Notes under the pieces: model-generated | What the model saw: only the letters and a program-made list of their open reading frames with translations | Databases searched by the model: none | What the model was told of the DNA's origin: nothing | Assembly: GCA_903833275.1 (NCBI GenBank) | Contig: CAILEP010000022.1 | Location: 1-64,000, forward strand | Direction of reading: 5' to 3' | Source: an uncultured Bdellovibrionales bacterium | GTDB taxonomy: Bacteria; Bdellovibrionota; Bdellovibrionia; Bdellovibrionales; UBA1609 | Length of the DNA stretch: 64,000 nucleotides | Part shown: positions 1 to 64,000 of the stretch, one piece after another | How the letters are laid out: each line of letters opens with the position of its first letter | How positions within the stretch are numbered: position 1 is the first letter of the stretch | Made by a program: the position numbers and the translations under genes

Positions 1-67
1 CGGTCTCGCCGTGGCGAGTGCGGTTGATGATTTTGATGATCTGTTCTTCCGTGAACTTCTTCTTCAT
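1..67 (-). CDS. IS3-family transposase OrfA, N-terminal fragment cut by window edge
   Basis: Minus-strand reading from the ATG at 67-65 gives MKKKFTEEQIIKIINRT, the characteristic start of IS3-family OrfA proteins, where the first helix of the helix-turn-helix follows a 'FTEEQI' motif. A strong GGAGG ribosome site lies just upstream (about 74-78). Only 22 codons are inside the window. OrfA normally binds the terminal repeats and is frameshifted to OrfAB for transposition. Family assignment rests on this short motif, so the exact IS group is not known. Confidence 0.65.
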   Translation of the reverse strand, partial: MKKKFTEEQIIKIINRTRHGET

Positions 68-141
68 TTGGCCCTCCGTAGGTCCAGTTGGACACAGGAC
101 GACTCAAGTTACAAGTGGTCTAAATTTTTGGGGTAACCTCA
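1..141 (-). mobile_element. end of an IS3-type insertion sequence (runs off the left edge)
   Basis: The first 141 bases hold the 5' end of an insertion sequence read on the minus strand. It comprises the start of a transposase OrfA, its GGAGG ribosome site, and a leader whose outer end reads TGAGGTTACCCC at 141-130. A terminus starting with TG and followed by a run of C and A is usual for IS3-group ends; that comparison is from memory. The boundary at 141 is inferred from where the neighbouring ORF6N protein stops resembling its family. The other end and the target duplication lie outside the window. Confidence 0.6.
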
Positions 142-593
142 ATGGCTTCAAAAATAACCTGAAATTGTTTGTCATACTTTTCTTCTAGCTCATTTAATTT
201 TCGCCTAAATTCATCATGAATTAAAAATGACTGTCGAAGACGAACAAAAGTTCTGACAATCTCAATACTAACTGAAATAGCTTTGTCATTATTTAGAACA
301 TTGGCGGCCATCAAAACTCCGTGTTCGGTGAATGCATTTGGTAAAAACCGACGACCGCCCCGTCCGAACTTTGATATCGCAAATTGCGATATCAAATGTT
401 CCTCTTCAATTTCAGTTAGTTGGAACATAAAATCAGCCGGAAATCGATCCAGATTTCGCTTTACTTGCTCATTGAGACGCCCAGTTGAAACTCCGTAAAG
501 CGAGGCTAGATCGAAGTCTAAAATTACTTTACGCCCACGGATCATCCGGATATGAGCCGATAAATTAATTTCTTCAGGATGTTCGTTATTCAT
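120..593 (-). CDS. ORF6N-domain protein, 3' end probably replaced by IS sequence
   Basis: This 157-residue protein has the ORF6N (KilA-N-related) DNA-binding domain over about residues 10-95. Visible motifs are IRMIRGRKVILDFDLASLYG, VKRNLDRFPADFMFQL and the 'LPNAFTEHGVLMAANVL' segment. A charged coiled coil follows (LNELEEKYDKQF). Members of this family usually continue after 'FEAI' with a short Pro/Arg-rich tail. Here the protein ends five residues after 'EAIE', and that ending is encoded by what looks like the IS terminus. ORF6N proteins occur in phages and mobile islands, and their cellular role is unclear. The start has only a weak ribosome site. The DNA-binding domain itself is intact, so the product may still be functional. 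Confidence 0.75.
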   Translation of the reverse strand: MNNEHPEEINLSAHIRMIRGRKVILDFDLASLYGVSTGRLNEQVKRNLDRFPADFMFQLTEIEEEHLISQFAISKFGRGGRRFLPNAFTEHGVLMAANVLNNDKAISVSIEIVRTFVRLRQSFLIHDEFRRKLNELEEKYDKQFQVIFEAIEVTPKI

Positions 594-870
594 AAATTAT
601 CTTATTAGCAAACGACATGCCGTCTAAGGAGCCGTTTTAGAAACAATGGAATCCGGCTTTTTACGATGATCCGAAAAGTCGGAGAGAATTCGGACGGACT
701 CGATCTATTTTAAAATGATTCTAACTACGCGTTAGCTTATAAAGGCTGGCGCCGAAATGATCAGCTATTAATCCATTCAAAAAATTCGAATTAATCCGCT
801 ATGAGATCGGCGATAGCCGAAATAATTCGGGGCCGGACGCCAATTGCATTCTATGAGCGCAGAAATAAGA
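594..870. other. intergenic, no gene recognised
   Basis: About 280 AT-rich bases separate the ORF6N start from the twin hairpins. They presumably hold the promoters for ORF6N (leftward) and the small membrane peptide (rightward). I see no tRNA, repeat or convincing ORF here. Confidence 0.4.
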
Positions 871-930
871 ACGGGATTTGCTATTAACAAATCCCGTCGT
901 GGATCCCTCCTCCGCTATTAACAGAGGAGG
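871..930 (+). promoter_or_regulatory. twin RNA hairpins with identical loops; the second hides the ribosome site
   Basis: Hairpin 1 is a perfect 10-bp stem (871-880 with 888-897) around the loop CTATTAA. Hairpin 2 has a 7-bp stem, CCTCCTC (906-912) with GAGGAGG (924-930), around an 11-base loop that contains GCTATTAAC. The two loops share CTATTAAC. The 3' arm of hairpin 2 is the ribosome-binding site of the small ORF starting at 935, so the folded form would block its translation. Seen directly: the complementarity and the shared loop. Inferred: a translational switch controlled by an RNA-binding protein or an antisense RNA. Confidence 0.6.
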
Positions 931-934
931 CCCT

Positions 935-1066
935 ATGAAGAAACAGACACCTGTTTCTAAGTTCGGACGGAGATTGGTAAGACTTGAGATAGCGCTCGCA
1001 ATTATTTATCTGGCGCTCAAAATATTACTAATTGCCGTCAAGCTAGTCGCCGTTATGCGGGCTTAA
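935..1066 (+). CDS. 43-residue single-span membrane peptide
   Basis: The ATG at 935 follows the strong site GAGGAGG by four bases. A TTG-initiated longer reading from 878 would pass through the hairpins and is less likely. The peptide has a basic N-terminus (MKKQTPVSKFGRRLVRLE) followed by one hydrophobic helix of about 24 residues (IALAIIYLALKILLIAVKLV), giving an N-in membrane topology. I recognise no family. Its size and tightly masked ribosome site resemble toxin-like or regulatory membrane peptides, but this is only an analogy. It sits next to an IS and an ORF6N gene. Confidence 0.5.
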   Translation: MKKQTPVSKFGRRLVRLEIALAIIYLALKILLIAVKLVAVMRA

Positions 1067-1134
1067 GAGTGCAGTGATGTGGTCTTTGGGCTAGCTTGCT
1101 CGCTTCAAGGCGTGGGAGGGTGAAACGACACTTG

Positions 1135-1845
1135 CTACCCGCGACGCCAGTTAGAAAACTCGCGATTGAGTCTTTCAAAATCTTCGCCGGTGTCGATGTC
1201 GAAGTTTTTTTCAACTTCGACGATGCCGCCTGAGGCAACGTCGGGGGCCATTTTAGCTGCCACTAATTGCGCACGAAGATCGCGCCAAGTGTGCTCTGTG
1301 CTGTATTTTACTTTGCACCAAATATCGTGAGCGATGGGCATACTCCCCGCCAAAAAATAAAACCCGCCATCTTCAGTTGGGCCAACGACAACAGAAGCGG
1401 CGACCGTACCCCCTACAATTAACTTTTGCAGTGCCGCCGCTAAAACTTCACTCTTAACGTGGGGCGAGTCGGCGCCGTATAAACAAACAATGTCGTAGCG
1501 AGATTTCAATTCGCCGTAAATATTCGCCAGGCGCTCTCCAAGACCCTCACCTCGCTGTAGAATCACCTGCCAATGAGGGCTCGAATTCCAAAAAGAGTGG
1601 TTCAATCCAGTCTCTTCTGCAACAGCCCAATAAGCATCGACCATTGGCTTCGCCAACGTCTTCGGCAACGCCTTCGCTATTGTTTTCGAGACCGCCGCTG
1701 CGACACCCTCTACGACGGCCTTCGTGGCAATTAAACTGTCAGAATAAAATTGTTCGGCGCGGGTGCGACCGATAGAAGATGCAAGACGAGTTTTGATTGG
1801 GCTTAAACCTGGGGTTTTTACAAAGACCGCAAAGGCGATGCGCAT
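1135..1845 (-). CDS. DUF2064 / TIGR04282-type glycosyltransferase
   Basis: This 236-residue cytoplasmic protein has a nucleotidyl/glycosyltransferase A fold. The N-terminal FVKTPGLSPIKTRLA motif (residues 8-22), a QRGEGLGERLA segment, the GADSPH motif and the GPTEDGGFYFL motif are typical of the DUF2064/TIGR04282 family. That family is often annotated as an arsenosugar-biosynthesis-associated transferase, but its true substrate is generally unproven. The ATG at 1845 lies one base after the stop of the GT2 gene upstream, so the two genes form one transcription unit. This pairing with a TIGR04283-type GT2 is common and supports a joint pathway. Confidence 0.8.
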   Translation of the reverse strand: MRIAFAVFVKTPGLSPIKTRLASSIGRTRAEQFYSDSLIATKAVVEGVAAAVSKTIAKALPKTLAKPMVDAYWAVAEETGLNHSFWNSSPHWQVILQRGEGLGERLANIYGELKSRYDIVCLYGADSPHVKSEVLAAALQKLIVGGTVAASVVVGPTEDGGFYFLAGSMPIAHDIWCKVKYSTEHTWRDLRAQLVAAKMAPDVASGGIVEVEKNFDIDTGEDFERLNREFSNWRRG

Positions 1846-1846
1846 G

Positions 1847-2581
1847 TTATTCGACTAAGCGCTGCTTTAAAAGCTTAACGTACTCGCGTGCGGCCTGCTT
1901 TACCGTCATCAACACTCGCCGCGAGGTCAATGCGCCCCAACCTTCGGCTTCGTAACGTCGCGCGCTGGTAAAAATCGAGGCCGGTACGGCATTTAGCAAA
2001 ATGCGTTTGCGATGAGCGGCCCAAACCAAAAGATGGTCTTCGCCGTAAGACGCCTCTTCTTGAAAACCACCGAGGCGATAAAAAGTAGAGCGCCCCAGAG
2101 CAAAACCTTGATCGCCAAACGGCATACCTAAATAGCGCGAACGCCAATTGGCCGCCATCGAATTTAAGGTCACAAGTTTTGGGCCATCACTCAAGAATTG
2201 AAGATGAAAATAATGAAGTGCCAGCGGGTTTCGTCGAAGCTCGGTGGCGAGCGCAAAAAGGGCTGGCCGAGGCACTTTTGAATCAGCGTGCAAAAACCAA
2301 AAATAGCTGCCCTGAGCGGCACGAGCACCGGCGTTTAATTGCCGAGCGCGACCTTTTTCTGATTTCACGTAGCTAATCTTTGCGATCATTTTTTCAGAAG
2401 CGCGCTTCAATAGCTCTTGATCAGGAGCATCGGGCCCGACTAACAAAATTTCGCAGCCGGCTGGCAGTGGCTGAAGATCGCGCAGTAAGTCCTTCCAGAG
2501 AATATCGTGTCCGATAAAAGGCACAACCACGCTGAGGTTATTGAAAATATCGAGATTTACATTTTCAAGCTGACCGGCCAA
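1847..2581 (-). CDS. family 2 glycosyltransferase, TIGR04283 type
   Basis: This 244-residue protein has a GT-A fold. It shows a short N-terminal strand (LSVVVPFIGHD), a conserved GRARQLNAGARAAQG nucleotide-binding segment, an FLHADSKVP metal-binding DxS-like motif and a GDQGFALGR acceptor motif. This is the TIGR04283 branch of GT2, normally found with DUF2064 proteins as here. Translation probably starts at the TTG at 2581-2579, preceded by GAGGGG. The acceptor is not known. The next gene upstream is a hotdog thioesterase, nine bases away on the same strand, so the three may be co-transcribed. Confidence 0.8.
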   Translation of the reverse strand: MAGQLENVNLDIFNNLSVVVPFIGHDILWKDLLRDLQPLPAGCEILLVGPDAPDQELLKRASEKMIAKISYVKSEKGRARQLNAGARAAQGSYFWFLHADSKVPRPALFALATELRRNPLALHYFHLQFLSDGPKLVTLNSMAANWRSRYLGMPFGDQGFALGRSTFYRLGGFQEEASYGEDHLLVWAAHRKRILLNAVPASIFTSARRYEAEGWGALTSRRVLMTVKQAAREYVKLLKQRLVE

Positions 2582-2590
2582 AAATACCCC

Positions 2591-3133
2591 TCAAGTGCGC
2601 TGTTGTTTAGAAAAGCGCTTCGCTTGGCGTTTCACTTTGTGTTTTGTCGCCTTTTTCGAAATGGATAGTGCAACATACTCGCCGGTATATCGACCTGCCA
2701 CGTGACCGCGCAGCAAAACGCGGGCCGTCAGCTGAAGACGCGCTTTGTTGTGGCGCCTCATGGTTTCGAGAAAGCGCTTCACCGCTTTCGGCCTCACAGC
2801 ATCGGTTTGAACTTCGAATGACCCACTCACCGGGCGCAAGAACTCGCCGGTCTGGCGCTGCACGACTACCTCAGCGAGCAGGTTGTTTTTATCAAGCAAT
2901 TCGCAAATCAACGCCCAGCAAGCGAGGGCCTGCGCCGCGATAAGCGAACCGCCAAATGCGGTGTTTTTGTGATTGCGATTGGGCTTCAAAGGTAGCGCAA
3001 AACGCACACCGTTCTCGATCTCGCACTTGAGCACTCGCAAGCCCATGGCTTTGGTGATCGGCACTTTTGTGCTCAATAATTGCGCAAGACTTCGCGCTGA
3101 ATGGTTTTTTGATCGCTGGCTTTTTGATTGCAT
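2591..3133 (-). CDS. YiiD-C-type hotdog thioesterase
   Basis: This 180-residue protein matches the C-terminal thioesterase domain of YiiD: VPITKAMGLRVL near residue 25, LPLKPNRNHKNTAFGGSL around 48-65 (the active-site loop of this hotdog subgroup) and a long central helix. It probably hydrolyses an acyl thioester, substrate unknown. The last 25 residues are strongly basic, which is unusual for the family. It heads a leftward unit with the two glycosyltransferases. AGGAGA lies about 12 bases before the ATG at 3133. Confidence 0.72.
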   Translation of the reverse strand: MQSKSQRSKNHSARSLAQLLSTKVPITKAMGLRVLKCEIENGVRFALPLKPNRNHKNTAFGGSLIAAQALACWALICELLDKNNLLAEVVVQRQTGEFLRPVSGSFEVQTDAVRPKAVKRFLETMRRHNKARLQLTARVLLRGHVAGRYTGEYVALSISKKATKHKVKRQAKRFSKQQRT

Positions 3134-3162
3134 CTGAAAAATTGTCTCCTAGTATATTTGAT

Positions 3163-3942
3163 ATGTCTACACTTGCACTTATCACAGGCGCCTCAGGCGG
3201 TATTGGCGAAGAATTGGCACGCATTATGGCGGCCGAAAAAAACGACCTCATTTTGGTGGCCCGCTCAAAGGCCAAACTTGAGACCCTCGCCGTCGAGTTG
3301 CAGAAAGCCCACGGTATTAAATGTTACGTGGTCGATCTCGATCTCGCTCGCCATGGGGCCGCACTCGAACTCTACAATCGCGTCGTCAGCCTAAATCTCA
3401 AGCCGCAAATTTTAGTCAACAACGCGGGCTTTGGCGAAGTCGGCACCTTTCACGAAAATCAGACCAGAAAAATTGAAGAAATGCTGACTCTCAATATCGA
3501 AACTCTCACCATGCTCACGCGCTATTTCTTGCCTGATTTGGTAAAGCAAAAAACCGGTCGCATTCTTCAGGTGGCCTCAACGGCCGCGTTTCTGCCCGGG
3601 CCCTATATGGCGGTTTATTACGCATCAAAAGCCTATGTGCTGCATTTTAGCGAAGCCTTGAGCATCGAACTAAAGGGCACCGGAGTCACCGTGACCGCCC
3701 TCTGCCCAGGCCCTGTGCCTTCAGGCTTTCAAGCCCGCGCCAACATGAAAAATGATTTAATGAAACTACCCGGCATCATGAGCCCCCACGCTGTCGCTCA
3801 AATCGGCTATAACGCCCTAATGAAGGGCAAATCCTATGTAATCCCGGGTTTCTTAAACTGGCTCTCGGCCTTTACCGTACGATTCAGCCCACGTTGCTTA
3901 GTGCCCCTGGTTGTCGCGCGCCTCAACCGCAATCGCACTTAA
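3163..3942 (+). CDS. short-chain dehydrogenase/reductase
   Basis: This 259-residue Rossmann-fold oxidoreductase starts at the ATG at 3163 (MSTLALITGASGGIGEELAR). Longer readings overlap the divergent thioesterase. TGASGGIG is the NAD(P) loop, NNAG the structural motif, and YYASK (Tyr and Lys about four apart, around residues 151-155) the catalytic pair with a preceding Ser. The C-terminal PG.V region and the basic hydrophobic tail suggest the DltE/YqjQ-like 'classical' SDR group, in which some members attach to the membrane. The substrate cannot be assigned. Confidence 0.85.
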   Translation: MSTLALITGASGGIGEELARIMAAEKNDLILVARSKAKLETLAVELQKAHGIKCYVVDLDLARHGAALELYNRVVSLNLKPQILVNNAGFGEVGTFHENQTRKIEEMLTLNIETLTMLTRYFLPDLVKQKTGRILQVASTAAFLPGPYMAVYYASKAYVLHFSEALSIELKGTGVTVTALCPGPVPSGFQARANMKNDLMKLPGIMSPHAVAQIGYNALMKGKSYVIPGFLNWLSAFTVRFSPRCLVPLVVARLNRNRT

Positions 3943-4058
3943 CCTTTCAAACCTTAATCTCGCGAACCTTGATCTAGCCAAGAATGGCCAAATCTGCTAC
4001 AGACATTTCTTTGATAAAATTTTAGCTATCATTTGTCAGATTTTGACAGGAGCTTTTC

Positions 4059-5387
4059 ATGAAAATCGCAGTCGTCGGCACCGGTTACGTCGGATTAGTT
4101 TCGGGCACCTGCCTTGCTGAAATGGGCAATGCCGTTACCTGCGTCGACGTCGACCAGAAAAAAATTGCTCTGCTTAAAGATGGCGTGATCCCGATCTATG
4201 AACCCGGCCTCGAAGAGTTGGTGAAAAACAACGCAGTCGCTGGACGTTTGCTTTTCTCAACCGATATGGGCAAGGCCGTCGAAGAAAATGAGATCTTGAT
4301 GATCGCGGTGGGCACTCCGCCAAGCGAAGATGGCAGCGCCGATCTCAAGCATGTTCTTGCCGTTGCCAAATCGATCGGCGAAATGATGACGACCCCAAAG
4401 ATTGTGGTCACTAAATCGACTGTCCCGGTCGGTACGGGCGACAAAGTGAAAGCCACAATTCAGAAAGCGCTCACGGCCCGCGGCCTTAACTTAAGTTTTT
4501 CGATCGCTTCAAACCCCGAGTTTTTAAAAGAAGGCGCCGCTGTTCAAGATTTTATGAAGCCCGATCGCATCGTCATTGGCGCCGAAGACGAGGCCGCACA
4601 GACTAAGTTAAAACAGATGTACCACCCCTTTATTTTGAACGGTCACCGCGTGATTTTTATGGATATTCATTCGGCAGAGCTGACCAAATATGCGGCCAAC
4701 GCCATGCTCGCCACCAAAATTTCATTTATGAACGAAATCTCGCGGGTCGCTGAAAAAGTGGGCGCCGATATTTCAGCAGTTCGCCAAGGCATTGGTAGCG
4801 ATGCACGAATTGGTTTTCACTTCACCTACCCCGGGGTCGGCTACGGCGGCTCTTGCTTTCCGAAAGACGTCAAAGCCCTGATTCAAATTGGGCGCGATGC
4901 TGGCCTAAAACTTGAAATTCTCGATGCCGTCGAGTCGGTCAATCAATCGCAGCGTGGTTTCTTTTTCGAAAAAATTGAAGCTCATTTTGGCAAGAACCTG
5001 AGTGGGCGACATTTTGCCATCTGGGGTCTTAGCTTTAAGCCCGAAACCGATGACGTTCGCGAGGCCCCGGCCCTTGATATCATCGAATTATTGCTCAAAG
5101 CGGGCGCCACGGTGACCGGCCATGACCCCATCGCCAACGATCACGTTCGCGAGCATTTCAAAAATCGCCGCGAGTTTCAGGCCGAAAATGACCAGTATGC
5201 CACCCTCAAGGGGGCCGATGCCCTTATTTTACTAACGGAGTGGAAGCCCTTTCGCTCGCCTGACTTTGGCAAAATGAAAACTCTACTTAAATCACCGCTT
5301 ATTTTTGATGGCCGCAACCAATATGAGCCAGAACAGATGAAAGAGCTCAACTTTAAGTACTACAGCGTGGGTCGTAAGAGCGTTTAG
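4059..5387 (+). CDS. ugd: UDP-glucose 6-dehydrogenase
   Basis: This 442-residue enzyme oxidises UDP-glucose to UDP-glucuronate with two NAD. Domains in order are an N-terminal NAD fold (VVGTGYVGLVSGTCLAE, residues 4-20), a central helical dimer domain and a C-terminal UDP-binding domain. The catalytic cysteine is Cys266 in GYGGSCFPKD. The length is normal for bacterial Ugd. Start: AGGAG eight bases upstream of the ATG. The product feeds capsule, exopolysaccharide or lipid A modification and could supply the sugar transferase encoded at 10.6-12 kb. Confidence 0.96.
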   Translation: MKIAVVGTGYVGLVSGTCLAEMGNAVTCVDVDQKKIALLKDGVIPIYEPGLEELVKNNAVAGRLLFSTDMGKAVEENEILMIAVGTPPSEDGSADLKHVLAVAKSIGEMMTTPKIVVTKSTVPVGTGDKVKATIQKALTARGLNLSFSIASNPEFLKEGAAVQDFMKPDRIVIGAEDEAAQTKLKQMYHPFILNGHRVIFMDIHSAELTKYAANAMLATKISFMNEISRVAEKVGADISAVRQGIGSDARIGFHFTYPGVGYGGSCFPKDVKALIQIGRDAGLKLEILDAVESVNQSQRGFFFEKIEAHFGKNLSGRHFAIWGLSFKPETDDVREAPALDIIELLLKAGATVTGHDPIANDHVREHFKNRREFQAENDQYATLKGADALILLTEWKPFRSPDFGKMKTLLKSPLIFDGRNQYEPEQMKELNFKYYSVGRKSV

Positions 5388-5477
5388 CGCCAAAAAAATA
5401 ATGGACGGGCGCGCCAAACTCTCTTATAACTACCCAGCTTAAACAGATAAATCCGCCTAATATTGGCTTGGTGCATT

Positions 5478-5870
5478 ATGCTTCTACTTCTTACGATTGT
5501 TCATATCTCGGTCGCCTTGCTATTGATTCTTTTCGTACTGATTCAAGACTCAAAAGGTGATGGCGTTTTCGGCATGGGCGGTGGCGGCGGCGGCTCAAAC
5601 CAAGTATTGAGCACCACTGGCGCGGCCAACTTTTTGGTTAAAGCCACACGCGGCCTCGCAATTGTTTTTGCCATGACTTCAATCGGGCTGACCTACCTCA
5701 CTTCAAAACATACAGGCAGCGTGGTTGACGATTATGCTCCGCCAAAAGCGGCAGGAGCCCAAAACGCGGGTGGCGCAGCGGCCGGCAAAACTGATGCTAA
5801 AGACCAAAATAAGCCAGTGACCCCAATGCCGAAACCGGCTCTACCCGAATTACCGGGCGGCGACGAGTAA
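5478..5870 (+). CDS. secG: protein translocase subunit SecG
   Basis: This is the SecG component of the SecYEG export channel. It has two membrane helices (about residues 1-20 and 52-72) flanking the conserved loop LIQDSKGDGVFGMGGGGG. The tail of about 50 residues is Ala/Pro/Lys-rich and longer than in E. coli. The ATG at 5478 gives the usual SecG start (MLLLLTIVHI). A TTG at 5463 is an alternative, and neither has a strong ribosome site. The FecR-like gene starts two bases after the stop, suggesting co-transcription. Confidence 0.93.
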   Translation: MLLLLTIVHISVALLLILFVLIQDSKGDGVFGMGGGGGGSNQVLSTTGAANFLVKATRGLAIVFAMTSIGLTYLTSKHTGSVVDDYAPPKAAGAQNAGGAAAGKTDAKDQNKPVTPMPKPALPELPGGDE

Positions 5871-5872
5871 AA

Positions 5873-6841
5873 ATGAAAATGGCGCGTTCGTCGCTGATCA
5901 CCGCATTGGTTTCAGCGCTGCTAGCGGGCGGCTTCATTTACTATTCGCGACCAATTTCATCCTTCATCGTAAGCCTATTTTTTACTTCGAAACGCCGAGT
6001 TGGCCCCGAAGTCGCTGTGGCGACAGCCCTCACCGGCCATGTTCAGATTCGACGAACCCGACAAACTGAATTTGCTCCGCTTATAGAAGGAGCGCCTGTT
6101 CGCCACGAAGATCAAATTCGCGTCGGCGAAAATTCAGATGTTATTTTGAGCTTTCACTCAGGTCATAAAATTAGAATTGGCGCAAAGTCGTTGGTCACGG
6201 TCGAGCTCTATTACCCCGACGAAGCCCTTGCCTCTGGAGTCAAATTTCCGGCACTGATGACCATTCGCGAAGGTGATTACGAACTTCTTGAAAAAGGGGT
6301 CATCGGTCAGCTTTTTGTAAACAAAGACCATCAGCTTTTTGCCGCCGAAACCAAGCCAAAACCAATCTCCAAAACACCGGTGCTTTCTGTCGAATCAAAA
6401 CCGGCCAGCGTAAAATCAGACAGATCAGATAAATCAGAAATACCAACGCTCGGTGAATTCAAAAATAAAAATCTCGAGCCATTTTTGGCGCCAGACTCTG
6501 AACCAAAAACCAGTGAACGCTCGCGACCTCTCGATAAAATAGTGACCGAAAACGGCGAGACGCTGGCCACCCCCTACATTGAAGACGTTCTGGCCGAGCA
6601 CTCTGAAGACTTGCGGCTCTGTCAGCTGAAAAGCGTTCGCGACAATCAAAATACCGATGGGCACATGTTGCTCTCACTGACCATTCAACCAACCGGCCAC
6701 GTCGATTCAGTTCGCTTCTTGCGCAACGAACTTCGCAATGACCCGCTCTCGTCATGTGTTCAATCAGTCATCGAACGCACAAAATTTAAGTCTTTTGCCG
6801 GCGAGCCCATCACGATCACCTATCCGGTGGAGTTTCGATAG
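5873..6841 (+). CDS. FecR-like membrane protein with AgmX/PglI (TonB-like) C-terminal domain
   Basis: This 322-residue protein has an N-terminal signal anchor (about residues 8-38). A FecR-type beta domain follows (AVATALTGHVQIRR through VTVELYYPDE, about 48-115). Next is a charged linker of about 110 residues, and then a C-terminal AgmX/PglI domain of about 85 residues that starts near 'LCQLKSV' and ends PVEFR. That fold is TonB-C-like and is known from Myxococcus gliding-motor proteins. It probably spans the periplasm and binds an outer-membrane or cell-wall partner. It follows secG by two bases and overlaps the convergent HutD gene by 22 bases. Confidence 0.8.
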   Translation: MKMARSSLITALVSALLAGGFIYYSRPISSFIVSLFFTSKRRVGPEVAVATALTGHVQIRRTRQTEFAPLIEGAPVRHEDQIRVGENSDVILSFHSGHKIRIGAKSLVTVELYYPDEALASGVKFPALMTIREGDYELLEKGVIGQLFVNKDHQLFAAETKPKPISKTPVLSVESKPASVKSDRSDKSEIPTLGEFKNKNLEPFLAPDSEPKTSERSRPLDKIVTENGETLATPYIEDVLAEHSEDLRLCQLKSVRDNQNTDGHMLLSLTIQPTGHVDSVRFLRNELRNDPLSSCVQSVIERTKFKSFAGEPITITYPVEFR

Positions 6842-7428
6842 TACTCGGCAATCTCGACCCTCAGTAATTCAGTAGGCTCAACACTTTGAAACGTGATCTC
6901 ATACGGCCCCGTAATGAGCAGACTGTCGTGCAACCCAAGCTCGATTTCTGAATCGAGCCCTGTATCGGCCACAGCCGCCGTCACTCGCCCATGCGCCACA
7001 AACCACAAACTGGTGAGCCCGCTGTGGCCCACTGTCACTCCGCCATTTAGTGGCACACGCTCGACCCGATGGACCAGCCGCCCCCGCCGAGTCATAACAT
7101 TGAAATCAGTAAGGCCCGCGCCATTCAGAAGACCTTGGGTCGGGCGATCACCGACAAACGAGTGCGGCGGGCTTTCGGGCCCGAGAGTGATCGACGGCGA
7201 CCCTGAGACCTCGAGGCGCATCGAGCAGCCATTCAGCACGATCAGCGTGCGATCGACCGCGGCGAATTCAGAAAACGGCCCAGACGTTTCGACTCGCGCC
7301 ATGCTCACACGCCAGTCGAAGGCCTCAAGCCCGGCGCCTTCGGGCCCCACGGCAATTTGAATGGACTCACCGAGGCCGTTCTTCCAGGGCGTGCGTCGAT
7401 AATCCGCGGCCCGAAGTACTCGTTGCAT
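6820..7428 (-). CDS. HutD/Ves family protein
   Basis: This 202-residue cupin-fold protein has the HutD start (LRAADYRRTPWKNGLGES) and the FDWRVSMARVETSGPFSEF motif, both diagnostic. A middle GPESPPHSFVGD segment and a C-terminal beta-sandwich complete it. HutD is linked to histidine-utilisation regulation and Ves to cold response, but the biochemical role is not settled. Here there are no hut genes next to it. It starts two bases after the stop of the SPL-type radical SAM gene and is the last gene of a three-gene leftward operon. Confidence 0.85.
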   Translation of the reverse strand: MQRVLRAADYRRTPWKNGLGESIQIAVGPEGAGLEAFDWRVSMARVETSGPFSEFAAVDRTLIVLNGCSMRLEVSGSPSITLGPESPPHSFVGDRPTQGLLNGAGLTDFNVMTRRGRLVHRVERVPLNGGVTVGHSGLTSLWFVAHGRVTAAVADTGLDSEIELGLHDSLLITGPYEITFQSVEPTELLRVEIAEYYRNSTG

Positions 7429-7430
7429 TG

Positions 7431-8594
7431 CTAAATCCCTTTTTCGATTTCTTTGCGCGCGCCGAACACCCGCGCCACACGACCATCAAAGGCCTGCTCA
7501 AGGCCGACCACACTTTTCGGCATGGCTTTTACGGCGCCAAGCCAAGTCTCGGGGGTCTCCATGCAAAGAAAAATGCGCCATTCGGCAGAGTGCTTTCGAA
7601 ACTCACCGATTAAAAATTCAAACATCTCTTCGCGCACACTTTGATCGTACCGAAGCTTGCCGTCAGCGCTTGAAACCACCTCAGCACTCGTCACCATCGA
7701 CGACAGACCAAAACGCTCGCGCATTAGGTGGCGCTGTTCGGGCTGAAATCGCAACGCCCCCACTGAGCTAATCGGCACTTCGTGAGGAGCAAATCGCGCC
7801 GTCACTTCACGCACGAGTTGCGCATAAGATTCGCGCCAGCCGTCGTGCCAAATCATCGGGTCAAAATGAAACGCGAGCGGAAAGCCCCGGTCGCGACACT
7901 TCGCCGCAGCTTCTAAGCGGCCCAAAAGAGAAGCCGTACCATGCTCTTCGCTGGCGATGACATTTTGTGGGTTCATCGAAAAACTCACGACCACGTTGCC
8001 GGCATGCTCAACATCCAGAAACTGATCAACCTGACTCGATTTCGTTTTAAATTCGAGCTTCCACTTCGGGTATTTTCGAAAAAATCGTATGAGCTCGCGC
8101 GAGTAAAGCGACAAAGGGTCCAAACTCAAAGAATCAATAACTTCGCCAGTGCCCACTCGCAATGTTTCACCCGACAAATCACGCCCCATAACCTCAAGCT
8201 CGTTGAGCGCCTGCTCGATATTGGTATAGATTTTCATCACCGGAGTATTTATAAAGCTCTGCAAATAACAGTAGCTGCAGTTCATGTTGCATTGCAGACC
8301 CAAATTTAAAACAAAATAATTGCAACAGGTCAGCCCGGGCCGCGCACCTGGGCAGCGCTTGAAAAACGTGCCCTTAAATTCAGTTAAATAAATATTTTTT
8401 TTGCTGCGATCAAATTGCAGCGCACTCAATTCGCCTTTGTCATCGGCAAAAGGCTCGGCCTCTACTATTGAAACGCGCGAAGGTTCGAACAGATTAAAAG
8501 CACGGCGTGCCACCGACGAGCCCACAACTTTTGAATCAATATAGACGTGATCAATGTCACGAAGACTGAACTCGGTCACTGAATCAAAGCCCAC
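7431..8594 (-). CDS. SPL (spore photoproduct lyase)-family radical SAM protein
   Basis: This 387-residue enzyme carries the radical SAM cluster motif CxxxCxxC as CNMNCSYC (about residues 102-109), preceded by an SPL-like 'CPGARPG..CCNYFVLN' segment. A conserved GTGEVIDSLSLDP follows and the domain ends in FxMET. The GTG start at 8594 is preferred because CGGAG lies 10 bases upstream. An ATG at 8666 would run 83 bases into the previous gene. Such non-sporulating SPL homologues are common, and their DNA-repair role is unproven. It overlaps the upstream gene by 11 bases, so translation is probably coupled. Confidence 0.85.
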   Translation of the reverse strand: MGFDSVTEFSLRDIDHVYIDSKVVGSSVARRAFNLFEPSRVSIVEAEPFADDKGELSALQFDRSKKNIYLTEFKGTFFKRCPGARPGLTCCNYFVLNLGLQCNMNCSYCYLQSFINTPVMKIYTNIEQALNELEVMGRDLSGETLRVGTGEVIDSLSLDPLSLYSRELIRFFRKYPKWKLEFKTKSSQVDQFLDVEHAGNVVVSFSMNPQNVIASEEHGTASLLGRLEAAAKCRDRGFPLAFHFDPMIWHDGWRESYAQLVREVTARFAPHEVPISSVGALRFQPEQRHLMRERFGLSSMVTSAEVVSSADGKLRYDQSVREEMFEFLIGEFRKHSAEWRIFLCMETPETWLGAVKAMPKSVVGLEQAFDGRVARVFGARKEIEKGI

Positions 8595-9378
8595 GCCGTT
8601 CGAGCTCCGATTCAACGGCTTGCAAACCTTCGATTTGCTTTTGCAGCTCTGGAGTATTGCGCACAAATAACTTCACTTCAAAGCCGGCCTTGTCGCCATT
8701 TCTGACGTAACGAGCTTCAAGTTTTTTCGGCCAGGGCAGTTCTTTTACCAAGCGCTCGGCCAGCTGATCTTTTGCATCCATAACCGGAAAGCGCTGGGCG
8801 CGCATTTGCTTTACCATCTCAGAAAAATTCGTAACGTCGGCAAGAATCGGCGCCAAATCGCCCTTCATCAAAAATAATTCAACCATCCACTCGATTGCAC
8901 GAACACCCTCGGTGCGAGAGGGTTCAAACGTCACCATTTTCTGCCACCAAGGCAAAATCGGCGCCCAATCTGCCAACGCTTTAAAGGCCGCCAAATCCCG
9001 CACTGACAAATCTTTTTGCACACACCAGCGCTGTACGTCGGCCGGTAGAGTGACAATTCGTTGAAGTAGCGCCGTGAAGTCGTCGCTAAAACGCATGCCG
9101 TAGGCAAAGAAAAAGGTCGGCCACTCGAGAGCAAGCCCGGCTTTTTCGACGCACCGATAAAATCGCGCGAGCTCCATCAAAGACAGCTTTGGGTAAATAT
9201 CAGGCCAAATTTTTTCGAGCAGCTCTTCGCTATCAAGTTCGATGACGTGGCCATTCTCGCGATCAAAACCCGTGAGCAATAATCCGCGCCAACCAAATGC
9301 TGGCAGTCTCTCGGGCCATGGCGTTCGAGGGCCAAAATCTAACACCTTGCTGCATTGCGCTACATGCGTGATTTTCAT
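8584..9378 (-). CDS. unknown protein, operon partner of the SPL-type radical SAM gene
   Basis: This 264-residue soluble protein is not recognised with confidence. It is rich in Trp and aromatic residues in the middle (LALEWPTFFFAYGMRF; PILPWWQKMV). It contains a helix-turn-helix-like stretch near residue 125 (CVQKDLSVRDLAAFKAL), which recalls ParB/KorB central domains. The tail is a mixed alpha/beta segment (KKLEARYVRNGDKAGFEVKLFVRN). No signal peptide or membrane helix is seen. Its coding overlap with the SPL gene suggests a shared function, for example as substrate-binding or DNA-targeting partner. Confidence 0.7.
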   Translation of the reverse strand: MKITHVAQCSKVLDFGPRTPWPERLPAFGWRGLLLTGFDRENGHVIELDSEELLEKIWPDIYPKLSLMELARFYRCVEKAGLALEWPTFFFAYGMRFSDDFTALLQRIVTLPADVQRWCVQKDLSVRDLAAFKALADWAPILPWWQKMVTFEPSRTEGVRAIEWMVELFLMKGDLAPILADVTNFSEMVKQMRAQRFPVMDAKDQLAERLVKELPWPKKLEARYVRNGDKAGFEVKLFVRNTPELQKQIEGLQAVESELERRGL

Positions 9379-9411
9379 GACAGACCATTACACGCCCTGC
9401 AATCTCAAGTC

Positions 9412-10488
9412 ATGGCGGAATGGCGTAAGCGCGCAAAAATAACAGACGACGTCATCTACTTCCCGTACATCTCAGAGAAGGCGGCATTTGAGGCCCACGA
9501 GGTTTACTTGTGGGACATAGATAAGACCTACCTCGACACCAAATTTGAAACGGTGCGTGGTCTTATTCGCACTGCAACAGAAAAAGCGGCACAGAAAAAA
9601 AACATCCCCGGCTCGGCCGAACTCGTGAGCTCGCTCAAAGACGCCTGGGTACAACGTAACGCCAGCGCATTCTTTCCGATATTTTTCATCACCGCTTCGC
9701 CGCCGCAAATGGAAGACAAAATTCGCGAAAAACTAGCCATCGACGGGGTCAAACCCTTCGGCATTTTCTGTAAAGATAATTTACCGAATCTACGCCCACG
9801 CCGTTTTTGGCGCCTGAACAAACAAGTGGGCTATAAACTTCAAGCGTTGCTGCAAATGCGCGCTCTCTTAAAAGAAGACGTGCGCCTCATTATGTTTGGT
9901 GATGATGGCGAATTTGATGCGGTTATTTATTCACTTTTTTCGGATATTTGCTCGCGACGCCTCGACACTTCTGAGTTGCGAAAGGTCTTAAACGCCTTCT
10001 TTGTGCTCGATACTCAAGTCGATATAATTTTTCAACTTCAAGCCGCCATCCCGCAAACCGACCCGGTCGAAAAAATATATATCAATCTCGCTGAAGACAC
10101 CGACTCAGATTATTATTTAAAATTTGGCCGTCGGACGGTGCCCACCGCCAATAATTTGCAAGTGGCCTTTGACCTTTATCAAGATGAGCGGCTCGAACTC
10201 AGACATGTCGTGATGATCGCGAAACAAATGATCGAAAAATACCATTTTACCGTCGAAGAAATTGATTCGAGTCTTGATGATATGGTTCGTAAAGAAAAAA
10301 TCGCCTCAGAGACTTGCGATCGCCTGGTGCCCTATCTTGCCGAACACGGTTGCCTTACCGCCGACTTTCACCCCACCGTGCGACCCAAAACAATCGCTGA
10401 GCGTATCGGCAACACGGTCACTAAGCTCGACGGGACATTTGACCCGTGGGTGCCCGACCGCATCGACTACCTCCACGACTATCGCTAG
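9412..10488 (+). CDS. APP1-like (DUF2183) phosphatase-domain protein
   Basis: The N-terminal half has an HAD-type catalytic signature. DIDKTYLDT supplies the nucleophile Asp in a DxDxT motif, FFITASPP is motif II, and FGDDGEFD is the acidic motif. These match the phosphatidate-phosphatase APP1 catalytic domain (DUF2183). The C-terminal part, about 150 residues, is helical and unassigned. I chose the ATG at 9412 (358 residues) because the earlier ATG at 9355 overlaps the divergent gene's start. Neither has a clear ribosome site. The substrate may be a phospholipid, but bacterial members are mostly uncharacterised. Confidence 0.75.
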   Translation: MAEWRKRAKITDDVIYFPYISEKAAFEAHEVYLWDIDKTYLDTKFETVRGLIRTATEKAAQKKNIPGSAELVSSLKDAWVQRNASAFFPIFFITASPPQMEDKIREKLAIDGVKPFGIFCKDNLPNLRPRRFWRLNKQVGYKLQALLQMRALLKEDVRLIMFGDDGEFDAVIYSLFSDICSRRLDTSELRKVLNAFFVLDTQVDIIFQLQAAIPQTDPVEKIYINLAEDTDSDYYLKFGRRTVPTANNLQVAFDLYQDERLELRHVVMIAKQMIEKYHFTVEEIDSSLDDMVRKEKIASETCDRLVPYLAEHGCLTADFHPTVRPKTIAERIGNTVTKLDGTFDPWVPDRIDYLHDYR

Positions 10489-10599
10489 GCGAGTACAAAC
10501 GCGCAATCTGCTTTGTTGCTCAGCCTCTCGCTTGTGCGGCGTACGATTACGCACGCCTCCGCTCTCAAGGCCTCGCGCCTCGCATCTCGCGCGTTCGGT
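10489..10599. other. intergenic gap between convergent genes
   Basis: A 111-base GC-rich spacer between two converging genes. An imperfect inverted repeat (TTCGG with CCGAA, about 10597-10618) overlaps the end of the transferase gene but lacks a T-run, so I do not call a terminator. Confidence 0.3.
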
Positions 10600-11952
10600 T
10601 TACCGGCCGGCGCCGAACAATACGACTGACACAGTCTTTAAAACGATTTCGATATCGAGTTCGAACGAATAATTTTTAATATAAAAAAGTTCGAACTGAA
10701 GTTTTTCGCGAGCGTCATCTTCGCTCGCCCCGTACGGAAACATCACCTGCGCCCAACCCGTGAGCCCGGGCTTAACCAAATGCCGAAGGTCATAGAATGG
10801 GATTTTCTCTCTCAGCTGCTTGGTAAATTCGGGGCGCTCGGGCCTCGGGCCAACGAAACTCATTTCGCCAATTAGAATGTTCCAAAGCTGCGGCAGTTCG
10901 TCGAGGCGCACTTTGCGAATAAAACGGCCAACGTTTGTCACTCGACTGTCGTTCTTATCGGCCCATTTCGCTCCGGTGCCAACTTCAGCATCCGTGCGCA
11001 TGGATCTAAATTTATGCATCGTAAAGGGTCGATTGTCGATACCGACTCGAATTTGTTTAAATAGCGCCGGCCCCTGACTCTCAAGCCGAATCAACAACGC
11101 GGTTAGCGCCATAACGGGCGACAAAAGGACCAACATAGAGCCAGAAATAAAAATATCACTGATGCGCTTGAGCCTAACCGAGAGTGGCGAATGCAAAATT
11201 GAAAACCCTTCGGTGAAAGCAAACCAAGCGTCGTCGAGAGTGTGGACTGGTATCTTGCCACAGTAGAACTCGTAAAAACTCTGCAGACTTAAAATCGCCT
11301 GCCCCTTCAACCGCACCATCATCAGAGCGTTATTAAAGCCAGCTGGCACTTTAGACCCGACGATCACGCCGGTCCAAGATTGACGTAAGCGTTCGTCGAG
11401 TCGATTGGGCGGGTTATCTAAACTCTCATGCTCGACCGACATTAGAATTTTCAATCGAGAGATATCACCCATCAAGGCCTCAAAGCTGGCGCTGTCACCT
11501 AAGAAAAGCCAGGTTTGTTTTTCGATGCGTAGACGCTCTTTTTGATAAATTGTGTAGCGACTTACGAGCGCTCCAAAAAAAATAATTATCACCGAGCCAA
11601 GAAAAACGCCTCGACCATAAACCCCGGCCGTCTGAGCTGAGAAAAAATAAAACCAGGCAAACATAAGCAGGGTTGCGAGGGCTGTGCCGAGTGCGGTTTT
11701 AAGAGGAGAAAATAGCATCGTTCGCCAACTTCGAGGCTCATACAAATCGAACAAGTAAAAACTGAAAACAAAAATAAAATACACACCAATAAATTTACCG
11801 GTGAGGGCAAACTCGCTAAAGGCGCCCCGAACGGTTAAGTCGCTAAATCGCACGAGCAGCAAAATCGTAAAGGCCCCGGCTACACTGATGGCATCGCAAA
11901 CCAATAAAATGATTTGAAGGGCCCGTCGTTCAAAACTCTGTTTTTGATTCAT
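10600..11952 (-). CDS. polyprenyl-phosphate sugar-1-phosphate transferase (WbaP/EpsE type)
   Basis: This 450-residue membrane enzyme starts polysaccharide repeat-unit assembly by moving a sugar phosphate onto undecaprenyl phosphate. It has four N-terminal membrane helices (about residues 12-125), a cytoplasmic CoA-binding-like region, a fifth hydrophobic segment (IFISGSMLVLLSPVMALTAL) and the catalytic domain. Catalytic-domain motifs are HKFRSMRTDAE, VRLDELPQLWNIL, GPRPERPEF and KPGLTGWAQV. The length is normal for the exopolysaccharide family. It stands alone, but ugd lies 5 kb away. Confidence 0.92.
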   Translation of the reverse strand: MNQKQSFERRALQIILLVCDAISVAGAFTILLLVRFSDLTVRGAFSEFALTGKFIGVYFIFVFSFYLFDLYEPRSWRTMLFSPLKTALGTALATLLMFAWFYFFSAQTAGVYGRGVFLGSVIIIFFGALVSRYTIYQKERLRIEKQTWLFLGDSASFEALMGDISRLKILMSVEHESLDNPPNRLDERLRQSWTGVIVGSKVPAGFNNALMMVRLKGQAILSLQSFYEFYCGKIPVHTLDDAWFAFTEGFSILHSPLSVRLKRISDIFISGSMLVLLSPVMALTALLIRLESQGPALFKQIRVGIDNRPFTMHKFRSMRTDAEVGTGAKWADKNDSRVTNVGRFIRKVRLDELPQLWNILIGEMSFVGPRPERPEFTKQLREKIPFYDLRHLVKPGLTGWAQVMFPYGASEDDAREKLQFELFYIKNYSFELDIEIVLKTVSVVLFGAGR

Positions 11953-12401
11953 CTCTTCTGGCGCTCAGCGGTTATTGTTAATAATCGAAATTAGATTCAC
12001 TAATATCAATCAGGTATGACTATTTTTGTCATCGATGATCGCAAATTGTCAGCCCTTAATCGCAATATATCAAAAATTTGTCGGGGATACGGCCACTTAG
12101 TTAGTTTGTTTGATGGCCCCCCTCTTGCACATTGGCTTCGTAGCCGCTTGAGTTTGGATCGCTTTCGTATTGTGCTTTATGATTTTTTCAGGGCACAGGC
12201 GCAAGTTATCGTATTCATTCGGTTTTTGTAAACTCTACATATTGCTAGAGAACAGTGCGGGTCATTACACTGCACTGCAATCAAGCTCGTAGCGTAAACA
12301 AATCACTTTTGGTGCGTAGTTTTGATTTTAGTTAATAAATAAACCGCCTGTGGTGGTAGGTCGAATGGGCCGATCCGCAGAGGCAAGTAAAAGGAGAACA
12401 C
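11953..12401. other. 449-base intergenic region with a weak receiver-like ORF remnant
   Basis: An ORF at 12016-12231 (71 codons) begins MTIFVIDDRKLSALNRN and continues to RIVLYDFF. This loosely recalls the first half of a receiver domain (IDD near the start, IVL-D later). It is short, lacks a good ribosome site and stops early, so I treat it as a possible remnant, not a gene. The rest is AT-rich and ends in the AAGGAG ribosome site of the next gene. No RNA gene is seen. Confidence 0.35.
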
Positions 12402-13046
12402 ATGAAGTCATTGGCCGTAATTATCGCAGCCGTATCCCTGGTTGCAAGCGCCTCTTTCGCAGGCGCAGTTGAAGCGGGTAAAATTGAAGGCAAAGTGAAA
12501 ACAGAAGGCCAAGTTACTGGCGCAACTGGCGCAAAAGTAACGACTGAAGCCAACGTAGCCGGCTCGAGCGTTCGCTCAGGCAGCACGTCGACAGCTAAAG
12601 GCAATATCATTTCAAATATTGCAAACACTAAAGGCGCTGCAGCTGCAATCGGTGGCACATGTGAACCTGGTGCGTTTGATTCATTGTCAATTGCTGAGCG
12701 CGCGACTATCGCGGCTGCGGTAAGAGCCGGTCTTGCTGGCGATCGTTGTGCAAAACAATTTGACGCTGAGACTGTTAAGACTATCGCTGCGATGGACGCT
12801 GCCGAATTGGCTGCTCTAAAAGCAAGCGGCGCGACTTCTGCAACCGATTCAAAGCTTTCTGATAAAACTAAAGGCAGTTTCGTAGTTCAAGGTGCGAAAG
12901 TTTTGGCATCTCGAATCAACGTAAGCGTTCAAGAAGCTGAAGCCCGTATCGAAGGCACTTGCGCAAAAGCTTGTGACGTTGAAAGCTCGGCTCTTTGTGT
13001 AGCCCCAGTTTTGAACGCAGCTCGCGCAGAAGCCGCTTCTCTGTAA
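12402..13046 (+). CDS. secreted Ala/Lys-rich protein of unknown function
   Basis: This 214-residue precursor has a clear signal peptide (MKSLAVIIAAVSLVASASFAGA, cleavage near residues 20-22). A low-complexity Gly/Thr/Val segment of about 60 residues follows (KIEGKVKTEGQVTGATG). The C-terminal domain is mostly helical with six cysteines (GTCEPGAF, GDRCAK, GTCAKACD, ALCVAP) that could form disulfides in the periplasm. I recognise no family. Translation starts from AAGGAG, and a strong terminator follows at 13092. Codon choice (many GCA, GTA and AAA) differs from its GC-richer neighbours, which fits high expression. Confidence 0.8.
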   Translation: MKSLAVIIAAVSLVASASFAGAVEAGKIEGKVKTEGQVTGATGAKVTTEANVAGSSVRSGSTSTAKGNIISNIANTKGAAAAIGGTCEPGAFDSLSIAERATIAAAVRAGLAGDRCAKQFDAETVKTIAAMDAAELAALKASGATSATDSKLSDKTKGSFVVQGAKVLASRINVSVQEAEARIEGTCAKACDVESSALCVAPVLNAARAEAASL

Positions 13047-13091
13047 TCTATTAGAAATTAGAATTTCGAGATCAAAAATTTCGAAACACAA

Positions 13092-13122
13092 AACGGAAGC
13101 CTCACTGGCTTCCGTTTTTTTT
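13092..13122 (+). terminator. Rho-independent terminator after the secreted Ala-rich gene
   Basis: A perfect 10-bp stem AACGGAAGCC / GGCTTCCGTT around the loop TCACT runs into eight T residues. It lies 46 bases after the stop codon of the gene ending at 13046. Confidence 0.93.
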
Positions 13123-13334
13123 GGCCTTGAGCGCCCGCCGGGGGCACCGCCCGCGCCCCGTCGATTTACTAAGCAGCTGCTTGCCAATTTTCAGCTCAAT
13201 TGTATTTAATGGCCTCCGCGGACCAAAACCCCTCGCGCCGACAGCATATAACTAATTGATATTGCTTATGTTCTTAATGCCTTGGCCGAGCTGACCTGGG
13301 CCACTTTTTGCATTGCTATTGGGTGGAGGACTCT

Positions 13335-16300
13335 GTGCTTTTTATCGCAAACCTTATCGCGTTTATAATTCAACTTCCGGCGGCAACCGCACAGGCCCAG
13401 GTGTGCCAACCGGGTGCGGTGGCGAACACCGTGGCGATCAGTGCTCACTGGAATACTCCTACCGCCAATTTAAGCCGTGAGTTCATGACCACGGCTAAAG
13501 AACTTGATGGCCTCAGCAAAATCGTTGCCCAACTGAAAGACGACAGCTTGCTGACCATGCCAATTCAAAGTCTCGACAGTTTTGAAAATCGTTTGGCGAA
13601 AGCGCAAGGCGATTTTAGCACTTTAAAAAAACATGTTCTTTTGACCGTAATCTCAATCGATGCTTCTCACCGCTTAGCCTCGACCAAGCTGATCGAGGGA
13701 TATCTTAAACTTGGCTATACCCTTTTGAGTTTAGAGCTCTTAAGTCACCCGTTTGGCGCCACCATCGAATCGGTTCGCAATAGCTACGGGCTTGTCTTGA
13801 CGCACAAACAGCTTGAAGAAATCTACCCCCAAAATCTAGGCATGAGTGACGGCGTCGAAGCCCACTTAATGAAAAAACAAAATTCGAATACGGCGACTTA
13901 TCAACTAGCTTGGTCGGGTGAAAATATTTATCGCCTGCTCGTGCGTGCGGCGGCGCTTTCAAAAACCACACGCGACTCGAAGCAGGCCTACTTATCAACC
14001 GTGCGCTGTGAACTTGGCCGCCTGATGATCGGCAAGCTAATTGCCAACGAATCACTTTTGGGCCAAGAGCACCAAGCCTTACCCGTAGACCTAGAACAAA
14101 AGCTTTGCCTCAATGCGCCGGTGCGCGAATTTTTCGAACTCGCGCTTACCGATTCTCAGTACAGCAAAGAGCAAATTCTCCGCAAAAGCCTCTCGAGCCA
14201 TTGGCCCAAGACCCCCGATAGCCCTGAGCTCATTGCCTTCTTTACAGCCTTCGGCTCAAAAATTGGCCGACTTGATTTACTACTCGACCCAGACTCAACT
14301 TCGAACATTGTTAGACAAATGATCGCTGAAAGCGACAGCACCAGCAAAGTTACGATTGATACCAAAGCTCTCTCGCAACAGCTCAACCAATACATCACGA
14401 ACCAATATGCGAATACGCCCGACCTATTGCCACTGAAGTCTCTTTGGGGCGACGCCCAATTGCAGAAAACTATCTTAGATGTTTTCAATGATTGCCAGTT
14501 TGCCGTTCAAGATGCCTTTGGCCAGCCGCTCGACGCTCAGACCATTGGTCAAATGCTCAACAAATCTGACGCTCTCACTTTCGTATTCAGTCTTATGCGC
14601 GGGATGGCCACCTCACGAGTTGAGATGATGGCGATGGACGAGACTCAACTCAAACTTTTTCTACGCGACTTTATTAAGAATCAGAGACGCAATGCCACTA
14701 TCGAAACGATGCTTTACTTCTTCAATAGCTATACTCACCTGCCCGGCTATGACGTAAATGATCTTATGGCCGCCGTTCGAAAAGAAGCGTTGCCGCTGAT
14801 CGACCAAAAAATCGATCAGATTTGGGCCGCCGGGTCGCTCGACAAATTTGTAAATGTTTTGGCCGCCGATATTTTGAAAAACCGCAACGGGGCCCAATCA
14901 ATGAAAACAGCTCTGGCCGAATACAGCGGGCAGCTCGCCACCGCCGCCAAAAACGTCGAAGATATTCTCGACCCAGAAATAACCGCGGCTGAAAAGTTAC
15001 CCTATGATGTCGCCGCTCTCAAACGCGCGCTTTCACCCAAAATCGCCACCCTCACCGGCAATACCAAAACACTGGTCAACGTTTTGAGTGCCGAAAAGTC
15101 GTTTGATAAAAGCAAACAGATCTGGGGCGAGCTCAAATCACTGCTGCAAGACCAAGCGACCGCCGCCAATGTGAACTGCCGACCGATTAACTTTTTCGAT
15201 CGGCTTCATATAAGTGAAGCTCGCCAGGCCGTGCAGCGCGACTGCTCGGCGGTAAATCTTTTCGCCGGCGCACTTGGCCTCGACGAGAAAGCCCCACCGA
15301 CTCAGTTTTTAAATGTTTACTATTATTTGCGCCAGAATGTTTCTTCAAGCGAACTCGAAACAATCACTGATCTTTATCGAAATGAACTGGTCGCCCCGAC
15401 CCTCAATGACTTTAGGCCATTGATGTATCACGTCGACCCAAAAAACCCCAAATCAGAGACGTTTTCACATTACTATGCCCACCTGTTTGGCGCCCATCTT
15501 GGCACATTGCCAAAAATTCGTGAAGTGCTTGAACGCGGCACCAAAATTTCGCGCGAAGTTCTTACTAAAGTTGTGAACGCGAAAAAAGAAAGCGATCTTG
15601 ATTGGCTTATCACAAAGACCAATGTGATCAACGAAGTGCTGGGCCAAGGCCAACTTGCCGATTACCTCTCAAATCTGAACGGTTTTTCGGCCACCCCAAA
15701 TGACCCGACCAGCGGCCAGCTCTTCGCCGTTGAATCAACGCGCGCCATTGCCGAGCGGTCGCTCAATGATCGCGAGGGCTTTGTCTTCCCGAGCCTGATC
15801 GAATATCACCGTCATTTGCAAACCGTCGCGACCCAAGATGATTTCTTACAGCAAGATATTCGCGATGAATTTATGGCTGCGCACGGCACGCTCGGCACCG
15901 TTATTATGGGCACCATGCTTTTCAAATGGGCGTATGGTTTTACTCCAGGCTGGATGGGTCGTAAATGGGTAGCCTCGGCACTCGAGCGCCCGTTCGATCT
16001 TGCTGGCAATGCCATCAGTGCTTGGGGCGATTACGTGATGATGCTGATTGTTGGCCATGCCTACGGCACTTATCAGGCAAAACAAAATTTTCAAACCGAG
16101 CTCGGCCACGTCAACGACCTACTGCACGCCGATTCTCTTCGAGTGGGCACCACCGACAACCCGCTACCGCTCGTCGAGTGGGACGTTTACAGCCGCGTTT
16201 ACCATCTTTATGACAGCAAAAACACAGCGGCGAATTCGTCGCTCGTCCAAGATGCGTTTTGGGGCCTGTTTCCGTTTTCATACGGCACGGTGGGTCGCAT

Positions 16301-16739
16301 GCTCGGCAAAGTGACCGCCAACTTGCGAGCCAAGTCGAATCTTCAAATAGAAAACATGAGCACAAGCGAACGCCTGGCGTTTGAAGAGACCTTGCGTCGG
16401 CGCGGCACTCGGCAGTTAGCTAAACTGCAATTCTATTTGGCCGCCTTACGCCACCCCCACTCGTTAGATGTGGCAGAACTCTACATGAACTTACAGACGA
16501 TTCGCCGCAGCCCGCTTTCAAAAACCAAAACCGGGCAGGCTGTTGAAATTCAACACGCTGAAGACGCATATAGAAAAATTATTTCTGAACTTGGTAGCCA
16601 AATTCAAAACTTTCATGATCACCCCAATTTGATGGAGTCTTATGCCAAATCTCTCTTTGGCGAAGGCGGCGACACTCGCCAGCTCGATGAAATCTATCGT
16701 GAATGGGTTCGTATTTTTGTAAACGGAGAAGAGCCATGA
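13335..16739 (+). CDS. large exported protein of unknown function (1134 residues)
   Basis: Translation probably begins at the GTG at 13335, six bases after GGAGGA, giving a signal peptide (MLFIANLIAFIIQLPAATAQA) with cleavage before QVCQPG. The mature part is almost wholly helical, Leu/Ala/Lys/Asp-rich, with few cysteines, and resembles no family I know. Two hydrophobic segments lie near residue 860 (LGTVIMGTMLFKWAYGFTPG) and 900 (AISAWGDYVMMLIVGHAYG), followed by a helical tail of about 230 residues. The stop overlaps the next start (ATGA), so the next exported protein is made in a coupled way. It is likely a membrane-tethered periplasmic or secreted protein. Confidence 0.8.
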   Translation: MLFIANLIAFIIQLPAATAQAQVCQPGAVANTVAISAHWNTPTANLSREFMTTAKELDGLSKIVAQLKDDSLLTMPIQSLDSFENRLAKAQGDFSTLKKHVLLTVISIDASHRLASTKLIEGYLKLGYTLLSLELLSHPFGATIESVRNSYGLVLTHKQLEEIYPQNLGMSDGVEAHLMKKQNSNTATYQLAWSGENIYRLLVRAAALSKTTRDSKQAYLSTVRCELGRLMIGKLIANESLLGQEHQALPVDLEQKLCLNAPVREFFELALTDSQYSKEQILRKSLSSHWPKTPDSPELIAFFTAFGSKIGRLDLLLDPDSTSNIVRQMIAESDSTSKVTIDTKALSQQLNQYITNQYANTPDLLPLKSLWGDAQLQKTILDVFNDCQFAVQDAFGQPLDAQTIGQMLNKSDALTFVFSLMRGMATSRVEMMAMDETQLKLFLRDFIKNQRRNATIETMLYFFNSYTHLPGYDVNDLMAAVRKEALPLIDQKIDQIWAAGSLDKFVNVLAADILKNRNGAQSMKTALAEYSGQLATAAKNVEDILDPEITAAEKLPYDVAALKRALSPKIATLTGNTKTLVNVLSAEKSFDKSKQIWGELKSLLQDQATAANVNCRPINFFDRLHISEARQAVQRDCSAVNLFAGALGLDEKAPPTQFLNVYYYLRQNVSSSELETITDLYRNELVAPTLNDFRPLMYHVDPKNPKSETFSHYYAHLFGAHLGTLPKIREVLERGTKISREVLTKVVNAKKESDLDWLITKTNVINEVLGQGQLADYLSNLNGFSATPNDPTSGQLFAVESTRAIAERSLNDREGFVFPSLIEYHRHLQTVATQDDFLQQDIRDEFMAAHGTLGTVIMGTMLFKWAYGFTPGWMGRKWVASALERPFDLAGNAISAWGDYVMMLIVGHAYGTYQAKQNFQTELGHVNDLLHADSLRVGTTDNPLPLVEWDVYSRVYHLYDSKNTAANSSLVQDAFWGLFPFSYGTVGRMLGKVTANLRAKSNLQIENMSTSERLAFEETLRRRGTRQLAKLQFYLAALRHPHSLDVAELYMNLQTIRRSPLSKTKTGQAVEIQHAEDAYRKIISELGSQIQNFHDHPNLMESYAKSLFGEGGDTRQLDEIYREWVRIFVNGEEP

Positions 16740-18253
16740 AGTCTCTTCTTCGAATTCTCATTTCTATTTCGGTGGTGGCGGCGCCATTTGCGGGCTTTGC
16801 CGAACCCAACTCGACCCCTCCGGTGCAATTTAAAATGATGACATCGGTGCCAGCCTTGGTGCGCGACTTTATTACTAAACACTCGCGCGATGAATTCGCC
16901 TACCGACTGACATCTGATGAGTTCGCCAAAGCCCTTGAAGATTCTAAAGGCTACACCGACGGTGTTTTTAATGCCCAAGCGAGTAAAGTATTGAAGATGA
17001 TGAGTCAGCCCGAAGACAGCCTTGTCGCATTTCATAGGGCAAAGGCCGAACAGGCGCTCGCGGCTGAAGCCCATCAATTGGTCGACAACCTCATCAATGA
17101 TGTTTTTAGACACAATCGACCGGTCAGCGATCTCAATATGCTGCTTATTACACTCGCGCACGATTATGCTTTCGATTCTATAAATGCCGGCCCACTCGAC
17201 TATTTGATTAACGCAATCAACGAATACCATTTCTCCGAACCTCAGTTGGCAGAAATTCGCAAACAGTCGAGCGACGACTATCGCATGGCGCGCGCTCAGT
17301 ACGGCACTTATGGCCTCTATATTCTTGGCTCGGCCATCGGCCTCATTAAGTATGGCCCGGCTATTTTGCAAAGAAACTTTCCGGGGCTTTTTCGCGGAGG
17401 TTTGCTGGCGAGCCTCAAAGAAGCCATTGGCCTCGGCGAGAAATCGGCTGCGGGTGCGGCAAATAAATCGACAATCACATCGGCTGAAAAATCTGAAATG
17501 ACTGCGGTGGCTAAAACCGCCGAAACCTCAGTGGCTGCACGAACAATTGATGAAAAATATGAAGCGTTGATTAAAGAGCTTGAAGAAATGGAGTCTCACC
17601 TCCCGACTCAGCAGACGTTGCCTTCTGAATTGCGTCGCTTGGTTGAGAACATGACTCGCTCGCGAGTTTTACGCAGCATGGACGTCGCTCGCGGCTCGTT
17701 ACGCTGGCTTCAAAAATATGGCATCTTGACCAACCTTAAACTGGCCGTCGGCCTTTATGCCGCAGGCAAAGCCGCCGGTGGAATCGATATTCTTGGCCAT
17801 GCTTTGTTTGATAAATATGTCGGCGAGACCGTCGACAATAGCTATATCAATATCAACGACGAGAAGGGTCAGAATTTGCGTAGTGACTACTTCGATGGTT
17901 TGGCCATATTGAATTTGTCTTGCAAGAGCCGCGCGCTTGTTTATGCAACCCAATCCGCCTTAAACGCTGATGATCATCTCGCCGCCGTTAAGAAACTAAA
18001 TGGCGATTATGTCGACTACGTTTTGTACAAAAACTATGCGCCCCGCTACGACAGCAAGGTGACATTGCCCGAAGGCATCAGTGTCGACCCTGCCACCGGT
18101 ATTGTAAGCTACAAAATCCAAATCAAGGACCGAGTGCTCACCGATCATTTTGCCTGCGCCAAATTAAAAGGCTCGCCGAGCACGCGCATCGAGGTCAGCC
18201 TGACCGAGGTGCTTTATGATCTTATGTTGAGTTACAAACAATTACTTAGATAG
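16736..18253 (+). CDS. exported protein of unknown function, coupled to the 1134-residue protein
   Basis: This 505-residue precursor starts at the ATG at 16736 that overlaps the previous stop (ATGA), with GGAGA upstream. The signal peptide is MKSLLRILISISVVAAPF with cleavage near AGFA-EP. A helical ectodomain contains HNRPVSDLNMLLITLAHDYA. Two hydrophobic segments sit near residues 190-210 (GLYILGSAIGLIKYGPAIL) and 335-355 (LKLAVGLYAAGKAAGGIDIL), with a charged coiled-coil-like linker between. A beta-rich C-terminal domain follows with the DPATGIVSYKIQIKDR segment. No family is recognised. The layout (signal peptide, ectodomain, two late hydrophobic segments) repeats that of the upstream protein. 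Confidence 0.8.
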   Translation: MKSLLRILISISVVAAPFAGFAEPNSTPPVQFKMMTSVPALVRDFITKHSRDEFAYRLTSDEFAKALEDSKGYTDGVFNAQASKVLKMMSQPEDSLVAFHRAKAEQALAAEAHQLVDNLINDVFRHNRPVSDLNMLLITLAHDYAFDSINAGPLDYLINAINEYHFSEPQLAEIRKQSSDDYRMARAQYGTYGLYILGSAIGLIKYGPAILQRNFPGLFRGGLLASLKEAIGLGEKSAAGAANKSTITSAEKSEMTAVAKTAETSVAARTIDEKYEALIKELEEMESHLPTQQTLPSELRRLVENMTRSRVLRSMDVARGSLRWLQKYGILTNLKLAVGLYAAGKAAGGIDILGHALFDKYVGETVDNSYININDEKGQNLRSDYFDGLAILNLSCKSRALVYATQSALNADDHLAAVKKLNGDYVDYVLYKNYAPRYDSKVTLPEGISVDPATGIVSYKIQIKDRVLTDHFACAKLKGSPSTRIEVSLTEVLYDLMLSYKQLLR

Positions 18254-18558
18254 CCCTGGGCTCGCGCAGAAAGAAAGATTGCCGAGATTAAGGCCGCGGG
18301 CCGCGGGCCTGCCAACAAAAATATTTAAAAATTAAATTGACGCAGTTTTTGCGTTCACATTTTAGGTATAAACCACACTGAAATTACTCCCCCATAAGTG
18401 ATACGCACGAAATCTAATGTCTCGATCACGCCGCCGTCGCGCGGTCACACGTATTATCAGATCAATAATTCAAAATTTATTTTTGCTGCAGGTCACCATC
18501 AATAAATCGAAAATTCAAAACCCGTGATAAAAATATTTTTGAGACGGAAAAGGAGAAA
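18254..18558. other. 305-base intergenic region
   Basis: This stretch separates the exported pair from the HNH gene. It begins with a GC-rich repeat (GGCCGCGGGCCGCGGGCC near 18291) and turns AT-rich before the AAGGAG site of the HNH gene. I find no ORF or RNA gene and no certain promoter. Confidence 0.35.
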
Positions 18559-19443
18559 ATGACAAAAGACCTACACACACACACCTTAGAATTAGTTCGA
18601 GAAGAGCGCCGCCTCACGGGGCTGGTAATCGAAAACCTGCAAAAAATCTCAGACCTGAATCTTTTTTTAGAAATGGGCTATAGCTCGCTTTTCACCTATT
18701 GCACCCGCGCCCTCGGCTACTCGGAGGCCTGCGCCTATCGCCGAATTCAAGCCGTGAAGGTGGCTCGCCAACTGCCAGAGGTCAAAGAAAAGCTAAATTC
18801 TGGCGTCATTAATTTAACAAATCTTTCGATGGCGCAGAGCTTAATCACCAGCGCAACTCTTTCGCTCGAGGAAAAGCGCGAGGTTTTGCACAAGATTGAA
18901 AATTGCACCAAGCGCCAGGCCGAAATAGCCTTGGCTCAATTGGGTCGCACTCCAAATGGCCCTGGCCTTGGCCAAGAAAAACTTACCTTTCGTAATGGCA
19001 ATGAAGCCTTGCTGCAACTACAAGTTTCTAAACAGACGATAGAGAAACTTGACCGGCTAAAAAAACTTCGCTCGCACAAAAACCCCAATATGACCTACTC
19101 TGATCTCGTCGATGATCTTTGCGACTGCCTGTTGCGAAAAATTGACCCGTTGGAGCAAAAAACAGACCGAACGAAAAATTCAAAATCGACTTTGATTCGA
19201 TCGGCCAGGTCGACGACGCACAACAATCGTCGTTTCATTTCGGCAAAACTCAAGAGAGCCGTGTGGCAGCGAGATAATGGTCAATGCACTTTCGTAGACC
19301 CTCAGACAATGAATCGCTGTGAATCGATGCATCTTTTGCAAATCGATCATATAAAGCCCGTCTTTCTTGGCGGAGAAGCATCGCACAATAACCTAAGACT
19401 ACTTTGTCACGCCCATCACAAATTTAGAGATAAAGATTTTTAG
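18559..19443 (+). CDS. HNH endonuclease-domain protein
   Basis: This 294-residue protein has an N-terminal helical domain of about 110 residues (ISDLNLFLEMGYSSLFTYCTRALGYSEACA, split here by description only), typical of the HNH proteins abundant in Bdellovibrio-like genomes. A basic linker follows, then a C-terminal HNH nuclease: KRAVWQRDNGQCTF around 230, LQIDHIKPVFLGG (the catalytic DH), and NNLRLLCHAHHKF at the end. It probably nicks or cuts DNA with a divalent metal, but its role is unknown. The ribosome site AAGGAG lies close before the ATG. It stands alone as a single gene. Confidence 0.88.
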   Translation: MTKDLHTHTLELVREERRLTGLVIENLQKISDLNLFLEMGYSSLFTYCTRALGYSEACAYRRIQAVKVARQLPEVKEKLNSGVINLTNLSMAQSLITSATLSLEEKREVLHKIENCTKRQAEIALAQLGRTPNGPGLGQEKLTFRNGNEALLQLQVSKQTIEKLDRLKKLRSHKNPNMTYSDLVDDLCDCLLRKIDPLEQKTDRTKNSKSTLIRSARSTTHNNRRFISAKLKRAVWQRDNGQCTFVDPQTMNRCESMHLLQIDHIKPVFLGGEASHNNLRLLCHAHHKFRDKDF

Positions 19444-19505
19444 CAAAGGCGTTGCCGAGGTTTATGGCTGCAAATTTGCACCGGGCGCGCTGACGCCCGC
19501 GAAAT

Positions 19506-20330
19506 CTATTTCTGCGAATCGGCGCTATGAGCAGTGGCCGCCCCTTGACCTACACCTGAACCGCGAATGCCACTTAGCGCAGCACTAATCTGCCGCGCCC
19601 AATATTTGCCGGCACTTTCGGTTCGGTGAATACCATCGACAGTTTGATTGCCTTCGCAACTCTTGTGAAGAGAGTCACAACTGCGGGTGGCGTTACGACT
19701 GTCGACCAAACGACAAAGCCCCTGGGTCGCTTCTCCCAACGAATCGTAAAATTCGTCAAGATTGCTCTCGCGAATTTCGACGTCGGTCGGTGCGGCGCCC
19801 TTCTTTTTGTTTTTATAACCAATGTTTTGCCCCATATTCATATGGGGTGGGCCGATCCAGTCGCAGCCGCCCCGAGCCTTCGCCATTTGCGCAATTTTGA
19901 GATACCTGAAATCGACGTGCGGCGCCCCGAGCGAATTTGCCCCAAGCGCGATGATAACGCGGCCACCGTGGGCCTCCGACAAAACCACATCAAGATCAGG
20001 CATCTTGCCGTCGCCACCACAAAGCGCTAAATTTTCTTCGCCAGGGCGGCGAACCTGACATTTTTTAGGTCCTTTTTTATGCGGAGGGTTTTTGCGATCC
20101 AACCAGTGCTCAGGAGTACTCGACTCTGTACAATAGAGAGTTACGGCCTGACCCTGCTTAGTGAGCTCGCTTACTAACGCGCGCCCGAACGGCCCACAGC
20201 TCAACGAATCTCCGATAACAACGGTTGCCGCCTTGCCGGTGCCAGGCTCAGCGGCGACACTTACAGGCGACCCCAATGGCAAAACGAACCACGAGAAGAA
20301 AAACGTAATGACCAAAAAAATTATTCGCAT
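19506..20330 (-). CDS. exported SGNH/GDSL-type hydrolase
   Basis: This 274-residue precursor has a signal peptide (MRIIFLVITFFFSWFVLPLG, ending near VAA-EP). SGNH blocks are visible: block I VIGDSLSCGPFG with the nucleophile Ser, the ALGANSLG segment as the Asn block, and a C-terminal DGIHRTESAG with the Asp-His pair. Six or more cysteines suggest an oxidised periplasmic enzyme. Such enzymes act as esterases or peptidoglycan/polysaccharide deacetylases; the substrate here is open. The tail is Gly/Ala/Ser-rich and probably disordered. It lies between other genes for exported proteins. Confidence 0.82.
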   Translation of the reverse strand: MRIIFLVITFFFSWFVLPLGSPVSVAAEPGTGKAATVVIGDSLSCGPFGRALVSELTKQGQAVTLYCTESSTPEHWLDRKNPPHKKGPKKCQVRRPGEENLALCGGDGKMPDLDVVLSEAHGGRVIIALGANSLGAPHVDFRYLKIAQMAKARGGCDWIGPPHMNMGQNIGYKNKKKGAAPTDVEIRESNLDEFYDSLGEATQGLCRLVDSRNATRSCDSLHKSCEGNQTVDGIHRTESAGKYWARQISAALSGIRGSGVGQGAATAHSADSQK

Positions 20331-20454
20331 CTTTAAATAATACTACGGCTTAGCGGAGTCTCTCAAATTGAAACACCGAGTGCGGCGAGCCTCGGCCGAA
20401 GGTCGAGGTCGGTAAGGGCCGCGCCTGACCGGCACCTCTGCGGCGCGCGGCGCT

Positions 20455-22230
20455 CTACCCTTGCGGTGGCTCTGACACAACCGGCAGGCTGCGGGCGCGT
20501 TCAATGGCTTGTTGTAGATATGAGAGTGCTGGCTTAGATAGCCGAATGCCATGCTGACCCAGCCATTTGGCGCCGTCGAAAGCGGCCGCAAAGCCAGCCG
20601 AGGTGGCCCCGTTAAAAATATCAGCCACTGGGCCCTTAGTCAGCGCGAACGCCATAATAAAAGAATATAAAATGCCGCGGCGCTGGCTATCGAGATCTTG
20701 CACCTCGCGTAGAAAGTGAGTTCGTTCGCTCGCGGGCAGCGACGAATCACTTTGCCTTTCAAAATAGCCAAAGACCTCATTGTAGGTTTGGCCATAGTTT
20801 ATGACGTCAAGCCATGAGTAACCAAAGTTAACGGCGAAATTTGTGACCGGAAAGCAAAGCAACTTCATCGATTTCAAACCATTTTTTAGACGGCCGGCCG
20901 CCATTAAAGTTTCGCCAATTTTAAAAGCTTTAACGGCGAAGGCGACTCCACGCTCCCAAGGGAACCCACAAACCGCAATGTTCGCCGCAATCAACAGCCC
21001 CATGCGCTTACCATTGCGATAAGTCACATCTTTGGCGTGCTCTGCAATTAGACCTGGCGTCACGGTTTTATTTTTTTCACCATTGCTGCCGGTCAAAATT
21101 TCTTGAAAATTTATACTCGCATCTGAGTCGCGCAAGATATTCATTTCTTCGGAGGGGTGAGCCAGAACATCTTCAACGATCGGGTTGTACTCAAGTAAAT
21201 TTAACCACTCTTCGCGACTCGCGTTGGTCTTCTCACCGCCCGCTGTCTTAGCTTCAGTCTTAACGAGAAACTCACGAAACTCATCGAGTGCACCTTGAGC
21301 TGAACTCACGATGACATCGGCTATTTTTTCAATATCAGCATCTGAAAGCACGGCCGCTGGCGCCAGCGCTACAAATGGATAGAGCTGCACGAGAGCAAAA
21401 TAACGCCGAGTTAAGTCATCACGCTCAGCCGCGAGTTGGTAGATACCTAAATCGAGAGCCGAAAGTTTTTGGGCCATGGTGTTAGGCTCTACAGATAAAT
21501 TCTTGTCTACCGTGAAATTAAACATTTCGGTCTTGGCATTGTAAGCCAGGTGAAGACTGCGGCAACCATCGGCGTGCTGCCCGAACAGAACGTAATCACA
21601 AAGCATTTGCAAGTGGCCATCGAAATTCATCGGGTATTTTATCGGCTCGCCCTGCACGTCTTTTAGCCGCGCCATTGAGAATTTATAGTTAATGTCATTT
21701 CGTAAAAATGACTGTATCTCGACTGCACTAAAAGGCGAATTCTGGATGTCTTTTTTGCGCGCTAAATTGCGAGTGATAATATCTTCTAAGGGGTCGTCTT
21801 GCAGACCCATTAACATTGGCGACTGCTCAATTTTCTTTTGCGCGGTATTTTTGTTGCCGAGATTCACCAGCTGCTCGCTGAAATCCGCTTGAAGAGTTCG
21901 AAAATTGCTCGCACTCAAAAGGTTAATCATAAACTGATACTGCCGCATTCGCGGGTATTCGAAGGCCGTCGTTTGACGAATAAAGCCGACCAACTCAGCA
22001 CACACTTCAGGGTTTGTGGTATTTTTCTTTGCAAAGCAGCCCTTCAAAGCTTGAGCGCGGGTCAAATTAGCCTGCAGAGAAAAACTCACTCGCTCGCGAA
22101 CCGCGTTTAGCAGCGCCTGCTCAGCAGTCACCTGGGTCATACTGTTAGCGTTGCTATTGCCACCCCAAACATTTGAAAGGGGCCCAAGAGCCAAACTTAG
22201 AGACAGAAATAGTGTCATGAGTGATTTCAT
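20455..22230 (-). CDS. exported protein of unknown function (591 residues)
   Basis: The start at 22230 gives MKSLMTLFLSLSLALGPLSNV, a clean signal peptide. An ATG at 22284 would add 18 residues, and neither start has a strong ribosome site. The ectodomain is helical, with four or five cysteines (KGCFAKKN, PEVCAE, LCDYV, GCRSLH). Two late hydrophobic regions follow at about residues 415-435 (MGLLIAANIAVCGFPWERG) and 470-490 (LLCFPVTNFAVNFGYSWLDV). The motif W-x-D followed by G-x-x-Y and F (SWLDVINYGQTYNEVFGYF) resembles one in the 1134-residue protein (SAWGDYVMMLIVGHAYGTYQ). The gene is divergent from the exported Clp-like ATPase. No known family. Confidence 0.78.
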   Translation of the reverse strand: MKSLMTLFLSLSLALGPLSNVWGGNSNANSMTQVTAEQALLNAVRERVSFSLQANLTRAQALKGCFAKKNTTNPEVCAELVGFIRQTTAFEYPRMRQYQFMINLLSASNFRTLQADFSEQLVNLGNKNTAQKKIEQSPMLMGLQDDPLEDIITRNLARKKDIQNSPFSAVEIQSFLRNDINYKFSMARLKDVQGEPIKYPMNFDGHLQMLCDYVLFGQHADGCRSLHLAYNAKTEMFNFTVDKNLSVEPNTMAQKLSALDLGIYQLAAERDDLTRRYFALVQLYPFVALAPAAVLSDADIEKIADVIVSSAQGALDEFREFLVKTEAKTAGGEKTNASREEWLNLLEYNPIVEDVLAHPSEEMNILRDSDASINFQEILTGSNGEKNKTVTPGLIAEHAKDVTYRNGKRMGLLIAANIAVCGFPWERGVAFAVKAFKIGETLMAAGRLKNGLKSMKLLCFPVTNFAVNFGYSWLDVINYGQTYNEVFGYFERQSDSSLPASERTHFLREVQDLDSQRRGILYSFIMAFALTKGPVADIFNGATSAGFAAAFDGAKWLGQHGIRLSKPALSYLQQAIERARSLPVVSEPPQG

Positions 22231-22309
22231 ATATAGAGATGTATTCAAATTGTGTTCCAACTTTAAGTGGGCCTTCTGCTTCATAAAGCGTTTGAATGCC
22301 CGAAATAAG

Positions 22310-22338
22310 CCGTAAAAACTTAAAGTGACATTTTACGG
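22310..22338. promoter_or_regulatory. inverted repeat between divergent exported genes
   Basis: CCGTAAAA at 22310-22317 and its exact complement TTTTACGG at 22331-22338 are 13 bases apart, inside the 232-base region between the divergent 591-residue protein and the Clp-like ATPase genes. The position suits a shared operator. The arms are short, so chance cannot be excluded. Confidence 0.35.
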
Positions 22339-22462
22339 TGCCAGCTGGTGAATTATTCGACATGCACAATTTGTAACCTATTGAAATCACGTAAATAAAC
22401 AAGCCCTTTTGTTGGTATCGGTATTGCTCATGTATTTGGTGTGCATAAAAGCAGGAGTGTAT

Positions 22463-24982
22463 ATGAACCCCTCTCATAGCCCCAAAATCAGCCGACAAGG
22501 TATCGCTTACGTCATCGCAGCCAGCATTTTTCTGAACCCGATGTTAGGCGCCTACGCCGCCGAAATACCGAGCGGCAAAACCGTCTTGGGTTGGTTTGGC
22601 CTAGGCGCTTCTGCTGCCGAAAAAGCCGCTGCAAAAGAGTCGGCCGCAAGAGCGGCCCAAGAAGCCGCCGACAAGGCAGCCAAAGGCACCGAACACTCTG
22701 TTGATAATATTCTTTCACCACAAACCAGAACTGAACCAACCCCCAAAGAGCTTGAAGCCGCCAAAGAATTGAACGCGATGATTATCGACGGTAGCAAAGG
22801 GCTTAAAGGCACCGGCGGTGTTTTTAGTGATCTCGACTCTCTGGCTATTGTTGGCGCAAGATCGAAAACCACTGGTCGAATTGAAGAGGTTGATAACCTC
22901 GTGCTGGGCTTAAACAACCCCGACAACACTGGCGCGATGCTTGTTGGCACCAAAGGTGTTGGCAAATCGCAACTGATGGTCGCACTTGCTGAGCGCATTC
23001 GCCTTGGGCAGGTGCCTGAATACCTGCGCGGCACTCGTGTGATCGAAGTTGATATCGACAACGCTCTCGCTCATACCTTTGGCGACTTTGCTCGCCAAGT
23101 CGATAAATTCGAAAAGATTCTAAATGAATTTTTCAGAACTCACCCGCAGACAACCGCTAATGCTGCCGAAGTGATCTTCTATTTTCCGAAAGGCATTAAC
23201 GAAGAATCTTTAGATCACTATCTGGCAAAAATTCGCCAAACCTACGGCAGCCGACGAGCTCGAATTGTGATTGAGGGCTCTGAAGCGAAGCTCGACGAAC
23301 TTGCTAATAAAAGCTCGTACCTGAGCTTGTTCTATAAAGTGCGCGTCAATGAGCTTTCACCGCCCGAAGTATTTGCTGTTCTTAAAGAGGCTAGCCTCGA
23401 AAAGGCCAAAGCAAAAAATATCATCGTCAGTGATGATGTTCTTGAATACATCACCGAAAACGCCAAGCGCTTCTCGCCTGACGTGGGCAGCCCGCTTGCT
23501 GAATTGAAACTACTTACTAATTCTTTATCAGCTAAAGAAGTCGCAGGTCACAGCCCGCAATCGGCCATAGTTAATCTTTTGAACGCCGAAAAAGCACAGC
23601 TTGAACGAGAAATAGGCAGCACGCGAAGAATGATCAAACTCACAATCGACCCCGCGACCGGCAAATATATACCGGTGCTCGATGCTAATGGCCAACCGGT
23701 ACTTAGAGCAAACGCTCGCGATTTAGTTAAAGAGTTGCCAAAACGCCTAGCCAAAATGAATGACGAAATTGCCAAAGCGCAGGCCCAATTTGTAAACCAG
23801 CGTGGTGATTTACGCGACCAAATTGCTCGACTCAAAGAGCAGGTTCGCATCGCGAAAGAAAGCGGCAACTCGTCAGCTATGGACAAAGCCGAGGCCGATC
23901 TACAATCGTTAAAATCTCTGTCGCTTTACGACGTCGCGCTTGCAGTTAAAAAACAAAACCCCAATTTAACGATCGAAGAAATTTTGGGCTTGCGAAGTGC
24001 TACCACCGTCGCTGAGCGCGAATCGCTTTTCAAAAAGGTCGTTTTTAATCAAATCGAAATGGTTCGCTCGATTATGAAAGCCGGCACCGCCATGATTAAC
24101 GGCACCCTTCGCAAGGGCAAACCGCTTCGCAAAGTGTTTTATCTCGGCCCCACTGGTGTTGGTAAAACAGAAGTCGCAAAAGCCTCGGGTCGTATCGATT
24201 TCGGTCGCGAGGCTGAAGTTATCAACATGGGCAATTTTCTCGATAAAACTTCACTCACTGTTTTCACTGGCGCAGGCGCTGGTTATGTCGGCTTTGACAA
24301 AGGCTCTTTGCTGGTAAACACGGCCCGTAATTTACGCCGCGGGGTTCTCGTTCTTGATGAGCTCGAAAAAGCGATTAAAGCCAACCCCGAATTACAAGGT
24401 GTGTTGCTACCAGTTTTGGATGAGGCCAAAATGGTCGACCCGCGTGGCGTCGCTGCCAACTTTGAACAGATTGTGATCGTCGTGACCTCAAACGCTATTA
24501 CCAAACTTGAAGGCGCTGAGAAAGAGCTTTATCTTTCGCTGAATGAAAAAGCTCGTAAGAAATTTATTATTGATAAATTGCTCTCGCTTGACATGGGTTT
24601 TACCCCAGAGTTTTTAGGTCGCTTTGACGACTTCGTTTTTGCTAATGATTTAGAAAACGCTTCTTACCTGGCTATTATTCAAAAAGAAGTGAATAAATTT
24701 TGGATCGAAGCTCTGAAGCCACGTGGTATCGACGTCGAAATCACCGATAGCGCGCGAGCCCAAATGGCAAAAGAAATTATCGGCTCTACCCGCGGCTCAG
24801 GCCGTGATGCCATCGACGTGGCCAACGATCACGTGCGCGAAGTTTATAACCTCGCGATGACCGATCGTCAGTACATCCGCCCAGACGGTAAACCCCCGGT
24901 TGAACTTGTTATTGAAGACGGCGACCGATGGATTATCGATTACAATGAGGCCGAGGGCTTTACGCACAGGGTGGCTGAATAG
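22463..24982 (+). CDS. Clp/Hsp100 (ClpB-like) AAA+ ATPase with an export signal
   Basis: The ATG at 22463 follows AGGAG by nine bases and yields an 839-residue protein. Residues 1-32 form a signal peptide (basic PKISRQ, then GIAYVIAASIFLNPMLGAYA, cleavage AYA-AE). The Clp N-domain is missing and an Ala/Lys-rich helix takes its place. AAA-1: Walker A GTKGVGKS (162-169), but the Walker B position reads VIFYFPKG without the Asp-Glu pair, and the LERRF arginine fingers are replaced by YLSLFYKV. A coiled-coil middle region (about 375-485) resembles the ClpB M-domain. AAA-2 is intact: GPTGVGKT (562-569), pore loop GYVG (607-610), Walker B VLVLDELEKA, and PEFLGRFD with the arginine finger. It is divergent from an exported protein gene. 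Confidence 0.85.
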   Translation: MNPSHSPKISRQGIAYVIAASIFLNPMLGAYAAEIPSGKTVLGWFGLGASAAEKAAAKESAARAAQEAADKAAKGTEHSVDNILSPQTRTEPTPKELEAAKELNAMIIDGSKGLKGTGGVFSDLDSLAIVGARSKTTGRIEEVDNLVLGLNNPDNTGAMLVGTKGVGKSQLMVALAERIRLGQVPEYLRGTRVIEVDIDNALAHTFGDFARQVDKFEKILNEFFRTHPQTTANAAEVIFYFPKGINEESLDHYLAKIRQTYGSRRARIVIEGSEAKLDELANKSSYLSLFYKVRVNELSPPEVFAVLKEASLEKAKAKNIIVSDDVLEYITENAKRFSPDVGSPLAELKLLTNSLSAKEVAGHSPQSAIVNLLNAEKAQLEREIGSTRRMIKLTIDPATGKYIPVLDANGQPVLRANARDLVKELPKRLAKMNDEIAKAQAQFVNQRGDLRDQIARLKEQVRIAKESGNSSAMDKAEADLQSLKSLSLYDVALAVKKQNPNLTIEEILGLRSATTVAERESLFKKVVFNQIEMVRSIMKAGTAMINGTLRKGKPLRKVFYLGPTGVGKTEVAKASGRIDFGREAEVINMGNFLDKTSLTVFTGAGAGYVGFDKGSLLVNTARNLRRGVLVLDELEKAIKANPELQGVLLPVLDEAKMVDPRGVAANFEQIVIVVTSNAITKLEGAEKELYLSLNEKARKKFIIDKLLSLDMGFTPEFLGRFDDFVFANDLENASYLAIIQKEVNKFWIEALKPRGIDVEITDSARAQMAKEIIGSTRGSGRDAIDVANDHVREVYNLAMTDRQYIRPDGKPPVELVIEDGDRWIIDYNEAEGFTHRVAE

Positions 24983-25220
24983 AGCCAGGTGAATAGAACC
25001 CGGTGAGTCGAAGGCAGTCGCGATGGTAACCATAAAGACGGCGGCGTAGGCAATTAGTGTTGGCTACCTGATGGTATTTCGAGGTAGTCATCCTGGTGCT
25101 TCTTAGTTCTTTTTTCATATTGAGACGTCTACTTCTGAGACCAAATCTCTTTTTGATCGAAATTACTTATTCACACTTTGATACATGCCGATAGGTATTA
25201 AGACATTTGTCGGGGTGTAA
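24983..25220. other. intergenic gap, no gene seen
   Basis: A 238-base AT-rich region between the Clp-like gene and the Cys-rich lipoprotein gene. It ends in a GGGGTG ribosome site. No terminator hairpin with a T-run was found. Confidence 0.3.
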
Positions 25221-25628
25221 ATGACTATATCAGCAGCCAAAATTCGCTCACTTCTTCTAACTAAAAAATTTATCTCCATCGTTGTTTTACTGCTGGCGAT
25301 TTCACCTTCACTGTTCATGTTTCAAAACTGCGGTAAGGGCTTTGATGCCATTAAAGCAACCTCAAGCTCATCTCTCTCGCTGAATTGCACGCCCGGCGCA
25401 AATCTTGGTTGCGCGACCGGCAACGGCCCAGGCAATCAAGTGTGTGATGCGCAAGGCCTGGGCTATGGGGCCTGCGCGCTCTCAAGCTGCGACGCTGGCT
25501 TCAATTTACAAAATGGCATTGCCTACCTGACTCCTGCACCCCCGGCGCCACGGCCAATTGCACTGCTAATAATGGTATGGGCACTCAAATCTGCAATTCT
25601 CTTGGCACTGGCTTTGGCTCATGCGTGA
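25221..25628 (+). CDS. Cys-rich lipoprotein, frame broken near 25525-25545
   Basis: The N-terminus (TKKFISIVVLLLAISPSLFM then FQNCGKGFD) looks like a lipoprotein signal of the 'FQNCG' style seen in Bdellovibrio-like bacteria, with the acylated Cys near residue 37. A Cys-rich repeat follows: CTPGANLGCATGNGPGNQVC and then YGACALSSCDAG. A second copy (CTPGATANCTANNGMGTQIC) is encoded immediately downstream but in another frame, so this frame's last 27 residues are probably out-of-frame translation. GGGGTG precedes the ATG at 25221. The product is likely truncated or the gene is decaying. Confidence 0.6.
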   Translation: MTISAAKIRSLLLTKKFISIVVLLLAISPSLFMFQNCGKGFDAIKATSSSSLSLNCTPGANLGCATGNGPGNQVCDAQGLGYGACALSSCDAGFNLQNGIAYLTPAPPAPRPIALLIMVWALKSAILLALALAHA

Positions 25629-26365
25629 TTATTTTAATAATCACGGTATTCATTTTTATGTTTACGCACAAAAGACCGAGCCCTTCAATTTCGAAGGGTT
25701 TGCCGATTGCGACTGAAAACGACAGCGAATCAAATGAAACCAGAGATATTGAGATGCCAACTTATCCGCCCCCAGAACATGAAGAGGTCGTCAGCTCGAA
25801 AAATCACGACCCTGAGAAACAAAAACTTTCTGTCATAAAAGAGCCAGGTCAACCCACCGAAGAGGCCTCGACCACCGATAAAAACATAACCAGTTCTGAC
25901 GTGCCGGCAGATGCAAAATCAGCAATGCTCAATAAGACCGAAAGCCCGATAATTTTTAACTGGAACAAAGTGACCCAAGAACAGGCAGCCAACGCCGTAG
26001 ATGCGCTCTACAATGCAATACTTTGGCGAAAGCCAGACACAGCCGGTGGCACAAAAGCCATTGATAAATTCACCAGCGAAGGCTGGGCGAATTTTGTTGG
26101 TGCCGCAAAAGGCATGATCACCAGTCGCGAGTTTTCTAGTCGAATTGTGCCAAAACACAGCACGCAATCGATCATACACCGAATGTACGCAGTTTTTCTC
26201 AAGCGGTGCGCAAATTCAACTGAACTAAGAGACCATTTTGCTGCACTTAAAGAAGACGATCCGGGGCGCATCCCATTCACCATACTAAACCAGGTGAAAA
26301 ACGCCGATGACCGCCAGATTTTTTCGGGTGGCTATGACCCAAGCTCTTGCGCGCTGGCGAAATAG
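25577..26365 (+). CDS. continuation of the Cys-rich protein or separate DUF4214-like protein
   Basis: This frame first encodes the second half of the Cys-rich repeat (MGTQICNSLGTGFGSC), then a short hydrophobic stretch (VIILIITVFIFMF), then a Pro/Glu/Lys-rich linker of about 90 residues. It ends in a domain of about 120 residues: VDALYNAILWRKPD...EGWANFVGAAKGMI, SREFS and MYAVFLKR. That last part looks like DUF4214 (YxxxLGRxPD...GxxxxLxSxEF). There is no ribosome site at the ATG at 25577, so it is likely either the shifted continuation of the upstream lipoprotein or starts further in. A perfect 10-bp inverted repeat (CGTGATTATT / AATAATCACG, near 25625) sits at the hydrophobic segment. Confidence 0.55.
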   Translation: MGTQICNSLGTGFGSCVIILIITVFIFMFTHKRPSPSISKGLPIATENDSESNETRDIEMPTYPPPEHEEVVSSKNHDPEKQKLSVIKEPGQPTEEASTTDKNITSSDVPADAKSAMLNKTESPIIFNWNKVTQEQAANAVDALYNAILWRKPDTAGGTKAIDKFTSEGWANFVGAAKGMITSREFSSRIVPKHSTQSIIHRMYAVFLKRCANSTELRDHFAALKEDDPGRIPFTILNQVKNADDRQIFSGGYDPSSCALAK

Positions 26366-26538
26366 CCCGTATTAACCCGGAGCCACAGATTGACCGGGTC
26401 TCCGCCCCCGCAACAGGTTTCAGCCAACTGTACCGCTACTGTGGGCTGCCGTCTGCGTACAGAAACTGTTTTTATCCCCAAATACTCCAGTAAAAATAGA
26501 AACAACCAGTCGAACACCGCCAGATGAGCGTTTCCAGA

Positions 26539-26574
26539 CCTGATTCTAGACCTATTTCTAGACCTATTTCTAGC
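26539..26574 (+). repeat. three 12-bp tandem repeats
   Basis: Units CCTGATTCTAGA, CCTATTTCTAGA and CCTATTTCTAGC lie end to end, 64 bases before the lipoprotein start. They lie in a 272-base region (26366-26637) with no other gene. Confidence 0.8.
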
Positions 26575-26637
26575 CTACCATCCAATTTAGCTTTTAATGA
26601 AATACTCCGATTGCACATTGTGAGGGCAGCATTTTAT

Positions 26638-27393
26638 ATGTGGATATTAACGAAAATATTAAGAACTCTAGTAGCCACCCTGTTTGTTGCTTCAACTCTT
26701 ACATTGGTTTTAGCTTGCGCAAGTAAAACGCCCGACGCCTCTTCAAACAATGATCTGACGGTTGTACTTGGCAATGCAACCCAAGCTCAAATTGTGCAAA
26801 CCGCAGTTGCCCTTAGCAGCGCCACCAAAGTGGCGCGAGATCGAATCAGCAGCGTAACGCCAAACTATAGCGACCCCTCGATGCAACAAATGGGTCAGTT
26901 GGTGCAATCTTGCACCTATAGCCCTAGCACCTCTGGCGGCGGAGCCCTCAACGGCACGTCTTGCCCTATCAGCTACTCACAAAAATTTGTGGGCTCGTCA
27001 TCGCCGAGCTCTTTTTCGGGCCAGTCCACAACAAATTACTCAGCCAATACAGTGCAATATCAAGGGTTGAATCTCGTGCAGAATTTTATTGAAATTGCGA
27101 ATATTAATAGCGGGTTTCCGAGCTCCCCGTCGACCTTTTCATTCAATGGTATCGTCGGCACCGCCAGCTGGGGTTTTGTCTCTTTCACCGGCACATCTTC
27201 GATGACCGCCGCCAACACATCAGGACAATACACTTCAACATCGACCATCACTGGCAATTCAGCAAAAGAATCTGCCGTGTTTGGGATAGCCGACACTGGC
27301 CACGTTGACCCAACTACCGGCAACCCGGTGGTTGATTCAGAAACTTGCACGCTCAATAGTGCGGTTGTTACATGTGCGTCTATTGGCCAGTAG
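26638..27393 (+). CDS. Ser/Thr-rich lipoprotein of unknown function
   Basis: I take the ATG at 26638 (GAGGG eleven bases upstream). It gives a lipoprotein signal (ILTKILRTLVATLFVASTLT) with the lipobox LVLAC, and the acylated Cys is about residue 27. The longer reading from 26524 would translate a tandem repeat and bury the signal. The mature part is rich in Ser, Thr, Asn and Gly and probably forms beta structure, with cysteines in SCTYSPS, GTSCPIS and ETCTLNSAVVTC. No family is recognised. It is likely surface or outer-membrane attached. Confidence 0.75.
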   Translation: MWILTKILRTLVATLFVASTLTLVLACASKTPDASSNNDLTVVLGNATQAQIVQTAVALSSATKVARDRISSVTPNYSDPSMQQMGQLVQSCTYSPSTSGGGALNGTSCPISYSQKFVGSSSPSSFSGQSTTNYSANTVQYQGLNLVQNFIEIANINSGFPSSPSTFSFNGIVGTASWGFVSFTGTSSMTAANTSGQYTSTSTITGNSAKESAVFGIADTGHVDPTTGNPVVDSETCTLNSAVVTCASIGQ

Positions 27394-27479
27394 CTGAAAA
27401 GTTCAATGTTATTGCTTCTGTTGCTAAATACTAAATTCGAGCGTTTTCTTTTGGCAATTTTACTGCTAGTTTGCCGCCC

Positions 27480-28406
27480 ATGAATTTTATATTTTTTATT
27501 CTGGTTGCCAGCTTTTGGAGCGGCTCATTTGTCGCAATTCAGCCGCTGGTTAAAGCGATGCCACCCATCGCGGCTGGCGCCCTGAGAATCGGCGTAGCCA
27601 TAATCTTTCTGACAATTTTGCTTTCGATTAAGAAAATTCCGTTGATTGTCGCAAAAGAAATTCGCTGGCGTGTTTGGTTAACCGGCCTCTTTGCCTTCGG
27701 CTTGCCGTTTTCACTTTTGTTTTGGGGTGAGAAATCGGTTTCACCCGGGCTCGCCGGCATCATCAACGGCACAGTGCCCATTTGGGTTTTTATTTTAGGT
27801 GCCATTTTCTCTCCAGGAGCTGAAGCCATCACCGGCCGAAAGGTCACGGGCCTGGCCCTTGGCATTTTGGGGGTTCTTTTAATTTTTCTGCCAAAATTAC
27901 TGACCACAAACGCGAACTCATCATTGCTCGGGGCTCTTGCTGTGGCCGGCATGGCTTGGTCCTATGCTACCGGGGTTCTACTCAATCGTTCACTATTTAC
28001 AAAGAATGTGGCCCTGCACCCCTTCGCAAATCTTTATCAACAATTGCTTGCCGGTTTTTTAGCCATTTCTACTTTGTCGGTTTTTTTTGAAGGATGGCCC
28101 CACCCGCAAAGTTGGGCGCCGTCTTCAACGGTGCTTTGGGGCGAAATTTATCTTGGCTGTTTTTCAACTACGCTTGCTTTTATGATGTTCTATCATCTGA
28201 TAAAGGCCTGGGGCTCTGTGCGAGCCGCCACCGTGACGTACGTCGTACCGACCCTCGCACTTGGCTTCGATTTGATTCTAAATGGCACAAGGCCGCTGTT
28301 AAATGAGCTGTTTGGGGTATGCGCCGTAACTCTCGGGGTCGTCATTTTGAATTTGCCAAAACGAGCGGGCCCAACTGAATCACAACCACTAAAACCAGCT
28401 GAGTAA
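27480..28406 (+). CDS. EamA-family (DMT) transporter
   Basis: This 308-residue inner-membrane protein has ten predicted helices in two EamA repeats. The first repeat starts FFILVASFWSGSFVAIQPLV and includes LRIGVAIIFL and FWGEKSVSPGLAGII. The second starts near LLGALAVAGMAWSYATG and includes LGCFSTTLAFMMFYHLI and TYVVPTLALGF. The family exports or imports metabolites such as amino acids or nucleotide sugars, and the substrate cannot be told. Its stop lies one base before the stop of the convergent dehydrogenase gene. Confidence 0.9.
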   Translation: MNFIFFILVASFWSGSFVAIQPLVKAMPPIAAGALRIGVAIIFLTILLSIKKIPLIVAKEIRWRVWLTGLFAFGLPFSLLFWGEKSVSPGLAGIINGTVPIWVFILGAIFSPGAEAITGRKVTGLALGILGVLLIFLPKLLTTNANSSLLGALAVAGMAWSYATGVLLNRSLFTKNVALHPFANLYQQLLAGFLAISTLSVFFEGWPHPQSWAPSSTVLWGEIYLGCFSTTLAFMMFYHLIKAWGSVRAATVTYVVPTLALGFDLILNGTRPLLNELFGVCAVTLGVVILNLPKRAGPTESQPLKPAE

Positions 28407-28407
28407 A

Positions 28408-29934
28408 CTACCCCATCCACGACCAGTCTTTTTGCACGGCCCATTTGGTTGTGATTTTTTTAATGTTGCTCCAAAAATCTAAACTGTGAACGCCGGTGAT
28501 ATCACCATGGCCGTATTTTGAGTCGAGCACCCCGCCGAATGAAAATGGCTCTCGCGGCACAGGCACACCGATATTAACACCGACCATTCCGGCGCGACCT
28601 TGGCGCGAAACTTCGTCAGCAACGCCGCCATTTTGAGTGAACACTGAAACGGCATTGCCATATTTCGATTTTGCTTGAATAGCCAGCGCCTCGCTTAAGG
28701 TTGCACAGCGAACGATGCTCAACACGGGCCCAAAAAGTTCTTCAACTGCAGCTTCGCTGCCAGGCTTTACATTATCAAGAATTGTCGGCCCCAGCCAATG
28801 CCCACCCGAACCATAGGCGCTCGGCGCTTTGGGTTTGCGCCCGTCGAGAATAACACGCGCGCCGTCGGCCTCAGCTTTTGCAATCGCAGCCTCGAGTCGC
28901 TTCAACGAATCGCTCGAAATAATAGCCCCCATGCGATCACCGAGAGTTATCGACCGCGCACTTTCAACAATCGCGCCCACAAGCTTGTCAATCGCTGCGC
29001 GCTCGCCATCTGTCGATGCAATTGCACAAAGCACACTGGCCGCCATACAGCGCTGGCCGGCGCAACCGGTGAAAGAATCGGCAACACCTTTACCCGTAAG
29101 CATAGGGTCAGCATCCGGCATCAAGAAAATATGATTTTTTGCGCCGCCCAAAGCAAGAACACGTTTCAAATTCTGAGTACCACGACGATATATGGCGCGC
29201 GCGACGTCTGTTGAACCAACAAAACCAATGGCTTTAACATCGGGGTGATCGAGAATGGCTTCAACTGTTGTACGGCCGCCATGGGCAATACTGAAAACCC
29301 CTTTTGGCAAACCCGCTTCAGCAAGTGCATCGGCGAGAAGTTTTGAAGTGAGCGGAGTTTTATCAGAAGGCTTCCAAACGAATGCATCACCGAGCGCCAG
29401 AGCAATGGGTATCATCCACATCGGCACCATCGCCGGAAAGTTAAAAGGAGTCACCCCGGCCACAACCCCAAGTGGCTCGCGTCGATATTCGCAAAAAACC
29501 CCGCGCGAAACCTCAAGTCGGCCACCGACATCTAGGTTTTGCAATGAAACTGCAAACTCGGTGACTTCGATGCCTTTGAAAACTTCGGCCTCGGCTTCAG
29601 AAAGAGTTTTGCCACACTCGCTCGAAATGCGCTGGGCGATTTTTTTAATATCACGCAACAAAATATCACGAAAACGAAAAAGCACCTGCGCGCGTTCTTT
29701 CATCGAGGCCGCGCCCCACTCGCGCTGTGCTTTGGTGGCCGCGGCCACAATGCGATCAAGCTCTTGCACCGAGGTCTCGGGGGCGTTGCCAATCACCGAA
29801 CCGGTGTAGGGGCTGCGAATTTCAAAAGTTGAAGATTTCGACGAAGTCCATTCTCCAGCACAATAATTTTCGCAAACAATGACTTCTTTCGGTATTTCGA
29901 CTTGATTTGGGTTCGCAGTGGTATTGTTTTTCAT
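28408..29934 (-). CDS. mmsA: CoA-acylating methylmalonate-semialdehyde dehydrogenase
   Basis: This 508-residue aldehyde-dehydrogenase-superfamily enzyme converts (methyl)malonate semialdehyde to propionyl- or acetyl-CoA in valine and inositol breakdown. Family-specific motifs are visible: GEWTSSKSS, VTPFNFPAMVPMWMIPIA, GFVGSTDVARAIY, the nucleophile in FTGCAGQRCMA, and the C-terminal EPFSFGG. The ATG at 29934 is chosen over the TTG at 29946. No other valine-degradation gene lies next to it. It is distinct from simple semialdehyde dehydrogenases by the GCAGQRC motif. Confidence 0.92.
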   Translation of the reverse strand: MKNNTTANPNQVEIPKEVIVCENYCAGEWTSSKSSTFEIRSPYTGSVIGNAPETSVQELDRIVAAATKAQREWGAASMKERAQVLFRFRDILLRDIKKIAQRISSECGKTLSEAEAEVFKGIEVTEFAVSLQNLDVGGRLEVSRGVFCEYRREPLGVVAGVTPFNFPAMVPMWMIPIALALGDAFVWKPSDKTPLTSKLLADALAEAGLPKGVFSIAHGGRTTVEAILDHPDVKAIGFVGSTDVARAIYRRGTQNLKRVLALGGAKNHIFLMPDADPMLTGKGVADSFTGCAGQRCMAASVLCAIASTDGERAAIDKLVGAIVESARSITLGDRMGAIISSDSLKRLEAAIAKAEADGARVILDGRKPKAPSAYGSGGHWLGPTILDNVKPGSEAAVEELFGPVLSIVRCATLSEALAIQAKSKYGNAVSVFTQNGGVADEVSRQGRAGMVGVNIGVPVPREPFSFGGVLDSKYGHGDITGVHSLDFWSNIKKITTKWAVQKDWSWMG

Positions 29935-30006
29935 CGAATCACTCAACTTTAGAAATAAAATTTACGGCCTTTTGCTTTTCGTACATAATTAGATGAAAAT
30001 CGTTTT

Positions 30007-31095
30007 ATGTCCACTTCGCAACGCACTGTTCTTGCTCCTAATCTTAAAAACTCTCAGACTAAGCGCCTCATCTTGCTTGGCGGCGGCCACGTGCACGTCC
30101 AGGTGCTTAAGCACCTTATCAAGAATCCACTGCCAAACATTGAAACCGTATTAATCTCAGAAGAACCCGAACAACTTTACTCGGGCATGCTGCCAGGCCT
30201 AATGGGCGGGTTCTACATCGCCGAACAATGCCAGTTTGATTTGCCAGAGATTTGTGCGCGCGCTGGGGTTCGGTTTCTGCGCGCGACGGCCAACGGGCTT
30301 GATCTCGTAGACAAAACAGTGGCCACCAACTGTGGGCCGCAGCCCTACGATTTACTTTCGATCAACGTCGGCAGTCGGCCCGCACTCGAGGTCGACGACC
30401 CACGGGTCACTCCGCTTAAGCCGCTTCATTTTTTCTATGATCGGTGGCTTAAGATTTTAAACGAGCCGAATTCTCGCGTCGCTATTTTAGGCGGCGGGGC
30501 CGCCGGAGTCGAGGTGGCCCTTATGGCCGCCGCCCGCTTGAATGTTGGCTCTAAGCGCGTGACACTTTATGAAAAATCAAATGCCCTTATGCGAAACTTA
30601 CCCCCTCGCGCCGCCCAAATTGCACGAGACCGGGCGCAAGAAGTGGGCCTGAAAATTGTCACCGAATTTGTCGAACCGATTTCGAAGCTCTCTGAAGAAA
30701 ATATATTCTTGGCGCTGCCGCCCCAGGCCCCAGTCTGGTTTCGCTCGACGCTGCTCAAACTATCGCCCGCAGGCTTCGTCGCCGTCGACAAAAACTTACG
30801 GGCCCTCGGCCACGAAAATATTTTCGCTGCTGGTGATTGCATCGAATTTACCCCGTCACCACATGCCCATGCCGGCGTCTATGCCGTTCGCCACGCACCT
30901 ATTTTGATTCAAAATATTCTACGTGTGCTGGCCGGCGATCAAATACTTTGTGATTTTCACCCGCAGTCAGATTTTTTACACTTACTCACACTCGGCGGCC
31001 GCAAAGCCCTACTTGTGCGTCGACCATTTGTGTTCGCCTCGAATTTGAATTGGCGGTTCAAAGATTTCATTGATCGAAAGTATATGCAAACTTGA
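30007..31095 (+). CDS. FAD/NAD(P)-dependent oxidoreductase of the SelD-associated (TIGR03169) type
   Basis: This 362-residue flavoprotein resembles NADH dehydrogenase II. Its first dinucleotide fold begins LILLGGGHVHVQVLKH (about residues 20-35) with the family-specific YSGMLPGLMGG motif. The second dinucleotide fold is VAILGGGAAGVEVAL, and the C-terminal FAD motif is IFAAGDC. The family is often fused to selenophosphate synthetase SelD, but here it is a stand-alone protein and no SelD lies beside it. The electron acceptor is unknown. Confidence 0.85.
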   Translation: MSTSQRTVLAPNLKNSQTKRLILLGGGHVHVQVLKHLIKNPLPNIETVLISEEPEQLYSGMLPGLMGGFYIAEQCQFDLPEICARAGVRFLRATANGLDLVDKTVATNCGPQPYDLLSINVGSRPALEVDDPRVTPLKPLHFFYDRWLKILNEPNSRVAILGGGAAGVEVALMAAARLNVGSKRVTLYEKSNALMRNLPPRAAQIARDRAQEVGLKIVTEFVEPISKLSEENIFLALPPQAPVWFRSTLLKLSPAGFVAVDKNLRALGHENIFAAGDCIEFTPSPHAHAGVYAVRHAPILIQNILRVLAGDQILCDFHPQSDFLHLLTLGGRKALLVRRPFVFASNLNWRFKDFIDRKYMQT

Positions 31096-31129
31096 CTGCG
31101 CAAGTGCCTGACTTTAAATTGGCTGCAGC

Positions 31130-31753
31130 ATGAATGATCAAAATAAAGTTTTAGACCCTGAGGGTTTTCTTGAAAACGCCAGCAGCCCCCTCGAGGTTTT
31201 TACCAAATGGTACACTGAAGGTAAAAACCTGGGCCTTAGAAACCCCGATGCCATGGTTCTTTCAACCGCAAGTGCAGATCATCTTCCACGCTCGCGGGTG
31301 GTGCTATTAAAAGAGCTGCGTGCTCAAGGCTTGGTGTTTTACACAAACTACAATAGCCAAAAAGGGCGCGATCTTCGAGCCAACCCGAACTGCACTTTGC
31401 TGTTTTATTGGGATCAACTTTTTCGCCAGGTTCATTTTTCTGGCCGAGTTGAGAAGCTGACTCGTGAAGATTCTGTTAAGTATTGGAGAGAGAGACCACG
31501 CGCCAGCCAGCTGAGCCAGTGGGTCTCAAAACAATCACAGCCGGTGCACGATCGCACTCAGCTTCAAGCTGAATTGAGCTCAGCCGAAATTTTGTTTAAA
31601 GACAAAGAAATCCCGTGCCCCGAACACTGGGGCGGCTACCTTTTTACTCCGACCTACGTCGAGTTTTGGGTCGGAAGAGACGGCCGCTTTCACGATCGTC
31701 ACACCTATCAATTGGTCGAGTCTGTTTGGCGCGGGGCGAGACTTTACCCCTAG
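31130..31753 (+). CDS. pdxH: pyridoxamine 5'-phosphate oxidase
   Basis: This 207-residue FMN enzyme oxidises pyridoxine or pyridoxamine 5'-phosphate to PLP. Motifs are PDAMVLSTASADHLPRSRVVLLK (written here as the substrate strand, residues 39-61), FYTNYNSQKGRDL, FYWDQLFRQVHFSGRVEKL, an SxQSQP-like stretch and the C-terminal signature WGGYLFTPTYVEFWVGRDGR ending RLYP. The length is normal. It lies 35 bases after the flavoprotein gene and may be co-transcribed with it. Confidence 0.95.
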   Translation: MNDQNKVLDPEGFLENASSPLEVFTKWYTEGKNLGLRNPDAMVLSTASADHLPRSRVVLLKELRAQGLVFYTNYNSQKGRDLRANPNCTLLFYWDQLFRQVHFSGRVEKLTREDSVKYWRERPRASQLSQWVSKQSQPVHDRTQLQAELSSAEILFKDKEIPCPEHWGGYLFTPTYVEFWVGRDGRFHDRHTYQLVESVWRGARLYP

Positions 31754-31818
31754 TAACGCGCTAATATTAAAGAGAGTTTTCCAACCTTTAACTTGAGGGT
31801 ACTCTTATCGCGAGCGTC

Positions 31819-34233
31819 GTGATCATCGAAGACGACCCCAAGATTCGCAACCAGATGTTGCAACTTCTTGCGGAAATGGGGATTGAAGAGGTCAAAGACT
31901 TTTCGTCAATTGCCGATTTTGAGAAGGTCTACTACTCAAGTCTAACGCAAAAACCAAAACTGGCCCCGGTTGCCGGCAAAAACCCACTGGATGGTTTTCA
32001 CGCCGACTATCTGAAGTTTTTAAATGGCGCAAAATTCGCATCCGAACCTGCGTTTAAATCTGAAAAAGCCGAAATTGAACTCAACGCCGACAAGACCCAA
32101 ATTTTGAAGTTCAACGTCACCCAATTTATCGGCCAAACGGTCACCGATATTCTAACCAAAGCGATCACCCTTGAAAGCCTAGTCGTACCCGAAGCCAAAC
32201 CGCGCCTCAAAAGTTTTCTTGAGGCCCTCGACAAAGGCGAAAAAGATAAAGTCGAGAGCCTGGCCTTTAAGAATGAAAAAAATGAGCTTTGTATCGCCGA
32301 GGTCAGAGGAGCTCTCAACAAAGAGAATAAAAGCTACATCCTAACTCTGGTTGACCAAACTCTCATTTTCGCCAAGGCGCTCGGCAAAATTGGCGGCGAA
32401 AAAGAGAAGGCCAGTTTACCCGCCAACAAGCCCGTCGACGTTATTATTTTTCGGTACGATTTAGTGCCTAATAAAACCCTCAAACCCTGGGTCACAAAAA
32501 CTTCGGCCTTGTTACAAAAAGCAAGTCTCTGGCCCGCGACCGGGCGCCCAAAATTTATTGCTCTTCGTTACGAAGGCGATGCGCGCGAAAAGGCCGATTT
32601 TAACCACCCGTTTATCGATGACCTTTTGTGCGCCCCCCTTGATCGACTTATTTTTCTACAAAAGGTTGAAATTGCGCTCAACTTGCCAAAGAAGACCTCG
32701 CCGAGCCACCTCTTTGTTCAAGAAACAAATGAAAAAATTGAAATCGCAAAACGCATGCAGCTCGAACGAATCTCCGATCTTGGCTTTGCGATGGCCAACC
32801 CCTTTGCGCTTTCACCAGGTACGCTTGGCCATTTCTATTTTCGATTTCCGGGCCAGAAGCCGCTACTTGATGTGTATGCAAAAGTATTAATGTCAGAACG
32901 TCACCCCGAGCGCCCCGACGAATCATTGGTTTATTTTTCATTTTTCGGGATGAGCAAACTGATAAATCGTGAAGTTAAAAAATATTTGAACCGTGACACA
33001 GCTTACAAAAATTTAATCGATCAAGACCCAAATGCCTTTGAGTACAACCCCGAAAATATTTTTGTAACCGAAGAGCAAAAAGTTAAAAAAACCGTCGCCA
33101 TTCTCGACTTCGACGAGGCGATCCAGAAGAGCTTGACCGGCTACCTACGCAAAGAGATCGGCAATCTTGACGTGGTATTTGATGATACTTATTACGGGTT
33201 CTTCAGACGCTATCTCGATAAGGGTTCGGCGAGCGAAAAATCGGTCACCGCAACTAACGAAGATTTCTTCGTTGAAATCGTCAGCTTTTTGGTCGGCGCA
33301 AATGATCTCGCTATGCAGATGCCGATCACCGTGCCCGGCGACGAAGATCGGCTGCTCGGCCACGTAGCCAAAACAATCTTCGGCAGCTCTCAAGGATGGC
33401 TCGATCTCTTCACCTCAGACGGCCGCAATCTTTTGACCGAATGTTTGCATCTTGTTCAAAGCACCAAGCGCATTAATAAAAACATGGATCTCAAAACCCC
33501 CGAGGGCAAACCACGAACTGTAGCCGTCGAACTTATACTTGAAGAGGGCAATGGCGTCGTACGAATTAATTTGCGCCCCCCCGACCTCCGCTCGCTCGCG
33601 ACCGCCGGCCAACTGCAAAAAATTGAATCGCTCGATGTAGTCATCGCCGACTCTTCGTTGGTACCTGAAGATCCGACGGCTCTTATTGCGGGCCTAAAAA
33701 AGGCCTGTGACGAAGCCAATATTCGCACGGGGCCCAACGGCCCTCGTCTCATCGTGATGGGCGAAGAAGATCGCCGCATCGATTTTGAGAAACTAAGTCG
33801 CTCGAGCGCTTTTGGGTTTGTCTATAAGCCAATCGAGATTCGAAGATTGCTTTTTTTGGTGGGGCAAGCGCTCGAAACACCGTTCACTATTTATCGATTC
33901 GACAATATCGGCTGGAAGAAAGATGTTATCTCCGCCAAAATTGCTCGCGATGCAAAAATTACTGAAATCTCAGAATTTGGCGCAATCGTATTAAGCGAAC
34001 AACCGCTAAAGCCCGGCACTATGCTTTACCTCTTTCGCTCAATATATCAAAACGCCCCTGATCAAAATCTTTGTGTGCGTGTTTACTTTTCAGAAGAAGA
34101 CAGCTCGACAAAAGGTTCTTATTTAAACTCGATTATTTACTTTGGTATCACCGATGCCTTCTTAAAATACATCCGAGCCTATATTCGCGAGACCTATGCT
34201 TCGAAGAAAGCCAAAGAAAGCGGCGGCACGTGA
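31819..34233 (+). CDS. multidomain signalling protein with degenerate receiver and PilZ-like modules
   Basis: The annotated GTG start gives 804 residues, but the ribosome site GAGGG fits an ATC codon at 31807 better and restores the first receiver strand (ASVVIIEDD). Order as I read it: receiver-like start (IIEDDPKIR), PAS-like segment (about 85-190), degenerate receiver (KPVDVIIFRYD), PilZ-like domain (RISDLGFAM...LSPGT), second degenerate receiver (TVAILDFDEAIQ ... FGFVYKPIE), and second PilZ-like domain (EISEFGAIV...LKPGT). The PilZ DxSxxG motifs have Arg or Glu in the first position. The stop overlaps the next gene's GTG. Confidence 0.75.
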   Translation: MIIEDDPKIRNQMLQLLAEMGIEEVKDFSSIADFEKVYYSSLTQKPKLAPVAGKNPLDGFHADYLKFLNGAKFASEPAFKSEKAEIELNADKTQILKFNVTQFIGQTVTDILTKAITLESLVVPEAKPRLKSFLEALDKGEKDKVESLAFKNEKNELCIAEVRGALNKENKSYILTLVDQTLIFAKALGKIGGEKEKASLPANKPVDVIIFRYDLVPNKTLKPWVTKTSALLQKASLWPATGRPKFIALRYEGDAREKADFNHPFIDDLLCAPLDRLIFLQKVEIALNLPKKTSPSHLFVQETNEKIEIAKRMQLERISDLGFAMANPFALSPGTLGHFYFRFPGQKPLLDVYAKVLMSERHPERPDESLVYFSFFGMSKLINREVKKYLNRDTAYKNLIDQDPNAFEYNPENIFVTEEQKVKKTVAILDFDEAIQKSLTGYLRKEIGNLDVVFDDTYYGFFRRYLDKGSASEKSVTATNEDFFVEIVSFLVGANDLAMQMPITVPGDEDRLLGHVAKTIFGSSQGWLDLFTSDGRNLLTECLHLVQSTKRINKNMDLKTPEGKPRTVAVELILEEGNGVVRINLRPPDLRSLATAGQLQKIESLDVVIADSSLVPEDPTALIAGLKKACDEANIRTGPNGPRLIVMGEEDRRIDFEKLSRSSAFGFVYKPIEIRRLLFLVGQALETPFTIYRFDNIGWKKDVISAKIARDAKITEISEFGAIVLSEQPLKPGTMLYLFRSIYQNAPDQNLCVRVYFSEEDSSTKGSYLNSIIYFGITDAFLKYIRAYIRETYASKKAKESGGT

Positions 34234-34694
34234 AGAGCCTACAAGAGACTTTCGCCCCCCATAGTATTTGCTTCGGATGCGGGCCAGCAAACTCAAAGGG
34301 TTTAAGAATTCGAAGTATTGCCGAAGGTGATCTCGTCACCTGCGAATGGCAGCCCGAACCACACCATCAAGCCTTCGAAGGCATGGTGAATGGCGGCATC
34401 ATTGGCTCTCTGCTCGATTGCCATTGCAATTGGACGGCGGCTTGGGGCCTTAAAAACAAATGGTCGCTCGAGCTGATACCTTGCACTGTCACGGCTGAAT
34501 ATTCGATTAAACTTTTGCGCCCGACACCCGCGAACCAAAAATTAATGCTGAAAGCGCACGTGGTTGAGTTTGTAAAACAAGATCGCGCTTGGGTCGAAGG
34601 CGAACTTTGGTCAGGCGAGAAAATGACAGCCAAGTGCCGAGGTTTGTTTGTGGCCGTCAAAGAGGGCCACCCCGCGTTTCACCGCTGGTCGTAA
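34230..34694 (+). CDS. PaaI-type hotdog thioesterase
   Basis: This 154-residue protein is chosen to start at the GTG at 34230, which overlaps the stop of the signalling gene (GTGA). It has an N-terminal CFGCGPANSKGL motif, then QAFEGMVNGGIIGSLLDCHCNW (the conserved G-x-v-h-GG hotdog helix start), and a beta-rich C-terminal half. This matches the PaaI/YbgC-like acyl-CoA thioesterases that begin with a CxxCG motif. The substrate is unknown. Translational coupling to the REC/PilZ protein may be coincidental packing. Confidence 0.8.
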   Translation: MKSLQETFAPHSICFGCGPANSKGLRIRSIAEGDLVTCEWQPEPHHQAFEGMVNGGIIGSLLDCHCNWTAAWGLKNKWSLELIPCTVTAEYSIKLLRPTPANQKLMLKAHVVEFVKQDRAWVEGELWSGEKMTAKCRGLFVAVKEGHPAFHRWS

Positions 34695-34700
34695 AACTCT

Positions 34701-35897
34701 CTAGGCAGCAAACTTAAAGCCGCACTCTGAACAGAATTTGGATTGAGATTTAATAAGCTCGCCGCAGCCTGGGCATTTTTCGCTGCCCTGCTGTTTGTAC
34801 TCATGTAAATTCTCGGCCATGTTGACTGAGCCCGTTTCGTTCCAACGGTTGATCTCGTGGATAATTTGCCAAAAACGAAAGGTCGACATCCACTCAAAGC
34901 GATTGAATGAAATAAACACCTTCTCGCCAACCGGCTGGCGCTTGACATAAAGGCCTTTTTTCTCAAGTAGCCCTATATGAACTTCTTTGAAGTCGAGAAA
35001 GAACTTGCTCTTGATTTCATCAATCAACTGTTTGTACTCGAGCTTCACGACATCATTGCGATCAGGCTCGAGTGTTGCAGCGATACCGCAAAATGCGCCA
35101 GCAAATTGCACGGCGGTTTTGTCGGGGTGTATAACTTCTGACTTACCGGCTTTAAAAAAGTTATGTTGATAGAACTCCCCGAAGAGTTCAATGCCCTGAA
35201 TATCGTGAATTCGAACTTCAACTAGCTCCTGCTGCTCGGTGTCTTCGTTCTTTTCGTAACGCAATGTTAAGTAACCCAGCTTCGACAGCAATTCGCAAAA
35301 ACTTTGCATGCGCTGGGTGCTCTCAAGAAACATCCGCGAGGTGTAAATCTTTAGCGTCGTAAACGAAACAATAAAATCGGTCTCTTTAAACTTGGGGTTC
35401 TTGGCTTTTTCTTCATCCCGCTTAAAAGCCGGGATATTTGGGTCCACTTTTGGATGCTGCCCAATGCTTTTTGAGACCAAAACTAGAATGGCGCAAAGGC
35501 GCGGTATAAATCGCGGAGGGCAAGGCATATTGTCTTGATCGAGCTTATGCGTCTTGATCAAATTTCGCAGCCGTCGCAGCTCGTCACCGAGTGCTTTGAC
35601 GAACGCGCGATAAGGGCCCGGAGACTTTTCAAACACCGTCTTAATGGGTTCAACTGGCAGCTCAATCACTTTCACTTCGGAGAGCGCCTCGGCACTATAG
35701 GCTTGCTTCGGAAAGCCAAAGACCCCTTGTTCACCAATGACGTGGCCGACAATCGGCTGATCAATTTCAGTTCTTTGATCGCCGCGAACTAAGAAAAGTG
35801 AAACTTTGCCTGCCTGCAATAGATAGAATGAGCTGACCGCGTCACCCTCTTTAAAAATAAGTTCACCTTTTTTAAATTTCTTTTCTGGAACTGACAC
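34701..35897 (-). CDS. cyclic-nucleotide-binding-domain protein with C-terminal zinc ribbon
   Basis: This 398-residue protein starts at the GTG at 35897 (GAGG seven bases upstream). Residues 10-110 form a CNBD: KGELIFKEGDAVSSFYLLQAG, IGEQGVFGF and the phosphate-binding loop region. A middle helical region (about 150-340) lacks an obvious helix-turn-helix, so it is not a standard CRP regulator. The last 25 residues form a zinc ribbon (CPGCGELIKSQSKFCSECG). It is probably a signalling adaptor that binds a nucleotide or is degenerate. It is divergent from the RNase Y-like gene. Confidence 0.78.
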   Translation of the reverse strand: MSVPEKKFKKGELIFKEGDAVSSFYLLQAGKVSLFLVRGDQRTEIDQPIVGHVIGEQGVFGFPKQAYSAEALSEVKVIELPVEPIKTVFEKSPGPYRAFVKALGDELRRLRNLIKTHKLDQDNMPCPPRFIPRLCAILVLVSKSIGQHPKVDPNIPAFKRDEEKAKNPKFKETDFIVSFTTLKIYTSRMFLESTQRMQSFCELLSKLGYLTLRYEKNEDTEQQELVEVRIHDIQGIELFGEFYQHNFFKAGKSEVIHPDKTAVQFAGAFCGIAATLEPDRNDVVKLEYKQLIDEIKSKFFLDFKEVHIGLLEKKGLYVKRQPVGEKVFISFNRFEWMSTFRFWQIIHEINRWNETGSVNMAENLHEYKQQGSEKCPGCGELIKSQSKFCSECGFKFAA

Positions 35898-35988
35898 TTA
35901 TGACCTCAATTCGCTTCACCTACCATTCGGACAGGTGGCTGCTGTTTTCAATAGCCAAAAGGCCAGCCGGCAGTATAAATTGTCGATT

Positions 35989-37599
35989 ATGGAAACCACC
36001 CCAGCCCATTTTGATCTTCTAGACGCAGTGCTTCAGAATGTCTTTTACTTCTCGCTCTTCTGTTTCACGCTGGGCTTTTTGCTAGTTTTCTTTTTTAACA
36101 TCGTGCTGATGATGGTTCGACGGGCCGAGGCTCGCCACGAAGCCGAAGGCTTAATTCGCGACGCTGAAGAACATGCCAAAGAAATTCAAGAAGAACGAGA
36201 ACGCGTCGTTCGTGAACTCAACGAGCAGTTTCAATTAAAACAAGAACAAGAAACCAAGGTCGCCGAAGACCGCTTGGCCATTATCGAACAACGCGTAAGT
36301 GACCGCGAAGAAGTTCTTCAAGACAAAATTAAATCGCAAGAAGAAATCGTCAGCGAGAAAACTTCAATCGTGGACACCTTTGATAATAAAGTTCAGGTGC
36401 TTGCTCGCAAGGTTTCGGCCCGCGAAGAAAATCGAAAAAGTTTAGCTGAAGACTTGGTCAAAAAACTATCGACCCGCAGTGAAAGCGCCCTCACCGAAAT
36501 TTCGTCAGAAATTCAAGCCAAGCTGCTCGCAGACCAACAAATCGAATCTTCAAAGGCCCTTCAGCTTTACGAAGAAGACGCCTTCAAACAAGCTGAGACC
36601 GACGCCAAACGACTGCTCAACATTGCCATCAATCGCTTTGCACGACCCTATTGCCCCGAACGCGGCATTGGCTATCTTAATTTTGAAAGTGATGAACAAA
36701 AAGCACGCCTGCTCGCCGACAATCAAATTCATTTGCGAACCGCTGAAAAACTTTGCGGAGTCGATCTCGCCTACGACGAACCACACAACGCCGTTAACGT
36801 CTACGGTTTTGACCCCGTACGCCGTGAACTCGGCCGCTCGACCGTCGAAAAAATGATGCTCGAGCGCAACCTTAACCCACAGAGAATCGAACAGATCGTG
36901 GTACAGGCGAAGAAAAATTTGTTTCAACGAATTCTCAATGATGGCCAGCGCCTCGCCAAAGAACTTCGCGTCGAAAATTTGCATCCCGAAGTTAAGAATA
37001 TGATGGGCGCACTTCGCTATCGATATTCGTTCACTCAGAATCAGTATTTTCATTGCGCTGAAGTCGGCTTTCTCGCGGGCCTTTTGGCAACAGAGCTCGG
37101 CGTGCCACTCAAGGACGCTCGCCGCGCTGGTATGTTGCACGACATCGGCAAAGCGATGGATCACTCAACTGATGGCGGCCACGCTGTGATCGGCGCTGAT
37201 TTTATCAAACAAAATGGCGAGAACGACACCATCGTACATGCCGTGCGCGCCCATCACTTTGACGAGCAACCCAGCACTGACCTCGCTTATATTGTGATCG
37301 CCGCCGATGCCATTTCTGGGGCTCGCCCCGGCGCCCGTCGGTCGACTGTCCAATCTTACACTCAGAAAATTCAAGATCTGCAAACGATCGCGAGAGGCTT
37401 CGAAGGCGTGATTGACACCCATGTTCTCAGTGCAGGCCGCGAAATTCGGGTCTATGTCGATGGCTCAAAACTCGATGACTGGCGTTCTCTCGAGCTGAGC
37501 AAACAGATCGCCCAAAAGATCGAAACCGATATGCAATACCCTGGTCAAATCAAAGTGACCGTTGTGCGCGAAACACAAGCGATCGAGTACGCCCGATAG
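35989..37599 (+). CDS. RNase Y-like membrane protein with HD domain and altered KH domain
   Basis: This 536-residue protein has a membrane helix (about residues 17-44), a long coiled coil (about 50-190), a KH-like region, and a C-terminal HD phosphohydrolase domain. HD motifs are HCAEVGFLAGLLATELGV, AGMLHDIGKAMD, AHHFDEQP and AADAISGARPGARR. The end YPGQIKVTVVRETQAIEYA matches RNase Y closely. The KH GxxG loop (normally GREGRNIRALE) reads LADNQIHLRTAEKL here. RNase Y endonucleases start mRNA decay at the membrane. The start is uncertain: the ATG at 35989 has no clear ribosome site, and a GTG at 35935 is possible. Confidence 0.85.
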   Translation: METTPAHFDLLDAVLQNVFYFSLFCFTLGFLLVFFFNIVLMMVRRAEARHEAEGLIRDAEEHAKEIQEERERVVRELNEQFQLKQEQETKVAEDRLAIIEQRVSDREEVLQDKIKSQEEIVSEKTSIVDTFDNKVQVLARKVSAREENRKSLAEDLVKKLSTRSESALTEISSEIQAKLLADQQIESSKALQLYEEDAFKQAETDAKRLLNIAINRFARPYCPERGIGYLNFESDEQKARLLADNQIHLRTAEKLCGVDLAYDEPHNAVNVYGFDPVRRELGRSTVEKMMLERNLNPQRIEQIVVQAKKNLFQRILNDGQRLAKELRVENLHPEVKNMMGALRYRYSFTQNQYFHCAEVGFLAGLLATELGVPLKDARRAGMLHDIGKAMDHSTDGGHAVIGADFIKQNGENDTIVHAVRAHHFDEQPSTDLAYIVIAADAISGARPGARRSTVQSYTQKIQDLQTIARGFEGVIDTHVLSAGREIRVYVDGSKLDDWRSLELSKQIAQKIETDMQYPGQIKVTVVRETQAIEYAR

Positions 37600-37772
37600 A
37601 CTGTTGGGTCACCGCCAGCGTCAGGCAACAGGTGGCCGACTTCGCAGACCGAAAGCTGTAAGTTTTATAGCCTAAGCCTCCGTTACCGCGCGCTCTTATT
37701 CAAATCTAATGGTTCGTAAATGCCTTATGGGGTATACCTTACCGGTCATCAACTATTAAACCGGAGGACCTT

Positions 37773-38171
37773 ATGAAATCACTCGTACTTTCTTTGGCTA
37801 TTGGTTTTTCTACGCTCATTTGTGGCGTGACCCGTGCTTCAGTCCCCCAAGCTGCATTTCTACCTAACTCAGTTTTGCCAGTCGCCCTTCAAGAGATGAT
37901 CATCACCGAAATTAAAACGAGATGCCCAAAACTGAATCAGTGGGGTACCGAAATGGCCGAAATTTCGACTGGAACTTCTCTCGTTATCGATAGCTCTGGC
38001 TCTGCGCATACCCTTTTCACCACAGCGTTTAGCTTGCGTTATATTTTTGATGGCATGCATCCGATTTCTTCTTCACTTGAGGTCACTTCGGTTGGCAACG
38101 GCACATTCGATGCCAATGGCATTCGCGCTCCGTTTGCTGTGCAATCCGTTTCTTCAGAAGCGTGCGATTAA
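37773..38171 (+). CDS. small exported protein of unknown function
   Basis: This 132-residue precursor starts after CGGAGG, an excellent ribosome site. The signal peptide is MKSLVLSLAIGFSTLICGVT with likely cleavage at TRA-SV. The mature domain, about 110 residues, is beta-rich and contains two cysteines (TRCPKL near 49 and EACD at the C-terminus) that could pair. No family is recognised. It is a single gene, with a 173-base upstream region. Confidence 0.75.
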   Translation: MKSLVLSLAIGFSTLICGVTRASVPQAAFLPNSVLPVALQEMIITEIKTRCPKLNQWGTEMAEISTGTSLVIDSSGSAHTLFTTAFSLRYIFDGMHPISSSLEVTSVGNGTFDANGIRAPFAVQSVSSEACD

Positions 38172-38205
38172 AAATATATATTTAGCGGATTAAATTTTGA
38201 ATGGC

Positions 38206-39753
38206 CTACGAGCCTTTAAATGAACCGTAGGTCGCCAACACGATGGACTCGTTGGCCGTCACGCGGCCTTTTAATTCAAATAATTTTCGAACAACGTCTT
38301 CGTAAGAAATCTCAAGACCGTCTTCTTTCAACAGAGTTCTCGCATATCGAGTGGCGCGATCAATAAGCTTGCCATTCGTGGGGTATACCCAGGTCATAAG
38401 ATTTCGCTTGTAACGCCCCATGCGCCCCATGATTAGGGTCGAATGGATGTTCAACAACATCTTCAATAGTAAATGCTCAAACAACGGCCGAAGATCAGGC
38501 GAAATTTCATCTGCCGAGGGCAGGCCTAATGCTCGTTCGTAGTCTTGAAAACTCCACAAAAGCCGATCGTCGCGGCGAGAAATTTCGAAATCAGAATGCT
38601 GGGCTTCTTTGGTTAACCACGAGCGAAACTCGCGAGCTTTCTGACTAAAATCAAAGGCCATTAAATAATCACTGCTAGTGCGATCGTCGACCTCGACCCA
38701 ATTGAGTGGGCGAGGTGGGCGCAACAAAAGTTTTTGCCAAGCACTTTTAGCATCCTTGGCTTCGGGCAGCCCGATGTAACAGAGCGAAGGCTTCAGCTTA
38801 AGAAGTCGCTCGGCCGAACGGTGACTAAATGGCGTCAGCGAAAACGTTGGCGCACGCTCGGTGGTGTCGGTAAACACCGTGATCGGGTAATCTTTCACCC
38901 AGTAAATGACATAACCACCGGCCTGATATTCGCGCGCTTCGCGCTCGATAAAGCCCGGCAGAAATTCTTGCGCCTCGCTACGCATATAGTTTTGCAGTTC
39001 GCTTAAGAATCTCAAAATTTGCTCAGGGCTTGCTTTGCTCAAAAGGGCCACGCCAACGACCAGCTGCAAAACTGTTGAGGCTTGCATGCGCGTGCTGCCG
39101 GCAAGGGCCATCGGGCCCACGGTTAAATTAATTTTTTCAATTTTCGGATTGTCGATGACCTGCCGCGACCGATCGACATTCTCGCGCAAAACAGTATCAG
39201 GATTGCAATAAAGAAAAAATGGCTTCTGTGCCGAAATGTTTGACGCCGCTTCAGTGGCGCCGATGACGTAAGGGGTTTCACCACCTTCAGTGCAAGAGAT
39301 CAACAAATCGCCATCGCGAAACCCAAGATCTTGCAAATGGCGCGCACCATACTCGGGGTAATCTTCAAACCCTTCAAGCGAATGCACAAGCGCGATATCA
39401 CCACCCGCCATAAAGGCCACCACCGAATCAGGGCTCTTCGGGTTGGCTTCGCGCCAAAGATATTCAAGGGCCAATGAAAGACGACCCGTGGCCCCACAGC
39501 CGCATAAAAAAATTCGATGCCCGGCTTTTAAGACCTCAGCAATTGCCGAGCGAAGTCGCAGAATTTCAGGCACCTTTGCTTTCATTTTTTCAAGAGCAAC
39601 AAAATCAACCGCGGCTAATGTTGATATGGCTTGAGGCAAATTGTTGAGAGCTAGATCTGAAAGATCGCGTGTCGACGGGTGAACCTTCTCTGTTTCGAGA
39701 GCACCAAGATGAAATTTACTACCGGTAGCGAGAAACTCGTCTGCTGTATTCAT
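38206..39753 (-). CDS. MurQ/GCKR-like SIS-domain protein (N-acetylmuramic acid 6-phosphate etherase family)
   Basis: This 515-residue cytoplasmic protein has an N-terminal SIS domain matching MurQ. Seen motifs are IFLCGCGATGRLSLALEYLW, AFMAGGDIALVHSLEGFEDY, DGDLLISCTEGGETPYVIGA (the sugar-phosphate loop), FLYCNPDT and GPMALAGSTRMQASTVLQL. MurQ proper is about 300 residues. The extra 200 residues form a second, weaker SIS-like half, as in the vertebrate glucokinase regulator GCKR. It may cleave MurNAc 6-phosphate from recycled or digested peptidoglycan, or act as a sugar-phosphate sensor. Confidence 0.78.
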   Translation of the reverse strand: MNTADEFLATGSKFHLGALETEKVHPSTRDLSDLALNNLPQAISTLAAVDFVALEKMKAKVPEILRLRSAIAEVLKAGHRIFLCGCGATGRLSLALEYLWREANPKSPDSVVAFMAGGDIALVHSLEGFEDYPEYGARHLQDLGFRDGDLLISCTEGGETPYVIGATEAASNISAQKPFFLYCNPDTVLRENVDRSRQVIDNPKIEKINLTVGPMALAGSTRMQASTVLQLVVGVALLSKASPEQILRFLSELQNYMRSEAQEFLPGFIEREAREYQAGGYVIYWVKDYPITVFTDTTERAPTFSLTPFSHRSAERLLKLKPSLCYIGLPEAKDAKSAWQKLLLRPPRPLNWVEVDDRTSSDYLMAFDFSQKAREFRSWLTKEAQHSDFEISRRDDRLLWSFQDYERALGLPSADEISPDLRPLFEHLLLKMLLNIHSTLIMGRMGRYKRNLMTWVYPTNGKLIDRATRYARTLLKEDGLEISYEDVVRKLFELKGRVTANESIVLATYGSFKGS

Positions 39754-39872
39754 GAAATTCTATTTTAGGTCAGCAAATGCCCGACGACGAGAAAATTTAA
39801 CAGAAATTTTCTTGCTACTGCATTGCAAAAAGCCCTACGCTATTACATTCAATCAAACGAAAGGAATCCCTC

Positions 39873-41141
39873 ATGGAACCCCGTAAAGTCGCAATTGTTG
39901 GTGGCGTTCGCATCCCCTTCGCACGGTCATTTGGGGCCTATATGGGGGTTTCGAACCAAGACCTTATGACCGCCGCGCTCAAAGGCCTGGTCGATCGCTT
40001 CAACCTCAAAGACCAGATCTTAGGCGAGGTCGCCGCTGGAGCGGTTATGGCGCACTCGTCGGATTGGAACTTCGCCCGCGAATGCGCCCTTGGCAGCGGG
40101 CTTTCGGCTTACACTCCGGCCTATACGGTTTCGCAAGCTTGCGGCACTTCGCTCGAGGCTTCTATTCTTGTCGCTAACAAAATTGCCCTCGGGCAAATCG
40201 AGAGTGGCATCGCCGGCGGAGTCGATTCAAACAGTGATCTGCCAATTGTTTTCGATCGCCGTTTCGGTCAAAAATTATTAAAACTCTCGCGCGCTAAAAC
40301 ATTCGTCGAAAAAATGCAGATTATCGCGCAGATTCGCCCAACTGATTTCAAGCCGATTACACCGATGGTGCAAGAGCCGCGCACTGGCTTAAGCATGGGT
40401 CAGAGCTGCGAGTTGATGGCGAAAGAATGGAAGGTGACCCGCCAAGAGCAAGACGAACTGGCGTTGGCGAGCCACATGAATGCCCTGCGCGCCTACAAGG
40501 CCGGCTTCTATAATGATCTGATCATCCCCTACGGTGGGCTTGATCGCGACAACAATGTGCGCGAATCCACTCTTGAAAAAATGGCAAAATTGCCACCGGC
40601 ATTTGATCGCTCTGGTGCTGGCACATTAACCGCCGCCAATTCGTCGTCACTCACTGACGGCTCGGCAGCCGTTCTTCTCGCTTCTGAAGAGTGGGCAAAG
40701 AAACGCAATTTGCCGATACTCGCCTACCTCACACATTGCGAAGTCGCGGCTGTTGATTTCGTCAAAGCCGAAGGTCTCTTGATGGCACCCACCTACGCCG
40801 TCGCGCGCCTGCTGAAAAGAGCAAATTTGAAACTGCAAGACTTCGATCTTTACGAAATCCACGAGGCTTTCGCGGCTCAAGTTCTTTGCACCCTTAAAGC
40901 GTGGGAGTCAGAGGATTTTTGCCGCTCTCGCCTTGGCCAAACCACAGCACTCGGTAAAGTCGATCGTTCAAAAATGAATGTCAGCGGAGGCAGTGTCGCT
41001 CTCGGCCACCCCTTCGCCGCAACGGGCGCGCGCTTAGTTGCGAGCCTTGCCAAAATGCTCAACCAACGTGGCGGGGGCCGAGGTTTGATCTCGATTTGCA
41101 CCGGCGGCGGAATGGGTGTAACAGCAATAATCGAAAAGTGA
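39873..41141 (+). CDS. fadI: acetyl-CoA acyltransferase (FadI-type thiolase)
   Basis: This 422-residue thiolase cleaves 3-ketoacyl-CoA at the end of a beta-oxidation round. The nucleophile Cys lies in VSQACGTSLEA (about residue 89), the catalytic His in YEIHEAF, and the second Cys in ICTGGGMG near the end. NVSGGSVALGHPFAATGAR is the conserved CoA-loop signature. The insert (YGGLDRDNNVRESTLEKMAKLPPAFD, seen across about 215-240) and overall length fit FadI, not FadA. A good AAGGAAT site precedes the ATG. The partner FadJ is not in the window; a FadE-type gene lies 5.7 kb away. Confidence 0.88.
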   Translation: MEPRKVAIVGGVRIPFARSFGAYMGVSNQDLMTAALKGLVDRFNLKDQILGEVAAGAVMAHSSDWNFARECALGSGLSAYTPAYTVSQACGTSLEASILVANKIALGQIESGIAGGVDSNSDLPIVFDRRFGQKLLKLSRAKTFVEKMQIIAQIRPTDFKPITPMVQEPRTGLSMGQSCELMAKEWKVTRQEQDELALASHMNALRAYKAGFYNDLIIPYGGLDRDNNVRESTLEKMAKLPPAFDRSGAGTLTAANSSSLTDGSAAVLLASEEWAKKRNLPILAYLTHCEVAAVDFVKAEGLLMAPTYAVARLLKRANLKLQDFDLYEIHEAFAAQVLCTLKAWESEDFCRSRLGQTTALGKVDRSKMNVSGGSVALGHPFAATGARLVASLAKMLNQRGGGRGLISICTGGGMGVTAIIEK

Positions 41142-41191
41142 TCGAGCACTCGCTGTGAGTGCCCCGCGAAATAAATAACCCGGAGCGAGCT

Positions 41192-42142
41192 ATGCGCGAA
41201 CTTTACCCCGAATTAGAGCCGTACAACCAAGGCCGACTCAAAGTTTCTGATCTTCATGAACTCTATTACGAAGAGTGCGGCAACCCTAAGGGTGACCCGG
41301 TTGTTTTTCTTCACGGTGGCCCTGGTGGCGGCATCAGCCCGAAAAATCGTCGCTATTTTGACCCGAATCACTATCGCATTATTCTTTTTGATCAGCGCGG
41401 CTCGGGCCAGAGCACCCCGCATGCCGAGCTAAAAGAAAACACCACCTGGGATCTCGTCGGTGATACCGAAAAAATTCGCGAACATTTGAAAATTTCAAAA
41501 TGGCATGTGTTTGGCGGCAGCTGGGGCTCAACACTTGCGCTCGCCTATTCAGAAACTCACCCTCAAAAAGTAAAATCAATCTGCCTTCGCGGTATTTTTC
41601 TCTGCCGCAAAAAAGAAATTGATTGGTTTTATCAAAAAGGTGCGAGCTTTATCTTCCCTGACCATTGGGAACCCTATAAAAATCACATCCCTGAAAATGA
41701 GCGCCATGATTTCGTCTCAGCCTACTACAAACGCCTCACGAGCCCCGACAAGGCGACTCGCCTCAACGCCGCCCGCATCTGGAGTGTGTGGGAGGGCTCA
41801 ACTTCAAAGCTTATACCCGACACCGAACTCATGCATGACTTTGACGACCCCGAATTTGCGCTCGCCTTTGCCCGTATCGAGTGTCACTACTTCACCAATA
41901 AGGCTTTTTTCGAAACCGACAATTGGCTGATTGAAAATGCCCACCAAATTCGAAAGATACCGACCGAAATTGTTCATGGCCGTTATGACGTCGTTTGCCC
42001 AATCGAAAATGCTTGGGAGCTTCATAAAGTTTTGCCCGAAGCCAAACTGCATATCATACCTGACTCGGGCCACTCAGGGCTGGAGCCCGGCATCGTTCAT
42101 AAATTAGTTGAAGCAATGGATCGTTTTCGCCAATACAAGTAG
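41192..42142 (+). CDS. pip: proline iminopeptidase (prolyl aminopeptidase)
   Basis: This 316-residue alpha/beta hydrolase removes N-terminal proline from peptides. It has the oxyanion motif FLHGGPGGGISP, FDQRGSGQSTPH, and the nucleophile elbow GGSWGSTLALAY (Ser near residue 110). The acid is in HGRYDVVCP and the His in DSGHSGLEPG. These are classical for S33 prolyl aminopeptidases. The ATG at 41192 is preceded by CGGAG; an upstream GTG at 41159 would add an unrelated 11 residues. Peptide breakdown would suit a protein-consuming lifestyle. Confidence 0.93.
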   Translation: MRELYPELEPYNQGRLKVSDLHELYYEECGNPKGDPVVFLHGGPGGGISPKNRRYFDPNHYRIILFDQRGSGQSTPHAELKENTTWDLVGDTEKIREHLKISKWHVFGGSWGSTLALAYSETHPQKVKSICLRGIFLCRKKEIDWFYQKGASFIFPDHWEPYKNHIPENERHDFVSAYYKRLTSPDKATRLNAARIWSVWEGSTSKLIPDTELMHDFDDPEFALAFARIECHYFTNKAFFETDNWLIENAHQIRKIPTEIVHGRYDVVCPIENAWELHKVLPEAKLHIIPDSGHSGLEPGIVHKLVEAMDRFRQYK

Positions 42143-42169
42143 AGGCCGAGGCTTCGCTAGAGTGAAATT

Positions 42170-43165
42170 ATGAATCAACATTCTTGCAAAAATCATTACA
42201 TGTACCTCGACCCACGCATTCGAAAAAATGTGCGTAAATCGTTTTGGGTGCTGGCGATCACTCTCGTTATGATGGTGCTCGAAATTTTCTTTGGTCATAT
42301 CACTGGCTCGATGGCGCTTTTGGCTGATGGTTGGCACATGTCGACCCATGCCCTCGCACTCGGCATTACCTATCTGACCTACCGACTGGCCACCCACCCC
42401 GAAATGGCCAAACATTTTAATTTTGGCGGCGGCAAATTTCTCGCTCTCGGCGGCTTCACCAGCGCGGTCACCCTGCTCGCGGTCTTTGCGCTCATTACCA
42501 AAGAATCACTCGAGCGACTCTTTCACCCCGAGGCGATTAATTTTAATGAAGCCCTCTACGTGGCCGGCCTTGGCCTAATGGTAAATTTGATTTCAGCTGT
42601 CATTTTGCATGACCACGGCCACAGCCATGGGCATGGGCACAATCACGATCACGGACATGATCACAATCACGATCATTCGCACAATCATGCCGACCACGCA
42701 CACGCGCATGATCACGCCAGCCACAGCAAGCCTAAACACAATGAAAAACGTGATCACAACATTCGCGCCGCTTATATTCACGTCATCGCCGATGCCATCA
42801 CTTCAGTGGGCGCAATTATCGCACTTTTCTTGGGCAAATTCTTTGGGCTCAACTTTCTCGACCCTGCCATAGGCATTGTCGGCGCCATCGTGATTTTAAG
42901 TTGGTCGATCAGCCTCATTCGCGACACCGGCTGGGAGCTTCTCGATGGCCACTCGCGGCACATCGATTATAGCCTTCTTCGCAAGCGTATTGAATCTGAG
43001 GGCGCAAAGATCACCGATCTGCATATTTGGAATGTCTCACCCCATGTCGTCGCCTGCGAGCTGGTCATCGAAACAAAAAAGCGCCATGGCATCGAGTTTT
43101 TTCGTCAGATTCTTGAAAAAGAATTTCCGGTGCACCACTCCGTGATTGAAGAACGAGTCTTATAA
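42170..43165 (+). CDS. dmeF: cation-diffusion-facilitator metal efflux protein, DmeF type
   Basis: This 331-residue inner-membrane antiporter has six helices and a long His-rich loop (HGHSHGHGHNHDHGHDH and on, about residues 145-190) between helices IV and V. Metal-site motifs are LLADGWHMSTHALAL in helix II (HxxxH/D) and HVIADAITSVGAI in helix V (HxxxD). The C-terminal domain has LHIWNVSPHVVACEL. The ADGWHMxTH form marks the DmeF branch that expels cobalt, nickel or zinc. About 15 histidines in the loop may buffer metals. Confidence 0.9.
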   Translation: MNQHSCKNHYMYLDPRIRKNVRKSFWVLAITLVMMVLEIFFGHITGSMALLADGWHMSTHALALGITYLTYRLATHPEMAKHFNFGGGKFLALGGFTSAVTLLAVFALITKESLERLFHPEAINFNEALYVAGLGLMVNLISAVILHDHGHSHGHGHNHDHGHDHNHDHSHNHADHAHAHDHASHSKPKHNEKRDHNIRAAYIHVIADAITSVGAIIALFLGKFFGLNFLDPAIGIVGAIVILSWSISLIRDTGWELLDGHSRHIDYSLLRKRIESEGAKITDLHIWNVSPHVVACELVIETKKRHGIEFFRQILEKEFPVHHSVIEERVL

Positions 43166-43267
43166 GATACCCCCCGCAAAAGTTAACGCGCCGTTCACTT
43201 CAAATAAACCTAACGCCGCACTTCAAATTGTAGATACAATTTTCGCATTCAAATAGAGGGGGATTCT

Positions 43268-44536
43268 ATGCATCGTATTACTATCAAAGCGTTGCAGGCA
43301 TTGGCCGTTGGCCTTATTGCCGCGATCGCAACGGGCGCTCACGCCGGCCCGACAAATTATTGGATGAGACTAAAAGCTCAAAACAAAGATGAGCGTTCAA
43401 AAATTGCCAACCTTGGCCTTTCGATCGAAGGAGTCATTGAAGACTCTGTCTTCGTAATCGGTGGCGAGAAAGATTTAGCTATTGCCAAAAAATCAGGGCT
43501 TCTCGATACGTCGTTTGAAATTACCCATGAGAACACTCGCGACTTTCCGCCCTATGATTCGCAATTTCACAATTACGAGCGCCTGACCCAAGAGATTCAA
43601 AAAATCGCCAGTCAGTACCCCAGCATCGTAAAGCTTTCGACCATTGGTAAATCGCTTGAAGGCCGCGATCAGTGGTTACTCACCCTCTCTGCTGATGGCA
43701 AAGATGGCGCGCGCCCTGCAGTATTTTTTATGGGTGGTCACCACGCACGTGAGCACGTTTCAATCGAAACGCCCTTGCAGCTGGCGCAATATTTAGCCGA
43801 ACATTTCACTGCCGGCGACAAGCGCATCGTTGATTTGCTTAGCAATCGTACAGTCTACATCGTGCCCTGCGTGAACCCTGATGGCGCGGAGTATGACATT
43901 TCGAGCGGCGACTATCAGCTGTGGCGCAAAAATCGTCGCCACAACACCGACGGCAGCGAAGGTGTCGATCTTAATCGAAATTACGGTCACCACTGGGGCG
44001 AGGGCGGCGCAAGCGATAATGGCGACTCTGAGGTCTATCACGGCCCGAGCGCATTCAGCGAACCTGAGACCCTGAACATCAAAACGTTTTTCGAATCGCA
44101 TAGCAATATTTCGATCGACCTAACGTTTCATACGTTTTCGGAGCTCATACTCTTCCCATGGGGCTATACCAACGATCGAATCTCTGATCAGAAGGCCTTT
44201 ATGGTTCACAAAACTATGGCTGAAACCATGGCGAAGTGGAACGGCTATACTCCTGAGCAATCGTCTACTCTTTACATCGCCAGCGGCGACACCACCGACT
44301 GGGCGTTCGGCGCCCATGGTATTATTTCTTTCACGTTTGAGCTCGACCCCAAAATGTCGCCAGACATGAACTGGCAACCAGATAAAGGTTTTTACCCAGG
44401 CCAGAGTTTTATTCGCCCGGTGTTCGAGAAGAACCTTGAGCCCTGTTTGTATTTGATTGGTTTTTCAGACAACCCGTACCGAGTTCTTCAATCTCAATCA
44501 GAGCGCTACGGATTGAGTGCCGGCATCTTGAAATAA
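43268..44536 (+). CDS. secreted M14-family zinc carboxypeptidase
   Basis: This 422-residue precursor has a signal peptide (KALQALAVGLIAAIATGAHA, cleavage before GPTN), a propeptide-like region to about residue 95, then a carboxypeptidase domain. Zinc ligands are in GGHHAREHVSIE (HxxE) and the later His in LTFHTFSE. The substrate Arg/Asn pair is in VDLNRNYGHHW, and the catalytic Glu in ISFTFELDP. The protein probably trims C-terminal residues in the periplasm or outside. The ribosome site AGAGGGGG precedes the ATG. A terminator follows at 44576. Confidence 0.93.
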   Translation: MHRITIKALQALAVGLIAAIATGAHAGPTNYWMRLKAQNKDERSKIANLGLSIEGVIEDSVFVIGGEKDLAIAKKSGLLDTSFEITHENTRDFPPYDSQFHNYERLTQEIQKIASQYPSIVKLSTIGKSLEGRDQWLLTLSADGKDGARPAVFFMGGHHAREHVSIETPLQLAQYLAEHFTAGDKRIVDLLSNRTVYIVPCVNPDGAEYDISSGDYQLWRKNRRHNTDGSEGVDLNRNYGHHWGEGGASDNGDSEVYHGPSAFSEPETLNIKTFFESHSNISIDLTFHTFSELILFPWGYTNDRISDQKAFMVHKTMAETMAKWNGYTPEQSSTLYIASGDTTDWAFGAHGIISFTFELDPKMSPDMNWQPDKGFYPGQSFIRPVFEKNLEPCLYLIGFSDNPYRVLQSQSERYGLSAGILK

Positions 44537-44575
44537 CACCAGCCAAGATCGTTTATTAGCCTTGCGCTAAAAAAC

Positions 44576-44606
44576 AAAAAGCCCACTTAAAGGTGGGCTT
44601 TTTTTT
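44576..44606. terminator. bidirectional Rho-independent terminator
   Basis: A-run, GCCCAC, loop TTAAAG, GTGGGC and an eight-base T-run form a symmetrical terminator. It ends the M14 peptidase gene rightward and, read on the other strand, the L31 gene leftward. Confidence 0.95.
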
Positions 44607-44612
44607 AAGCAG

Positions 44613-44864
44613 TTATTTTGTAGAACGGCCGTATTTCTTTTTGAATTTCTCAGCGCGACCTTCAGTGTCCATCATACGATGTTTACCCGTGTAGAACGGA
44701 TGAGAGGCGCTTGAAACTTCAAATTTAAGAACGGGGTATTCTTTACCGTCTTCCCACTTAATGGTCTCTTTGGTTCGAGAGGTCGACTTAGTCAAGAAAG
44801 CGAAATCACAAGAAATGTCCTTAAAAACAACTGTTCTAAACTCAGGGTGAAAATCTTTTTTCAT
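44613..44864 (-). CDS. rpmE2: 50S ribosomal protein L31, type B
   Basis: The 83-residue reading from the ATG at 44864 gives [20 protein letters not shown] and the signature [20 protein letters not shown]. It lacks the CxxC zinc ligands of type A L31, which marks the zinc-independent B form. In many bacteria this paralogue replaces the zinc form under zinc limitation, but no Zur box could be identified here. The 24 extra codons upstream in the same frame are hydrophobic and not part of L31. The gene is monocistronic and ends in the shared terminator. Confidence 0.95.
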
Positions 44865-44981
44865 ATGCTCTCGCCTTTGGGTAAGTTCACTAATAACAAC
44901 ACTAACAACGAAAATTAAGACCCAAATCAATAACAAATCTTAGGGGCACTAGCAATAGCATTTTGCGTATTTTGGGGGCTG

Positions 44982-46826
44982 CTATATTTGGGTGAAAAAA
45001 TGCAACATGGGCTGGTGGACTTCTTTAGCGCTCGGCACCACATCAAAGAAGGCAATAACCTCAGTTTTACGCCGCGGTTGGACGTTAAAGACAACAAACT
45101 GAGAGTTTTCAACTATTTGGTGAAGTCCGCGGCCGGCTCCGCCTTTGTTAACCTGCAGCTCCCCGGCTCGGTTATTGTAACAACTGTCCAGATATTTCAG
45201 TAGCGTATGGGGGGCCAAGGCGCCAAAAGGGTCTTCAACCGAGATCGCCAGTAGCGCGCCGTCAGTAGCGTACCTCAAGACCCCTTGCTGATTAGGGCCC
45301 AAGCCAACCTTCGTCGTACGGTCCAATGAATTGTAGATTGGCTCGCCTTTATCGTCAGTCGGGGCGTCATAAATCGCGTTCATCAAAAGCTCTTCAAGCA
45401 CGATCGCGACACTATCAAGAATTGAACCGCGAACGCCAACCCGCGAAAAGTATTGTCGCACCTGCTGATTGAGGGGGGCACGATCATCGCTGTGCTTAAC
45501 CGGGGCCTCTTTGATATCGGCGCCCACATTCAAATATTTTTCGAACCCAAAAATATTAGGGCTGCAAAGCTTGGTGACTGCGCTCACAATTGTTCGCACA
45601 CTACCTGCACGATCATCTTTTCGAATCGAAACAATATTGGGGACAGTGGGCAATTGCATCAGCCTGGTTAAATTTTGGGCAATAGCCTCAGTCGCAATGT
45701 AAGCGACCTTTGGCTTTTTGGGTAAATTTTCAATTTTAAGCACGAGGTCAAGGGACTCACCATCGACCAACGCCACATCGATTTTTTCTTTCGATATAAT
45801 CTCAGCCGCTGCATCGACACTCTCAGCAACTTCAATACCAATGCCCGTGCCAGCAAGACCCATCTTGGCCGTCGTTTGCGCCCGCTTCTCTGTTTGGGCG
45901 AGCAATACTTTCTTAGATTTTAGAGAAACTTCGAGATTGAATCTTTGAACTATCGGCTCAATAAACCGCATGACCCCTTCAACCTCGGCAAAAGTTTCAT
46001 TCAACACCATTCGAGTGGCCTCATCAGAGGCAGAGGCAATGGTCTTAATCGAATCTTTTAACGATACTAAGTGTCGGTTCAATAACTCTTGAAGTTTTGA
46101 TTGCAAGGCCTGAGTTCGCTCACCCACCCGCCGCTCAAGTTGCGAATTAATATCTTGAAGCTCGGCTTGGGCACGCTCAAGCGCAACTGCAGTTTCAGAC
46201 ATTTTCTTAGCGCGTTGGTTGGTGACATTTAATTTATCGGCAAGAATTCGAGAGTAGATTCGATATAGCACATGGTCAAATTGATCGGTGTTATCACGTG
46301 CGAGCATACGAAACTGCTCGGTGTTAACACAGATCAATTCGACCGGTGTTTTAGCAACGATGGTGGCGGCGCAAGGTTTTTTGGTGATGACACTCATCTC
46401 GCCCAACAAATCACCTTTTCTTCGCATCGTTGCCACAATACCACCGTCGACATAAATATCGACAGTGCCCAGATTCAGAAAATAAAGATTATTATTAACC
46501 TCGCCCTGTTTCAGAATTTGCGAGTCAGCCGGCACAGTGGTAATTGAGGTCGCGTTTTTAAGTTGATCAATAAGTTCATCCGGGAAGCCGGCAAACAAAT
46601 TAACGCTTCGAAACATTTCTCGAAGCGAATGAGTAGCCCCTTCTGTCCCATAAATCGATAGCGAGGGTATCGGGGTCAAATCGTCGAGCTGCACATCAAC
46701 GGGGCTTGTAAACTCGTCGGTAAACCCAGGCGCGGCCACGCTGACGTCGGTTGTTTCGTCGTCAGCGCTTAGGGCGCCAGGACTATTTTTTTTCGCCGGA
46801 CTGTCGCTACTTGGCATAGACCTCAT
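44982..46826 (-). CDS. CNBD-coiled-coil-receiver-like-HATPase signalling protein
   Basis: This protein of about 614 residues (start 46826, or 46817 three codons later) has an acidic N-terminus. A cyclic-nucleotide-binding domain follows (FAGFPDELIDQLKN to VNTEQFRML, about 78-185) with a GEMSVI loop but weak phosphate-site residues. Next are a coiled coil (about 205-255) and a receiver-like domain without a clear phospho-acceptor motif (about 300-420). The C-terminal HATPase has N-box VLEELLMNAIYDAP and G-box-like GAGRGLHQIV. There is no His-box, so it resembles RsbW-type or output ATPases. It overlaps the FadE-type gene by 20 bases. Confidence 0.8.
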   Translation of the reverse strand: MRSMPSSDSPAKKNSPGALSADDETTDVSVAAPGFTDEFTSPVDVQLDDLTPIPSLSIYGTEGATHSLREMFRSVNLFAGFPDELIDQLKNATSITTVPADSQILKQGEVNNNLYFLNLGTVDIYVDGGIVATMRRKGDLLGEMSVITKKPCAATIVAKTPVELICVNTEQFRMLARDNTDQFDHVLYRIYSRILADKLNVTNQRAKKMSETAVALERAQAELQDINSQLERRVGERTQALQSKLQELLNRHLVSLKDSIKTIASASDEATRMVLNETFAEVEGVMRFIEPIVQRFNLEVSLKSKKVLLAQTEKRAQTTAKMGLAGTGIGIEVAESVDAAAEIISKEKIDVALVDGESLDLVLKIENLPKKPKVAYIATEAIAQNLTRLMQLPTVPNIVSIRKDDRAGSVRTIVSAVTKLCSPNIFGFEKYLNVGADIKEAPVKHSDDRAPLNQQVRQYFSRVGVRGSILDSVAIVLEELLMNAIYDAPTDDKGEPIYNSLDRTTKVGLGPNQQGVLRYATDGALLAISVEDPFGALAPHTLLKYLDSCYNNRAGELQVNKGGAGRGLHQIVENSQFVVFNVQPRRKTEVIAFFDVVPSAKEVHQPMLHFFTQI

Positions 46827-49278
46827 TCAATGGGCGAGGGCTAGATCCCGCCTCTCTTGAATGATATTCAGATTGTGAATAATCGTCCACCTGAATGGCA
46901 TCCCAACGCGCTTCTTCGGCCTTTTGTAGGTTCAATTTTTCTTCTTGAGAGATCACACCTTTGGCTAGGGCCTCGTCGATCAGCTTCTGCCCCTTTACCT
47001 TCGGCAGTCTCTTTTCTTTAACGGCCACTCGCATTTTATGATCACTCGCTTCGGCCTTTTTAATAATTTTAAAGGCATGCTCAACGCGGCCAACCGCCTC
47101 AAGTGGGCTCTTTGGCAAATAGATACCGGCCGTAATGCGATCACGCTGTTCAGAATCGGTCATCATCAGCTCGCAAATCTTGTGACCTTGCTCGTCTGAA
47201 GGCGGGCCAGCGAGCGTATTTAGATTCGCCCAAAACCGAATCGGGCCTTTAAATATCCAGCCAAGTATCGGCACATCGAAGTTTGCAAAAATACCATCGA
47301 AGGCGTTTTGAATTTCGCTAAAAGCTTTTGCCATCGAATATTCGACAAAAGGTAGATCTTCTTTGCGACGACCTTCAGTTTCCCAACGATGGAGTGTCGC
47401 GGTACCGACGTACATCCAGGTCAAAACATCGGCGAAACGACCAGTGATTTTTTCTTTGAACTTCAATTTGCCGCCAAGTAAGCCCATTGCAAGATCGGCC
47501 ATAATGGCAAATGTCGCCGACGCCCATGCCATTTTTTGATAATGGCGCCCCACTTCTCTTGCCGGGCCGCCCGTTCTCAATCGCGCGCGCGTGACACTTA
47601 ACACAAATGAGCGGCAGGCATTTCGAACGACGTGACCAATGTGGCCCCAAAATGCGCCATCAAAACCCGCCAAGTCATTCTTCTCAATTGCATTCACTTC
47701 TTTAAAAGCATACGGGTGCGCTCGCAGTGCGCCTTGCCCAAAAATAATTAACGTTCTTGTTAAGATGTTCGCACCCTCAACCGTGATACCGATCGGTGTC
47801 GCGATATATGGTATCGCCACAATATTACGCGGGCCCATCGAAATGCCCTGACCGCCGGTGATATCCATTGCGTCGTTTACACCTTTGCGGCCCATTTCAG
47901 TTGAAATAAATTTGGCAATCGCGGTTACGACAGGCGGCTTGAGGCCCTGATCGAGTGCACTGAGAGTAAATTTTCGCATGGCATCCATATAGTATGCGCT
48001 GGCACCGATGCGCGCGAGGGGCTCTTCAACCCCTTCAAACTTACCAATTGAAACTCCAAATTGCTTTCGAATCGTGCTGTGAGCCGAGGTCACTCGTGCG
48101 AGCAACTTAATGCCAGATACCGATTGCGCGGGTAACGAAATGCCGCGGCCTGCAGCCAAGCACTCCATCAACATACTCCAACCATGACCGCTGCCATCGT
48201 GGCCACCGATAATCGCATCTTGGGCGTTGACGACGACGTTCTTACCTTCAGTTGGGCAATTGTAAAATGGCACTCCAAGCGGATCGTGGCGACGGCCAAT
48301 CGACACCCCGGGGGTTTTCGAGGGTATTAGGGCGCAAGTAATGCCAAGGTCTTCACCCTTGCCGAGAAGATTTTCTGGATCTTTGAGCCGAAATGCCAAG
48401 CCAATGACTGTCGAAATCGCAGCAAGCGTAATCCAGCGTTTATTCCAATTGAGACGAACGTAAATCTTACCGTCTTCGCCCTTAAAGAGTACACCCTCAG
48501 AAACAATTGAGCCCGCATCGCTGCCGGCTTGAGGCTCAGTCAAACCAAAACATGGCAGTTCTTCGCCGCGCGCCAGCCTTGGCAGCCAATGTTTCTTCTG
48601 CGCATCAGTGCCGTAATGAATTAAAAGCTCAGCTGGGCCAAGAGAATTCGGCACCATAATGGTCGTGCCAGTCGGGATCGAGCGCGATGAAATTTTAGCG
48701 ACGACTTCGGCGTGGCAATAATTCGAGAAGCCTTTGCCGCCGTATTCTTTCGGGATAATCATCCCGAGAAACCCCGCTTCTTTGATATAGCGAAAGGCGT
48801 CGTCTGGTAATTCGCGCGAGCGCCAAATATCCCAGTCATTGACCATCCCACAAAGCTTCTCGACGGGCCCGTCCATAAATTCTTGTTCTTCTTTCGAAAG
48901 TTTCGGAGCTGGCTGGGCGAGAATTTTTCTGAAATTCGGGCGACCAGAGAAAAGCTCGGACTCCATCCAAACAACTCCGGCTTCTAAAGCCGTTCGCTCG
49001 GTGGCCGAAATAACGGGCATAATCCCCTTCATCACTTTCATAACGAGAGAACTCACCAAAATTCGGCGTACAGGCCGAATTAAGAAAACCGCCGCAACCA
49101 CAGCAGTTGAAATAAGCACCGGGAGTGGCGCCGCTAAACCAACGAGCAATGCCAAGGCTGCAATTGCCCACAAATAAAATGGCGCCCCGAAGTAGCCAAA
49201 AATTAAAGCCGCCAAAAGGCCCACAGATATTTGGGCTGTTTGTGAATACGCCGCTAGAAACCCGCTAATGCCAGCCAC
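46807..49278 (-). CDS. fadE: FadE-type long acyl-CoA dehydrogenase
   Basis: At 823 residues this matches the unusual length of gammaproteobacterial FadE (about 814), not ordinary 380-residue enzymes. An N-terminal membrane segment pair (about 12-70) is followed by the dehydrogenase core. Core motifs are FLGMIIPKEYGGKGFS, CFGLTEPQAGSDAGS (FAD/substrate), FGVSIGKFEGVEE, DITGGQGI and the C-terminal DUF1974-like helical domain. It catalyses the first beta-oxidation step. The start is the GTG at 49278 behind a perfect AAGGAGG. The divergent TetR gene and the palindromes between them point to local regulation. Confidence 0.93.
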   Translation of the reverse strand: MAGISGFLAAYSQTAQISVGLLAALIFGYFGAPFYLWAIAALALLVGLAAPLPVLISTAVVAAVFLIRPVRRILVSSLVMKVMKGIMPVISATERTALEAGVVWMESELFSGRPNFRKILAQPAPKLSKEEQEFMDGPVEKLCGMVNDWDIWRSRELPDDAFRYIKEAGFLGMIIPKEYGGKGFSNYCHAEVVAKISSRSIPTGTTIMVPNSLGPAELLIHYGTDAQKKHWLPRLARGEELPCFGLTEPQAGSDAGSIVSEGVLFKGEDGKIYVRLNWNKRWITLAAISTVIGLAFRLKDPENLLGKGEDLGITCALIPSKTPGVSIGRRHDPLGVPFYNCPTEGKNVVVNAQDAIIGGHDGSGHGWSMLMECLAAGRGISLPAQSVSGIKLLARVTSAHSTIRKQFGVSIGKFEGVEEPLARIGASAYYMDAMRKFTLSALDQGLKPPVVTAIAKFISTEMGRKGVNDAMDITGGQGISMGPRNIVAIPYIATPIGITVEGANILTRTLIIFGQGALRAHPYAFKEVNAIEKNDLAGFDGAFWGHIGHVVRNACRSFVLSVTRARLRTGGPAREVGRHYQKMAWASATFAIMADLAMGLLGGKLKFKEKITGRFADVLTWMYVGTATLHRWETEGRRKEDLPFVEYSMAKAFSEIQNAFDGIFANFDVPILGWIFKGPIRFWANLNTLAGPPSDEQGHKICELMMTDSEQRDRITAGIYLPKSPLEAVGRVEHAFKIIKKAEASDHKMRVAVKEKRLPKVKGQKLIDEALAKGVISQEEKLNLQKAEEARWDAIQVDDYSQSEYHSREAGSSPRPLNEVYAK

Positions 49279-49361
49279 AGCTGACCTCCTTGATGTGCGT
49301 AACGCAGACGCACGTTGTACAAATCTACCAAAGTCCGGATATCATTTTAAATCATAGATTG

Positions 49362-49391
49362 TATAAATTCAATCAACTGATTGAATTTATA
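49362..49391. promoter_or_regulatory. perfect 14-bp inverted repeat, probable TetR operator
   Basis: The arms TATAAATTCAATCA (49362-49375) and TGATTGAATTTATA (49378-49391) are exact complements separated by AC. The site lies between the divergent FadE-type and TetR genes, 84 bases from the fadE start, where repression of one or both promoters would be expected. Binding by the adjacent regulator is inferred. Confidence 0.85.
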
Positions 49392-49393
49392 GC

Positions 49394-49405
49394 TCAATCG
49401 ATTGA
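49394..49405. promoter_or_regulatory. second palindrome sharing the operator core
   Basis: TCAATCGATTGA is a perfect 12-bp palindrome two bases beyond the long inverted repeat. It repeats the CAATC...GATTG core, suggesting a second, cooperative regulator site. Confidence 0.7.
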
Positions 49406-49557
49406 TAATGAAATTTCGCGGTTTTGGTCGAGGCAGGGGGTATTTTGGCTCAATTTGATACATGTATTCTTACTGATATTTTAGATTTTGGCATTAAGCT
49501 CGGCGAGAACCTAACCTTTGGTCAAGTTTGTCTAGCTCTGTTAAGAGATAACCATCG

Positions 49558-50235
49558 ATGACACGCGTGAAACCAAAGGCGAGCCGTAAAGCTTCTCACA
49601 GACGTTCAGTCCGTAAGTTCAAAGCCCTCTCTAACGAAACAAAGCTCAATGGCCGCGAGGGGCTATTGAGAGCGGCCCGTCACCTCTTCGCACTTAGGGG
49701 CCTGAGCGGGACATCGATTCGAGAAATTGCTAAAGCTGCAAAAACCAATTCGAGCCAAATTAGCTATTACTTTAAAAGCAAAGAAGGCCTCTATCGTGCG
49801 TGTTTGGTCGATATCGCCCAAAATCGCCTCGAAATGGCAGAGCAAATTCTTCTACTCCCACGCTCGCACGAAGAATATATTGTGCGTCTACGCCTCTTCG
49901 CCGAAAATTTAATCAATTATTTTTCCGAAAATCGAGATACGGGCCTTATTATTATACGCGAATACGACCGCCTGCACTCGCCGGCCGAAGACGTTTTTCG
50001 TGGTTACTTTTCAAATTTGTTCGAGCTCCTGATCGCCTTCTTTCGAACAGCGCAGAAAAATAAACTGACCCGCCTCGCAAAGGGTGACCCGCTGACAATT
50101 TCGAGTCTGTTTTTTAGTATGCTTACGAATGAGCTCAGAATCGATCATTTGCGAGAGAGCCTCTATAAACAGACATTAAGAGACCCCAAATACCGCCTGG
50201 CACTGATTGATCAAATAATCGAGATGCTCAGGTAA
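49558..50235 (+). CDS. TetR-family regulator, probably of fatty-acid oxidation
   Basis: This 225-residue protein has a basic N-terminal tail of about 30 residues and a TetR helix-turn-helix at about 35-80 (AARHLFALRGLSGTSIREIA, then SQISYYFKSKEGLYRA). A helical ligand domain follows with a TetR_C-like end (LTNELRIDHLRESLYKQ). This resembles the CecR/YbiH-type regulators. Divergence from a FadE-type acyl-CoA dehydrogenase with two intervening palindromes suggests it senses acyl-CoA or fatty acid and represses that gene. The ligand is unproven. Confidence 0.88.
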   Translation: MTRVKPKASRKASHRRSVRKFKALSNETKLNGREGLLRAARHLFALRGLSGTSIREIAKAAKTNSSQISYYFKSKEGLYRACLVDIAQNRLEMAEQILLLPRSHEEYIVRLRLFAENLINYFSENRDTGLIIIREYDRLHSPAEDVFRGYFSNLFELLIAFFRTAQKNKLTRLAKGDPLTISSLFFSMLTNELRIDHLRESLYKQTLRDPKYRLALIDQIIEMLR

Positions 50236-50329
50236 AATACAATTGAATATGAAGGGCCCTGTCTCAATTTGAGACGCCTTTTTCGACATTTTTGCGTTTC
50301 AAGTTAAGCCGTGCCAAACTGAGAACAGC

Positions 50330-51037
50330 ATGAAAAATCAAACGTTCACGAACCTCAACGAGCGGCCAGCACAGCGTTTCACTAAAATCGCGGCCCAAGC
50401 CTTGATTTTGGCCGGGTCGATTTTCTTTGCATTAGAATCAAGCGGCGAGATTATTGATGCCGTCGATACCTCGAGAATGCCAGCCAGTGTTGGCGAGACC
50501 CGCAAAGTCACGGGCGAAAGTCGCAAAGCAACAGACGAGACTCAATCAATTGAGCTCGGCAAGCGGATTTCAATATTACACGACTCTCACCCGATCGCTG
50601 AGTTTCAAAATACCTCGCAGGGCTGGAAGAACCGTGACGCCAAGTCTTTTACCAATTGGAAGTTCTTCGATAATTTCATCGAATCTCTGCAAACTTACCG
50701 AGTCGATTTTAAGATAACGGACGATGAGCTAAAACCTGAACTGAAACACTTTGAAATGCGCACCTCAGGTCGCATTTTTAAGTTTGTAAAATTCGGCGAC
50801 CATACGTGGGCCGTGAAGCGCCCGGGCCAAAAAGATTTCGAAGCCTCACGAAGCTTCAGCTTTTTTGGCGACATGGAGGCCTCGACTTGGTCGAGCCCAC
50901 TTGAGAAAAGCCTTCGTATAGTAAAAGACCCTACTGCCGCAATCACGATTCGAATTACGGCCTTTCGCAGCATAATGGACAGCCCGTCGGCAGATGTTAA
51001 ATTAGTACTAAAAGAAGTCTTGCTGACCGAGGGCTAA
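50330..51037 (+). CDS. exported/anchored HEAT-like protein, ends at an in-frame TAA
   Basis: This 235-residue product has a single N-terminal hydrophobic stretch (AAQALILAGSIFFALESS, about 21-38), then a unique domain with a beta-rich middle (ISILHDSHPIAEFQN; RIFKFVKFGDHTWAVK). Near the end it turns into helical repeats like HEAT (ITIRITAFRSIMDSPSADVK). The TAA at 51035 interrupts this region. The same frame continues without another stop until 51298 with sequence that carries on the helical pattern. The full-length gene was therefore probably about 322 codons. No family is recognised. Confidence 0.65.
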   Translation: MKNQTFTNLNERPAQRFTKIAAQALILAGSIFFALESSGEIIDAVDTSRMPASVGETRKVTGESRKATDETQSIELGKRISILHDSHPIAEFQNTSQGWKNRDAKSFTNWKFFDNFIESLQTYRVDFKITDDELKPELKHFEMRTSGRIFKFVKFGDHTWAVKRPGQKDFEASRSFSFFGDMEASTWSSPLEKSLRIVKDPTAAITIRITAFRSIMDSPSADVKLVLKEVLLTEG

Positions 51038-51061
51038 AACGAAGAACTGCGCCAAGAAATA

Positions 51062-51298
51062 GTGAGCGCCATGCGAAGACAGCCAACCAATCAAAATATT
51101 AAAACCTTACTATCCGTTCTTCAGAGATCAAAAAGCGAGCTATTGCGCAATCAGGTTTCAAAAGCCTTGCGCGTACCCAACCCGAAAGGGCCCGTTATTG
51201 AAGTCGACGACGAAGATCAAGACGTAAAGAAAAAGATTGCGGTTTGGCGCTCGTGGAGTCACGAGCTCGCCCGCGAAGAAGCCTCAAGCCAGCAGTAG
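51062..51298 (+). CDS. C-terminal part of the interrupted HEAT-like gene
   Basis: Reading on from the TAA, codons 51038-51298 give NEELRQEIVSAMRRQPTN and QNIKTLLSVLQRSKSELLRN, clearly the next helical repeats, then an acidic linker and KKKIAVWRSWSHELAREE. A GTG at 51062 could restart translation, but no ribosome site precedes it. I regard it as the cut-off end of the previous gene, not an independent protein. It ends one base before the convergent diguanylate cyclase gene ends. Confidence 0.5.
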   Translation: MSAMRRQPTNQNIKTLLSVLQRSKSELLRNQVSKALRVPNPKGPVIEVDDEDQDVKKKIAVWRSWSHELAREEASSQQ

Positions 51299-52228
51299 CT
51301 AACCCTCAATTCGATTTCTACCGCCGTGTTTCGCTCTATAGAGGGCATGATCAGCCTCGCGCACAAGGTCACGGGCTGTACGATTGTCGTCCGTGCCGCC
51401 GACGCTAAAACCAAGACTGCAGGTGAGCCGAATCTTGTCTTTGTTTAGCTCGAAGTTTTGGCCCTCGATCGATTTGCGCACTCGCTCCGAAAAAATTCTC
51501 ACACCCTCAAGTGTGGTTTCAGTAAGCACAATCAAAAACTCGTCGCCACCATAGCGCGCAGCGAAGTCAACATCGCGCATACTATTTTTTATGATCTCAC
51601 CCACTTCTTTCAGAACGAAACTTCCGAAAAGGTGATCGTGCTGATCATTGACGGATTTGAATTTGTCCATGTCAAGCATGACGCAAGCCACATGGCGGCC
51701 GAAACGCTTTGCGCGCTTTATCTCGACATCAATTTTATCGTACATCGACCGCATGTTATAGAGCCCAGTGAGATCGTCGTGATCAATCATTTCTTGCAGC
51801 CGCAAGTTAGCGTCAAGTAAGTCGCTATGAACCTCATTGACCCGCATGGCGACCTCGATACGGGCAAAAAGCTCATTCATTCGAAATGGCTTGCGAATAT
51901 AGTCGTCGGCCCCGGCTCGAAGAGCCTCAGCCACAAATTGCGAATCAGTTCGCCCAGAAATAAATATCACCGTCACGTAGTTCTGTTGCGAACGAAAATG
52001 CCTTAGCATTTCGATACCCGACATATCGGGCATGTCATTATCTGTGATAACCAGATGCGGTCGAAAGGTCTTTACCAACTCGAGCGCCTCATGGGCCGAT
52101 TGCGTGGTCTTCACTTCGTGATTCTCTTGAGTCAACGCCTCTGCCAAGATCGTAATAATGGCGATATCGTCCTCAACAACCAGAATGCGTTTTTTTTCGG
52201 TTTTAACTTTATCCTTTGGTCCAGACAT
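51299..52228 (-). CDS. receiver-GGDEF diguanylate cyclase
   Basis: This 309-residue response regulator makes cyclic di-GMP. The receiver domain (about 14-130) has the acidic pair VVEDD, phospho-acceptor Asp63 in ITDNDMPDMSG and Lys113 in IRKPF. A coiled-coil linker leads to the GGDEF domain (about 145-305), where the catalytic motif GGDEF is at 227-231. The RxxD inhibitory site (Arg218, Asp221) lies five residues before it, so product inhibition is expected. This is a PleD-like single-receiver form. PilZ-like proteins in the window could be readers. Confidence 0.95.
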   Translation of the reverse strand: MSGPKDKVKTEKKRILVVEDDIAIITILAEALTQENHEVKTTQSAHEALELVKTFRPHLVITDNDMPDMSGIEMLRHFRSQQNYVTVIFISGRTDSQFVAEALRAGADDYIRKPFRMNELFARIEVAMRVNEVHSDLLDANLRLQEMIDHDDLTGLYNMRSMYDKIDVEIKRAKRFGRHVACVMLDMDKFKSVNDQHDHLFGSFVLKEVGEIIKNSMRDVDFAARYGGDEFLIVLTETTLEGVRIFSERVRKSIEGQNFELNKDKIRLTCSLGFSVGGTDDNRTARDLVREADHALYRAKHGGRNRIEG

Positions 52229-52353
52229 CTCTCTATATTATTCATAACCGCCACGCTTGAGAACATCTTGTTAGGGCCAAGGTCTAGTTAGAAGCGCAAA
52301 TACTTTCAGGCAGATCCAATATTTCCGAAAAGAAATTGAGGTGTTATCGCGTT

Positions 52354-54684
52354 ATGGACCGCAAATTGATATTGATCACAATATTTCTACTTACCCTACA
52401 GGCAGCATTGCTTGTGACCGGGTGGCCGTATGACCAAATCGATCATCGCAGCGGAAGCAACGAAGTTCAAAAACCAATTGGCTACATCGTAGAAAAAAGA
52501 CAAGGCGTCAAAAGACGCAATCACAACTCGGTGGTTTGGGAAGACGGCGAGCCTTCTGACACTTTACTTTCTTACGACAACATTCTGACTCTCGAGCACA
52601 GCTCAGCCGAACTCAATCTCAATGGCAACATCCACATCGATCTACACGAAAACACTCTTGTTGTGCTCGAGCCGCCATCGGCCACAGAGCCAGATTTGGT
52701 TCACATACGGTTTGCACGCGGGCAAATGGTCAGCATGAGTGGTCAACGCGATTTCGGCGTCGCCACCGACAGTTGGCAGATCGAGGCCCGCGCTGGCTCC
52801 GACCTCAGTTTAAAATCGGTCAAGGGCGATAAAGTTGAAATTGAGATTCGAAGCGGAGAGATTCAATTAAAAAACTCCGCCAACGAAACGGCGACGGTCA
52901 AAATGTCAGAGGGCACCCGCTTTACTTTAGACAAAGAAAAAATATCCGAATCTGCCAAAATCGCGAGCGACATTAAGTTTGAGCACCCACGAGAAGTACA
53001 CGTCTATACCCACGAGCCGACAGCAAAGTTTCACGCCAAGTGGGTGGGTGATGCAAAAAGAATTGTTGATTCACCGCCTGGCAACGAGAAGAATGAGTTT
53101 TTGGTCGACCAATCGCTTCAAGCGGATCTCAATCTTTCGGTCGGCACCCACTACCTGAGTTTGGCAAACAACGACGGCGCTGTTTCAAGTGAGATTATCG
53201 TCGACGTTATACCCGCCCCGCGCATTCGCTACACTTCGCCCCTGCCACGTGACCGCTTCGTACTAAACTCGGACGTCTTTTTCAGTTGGCTTCCACTCGA
53301 AGGGGCCCAGCGCTACATACTTGAGGCGACGAACACGGCTGGTGACACAACGAGCCCGGCTGAATCTACGCAAAACAACTTAAATCTTGCACCCCACATT
53401 GAAGGCGAGACTTTCTTAAAGGTTTACGGAATCGATTCAAGCGGATTTAAAATACCCCCGCAAGATACACTACCGATCTATTTTATTCGTGACCCCTTGG
53501 CCGCACCGAAACTTCTTTTACCCAAGGCTCGAGCACCCGCCGCGGCGCCTGCAACCCAAGAGAAACCAAAAGCCGAGAAAGAAACTTGGCTCAATCGAAT
53601 CTGGGGCGAACTTTGGCCAGTCGCTTGGGCTGACGAAAACCCAAAAGGTCGGCAAATTGAATTCAATTGGGAAGCCGTGCCAGGTGCCGACTTCTACAAT
53701 CTCGAGATTTCAGCGACCGCCGATTTTTCTGACCCAGAAATTATGGTTAAGGTCGACGCACAAAAATTTGCCTGGTCTAACTTTAAAAAACAGATTTACT
53801 ATTGGCGCGTAGCCGCCGGGGTTTCAACGGGTCGGATGGGTCTCTTCAGTGAGGTTGCCAAATTTGATCTTTCAAAAGTCGACTCCGTTCACGACGGCGA
53901 AATTGCCCCCGGTGTCGCCGTCACTGCAAAAAAAGAAAAATCTTTGCCGACAAAACCGGTCGCGTCCGCACCGATTGTAAAACCCGAAGCTGCGACACCA
54001 CCGGTGGCCCCGGTCGCCGCGGCGCCCTCACCATTGCCATCACCCGAGGCCAGCGCGCCTCCTCCACTGAAAAAGCAGCACCCCGTGTTCGATACTGCGA
54101 TCGAAGCCAATCTGCACTATCGCACGACTTCAGCCGACTCGAACGATTTCTCCACTAGCTTGGACGGCTTTGCTAATGCTTCAGCGAGTGTTTGGTTTCG
54201 ATTTCAAAAAGAAGAACGCCCGCTTTATCAAGCTCAACTCGAGTACTCTCAAGTTAAATGGCAGCCCAATAATTCGGCGAAATTGCCCTTTCAAGATTCG
54301 TGGGTGGACTCTAACTACGCATTGCGGTTTTGGCGCGAACCGCTAGAAAGCGAGTGGGGCCTCGGCTTTTTAGTCGAGACGATCCAAATTCTCAAACGCT
54401 CACAACGCGAGAACTTATCATCATCAACCAATTGGCAGGCCGGGCCGGCGTTTTCTTACCATCAAAATATTACTGAAAATCTTTATCTTCATTGCAGCAA
54501 CGGAATTCTCTACGGCGGCAATGCAATCTCTTTTGCCACAGACAATTTTCTTAATTTTTCTCAAGAGAAATGGTGGCACCAACCCTACTTCGGTGGCGAC
54601 CTCGATCTAAAACTCTATTTCGGCACGGGGTCTTACTCAGGGTTTGACCTGACGTCAGGCTTTCACGTAGGCGTGCATTTCTAA
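52354..54684 (+). CDS. FecR-domain protein with C-terminal outer-membrane barrel
   Basis: This 776-residue precursor (ATG at 52354, GAGGTG upstream) has an N-terminal signal or anchor (KLILITIFLLTLQAALLVTG). Next is a FecR-type beta domain (about 40-200) with IEIRSGEIQLKN. Two fibronectin-like 'FxWxxVxGAxxYxLEI' repeats follow (FFSWLPLEGAQRYILEAT near 310 and FNWEAVPGADFYNLEIS near 440). A Pro/Ala-rich linker (about 525-575) leads to a barrel of about 200 residues ending VGVHF with a terminal Phe, as outer-membrane barrels do. It probably links periplasm and outer membrane, and the function is unknown. Confidence 0.82.
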   Translation: MDRKLILITIFLLTLQAALLVTGWPYDQIDHRSGSNEVQKPIGYIVEKRQGVKRRNHNSVVWEDGEPSDTLLSYDNILTLEHSSAELNLNGNIHIDLHENTLVVLEPPSATEPDLVHIRFARGQMVSMSGQRDFGVATDSWQIEARAGSDLSLKSVKGDKVEIEIRSGEIQLKNSANETATVKMSEGTRFTLDKEKISESAKIASDIKFEHPREVHVYTHEPTAKFHAKWVGDAKRIVDSPPGNEKNEFLVDQSLQADLNLSVGTHYLSLANNDGAVSSEIIVDVIPAPRIRYTSPLPRDRFVLNSDVFFSWLPLEGAQRYILEATNTAGDTTSPAESTQNNLNLAPHIEGETFLKVYGIDSSGFKIPPQDTLPIYFIRDPLAAPKLLLPKARAPAAAPATQEKPKAEKETWLNRIWGELWPVAWADENPKGRQIEFNWEAVPGADFYNLEISATADFSDPEIMVKVDAQKFAWSNFKKQIYYWRVAAGVSTGRMGLFSEVAKFDLSKVDSVHDGEIAPGVAVTAKKEKSLPTKPVASAPIVKPEAATPPVAPVAAAPSPLPSPEASAPPPLKKQHPVFDTAIEANLHYRTTSADSNDFSTSLDGFANASASVWFRFQKEERPLYQAQLEYSQVKWQPNNSAKLPFQDSWVDSNYALRFWREPLESEWGLGFLVETIQILKRSQRENLSSSTNWQAGPAFSYHQNITENLYLHCSNGILYGGNAISFATDNFLNFSQEKWWHQPYFGGDLDLKLYFGTGSYSGFDLTSGFHVGVHF

Positions 54685-56390
54685 CGACGGCGTCTGAAAA
54701 AATAGAGCGCGACAAACGGCAATATAAAAAACGGGGCTGAAATAAACCCGGCAAGATCTGCTGTGCTTGGGCTCAGGGCTTCACGCGAAAGTGCTGCCAC
54801 CTTCGCCCCCTTGTCGCCGCCACAACCAGTCGTGAATGTAAATTTATTCTGAATATAAGAATCGAACGTCAAATCCAGTGAAGAAATTGTCACAGGGGTG
54901 ACCGCACTTGTGTTATTGAGTTGAATCTGAAACGAACCATAACGCGGCACCTGTTTGCCAAGATAGGTTGAGCCCAGAGCATACCCTGAAAAACTTGTCG
55001 GGTCATTTGATGCACTAAAGGCCCATTGATAAAGAAGTGTGGCTGCGCCTTGATTCGCAATTACAGGTGCCGGGATGGCGGAGATTGTCGGAAGCGAACT
55101 GCCCAAATCAAGAGCGGCCGAAGTCACAGTGTAAGTCACACCGGTCTCGTACTGAGCAACGCCAGGGTTGGCCAAATTTGAAACGGGATCTTCGGGGCTG
55201 CCGAGAGTTGCATAGCCAGTAGAAGCGACAATCCAGGTGCGGCCCCATGAACCGTTACCACCTGAACCGCCAGGGCTTGCGCCACCAGCGCCGCTAGAGG
55301 CCGTCACCGGGCCGGTCGTATCAATAATACCGCCAGCAAAAATTAAAACCGAGCCGCCGGCACCGCCGCCACCAGCACCGCCAATAAACGGTGCTGTTAC
55401 GGAGCCACCAACGCCACCATTGGCCCTAATCGAACCGGTCGCCGAAATTGTGACACCTTGAACCGCATAGATTTGGATGTTACCGCCACCGGCACCACCA
55501 CTCGCACCGCTCGAACGACCGGCGACATTTGCAAGATCGTAAGCACTGCCACCACCACCGCCCGAACCGGCACCGGCTAAGTCATTTACGAAACCATCAT
55601 CTTGAAAAATGCTACCCACAACGCCACCGGGCCCGCCATTTGAATCTCCGCCGGGTGTTGGGTCAGGCTTATCACCCGCCGCGACGAAAGATTTTACGTA
55701 ACCCCCACCGCCGCCGCCGCCTTCACCTCCGCTCACAAATACCGCTTGCGGCCCACCGGCCCCACCCGTGACTGAAACCCCACCATGAGAACCCTGATTG
55801 GCAATTGCGGGGGCTTGGCCCGCCGCCACGCTCGCGCCACCATTGCCACCACCGCAGCGGCCAACTGCACCGGTGCGCGAAGTCGTCATACTTGAAACCG
55901 CGCTCAAACCCGAAGCGCCTGAGCAGTCGATAGCCCCATCAACAAGCACGGTGCTTTGCGATCGAATCACCAGCGGCTTTGACCCCACTGGCGACAACGT
56001 ATAGCCCGCCGCCAAATGAAATGAGGTAAATTGAAGATTTGAATGAACATCGGTGTCGATCGTGATCACGCTACCAACAACAGTACCAAATAGACTGTAA
56101 CGCGCTGGCACGAAATCCCCATCTTGCCCTGTGCCGACTGAGTACGAAGTGTTCTGTGCTCCAGAACCAGAGTCCCACCCCGCAATCAAAAGCGGCGGGT
56201 GAAGTTCGTGAAGTGATAAATTCCAAACCATTTGGGATTGATAGACATCAGAAAACTGACTAAATGTCTCGGCATAAGTGTCGGCCTTCGCTAGTGGCGC
56301 CAATACCACGAGCAAAAAACAAAGATTTGCCTTAAAGCAAAATGCCGGAGCAAATCGAAAGCCAAAAATATTACGAAGCTGCTTGCTCAT
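54681..56390 (-). CDS. glycine-rich exported protein with C-terminal sorting-like anchor
   Basis: This 569-residue precursor (ATG at 56390) has a signal peptide ending near APLAKA-DTYA. The centre (about 180-400) is built from Gly-rich imperfect repeats (GGAGGG, GGEGGGGGGGY and similar) within a likely beta-helix like that of adhesins. A beta-sandwich region follows. The C-terminus has TTGCGGDKG, a hydrophobic helix (GFISAPFFILPFVALYFF) and RRRR, the tripartite form of bacterial CTERM sorting signals. The stop overlaps the convergent barrel gene by four bases. It is probably a surface protein; the sorting enzyme is not in the window. Confidence 0.78.
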   Translation of the reverse strand: MSKQLRNIFGFRFAPAFCFKANLCFLLVVLAPLAKADTYAETFSQFSDVYQSQMVWNLSLHELHPPLLIAGWDSGSGAQNTSYSVGTGQDGDFVPARYSLFGTVVGSVITIDTDVHSNLQFTSFHLAAGYTLSPVGSKPLVIRSQSTVLVDGAIDCSGASGLSAVSSMTTSRTGAVGRCGGGNGGASVAAGQAPAIANQGSHGGVSVTGGAGGPQAVFVSGGEGGGGGGGYVKSFVAAGDKPDPTPGGDSNGGPGGVVGSIFQDDGFVNDLAGAGSGGGGGSAYDLANVAGRSSGASGGAGGGNIQIYAVQGVTISATGSIRANGGVGGSVTAPFIGGAGGGGAGGSVLIFAGGIIDTTGPVTASSGAGGASPGGSGGNGSWGRTWIVASTGYATLGSPEDPVSNLANPGVAQYETGVTYTVTSAALDLGSSLPTISAIPAPVIANQGAATLLYQWAFSASNDPTSFSGYALGSTYLGKQVPRYGSFQIQLNNTSAVTPVTISSLDLTFDSYIQNKFTFTTGCGGDKGAKVAALSREALSPSTADLAGFISAPFFILPFVALYFFRRRR

Positions 56391-56787
56391 CCCACCCCAT
56401 GACTTCAAATATTTTGGTTCGTAGCAAATCTTGGCGAAATGGTTTTATAATATAACAGTCAACGGCCCACTGCGCGGCCTGAGTGATCTTAAAGCGCTCC
56501 ATTGAGCGTTGGCTGGTAACAATAATAAACGGAGTTAATTTTCGATGTGGGCTATTTCGAACTGACTTTAAAAGCGTCAACCCAGAAACTTCGGGCATCT
56601 CCCAATCTGAAATGATGAGATCGATTCTGACTTTAGAATCTTGCAAAATATGAAGAGCCTGCGAGCTTCTCTTTGCGGCATGAACATTTTTAAACCCCAT
56701 CCCCTGCAAGTACTCAACAAGAATGTTCTTTACCATCGCATCATCATCAACAACAAGAATGTTTAGGTCGGCATCAAACTTGTTCAT
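56371..56787 (-). CDS. single-domain response regulator (CheY-like)
   Basis: This 138-residue receiver begins at the ATG at 56787, which overlaps the stop of the upstream kinase (ATGA), with GAGGTGAT before it. It has the acidic pocket VVDDDA, phospho-acceptor Asp61 in IISDWEMPEVSG, a Thr/Ser in FIIVTSQ, and Lys in YIIKPFR. With no output domain it probably acts by protein contact, as the last step of the phosphorelay formed with the two kinases encoded just upstream. Its end overlaps the glycine-rich gene by 20 bases. Confidence 0.92.
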   Translation of the reverse strand: MNKFDADLNILVVDDDAMVKNILVEYLQGMGFKNVHAAKRSSQALHILQDSKVRIDLIISDWEMPEVSGLTLLKSVRNSPHRKLTPFIIVTSQRSMERFKITQAAQWAVDCYIIKPFRQDLLRTKIFEVMGWDEQAAS

Positions 56788-58088
56788 CTTATCACCTCTT
56801 GCAAAAACGGAATATGAATATGAATATGAATACAAAGGCCCTTTGTCGGATGATTAAAAATCTTAAAATCGCCGGCGTGATCGATTTCAACAATTTCACG
56901 ACAAATTGCCAGCCCAAGGCCGGTGCCCTGTTCTCCTTTTGTCGTAAAAAAAGGCTCGAGAATTTTATCAATAATATCGGCTGGCACACCCGGGCCGTAA
57001 TCTCGAAGTTCGAGATCAAAAAAGCCTTCGCCGCCCTTCAACGAAATATCAATTTGGCCATCCGAACCCATCGCATGTAGAGCATTGATAAACAGATTAA
57101 CCAAAACTTGCAGAATTGAAGTGCTATGCACAAATGCTTTTACATTATCGCGACGAAGCACTGACACCCGCGTGTTGGTCTTTTTAAATTGATGGCTCAA
57201 CAAATCGATCGCCTCGTCGACGACCATTTCAACCTGACACCAGGCTTTCTGAGTCGAAACTGACTTGGTATCAGAGAGACTGTTAAAACGATCTAAGATC
57301 TCGTGGGCGCGCTGACTGGCATCAATAATTCTGTCGAATGCCTCTCGCATTTCAGGCTCAGATTTCTTTCGACTAATTTCTGCTTTGCCAAGTATCTGCA
57401 TCAAGAGATTTCCGAACTCATGGGCTACACCCCGAGCTACGGCCGCCACAGAACTCAACCGCGAACTTTCTAGAACCTGCCTTTGCAAATCTGATCGCAC
57501 AAGTTCGTTTCGTTCACTTTCTTGTTTCAAATTGTAGAGTGCAACAAAGTTTCGGGCTTTTTGGGTTATTTCAGAAGCATTGAACGGTTTGTTCATATAA
57601 TCCCACTGAGCAGTCTGTGCGACACCAAGGGTGCTCGAAATTGAATTTATCGAGCGATCGTTATAAGCGGTGACAAACACCGCAAACATTTGTGGCATAG
57701 ACGAAAATATTTCTCTGACGAGCTCAACGCCATCGGGCCCAGCGCCAAGTCGAACATCAAAAAACCCCATGGCAAAACTCAAACCTTGGCTCGCCATTTT
57801 CTTCACTTCGACCATAGCTTCTGCCGCGTTCGTTGCAGTGGCCACTTCAAAAACAAACTTGGGGTCAGGTACAACTTCAGCGTTGGTCACCGATTGTAGC
57901 CGCGAAGAACGAACTACCGCTTCGAGGTTTTTGGCAGCTAGGGTTTCAACGTAAATCTTAACCAATTCGGGCTCATCGTCGACGATGAGAATTCGGCGAT
58001 TCCAACTCGGCGCTTTGGCCAATTTGACGACCTCGTCGTTGGCCTGAACACGGGTGATCGAATTATTTATTTTACGAGCGCCGCTCAT
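56784..58088 (-). CDS. receiver-histidine kinase hybrid protein
   Basis: This 434-residue soluble protein has an N-terminal receiver (about 30-190, longer than usual by an insert) with VDDEP, phospho-acceptor in GFFDVRLGAGPDG, and KPFNAS. A HisKA region follows with the H-box VARGVAHEFGNLLMQILG (His near residue 226). The HATPase has N-box VLVNLFINALHAMG, G1 RDYGPGVP, F-box EPFFTTK and G2 GTGLGLAIC. It starts in the ATGA overlap with the membrane kinase stop, and its own stop overlaps the CheY-like gene. It is likely a relay stage between them. Confidence 0.92.
   Translation of the reverse strand: MSGARKINNSITRVQANDEVVKLAKAPSWNRRILIVDDEPELVKIYVETLAAKNLEAVVRSSRLQSVTNAEVVPDPKFVFEVATATNAAEAMVEVKKMASQGLSFAMGFFDVRLGAGPDGVELVREIFSSMPQMFAVFVTAYNDRSINSISSTLGVAQTAQWDYMNKPFNASEITQKARNFVALYNLKQESERNELVRSDLQRQVLESSRLSSVAAVARGVAHEFGNLLMQILGKAEISRKKSEPEMREAFDRIIDASQRAHEILDRFNSLSDTKSVSTQKAWCQVEMVVDEAIDLLSHQFKKTNTRVSVLRRDNVKAFVHSTSILQVLVNLFINALHAMGSDGQIDISLKGGEGFFDLELRDYGPGVPADIIDKILEPFFTTKGEQGTGLGLAICREIVEIDHAGDFKIFNHPTKGLCIHIHIHIPFLQEVIR
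56810..56833 (-). repeat. hexanucleotide microsatellite inside a kinase gene
   Basis: Four units of GAATAT (last GAATAC) on the plus strand encode His-Ile dipeptides (CIHIHIHIP) in the final beta strand of the REC-kinase ATPase domain. Unit gain or loss would keep the frame. Confidence 0.85.
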
Positions 58089-60199
58089 GCAACGCCTCGC
58101 GATCGATCACTCTCTTCTTTGTTCTCAACGGCTTTTCTTGGCAAGGTGATTTGAAAGTCAGCGCCGTGGCCCACTTCAGATCTTCGCAGAGTCAGGTCGC
58201 CGCTCACCGCGCGCACCAATCTTCGACTGATGCTGAGCCCAATACCAGTGCCCTCTGTTTTTGTTTTAGTCGAAAAATTCTTTTCGAAAAGGCGCTTTTT
58301 ATTTACTTCGTCAAGCCCAACCCCATTGTCCGTAACATTCACGAACACTTGGCTCTCTTCGCCTCTGGTTTCGATTCTAACCCACCGCTCTTGCCCCGCC
58401 GAAGCGGGCCGCGCCTTAACCGACTGAATGGCGTTGCGAATCAGGTTGGTCATAACCTGAATAAACTCATCGTCGTCTACGCTAACAATTAACTTCTCGC
58501 TACTAAAATTCGTAAGCAGTTGAATCGAATCGCGCGCCGCCAAGTCGGCCATTATCTTTATCGAGTTATCGCAAAGTACATTTAATTCTATCAGCTTGAG
58601 ATCGGCTCTTGCCGCATTTAGTGAGCGAAATGAATTTACAATGCGCCCAATACGCTCTGACTCGCTAATTAGAAAGTCTGTGTCTTTGGCCAGAAGGCTG
58701 AATTCGCTTGATATTCGTTCGCCAACTTGCTGAAGGTTTTCGAGATCCTCTTGCCAGAGCGTCTGACCGCCTTTAATTAACGATGGCTTTTGCCATTCAC
58801 TCTGAAGTTTTTGAAAGCCACCCTCAGCAAAATCTTTTTGCCAATTGCTCTTGAGTGCTAGAATTAATTGCACTTCATTTGTGCGGTCGACGGCGATTCG
58901 CGATTTTAAGTTATTGAGCCTTGAGATAATTGAGGTCAACGGGTTGAGCACTTCGTGGGCTGCCTGCCCCGCAACTTCACCCACCGCCGCAAGCCGAGTC
59001 GTGCGCAAGAGGGCCTCTTGTGCCTCTTTGACCGCTCGGTTTTGAAGCTGAAGCTCGTGTGTGCGTGCTTTCACTTTGTTCTCAAGTTCGCGATTGATCT
59101 CTTCAAGTTCTTGGCGCGAGATTCGAAGATCGTCGATCATCACATTGAATGAGCGAGTTAGCTGAGCGATCTCGTCGTGGCTTCGCACTTCGATTTTGCC
59201 GGTTAAATCACCATCCGAAACTTTTTTCATTGCCCCAACTAAGTTTTCTAGAGGACGCGTCAATGACCGCGAGAAAAAAATCGCCACCAAAAAGGCCAGA
59301 GTAACGACCATTGAGGCGAAAATAAGAGAACGCATGACAAGGCGATTCGCCGCCTGAAAGGCCGTACGTTCAGATATTTGCGAGAGAACAAAGATTTGGC
59401 CCTTGAGAGCCGACGAAAACGCCGCCAAGTAGGGCTCGCCGACTTGAGTAAACTCGACAACTGTTTTCTTGGCTTTGCTGGCTATAGCGATTTCGCTAAG
59501 TCGCGACAAATATTTTTTATTCTGCGCCATGACCTTGGCATCTGCATGCACAAGAAGGTCGCCCGACGCCGAAACAATAAACACCTCATTCGGCTGACCA
59601 TCTTTTAATGCCGCGACCACGCGATCGGCTCTGACAAACCCAATCATCGCAAATTGGGCAAGAGCCACACCGTGCGAGTCTTCTTCGATCACGGATTTTC
59701 CGTAGCCGATGAGCAGCGGGCCGCCAACGGTAGTCGCATTCCAGATGGCTTCGCCACGAGTTTGAATTTCTTGAAACGGAATCGGTCGCGAATCAATCAG
59801 TTTCTTGGTAAAAAAGGCGGTATCGACGCCGTAAACTTTTTCGTAATCTGAATCTTCGAAGGCGACCTCATCAAGACTCTGAAATCGCGCACTCTTCGCC
59901 ACGAACACCAAATCTCTGCGGTCGCGAAATAGATCGGCGATCATGGCATTTCTGTCGGCACCTTTTTCTCGCGACAAAAACGCAGTCATGCGCAGTTTAT
60001 CTCCTACCCCCGCAAAGAAGGTTTCGACCTCCGCTGAAGTGTTCGAAACAAGTGATAGATTAAAATCATAGACCAAGGTTTTTTTGTCGCTTTTGAATTC
60101 TTTTGTCGCAAGCCAAAGGTAGGCGCCGACGCAAAAAAACAGCAACAACGTCGTCGCAATTAGAAATTTATAGCGAATGGTAAAGGTTGGTTTTATCAC
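58085..60199 (-). CDS. membrane sensor histidine kinase with HAMP domain
   Basis: This 704-residue kinase starts at a GTG at 60199. TM1 is at about 12-32, followed by a periplasmic Cache-like sensor domain (about 35-280, with FIVSASGDLLVHADAKVM), TM2 at about 290-310 and HAMP (FFSRSLTRPLENLVGAMKKV and on). A coiled coil leads to HisKA with H-box AGQAAHEVLNPLTSI, interrupted by an unusual insert of about 80 residues, and then the HATPase (NLIRNAIQS, DNGVGLD, GTGIGLSIS). It is the first gene of a three-gene overlapping operon with the REC-kinase and CheY-like proteins. Confidence 0.93.
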   Translation of the reverse strand: MIKPTFTIRYKFLIATTLLLFFCVGAYLWLATKEFKSDKKTLVYDFNLSLVSNTSAEVETFFAGVGDKLRMTAFLSREKGADRNAMIADLFRDRRDLVFVAKSARFQSLDEVAFEDSDYEKVYGVDTAFFTKKLIDSRPIPFQEIQTRGEAIWNATTVGGPLLIGYGKSVIEEDSHGVALAQFAMIGFVRADRVVAALKDGQPNEVFIVSASGDLLVHADAKVMAQNKKYLSRLSEIAIASKAKKTVVEFTQVGEPYLAAFSSALKGQIFVLSQISERTAFQAANRLVMRSLIFASMVVTLAFLVAIFFSRSLTRPLENLVGAMKKVSDGDLTGKIEVRSHDEIAQLTRSFNVMIDDLRISRQELEEINRELENKVKARTHELQLQNRAVKEAQEALLRTTRLAAVGEVAGQAAHEVLNPLTSIISRLNNLKSRIAVDRTNEVQLILALKSNWQKDFAEGGFQKLQSEWQKPSLIKGGQTLWQEDLENLQQVGERISSEFSLLAKDTDFLISESERIGRIVNSFRSLNAARADLKLIELNVLCDNSIKIMADLAARDSIQLLTNFSSEKLIVSVDDDEFIQVMTNLIRNAIQSVKARPASAGQERWVRIETRGEESQVFVNVTDNGVGLDEVNKKRLFEKNFSTKTKTEGTGIGLSISRRLVRAVSGDLTLRRSEVGHGADFQITLPRKAVENKEESDRSRGVA

Positions 60200-60309
60200 C
60201 CCTACCTATCGGCCTAAATTTCGATCTAAATTAATGATTCGATTAGAATATTGTCGTTTTTTCGACAACCAGATTGGGCCTCAAAACAAAAACTCGACCA
60301 AGGGCTTGT

Positions 60310-61218
60310 TTAAATGACCCGAAAGTAAAACCGTAGCGCTAAAATAAAGAACATAACGGCCGTACCGACCCCCACAAGATTTCTCTGGTGAGGCAAAATA
60401 AAGCCCATGGTGATTACAATGGCGCACATAACAAGCAATAAGGTCGTAAAACGAAATTGGCGAAATGAAATATCAAGGTCACTGAAAAAACTTTTTTTGG
60501 TCGGCCCATTTTTCACGATTTGACTCTCGAAACGAGCAAACGCCAGAGCGCTCACTTCTTTTTGTGCCCGTTGTGCAATGTCGTCTTGAGGGCAAACCTC
60601 AAGAATGCGCGAGTAGTGTTGAGCGGCATAGGTCAAGCTGCGATCTGCAAATGCCGCATTTATGAAGGCCTGATGTCTTTCAAAATTCTCATAGTCATTT
60701 AGCACGGCATCCCAAAATTCACGCACCTCAACTGACGCTGCAATATCGCTCGCCACTGGCCGCGATGACTCTTTAATTTTTAAAAAGACGACACCGCATT
60801 TTACGCATTCAGAGTCGCCGGCGGCATAGCCTTCGCCACATTTTGGGCAAGCGAAAACTTTTGGGTTGGCGTTGGTATAATTGCTTTTGACGTCGCGAGC
60901 CTCTCGGCGAAAATCAGATCGCTCCGCAGTCGCACCTGGCACCGCTGTTTCAACAGCACCAAGTTCTCCACCTTCAATCCATTCGAGTGGGTATCCCAAA
61001 ACTTCTTCACCCATCGACAAAACTTCAGGGTACGAAACCCAAAACTGCTTTTCACAGCCCACGCACTGAAAACGCGGTCGCGATTCGGTGATTTCATCCG
61101 TTCGAATGGCATAAAGTTTTAAACATTCGGGGCAACGAACCCGCAACAGTTCTTTTGGCGATTCGGCCTCAATTGGGCTTAATTTTTCATCAAATTTTTG
61201 TTTCGAAATTTGGTCCAT
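60310..61218 (-). CDS. double zinc-ribbon protein with two C-terminal membrane helices
   Basis: This 302-residue protein has an MJ0042-type zinc finger at residues 28-60 (VRCPECLKLYAI ... FQCVGCEKQFWV). A second ribbon lies near 115-145 (FACPKCGEGYAAGDSECVKC). A helical TPR-like region follows, then two membrane helices at the end (TTLLLVMCAIVITMGFIL; VGVGTAVMFFILALRFY). The ribbons probably face the cytoplasm. Such proteins occur often in Deltaproteobacteria-like genomes, with unknown function. Its start touches the start region of the divergent lnt gene. Confidence 0.8.
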   Translation of the reverse strand: MDQISKQKFDEKLSPIEAESPKELLRVRCPECLKLYAIRTDEITESRPRFQCVGCEKQFWVSYPEVLSMGEEVLGYPLEWIEGGELGAVETAVPGATAERSDFRREARDVKSNYTNANPKVFACPKCGEGYAAGDSECVKCGVVFLKIKESSRPVASDIAASVEVREFWDAVLNDYENFERHQAFINAAFADRSLTYAAQHYSRILEVCPQDDIAQRAQKEVSALAFARFESQIVKNGPTKKSFFSDLDISFRQFRFTTLLLVMCAIVITMGFILPHQRNLVGVGTAVMFFILALRFYFRVI

Positions 61219-61234
61219 GGTGTACTCTAAAAAA

Positions 61235-62899
61235 ATGCGTTCATTTTTATTGCGGTTTAAAGCGAGTCGATATTACCTCCCCATCCTATCAGGAATTTTT
61301 ATCGGCACAAGCTATATTCCGCTACCACCATGGGCGAGCGCTTTTGCCTTTGTGCCCCTGTTTATTTTTTGGTCAAGCGAAACCTCTCTCAAACGCGTGA
61401 TTATCGCTGGTTGGTTGACTCAATTTACGCTCACATTGCTCGGGTTTAATTGGGTGGCTCATACAATTCATGAGTTTGGTCATATGGCTTGGCCAATTTC
61501 TATCGCGGGCCTCTTTGCTTTTTGTTCTTTTGCCAATATCGATGTCGTTATCGCCGGTTTTTTGCAACATCTTTTGATTAAATGGATTAGCCAAATACGA
61601 AGTAAGCACGCTTCGAACACTCTTTCGACTGAGCTGTCGCCTCTGGGTCGTATCGCGATCATGGCGCTTTTGATGGCGCTGGTAAAAGGCTCCTTTGACA
61701 CCATTTTTCATTGGAGCTACGGCTACCCGCTTCTCTGGGTTCACTTGCCCATGGCCCAACTCGCTGAGCTCATTGGGTTTCAGGGCCTGAGTTCGCTAGT
61801 GATTTTGGCCAACATTGGCTCTTTTCAATTTTGGCAGCACCGTCACTCTCAAGCTGGGCGCAAAATGCTCGGCACACTTCTTGTGCTGTTTGTTTTAGCC
61901 AACCTCGCTGGCTACGGATTGAAAAGAAGCTGGCCCGCCGCAAACGCAGAATTAAACGTATTGATCACACAGGCCAACATCGGCAATCTCGAGAAAGCGC
62001 AAGCCGAAAAGGGCTTGGGGTTTCAACAATTCATTACTGATAAATACTCGACACTCACAAGAAATGCCAAGTTCAGTGCCGACCAAGAAAAAATTCGCGT
62101 TGATTTTGCCTTGTGGCCCGAAACGGCTTTCCCTTACCGAGTCGATCAGCGCTGGTGGCTGAAAACCCCAAATTACCCGTTTATCACCGAACCTATTCGA
62201 AACTTGGCCAAAGAATTGGAAATTGCCTTAATAACGGGCGGCTACGGCACCTCGCCGGTTGACGGTGAAATCGCCAACACACTTTTTGTCATCGAGAAGT
62301 CAGGCGTGATTCAGCCTGACCCCTATTTTAAAACCCATCTTTTGGCTTTCGGCGAATACATCCCGTTTGGCAATATTTGGCCGCAACTTTATGATTGGAT
62401 ACCGGCCTCCCATTTTTCGATCGGGCCCGGGCCTCAAGTCAAAGATCTACCTCTCACTCCGTACGCAGACGGAACACCCCGCGCCGCCAATGTCAAATTC
62501 GGGCCCCAGATTTGTTACGAAGGTCTCTTCGCATTTTTTGCCCGCGACCTTGCTGATCAAGGCGCCGAAATTTTTGTCAATGTCACCAACGACTCTTGGT
62601 ACGGCACATGGCAACAGCCCTATCAGCATCTCTACAACACTCTGGGCCGCGCCATTGAGTTTCGACGCCCACTGATTCGCGCCACCAACACTGGCATCAC
62701 GACCGTTGTCACAGCCCTCGGTGAAGTCATGGATTTCTCGCCGCTACACGCCGAATGGGCCCATGTCTACCAAGTGCCCTATCGCCAATCGCCCTCCCAA
62801 ACGATTTATCAAAAATATCCTTGGCTGATGACGACTCTGCTTATAATTACTCTCTTATGGATTTGCATTCGCCCCACTCTCAGAAAGCGCCAAACATGA
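61235..62899 (+). CDS. lnt: apolipoprotein N-acyltransferase
   Basis: This 554-residue inner-membrane enzyme adds the third acyl chain to lipoproteins. It has an N-terminal bundle of six to seven helices (about 10-215), a periplasmic nitrilase-like domain and a final helix (LMTTLLIITLLWICI). The catalytic triad is visible: Glu296 in WPETAFPYR, Lys366 in DPYFKTHLLAFGEYIP and Cys427 in PQICYEGLF. The ATG at 61235 avoids overlap with the divergent zinc-ribbon gene; the ATG at 61217 is an alternative. The stop overlaps the mutS2 start (ATGA). Confidence 0.95.
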   Translation: MRSFLLRFKASRYYLPILSGIFIGTSYIPLPPWASAFAFVPLFIFWSSETSLKRVIIAGWLTQFTLTLLGFNWVAHTIHEFGHMAWPISIAGLFAFCSFANIDVVIAGFLQHLLIKWISQIRSKHASNTLSTELSPLGRIAIMALLMALVKGSFDTIFHWSYGYPLLWVHLPMAQLAELIGFQGLSSLVILANIGSFQFWQHRHSQAGRKMLGTLLVLFVLANLAGYGLKRSWPAANAELNVLITQANIGNLEKAQAEKGLGFQQFITDKYSTLTRNAKFSADQEKIRVDFALWPETAFPYRVDQRWWLKTPNYPFITEPIRNLAKELEIALITGGYGTSPVDGEIANTLFVIEKSGVIQPDPYFKTHLLAFGEYIPFGNIWPQLYDWIPASHFSIGPGPQVKDLPLTPYADGTPRAANVKFGPQICYEGLFAFFARDLADQGAEIFVNVTNDSWYGTWQQPYQHLYNTLGRAIEFRRPLIRATNTGITTVVTALGEVMDFSPLHAEWAHVYQVPYRQSPSQTIYQKYPWLMTTLLIITLLWICIRPTLRKRQT

Positions 62900-64000
62900 T
62901 TCAGCCCACATCGAGACACGAGAATAATATCGTACGGCGAAATCTCGCCTTGCAAAACCTCGATTGGGTTGAGGTTTTGAAACGACTCGCCCATTTTGCA
63001 ACCAGCGAAATGGTGCGCCAAAAAATTCGTAATTTGCCAGATCATGAATCGCCGGCCACAGCCGAAATTATGTTGGGCGAAATTGCCGAATGGTCGCATA
63101 TTTTTGTCTCGGGCTCGCGCCCGCGCGCCGAGAGTCTTGATCTCTTTTCACCCTGGCATCAACGACTCAATCGAAATGCCGTACTCAAAACACTCGAACT
63201 AAAAGACGTTAGACACTTCTGCATTGAGATTATTAATCTCAAAGAAGCTCTCGAAGAAACAACAGAGGCGGCTGCCGCACACACCTTCGCCCACTTGCGC
63301 GAAGTCGAAGGCGCCATCTTTGAAGCCACCGAGCCACTCGCCGCGATTGATCAGATTATGACTGCGGCGGGCGACATTCGTACTGATGCCAGCGAGAAAC
63401 TCTATCAACTGCACGGTGAAAAAAATCAATTGGCTCGACAAGTTCAGAGCATTCTTGATCGCCTGGTTAAAAGCTATCACATCGAACACTTGCTTCAAGA
63501 TCGCTACGTCACAACCCGAGAAGGCCGTTGGGTTTTGCCAATTAAAAGCGGAATGCAACATGGCTTCGAGGGTATCATTCACGACGCCAGCCACACCAAG
63601 CAAACTGTTTTTATGGAACCTCAGGAGGCGGTGCCGCTCAATAATCGTCTTCGCGAAATCGAAGTCGAGATTGATCTCGAAATCGAAAGATTACTCACTG
63701 AGCTTTCGCAATATCTTTCTGAACGTTGCGACGATTTCGATCATGCCCGCACCCTATTGTTAAAGGCTGATGAGCGTCTTGCCGAGGGCGAGCTCGCCAC
63801 CAAGCTGAAAGCCGTAGCCCCTAAAATCGATGGCACCCACATCAATCTTAAAAATGTTCGGCACCCCCTCCTTGTTCTCAACGAAATGGCGGTCGTGCCG
63901 AATTCGATTGAACTGCAACCAGACCGTAGGCTTCTGCTGCTCTCGGGCCCGAATGCCGGCGGCAAAACTGTGCTGCTCAAATCGATTGGCCTCGCGGCCC
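62896..64000 (+). CDS. mutS2: MutS2 family ATPase/endonuclease, N-terminal part (cut by window edge)
   Basis: Reading from the ATG at 62896, overlapping the lnt stop, gives 368 codons with no stop before the window ends. MutS2 features in order are the core helical start (NLALQNLDWVEVLKRLAHF), a long clamp-like helical region (about 90-300) with the conserved DRYVTTREGRWVLPIKSG and GIIHDASHTKQTVFMEP, then the Walker A loop GPNAGGKT at 351-358. The Smr nuclease domain expected at the C-terminus lies outside. MutS2 acts in ribosome-collision rescue or recombination control, depending on species. Confidence 0.95.
   Translation, partial: MIQPTSRHENNIVRRNLALQNLDWVEVLKRLAHFATSEMVRQKIRNLPDHESPATAEIMLGEIAEWSHIFVSGSRPRAESLDLFSPWHQRLNRNAVLKTLELKDVRHFCIEIINLKEALEETTEAAAAHTFAHLREVEGAIFEATEPLAAIDQIMTAAGDIRTDASEKLYQLHGEKNQLARQVQSILDRLVKSYHIEHLLQDRYVTTREGRWVLPIKSGMQHGFEGIIHDASHTKQTVFMEPQEAVPLNNRLREIEVEIDLEIERLLTELSQYLSERCDDFDHARTLLLKADERLAEGELATKLKAVAPKIDGTHINLKNVRHPLLVLNEMAVVPNSIELQPDRRLLLLSGPNAGGKTVLLKSIGLAA

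Follow-up and report, generated by a model that had tools for sequence, protein, structure and literature searches.

Introduction

Clp/Hsp100 unfoldases are motors driven by ATP that as a rule do not leave the cytoplasm, and for this reason an exported Clp-type motor would be surprising. A candidate gene of this kind, here called gene D, lies in the window, a stretch of 64,000 nucleotides from an uncultured Bdellovibrionales bacterium (contig CAILEP010000022.1), and it raises the question whether a bacterial unfoldase of the Hsp100 type may work outside the cytoplasm. Periplasmic protein quality control is generally held to be ATP-independent; this view would be challenged by an exported Hsp100 that is conserved, keeps an intact motor ring and is encoded in a five-gene cluster of exported proteins.

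Results and discussion

Start and signal peptide of gene D

The features of gene D and its two rings (D1 and D2) are as follows:

22453..22457, + strand: ribosome-binding site AGGAG, ATG 5 nt downstream (read in the sequence)
22463..24982, + strand: gene D, 839 aa, putative exported AAA+ protein of the Clp/Hsp100 type, composed of a signal peptide, a degenerate D1, a helical linker and an intact D2
22463..22558, + strand: predicted Sec signal peptide, residues 1-32, cleavage AYA-AE (signal-peptide rule)
22946..22969, + strand: D1 Walker A GTKGVGKS, residues 162-169 (alignment); no Walker B, pore loop or arginine fingers in the rest of D1
24146..24169, + strand: D2 Walker A GPTGVGKT, residues 562-569 (alignment)
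24281..24292, + strand: D2 pore loop GYVG, residues 607-610 (alignment)
24356..24361, + strand: D2 Walker B Asp-Glu pair, residues 632-633 (alignment)

The reading frame starts with the ATG at 22463 and its stop codon ends at 24982. The first-pass annotation had proposed that a strong ribosome site fixes this start, and the position of AGGAG agrees with it; an upstream TTG (22409) is disfavoured by AGGAG as well as by the homologues, so that the ATG is preferred. The n-region MNPSHSPKISRQG has a net charge of +3 (N-terminal amine counted) and leads into the hydrophobic core IAYVIAASIFL, with the predicted cleavage after residue 32. An export signal with basic start, hydrophobic core and AYA-AE site had been claimed from the window alone, and it also holds for the relatives of the protein. 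The signal-peptide rule used here is simple and crude and was calibrated on 29 cytoplasmic ClpA/ClpB proteins from the same order; it is positive for 6/6 members of the D family and for 0/29 of these controls, which makes the signal peptide more than a chance resemblance. The first-pass annotation had named homologues that begin after residue 90 and lack a conserved signal region as a refutation of export; instead, all six complete N-termini open with a signal peptide. Judged by sequence, the gene D product thus carries a conserved Sec signal peptide.

The same N-terminal segment could also be read as an uncleaved anchor, with the AAA rings in the cytoplasm and the unfoldase tethered to the inner face of the membrane. 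Such a protein would have ATP at its disposal, and in two relatives, G001 and G036, the charges on either side of the core give no clear preference for N-in; the residues that follow the core are net positive there, which counts against export and means that the charge rule alone does not settle the topology of these two proteins. However, a signal-peptidase-type cleavage site follows a short core in all family members, the n-regions are positive, the partner proteins described below are predicted to be exported and the cysteine counts of two of them (B and C) are even. We therefore regard a cytoplasmic, membrane-tethered unfoldase as very unlikely.

Distribution of the D family

A D-family profile run over 141 genomes of the order retrieved six members with 592-1061 bits, followed by an ordinary ClpB with 329 bits. 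No further members were found among 369 genomes of the phylum, where the best other proteins reached 338 bits. A seventh member in G003 is a fragment cut at a contig edge. The protein from the window shares 24-27% identity with its relatives in five other genomes, all of which are incomplete assemblies; at least three are metagenome assemblies, and the two named records are Bdellovibrionales metagenome assemblies. Mis-assembly or a chimera is ruled out by the same gene arrangement and the same flanking aldehyde dehydrogenase in independent genomes.

The source genome also encodes a normal ClpB and a normal ClpA, so gene D is an addition and by no means a housekeeping ClpB or ClpA gone astray. 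Two other identities were considered and rejected. A tblastn search against phages gave partial matches only (about 26% identity and at most 77% coverage among the matches listed), and PADLOC, searched for an anti-phage system, hit generic AAA parts only and left the cluster partners without a match.

Two rings of unequal fate

Pfam places a Clp-type AAA_2 domain (PF07724, E 5e-27) at residues 555-723 of the gene D product, and finds weak P-loop matches only at residues ~140-210. A missing Clp N-domain had been noted before and is confirmed here, since Pfam gives no match to it and the structural alignment to ClpB and ClpC begins near residue 114. Likewise, Pfam detects no ankyrin repeats, and the protein has no protease domain.

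The description of the rings in the first-pass annotation, a first ring that keeps Walker A and lacks the Walker B acidic pair and the arginine fingers, and a second ring with all motifs and a GYVG pore loop, agrees with our alignments. When D1 of the window protein is aligned to ClpB, its Walker B strand reads IFYFPK, HTFG stands where the pore loop KYRG is expected, sensor 1 is altered and the LERRF arginine fingers are absent. D2, by contrast with D1, is intact (GPTGVGKT, GYVG, VLVLDELEK, VTSN and FLGRFD). The same division runs through the family. The D1 Walker A is mostly kept in all six members, whereas 0/6 have in D1 a complete Walker B Asp-Glu pair, KYRG, the Tyr of the pore loop or the LERRF fingers. 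D2 retains Lys and Thr of Walker A, Asp and Glu of Walker B, the sensor-1 Asn and the arginine finger in 6/6; its pore-loop Tyr is present in five of the six, and both pore-loop glycines are invariant in the family alignment. The exception is G002, with Leu in place of the pore Tyr and GDPGSAKT as Walker A.

At ~25% identity, catalytic residues kept in 6/6 D2 rings, against an intact Walker B pair and a pore-loop Tyr in 0/6 D1 rings, speak for selection on an ATPase and against drift. Catalysis by D2 would accordingly appear to be under selection in the D family, and hydrolysis by D1 was probably lost in the common ancestor of the family.

An exported gene D product that is no longer a motor, and which serves as a nucleotide-stabilised scaffold or as an ATP sensor with D2 motifs kept for hexamer assembly, would fit a D1 already decayed to a binding-only ring, the two D2 changes in G002, and the scarcity that is assumed for free ATP outside the cytoplasm. 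We consider it unlikely, because D2 has retained its arginine finger, its sensor-1 Asn and both acidic residues of Walker B in all six members despite the low identity, because Glu and finger are far less needed by a pure binding ring, as D1 itself demonstrates, and because neither pore-loop glycine has ever been exchanged within the alignment.

An AlphaFold2 model of the gene D product, built from five relatives, has a mean pLDDT of 66.8, with cores mostly at 75-89. Both AAA folds are present in the model, and about 550 residues, from about residue 114 onwards, align with ClpB, ClpC and ClpA. The modelled protein matches ClpB 6qs6 with Z 27.4 and rmsd 9.4 over 555 residues, and modelled D2 alone matches the ClpB NBD2 4fcw with Z 26.9 and rmsd 3.5 over 299 residues. 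Between the rings the model places long helices (368-393 and 416-467), at low to middling confidence, which are candidates for a coiled-coil middle domain of the ClpB/Hsp104 kind.

A conserved cluster of predicted exported proteins

Four further genes accompany gene D in the window:

12402..13046, + strand: gene E, small Ala-rich putative exported protein, 214 aa, upstream of gene A
13308..16739, + strand: gene A, large putative exported protein, about 1130 aa, start approximate; no known family
16736..18253, + strand: gene B, 505 aa, putative exported protein; 4-nt overlap (ATGA) between its ATG and the gene A stop
20455..22284, - strand: gene C, putative exported protein, divergent from gene D, likely start 22230 (MKSLMTLFLSLSLALG); hydrophobic segments, even Cys, no known family

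The N-termini of the E, A, B and C proteins are signal peptides or similar segments, and most of the four, with the exception of E, contain additional hydrophobic stretches. Cysteines number 2 or 4 in B and 6 or 8 in C, the count being even in 12/12 B and C proteins, and mature D proteins have 0 or 2; invariant cysteines are present in the alignments of A, of B and of C. Among the 141 genomes of the order, gene A is found in exactly the same six genomes as gene D. Gene C occurs in these six and in G003, where it accompanies B and the D fragment, and weakly in two others; gene B has the same distribution as C within the genomes whose loci were drawn. In G036, which belongs to another genus, A-B-C-D are consecutive on one strand. 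Taken at the level of sequence, gene D is part of a conserved cluster whose other four products are likewise exported.

A, B and C had no match above cut-off in Pfam, the same was true of A, B, C and E in NCBIfam, and the profiles of these four gave no significant match to PDB sequences. The gene C model (pLDDT 57.7) is too weak for a fold search, and the search returned no significant match. A likeness of gene C in G052 has an E of 2e-5 and 76% probability in an independent profile comparison; the likeness of E and C in that genome rests partly on alignments that already contained G052 sequences.

Two other genes lie between B and C. One (18559-19443) is HNH-endonuclease-like and has a weak match to IscB (E 2e-4) far below cut-off, and the other (19506-20330) encodes a putative exported protein with an SGNH-hydrolase-like start (VVIGDSLSCG) and no family match.

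Compared with G004/G005, the cluster proteins are 23-31% identical and the neighbouring aldehyde dehydrogenase is 70-71% identical, i.e. the locus is retained while its genes evolve far faster than their neighbours. This disparity is what one would expect at an interface with other organisms, and the gene D product might be passed on through the outer membrane, to another cell or to the surroundings, and act there on foreign proteins with foreign ATP. The title of a 1986 paper by Ruby and McCabe, as cited in PMC4834554, refers to an ATP transport system of Bdellovibrio, which would suit such a life style of the protein. Yet the only secretion signal identified is the one for Sec, and fast evolution can arise in other ways; passage across the outer membrane seems highly improbable to us.

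A probable motor outside the cytoplasm

The product of gene D is probably the motor subunit in an Hsp100 machine that works outside the cytoplasm. After cleavage of the signal, mature D would fold in the periplasm or beyond, presumably as a hexamer. D1 would serve as a collar that does not hydrolyse ATP but, in most members, still binds nucleotide, while D2 alone would hydrolyse ATP and pull polypeptides through the GYVG pore loops. A, B and C, with their signal peptides, hydrophobic segments and conserved cysteines, could provide a membrane-bound platform or adaptor for D. At the cell envelope, such a machine may unfold proteins, thread them or dissolve their aggregates, its substrate being a guess, and we can likewise only guess that its ATP would come from the periplasm or from outside, e.g. 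from lysed or invaded cells.

That an unfoldase of this kind might work outside the cytoplasm had already been suggested from the letters of the window; a prey or host compartment, named there as an example, is one conceivable place among others. As far as export is concerned, the suggestion draws support from six signal peptides in six relatives at ~25% identity, from the exported neighbours and from the even cysteine counts of B and C. The accompanying statement of a periplasm without ATP goes too far, because micromolar ATP in the E. coli periplasm and ATP-dependent reactions in the periplasm are cited in reviews (PMC7432876 and PMC4289276, respectively). A TLC-family ATP/ADP translocase can be dismissed as the source of ATP; none is present in the source genome, which counts against an exported motor, and a single partial match was found in the 141 genomes.

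Comparison with known Hsp100 systems

The gene D product resembles ClpB/Hsp104 in having two AAA rings and a linker in the same order, with D2 motifs and a pore loop that are the same in kind, and its best PDB profile match is a ClpB (1qvr). It differs by its signal peptide, the absent N-domain and the degenerate D1, and it scores 142 bits against a ClpB cut-off of 1232. ClpB/Hsp104 proteins are marked by two complete AAA domains, whereas here only D2 is complete, D1 having lost its arginine fingers and pore loop as well as Walker B and sensor 1. Unlike ClpA/ClpC, the protein has no IGF/IGL ClpP-docking loop between sensor 1 and arginine finger (inspected by eye in P0001, G001 and G036). The marks of the broad Hsp100/Clp group, a Clp-type AAA_2 domain and a GYVG pore loop, are both present. 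By defining features, the gene D product is a member of the broad Clp/Hsp100 superfamily and is not a ClpB, ClpA/C, CLPB or HSP101.

In human CLPB, a single ClpB-D2-like AAA domain does the work. This protein (Skd3) is a ClpB-type ring in the mitochondrial intermembrane space (PMC9934407), thus outside cytosol and matrix, and its structure 7us2 matches the gene D model with Z 24.5; CLPB has ankyrin repeats and no D1, whereas the window protein has a degenerate D1 and bacterial partners that are predicted to be exported. Plasmodium HSP101, the ClpB-type unfoldase of the PTEX translocon, acts in an extracytosolic compartment with dedicated partners (PMC7355975). It shares with the gene D product an export signal on a ClpB-type unfoldase (by the crude rule) and a similar predicted fold (6e10, Z 25.1); it differs in having two active rings and an N-domain, and the window partner proteins, the candidates for partners of the EXP2/PTEX150 type, match no solved structure by profile. 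Both are precedents for a ClpB-type ring at work beyond the cytosol. On our best reading, the gene D product may in principle be likened to human CLPB or to HSP101 of the malaria parasite; if this is true, these eukaryotic extracytosolic Hsp100s would have a bacterial counterpart, and ATP-driven protein unfolding in this phylum would extend beyond the cytoplasm.

Other exported AAA+ proteins in the phylum

Further Clp-type AAA+ proteins of the order that are predicted to be exported also sit among exported genes, which supports an exported machine. Distant AAA+ proteins with signal peptides were found within runs of exported genes in G029, G020, G025, G052 and G059. In a tree of D2 the exported proteins have branches of mostly 1.5-5 changes per site and ClpB about 0.1-0.5, lengths at which one origin and several are inseparable.

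A second exported class combines two or three Clp-type AAA domains with an M41 (FtsH-type) protease domain and is present in 36/369 genomes of the phylum. HExxH is found in 29/29 proteins inspected and a signal peptide in 22 of the 27 with uncut N-termini, several of those scored without one being truncated or just under the threshold of the rule. The AAA domain of FtsH is cytoplasmic. The likeness to FtsH (M41 with HExxH) belongs to this second class, as the window protein is without a protease domain.

Tentatively, bacteria of this phylum may possess dedicated extracytoplasmic AAA+ systems, namely an exported ATP-hydrolysing Hsp100 with its own platform proteins and, separately, exported AAA-FtsH-type proteases. 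If true, a wider and apparently undescribed set of exported AAA+ proteins would exist in Bdellovibrionales and the phylum, including putative exported ATP-dependent proteases. Our search of the open literature, as distinct from subscription papers, returned nothing relevant on periplasmic or exported bacterial AAA+ proteins.

Some individual loci deserve mention. The G029 run (L123:8462-19690) comprises six exported genes (AAA 909, 601, 1142, 352, 391 and 246 aa) whose sizes recall the window cluster, the partners having no clear sequence similarity to it; its AAA protein has a close relative in G137 only. The source genome itself encodes, at G000:C35 (L119:9627-13916:+; L036), a predicted exported protein of 1429 aa in which three Clp-type AAA domains are followed by an FtsH-like M41 protease domain (HELGH) at the C-terminus; its relatives are those in 36/369 genomes of the phylum, most of them with signal peptides. 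In G044, an exported 1056-aa protein (L120:12459-15629) with a formylglycine-generating-enzyme-like domain (PF03781, E 8e-26) adjoins the AAA-M41 gene. Most exported AAA proteins of the M41 type (L134-L162) have a cysteine close to the C-terminus (last ~25 residues), which often forms part of a C-x-x-x-L-like motif (NRCADLL, KTCADEL or IPCSKIL) and is possibly a sorting or docking tag; the 1056-aa partner in G044 carries NRCADLL too, just after its signal peptide.
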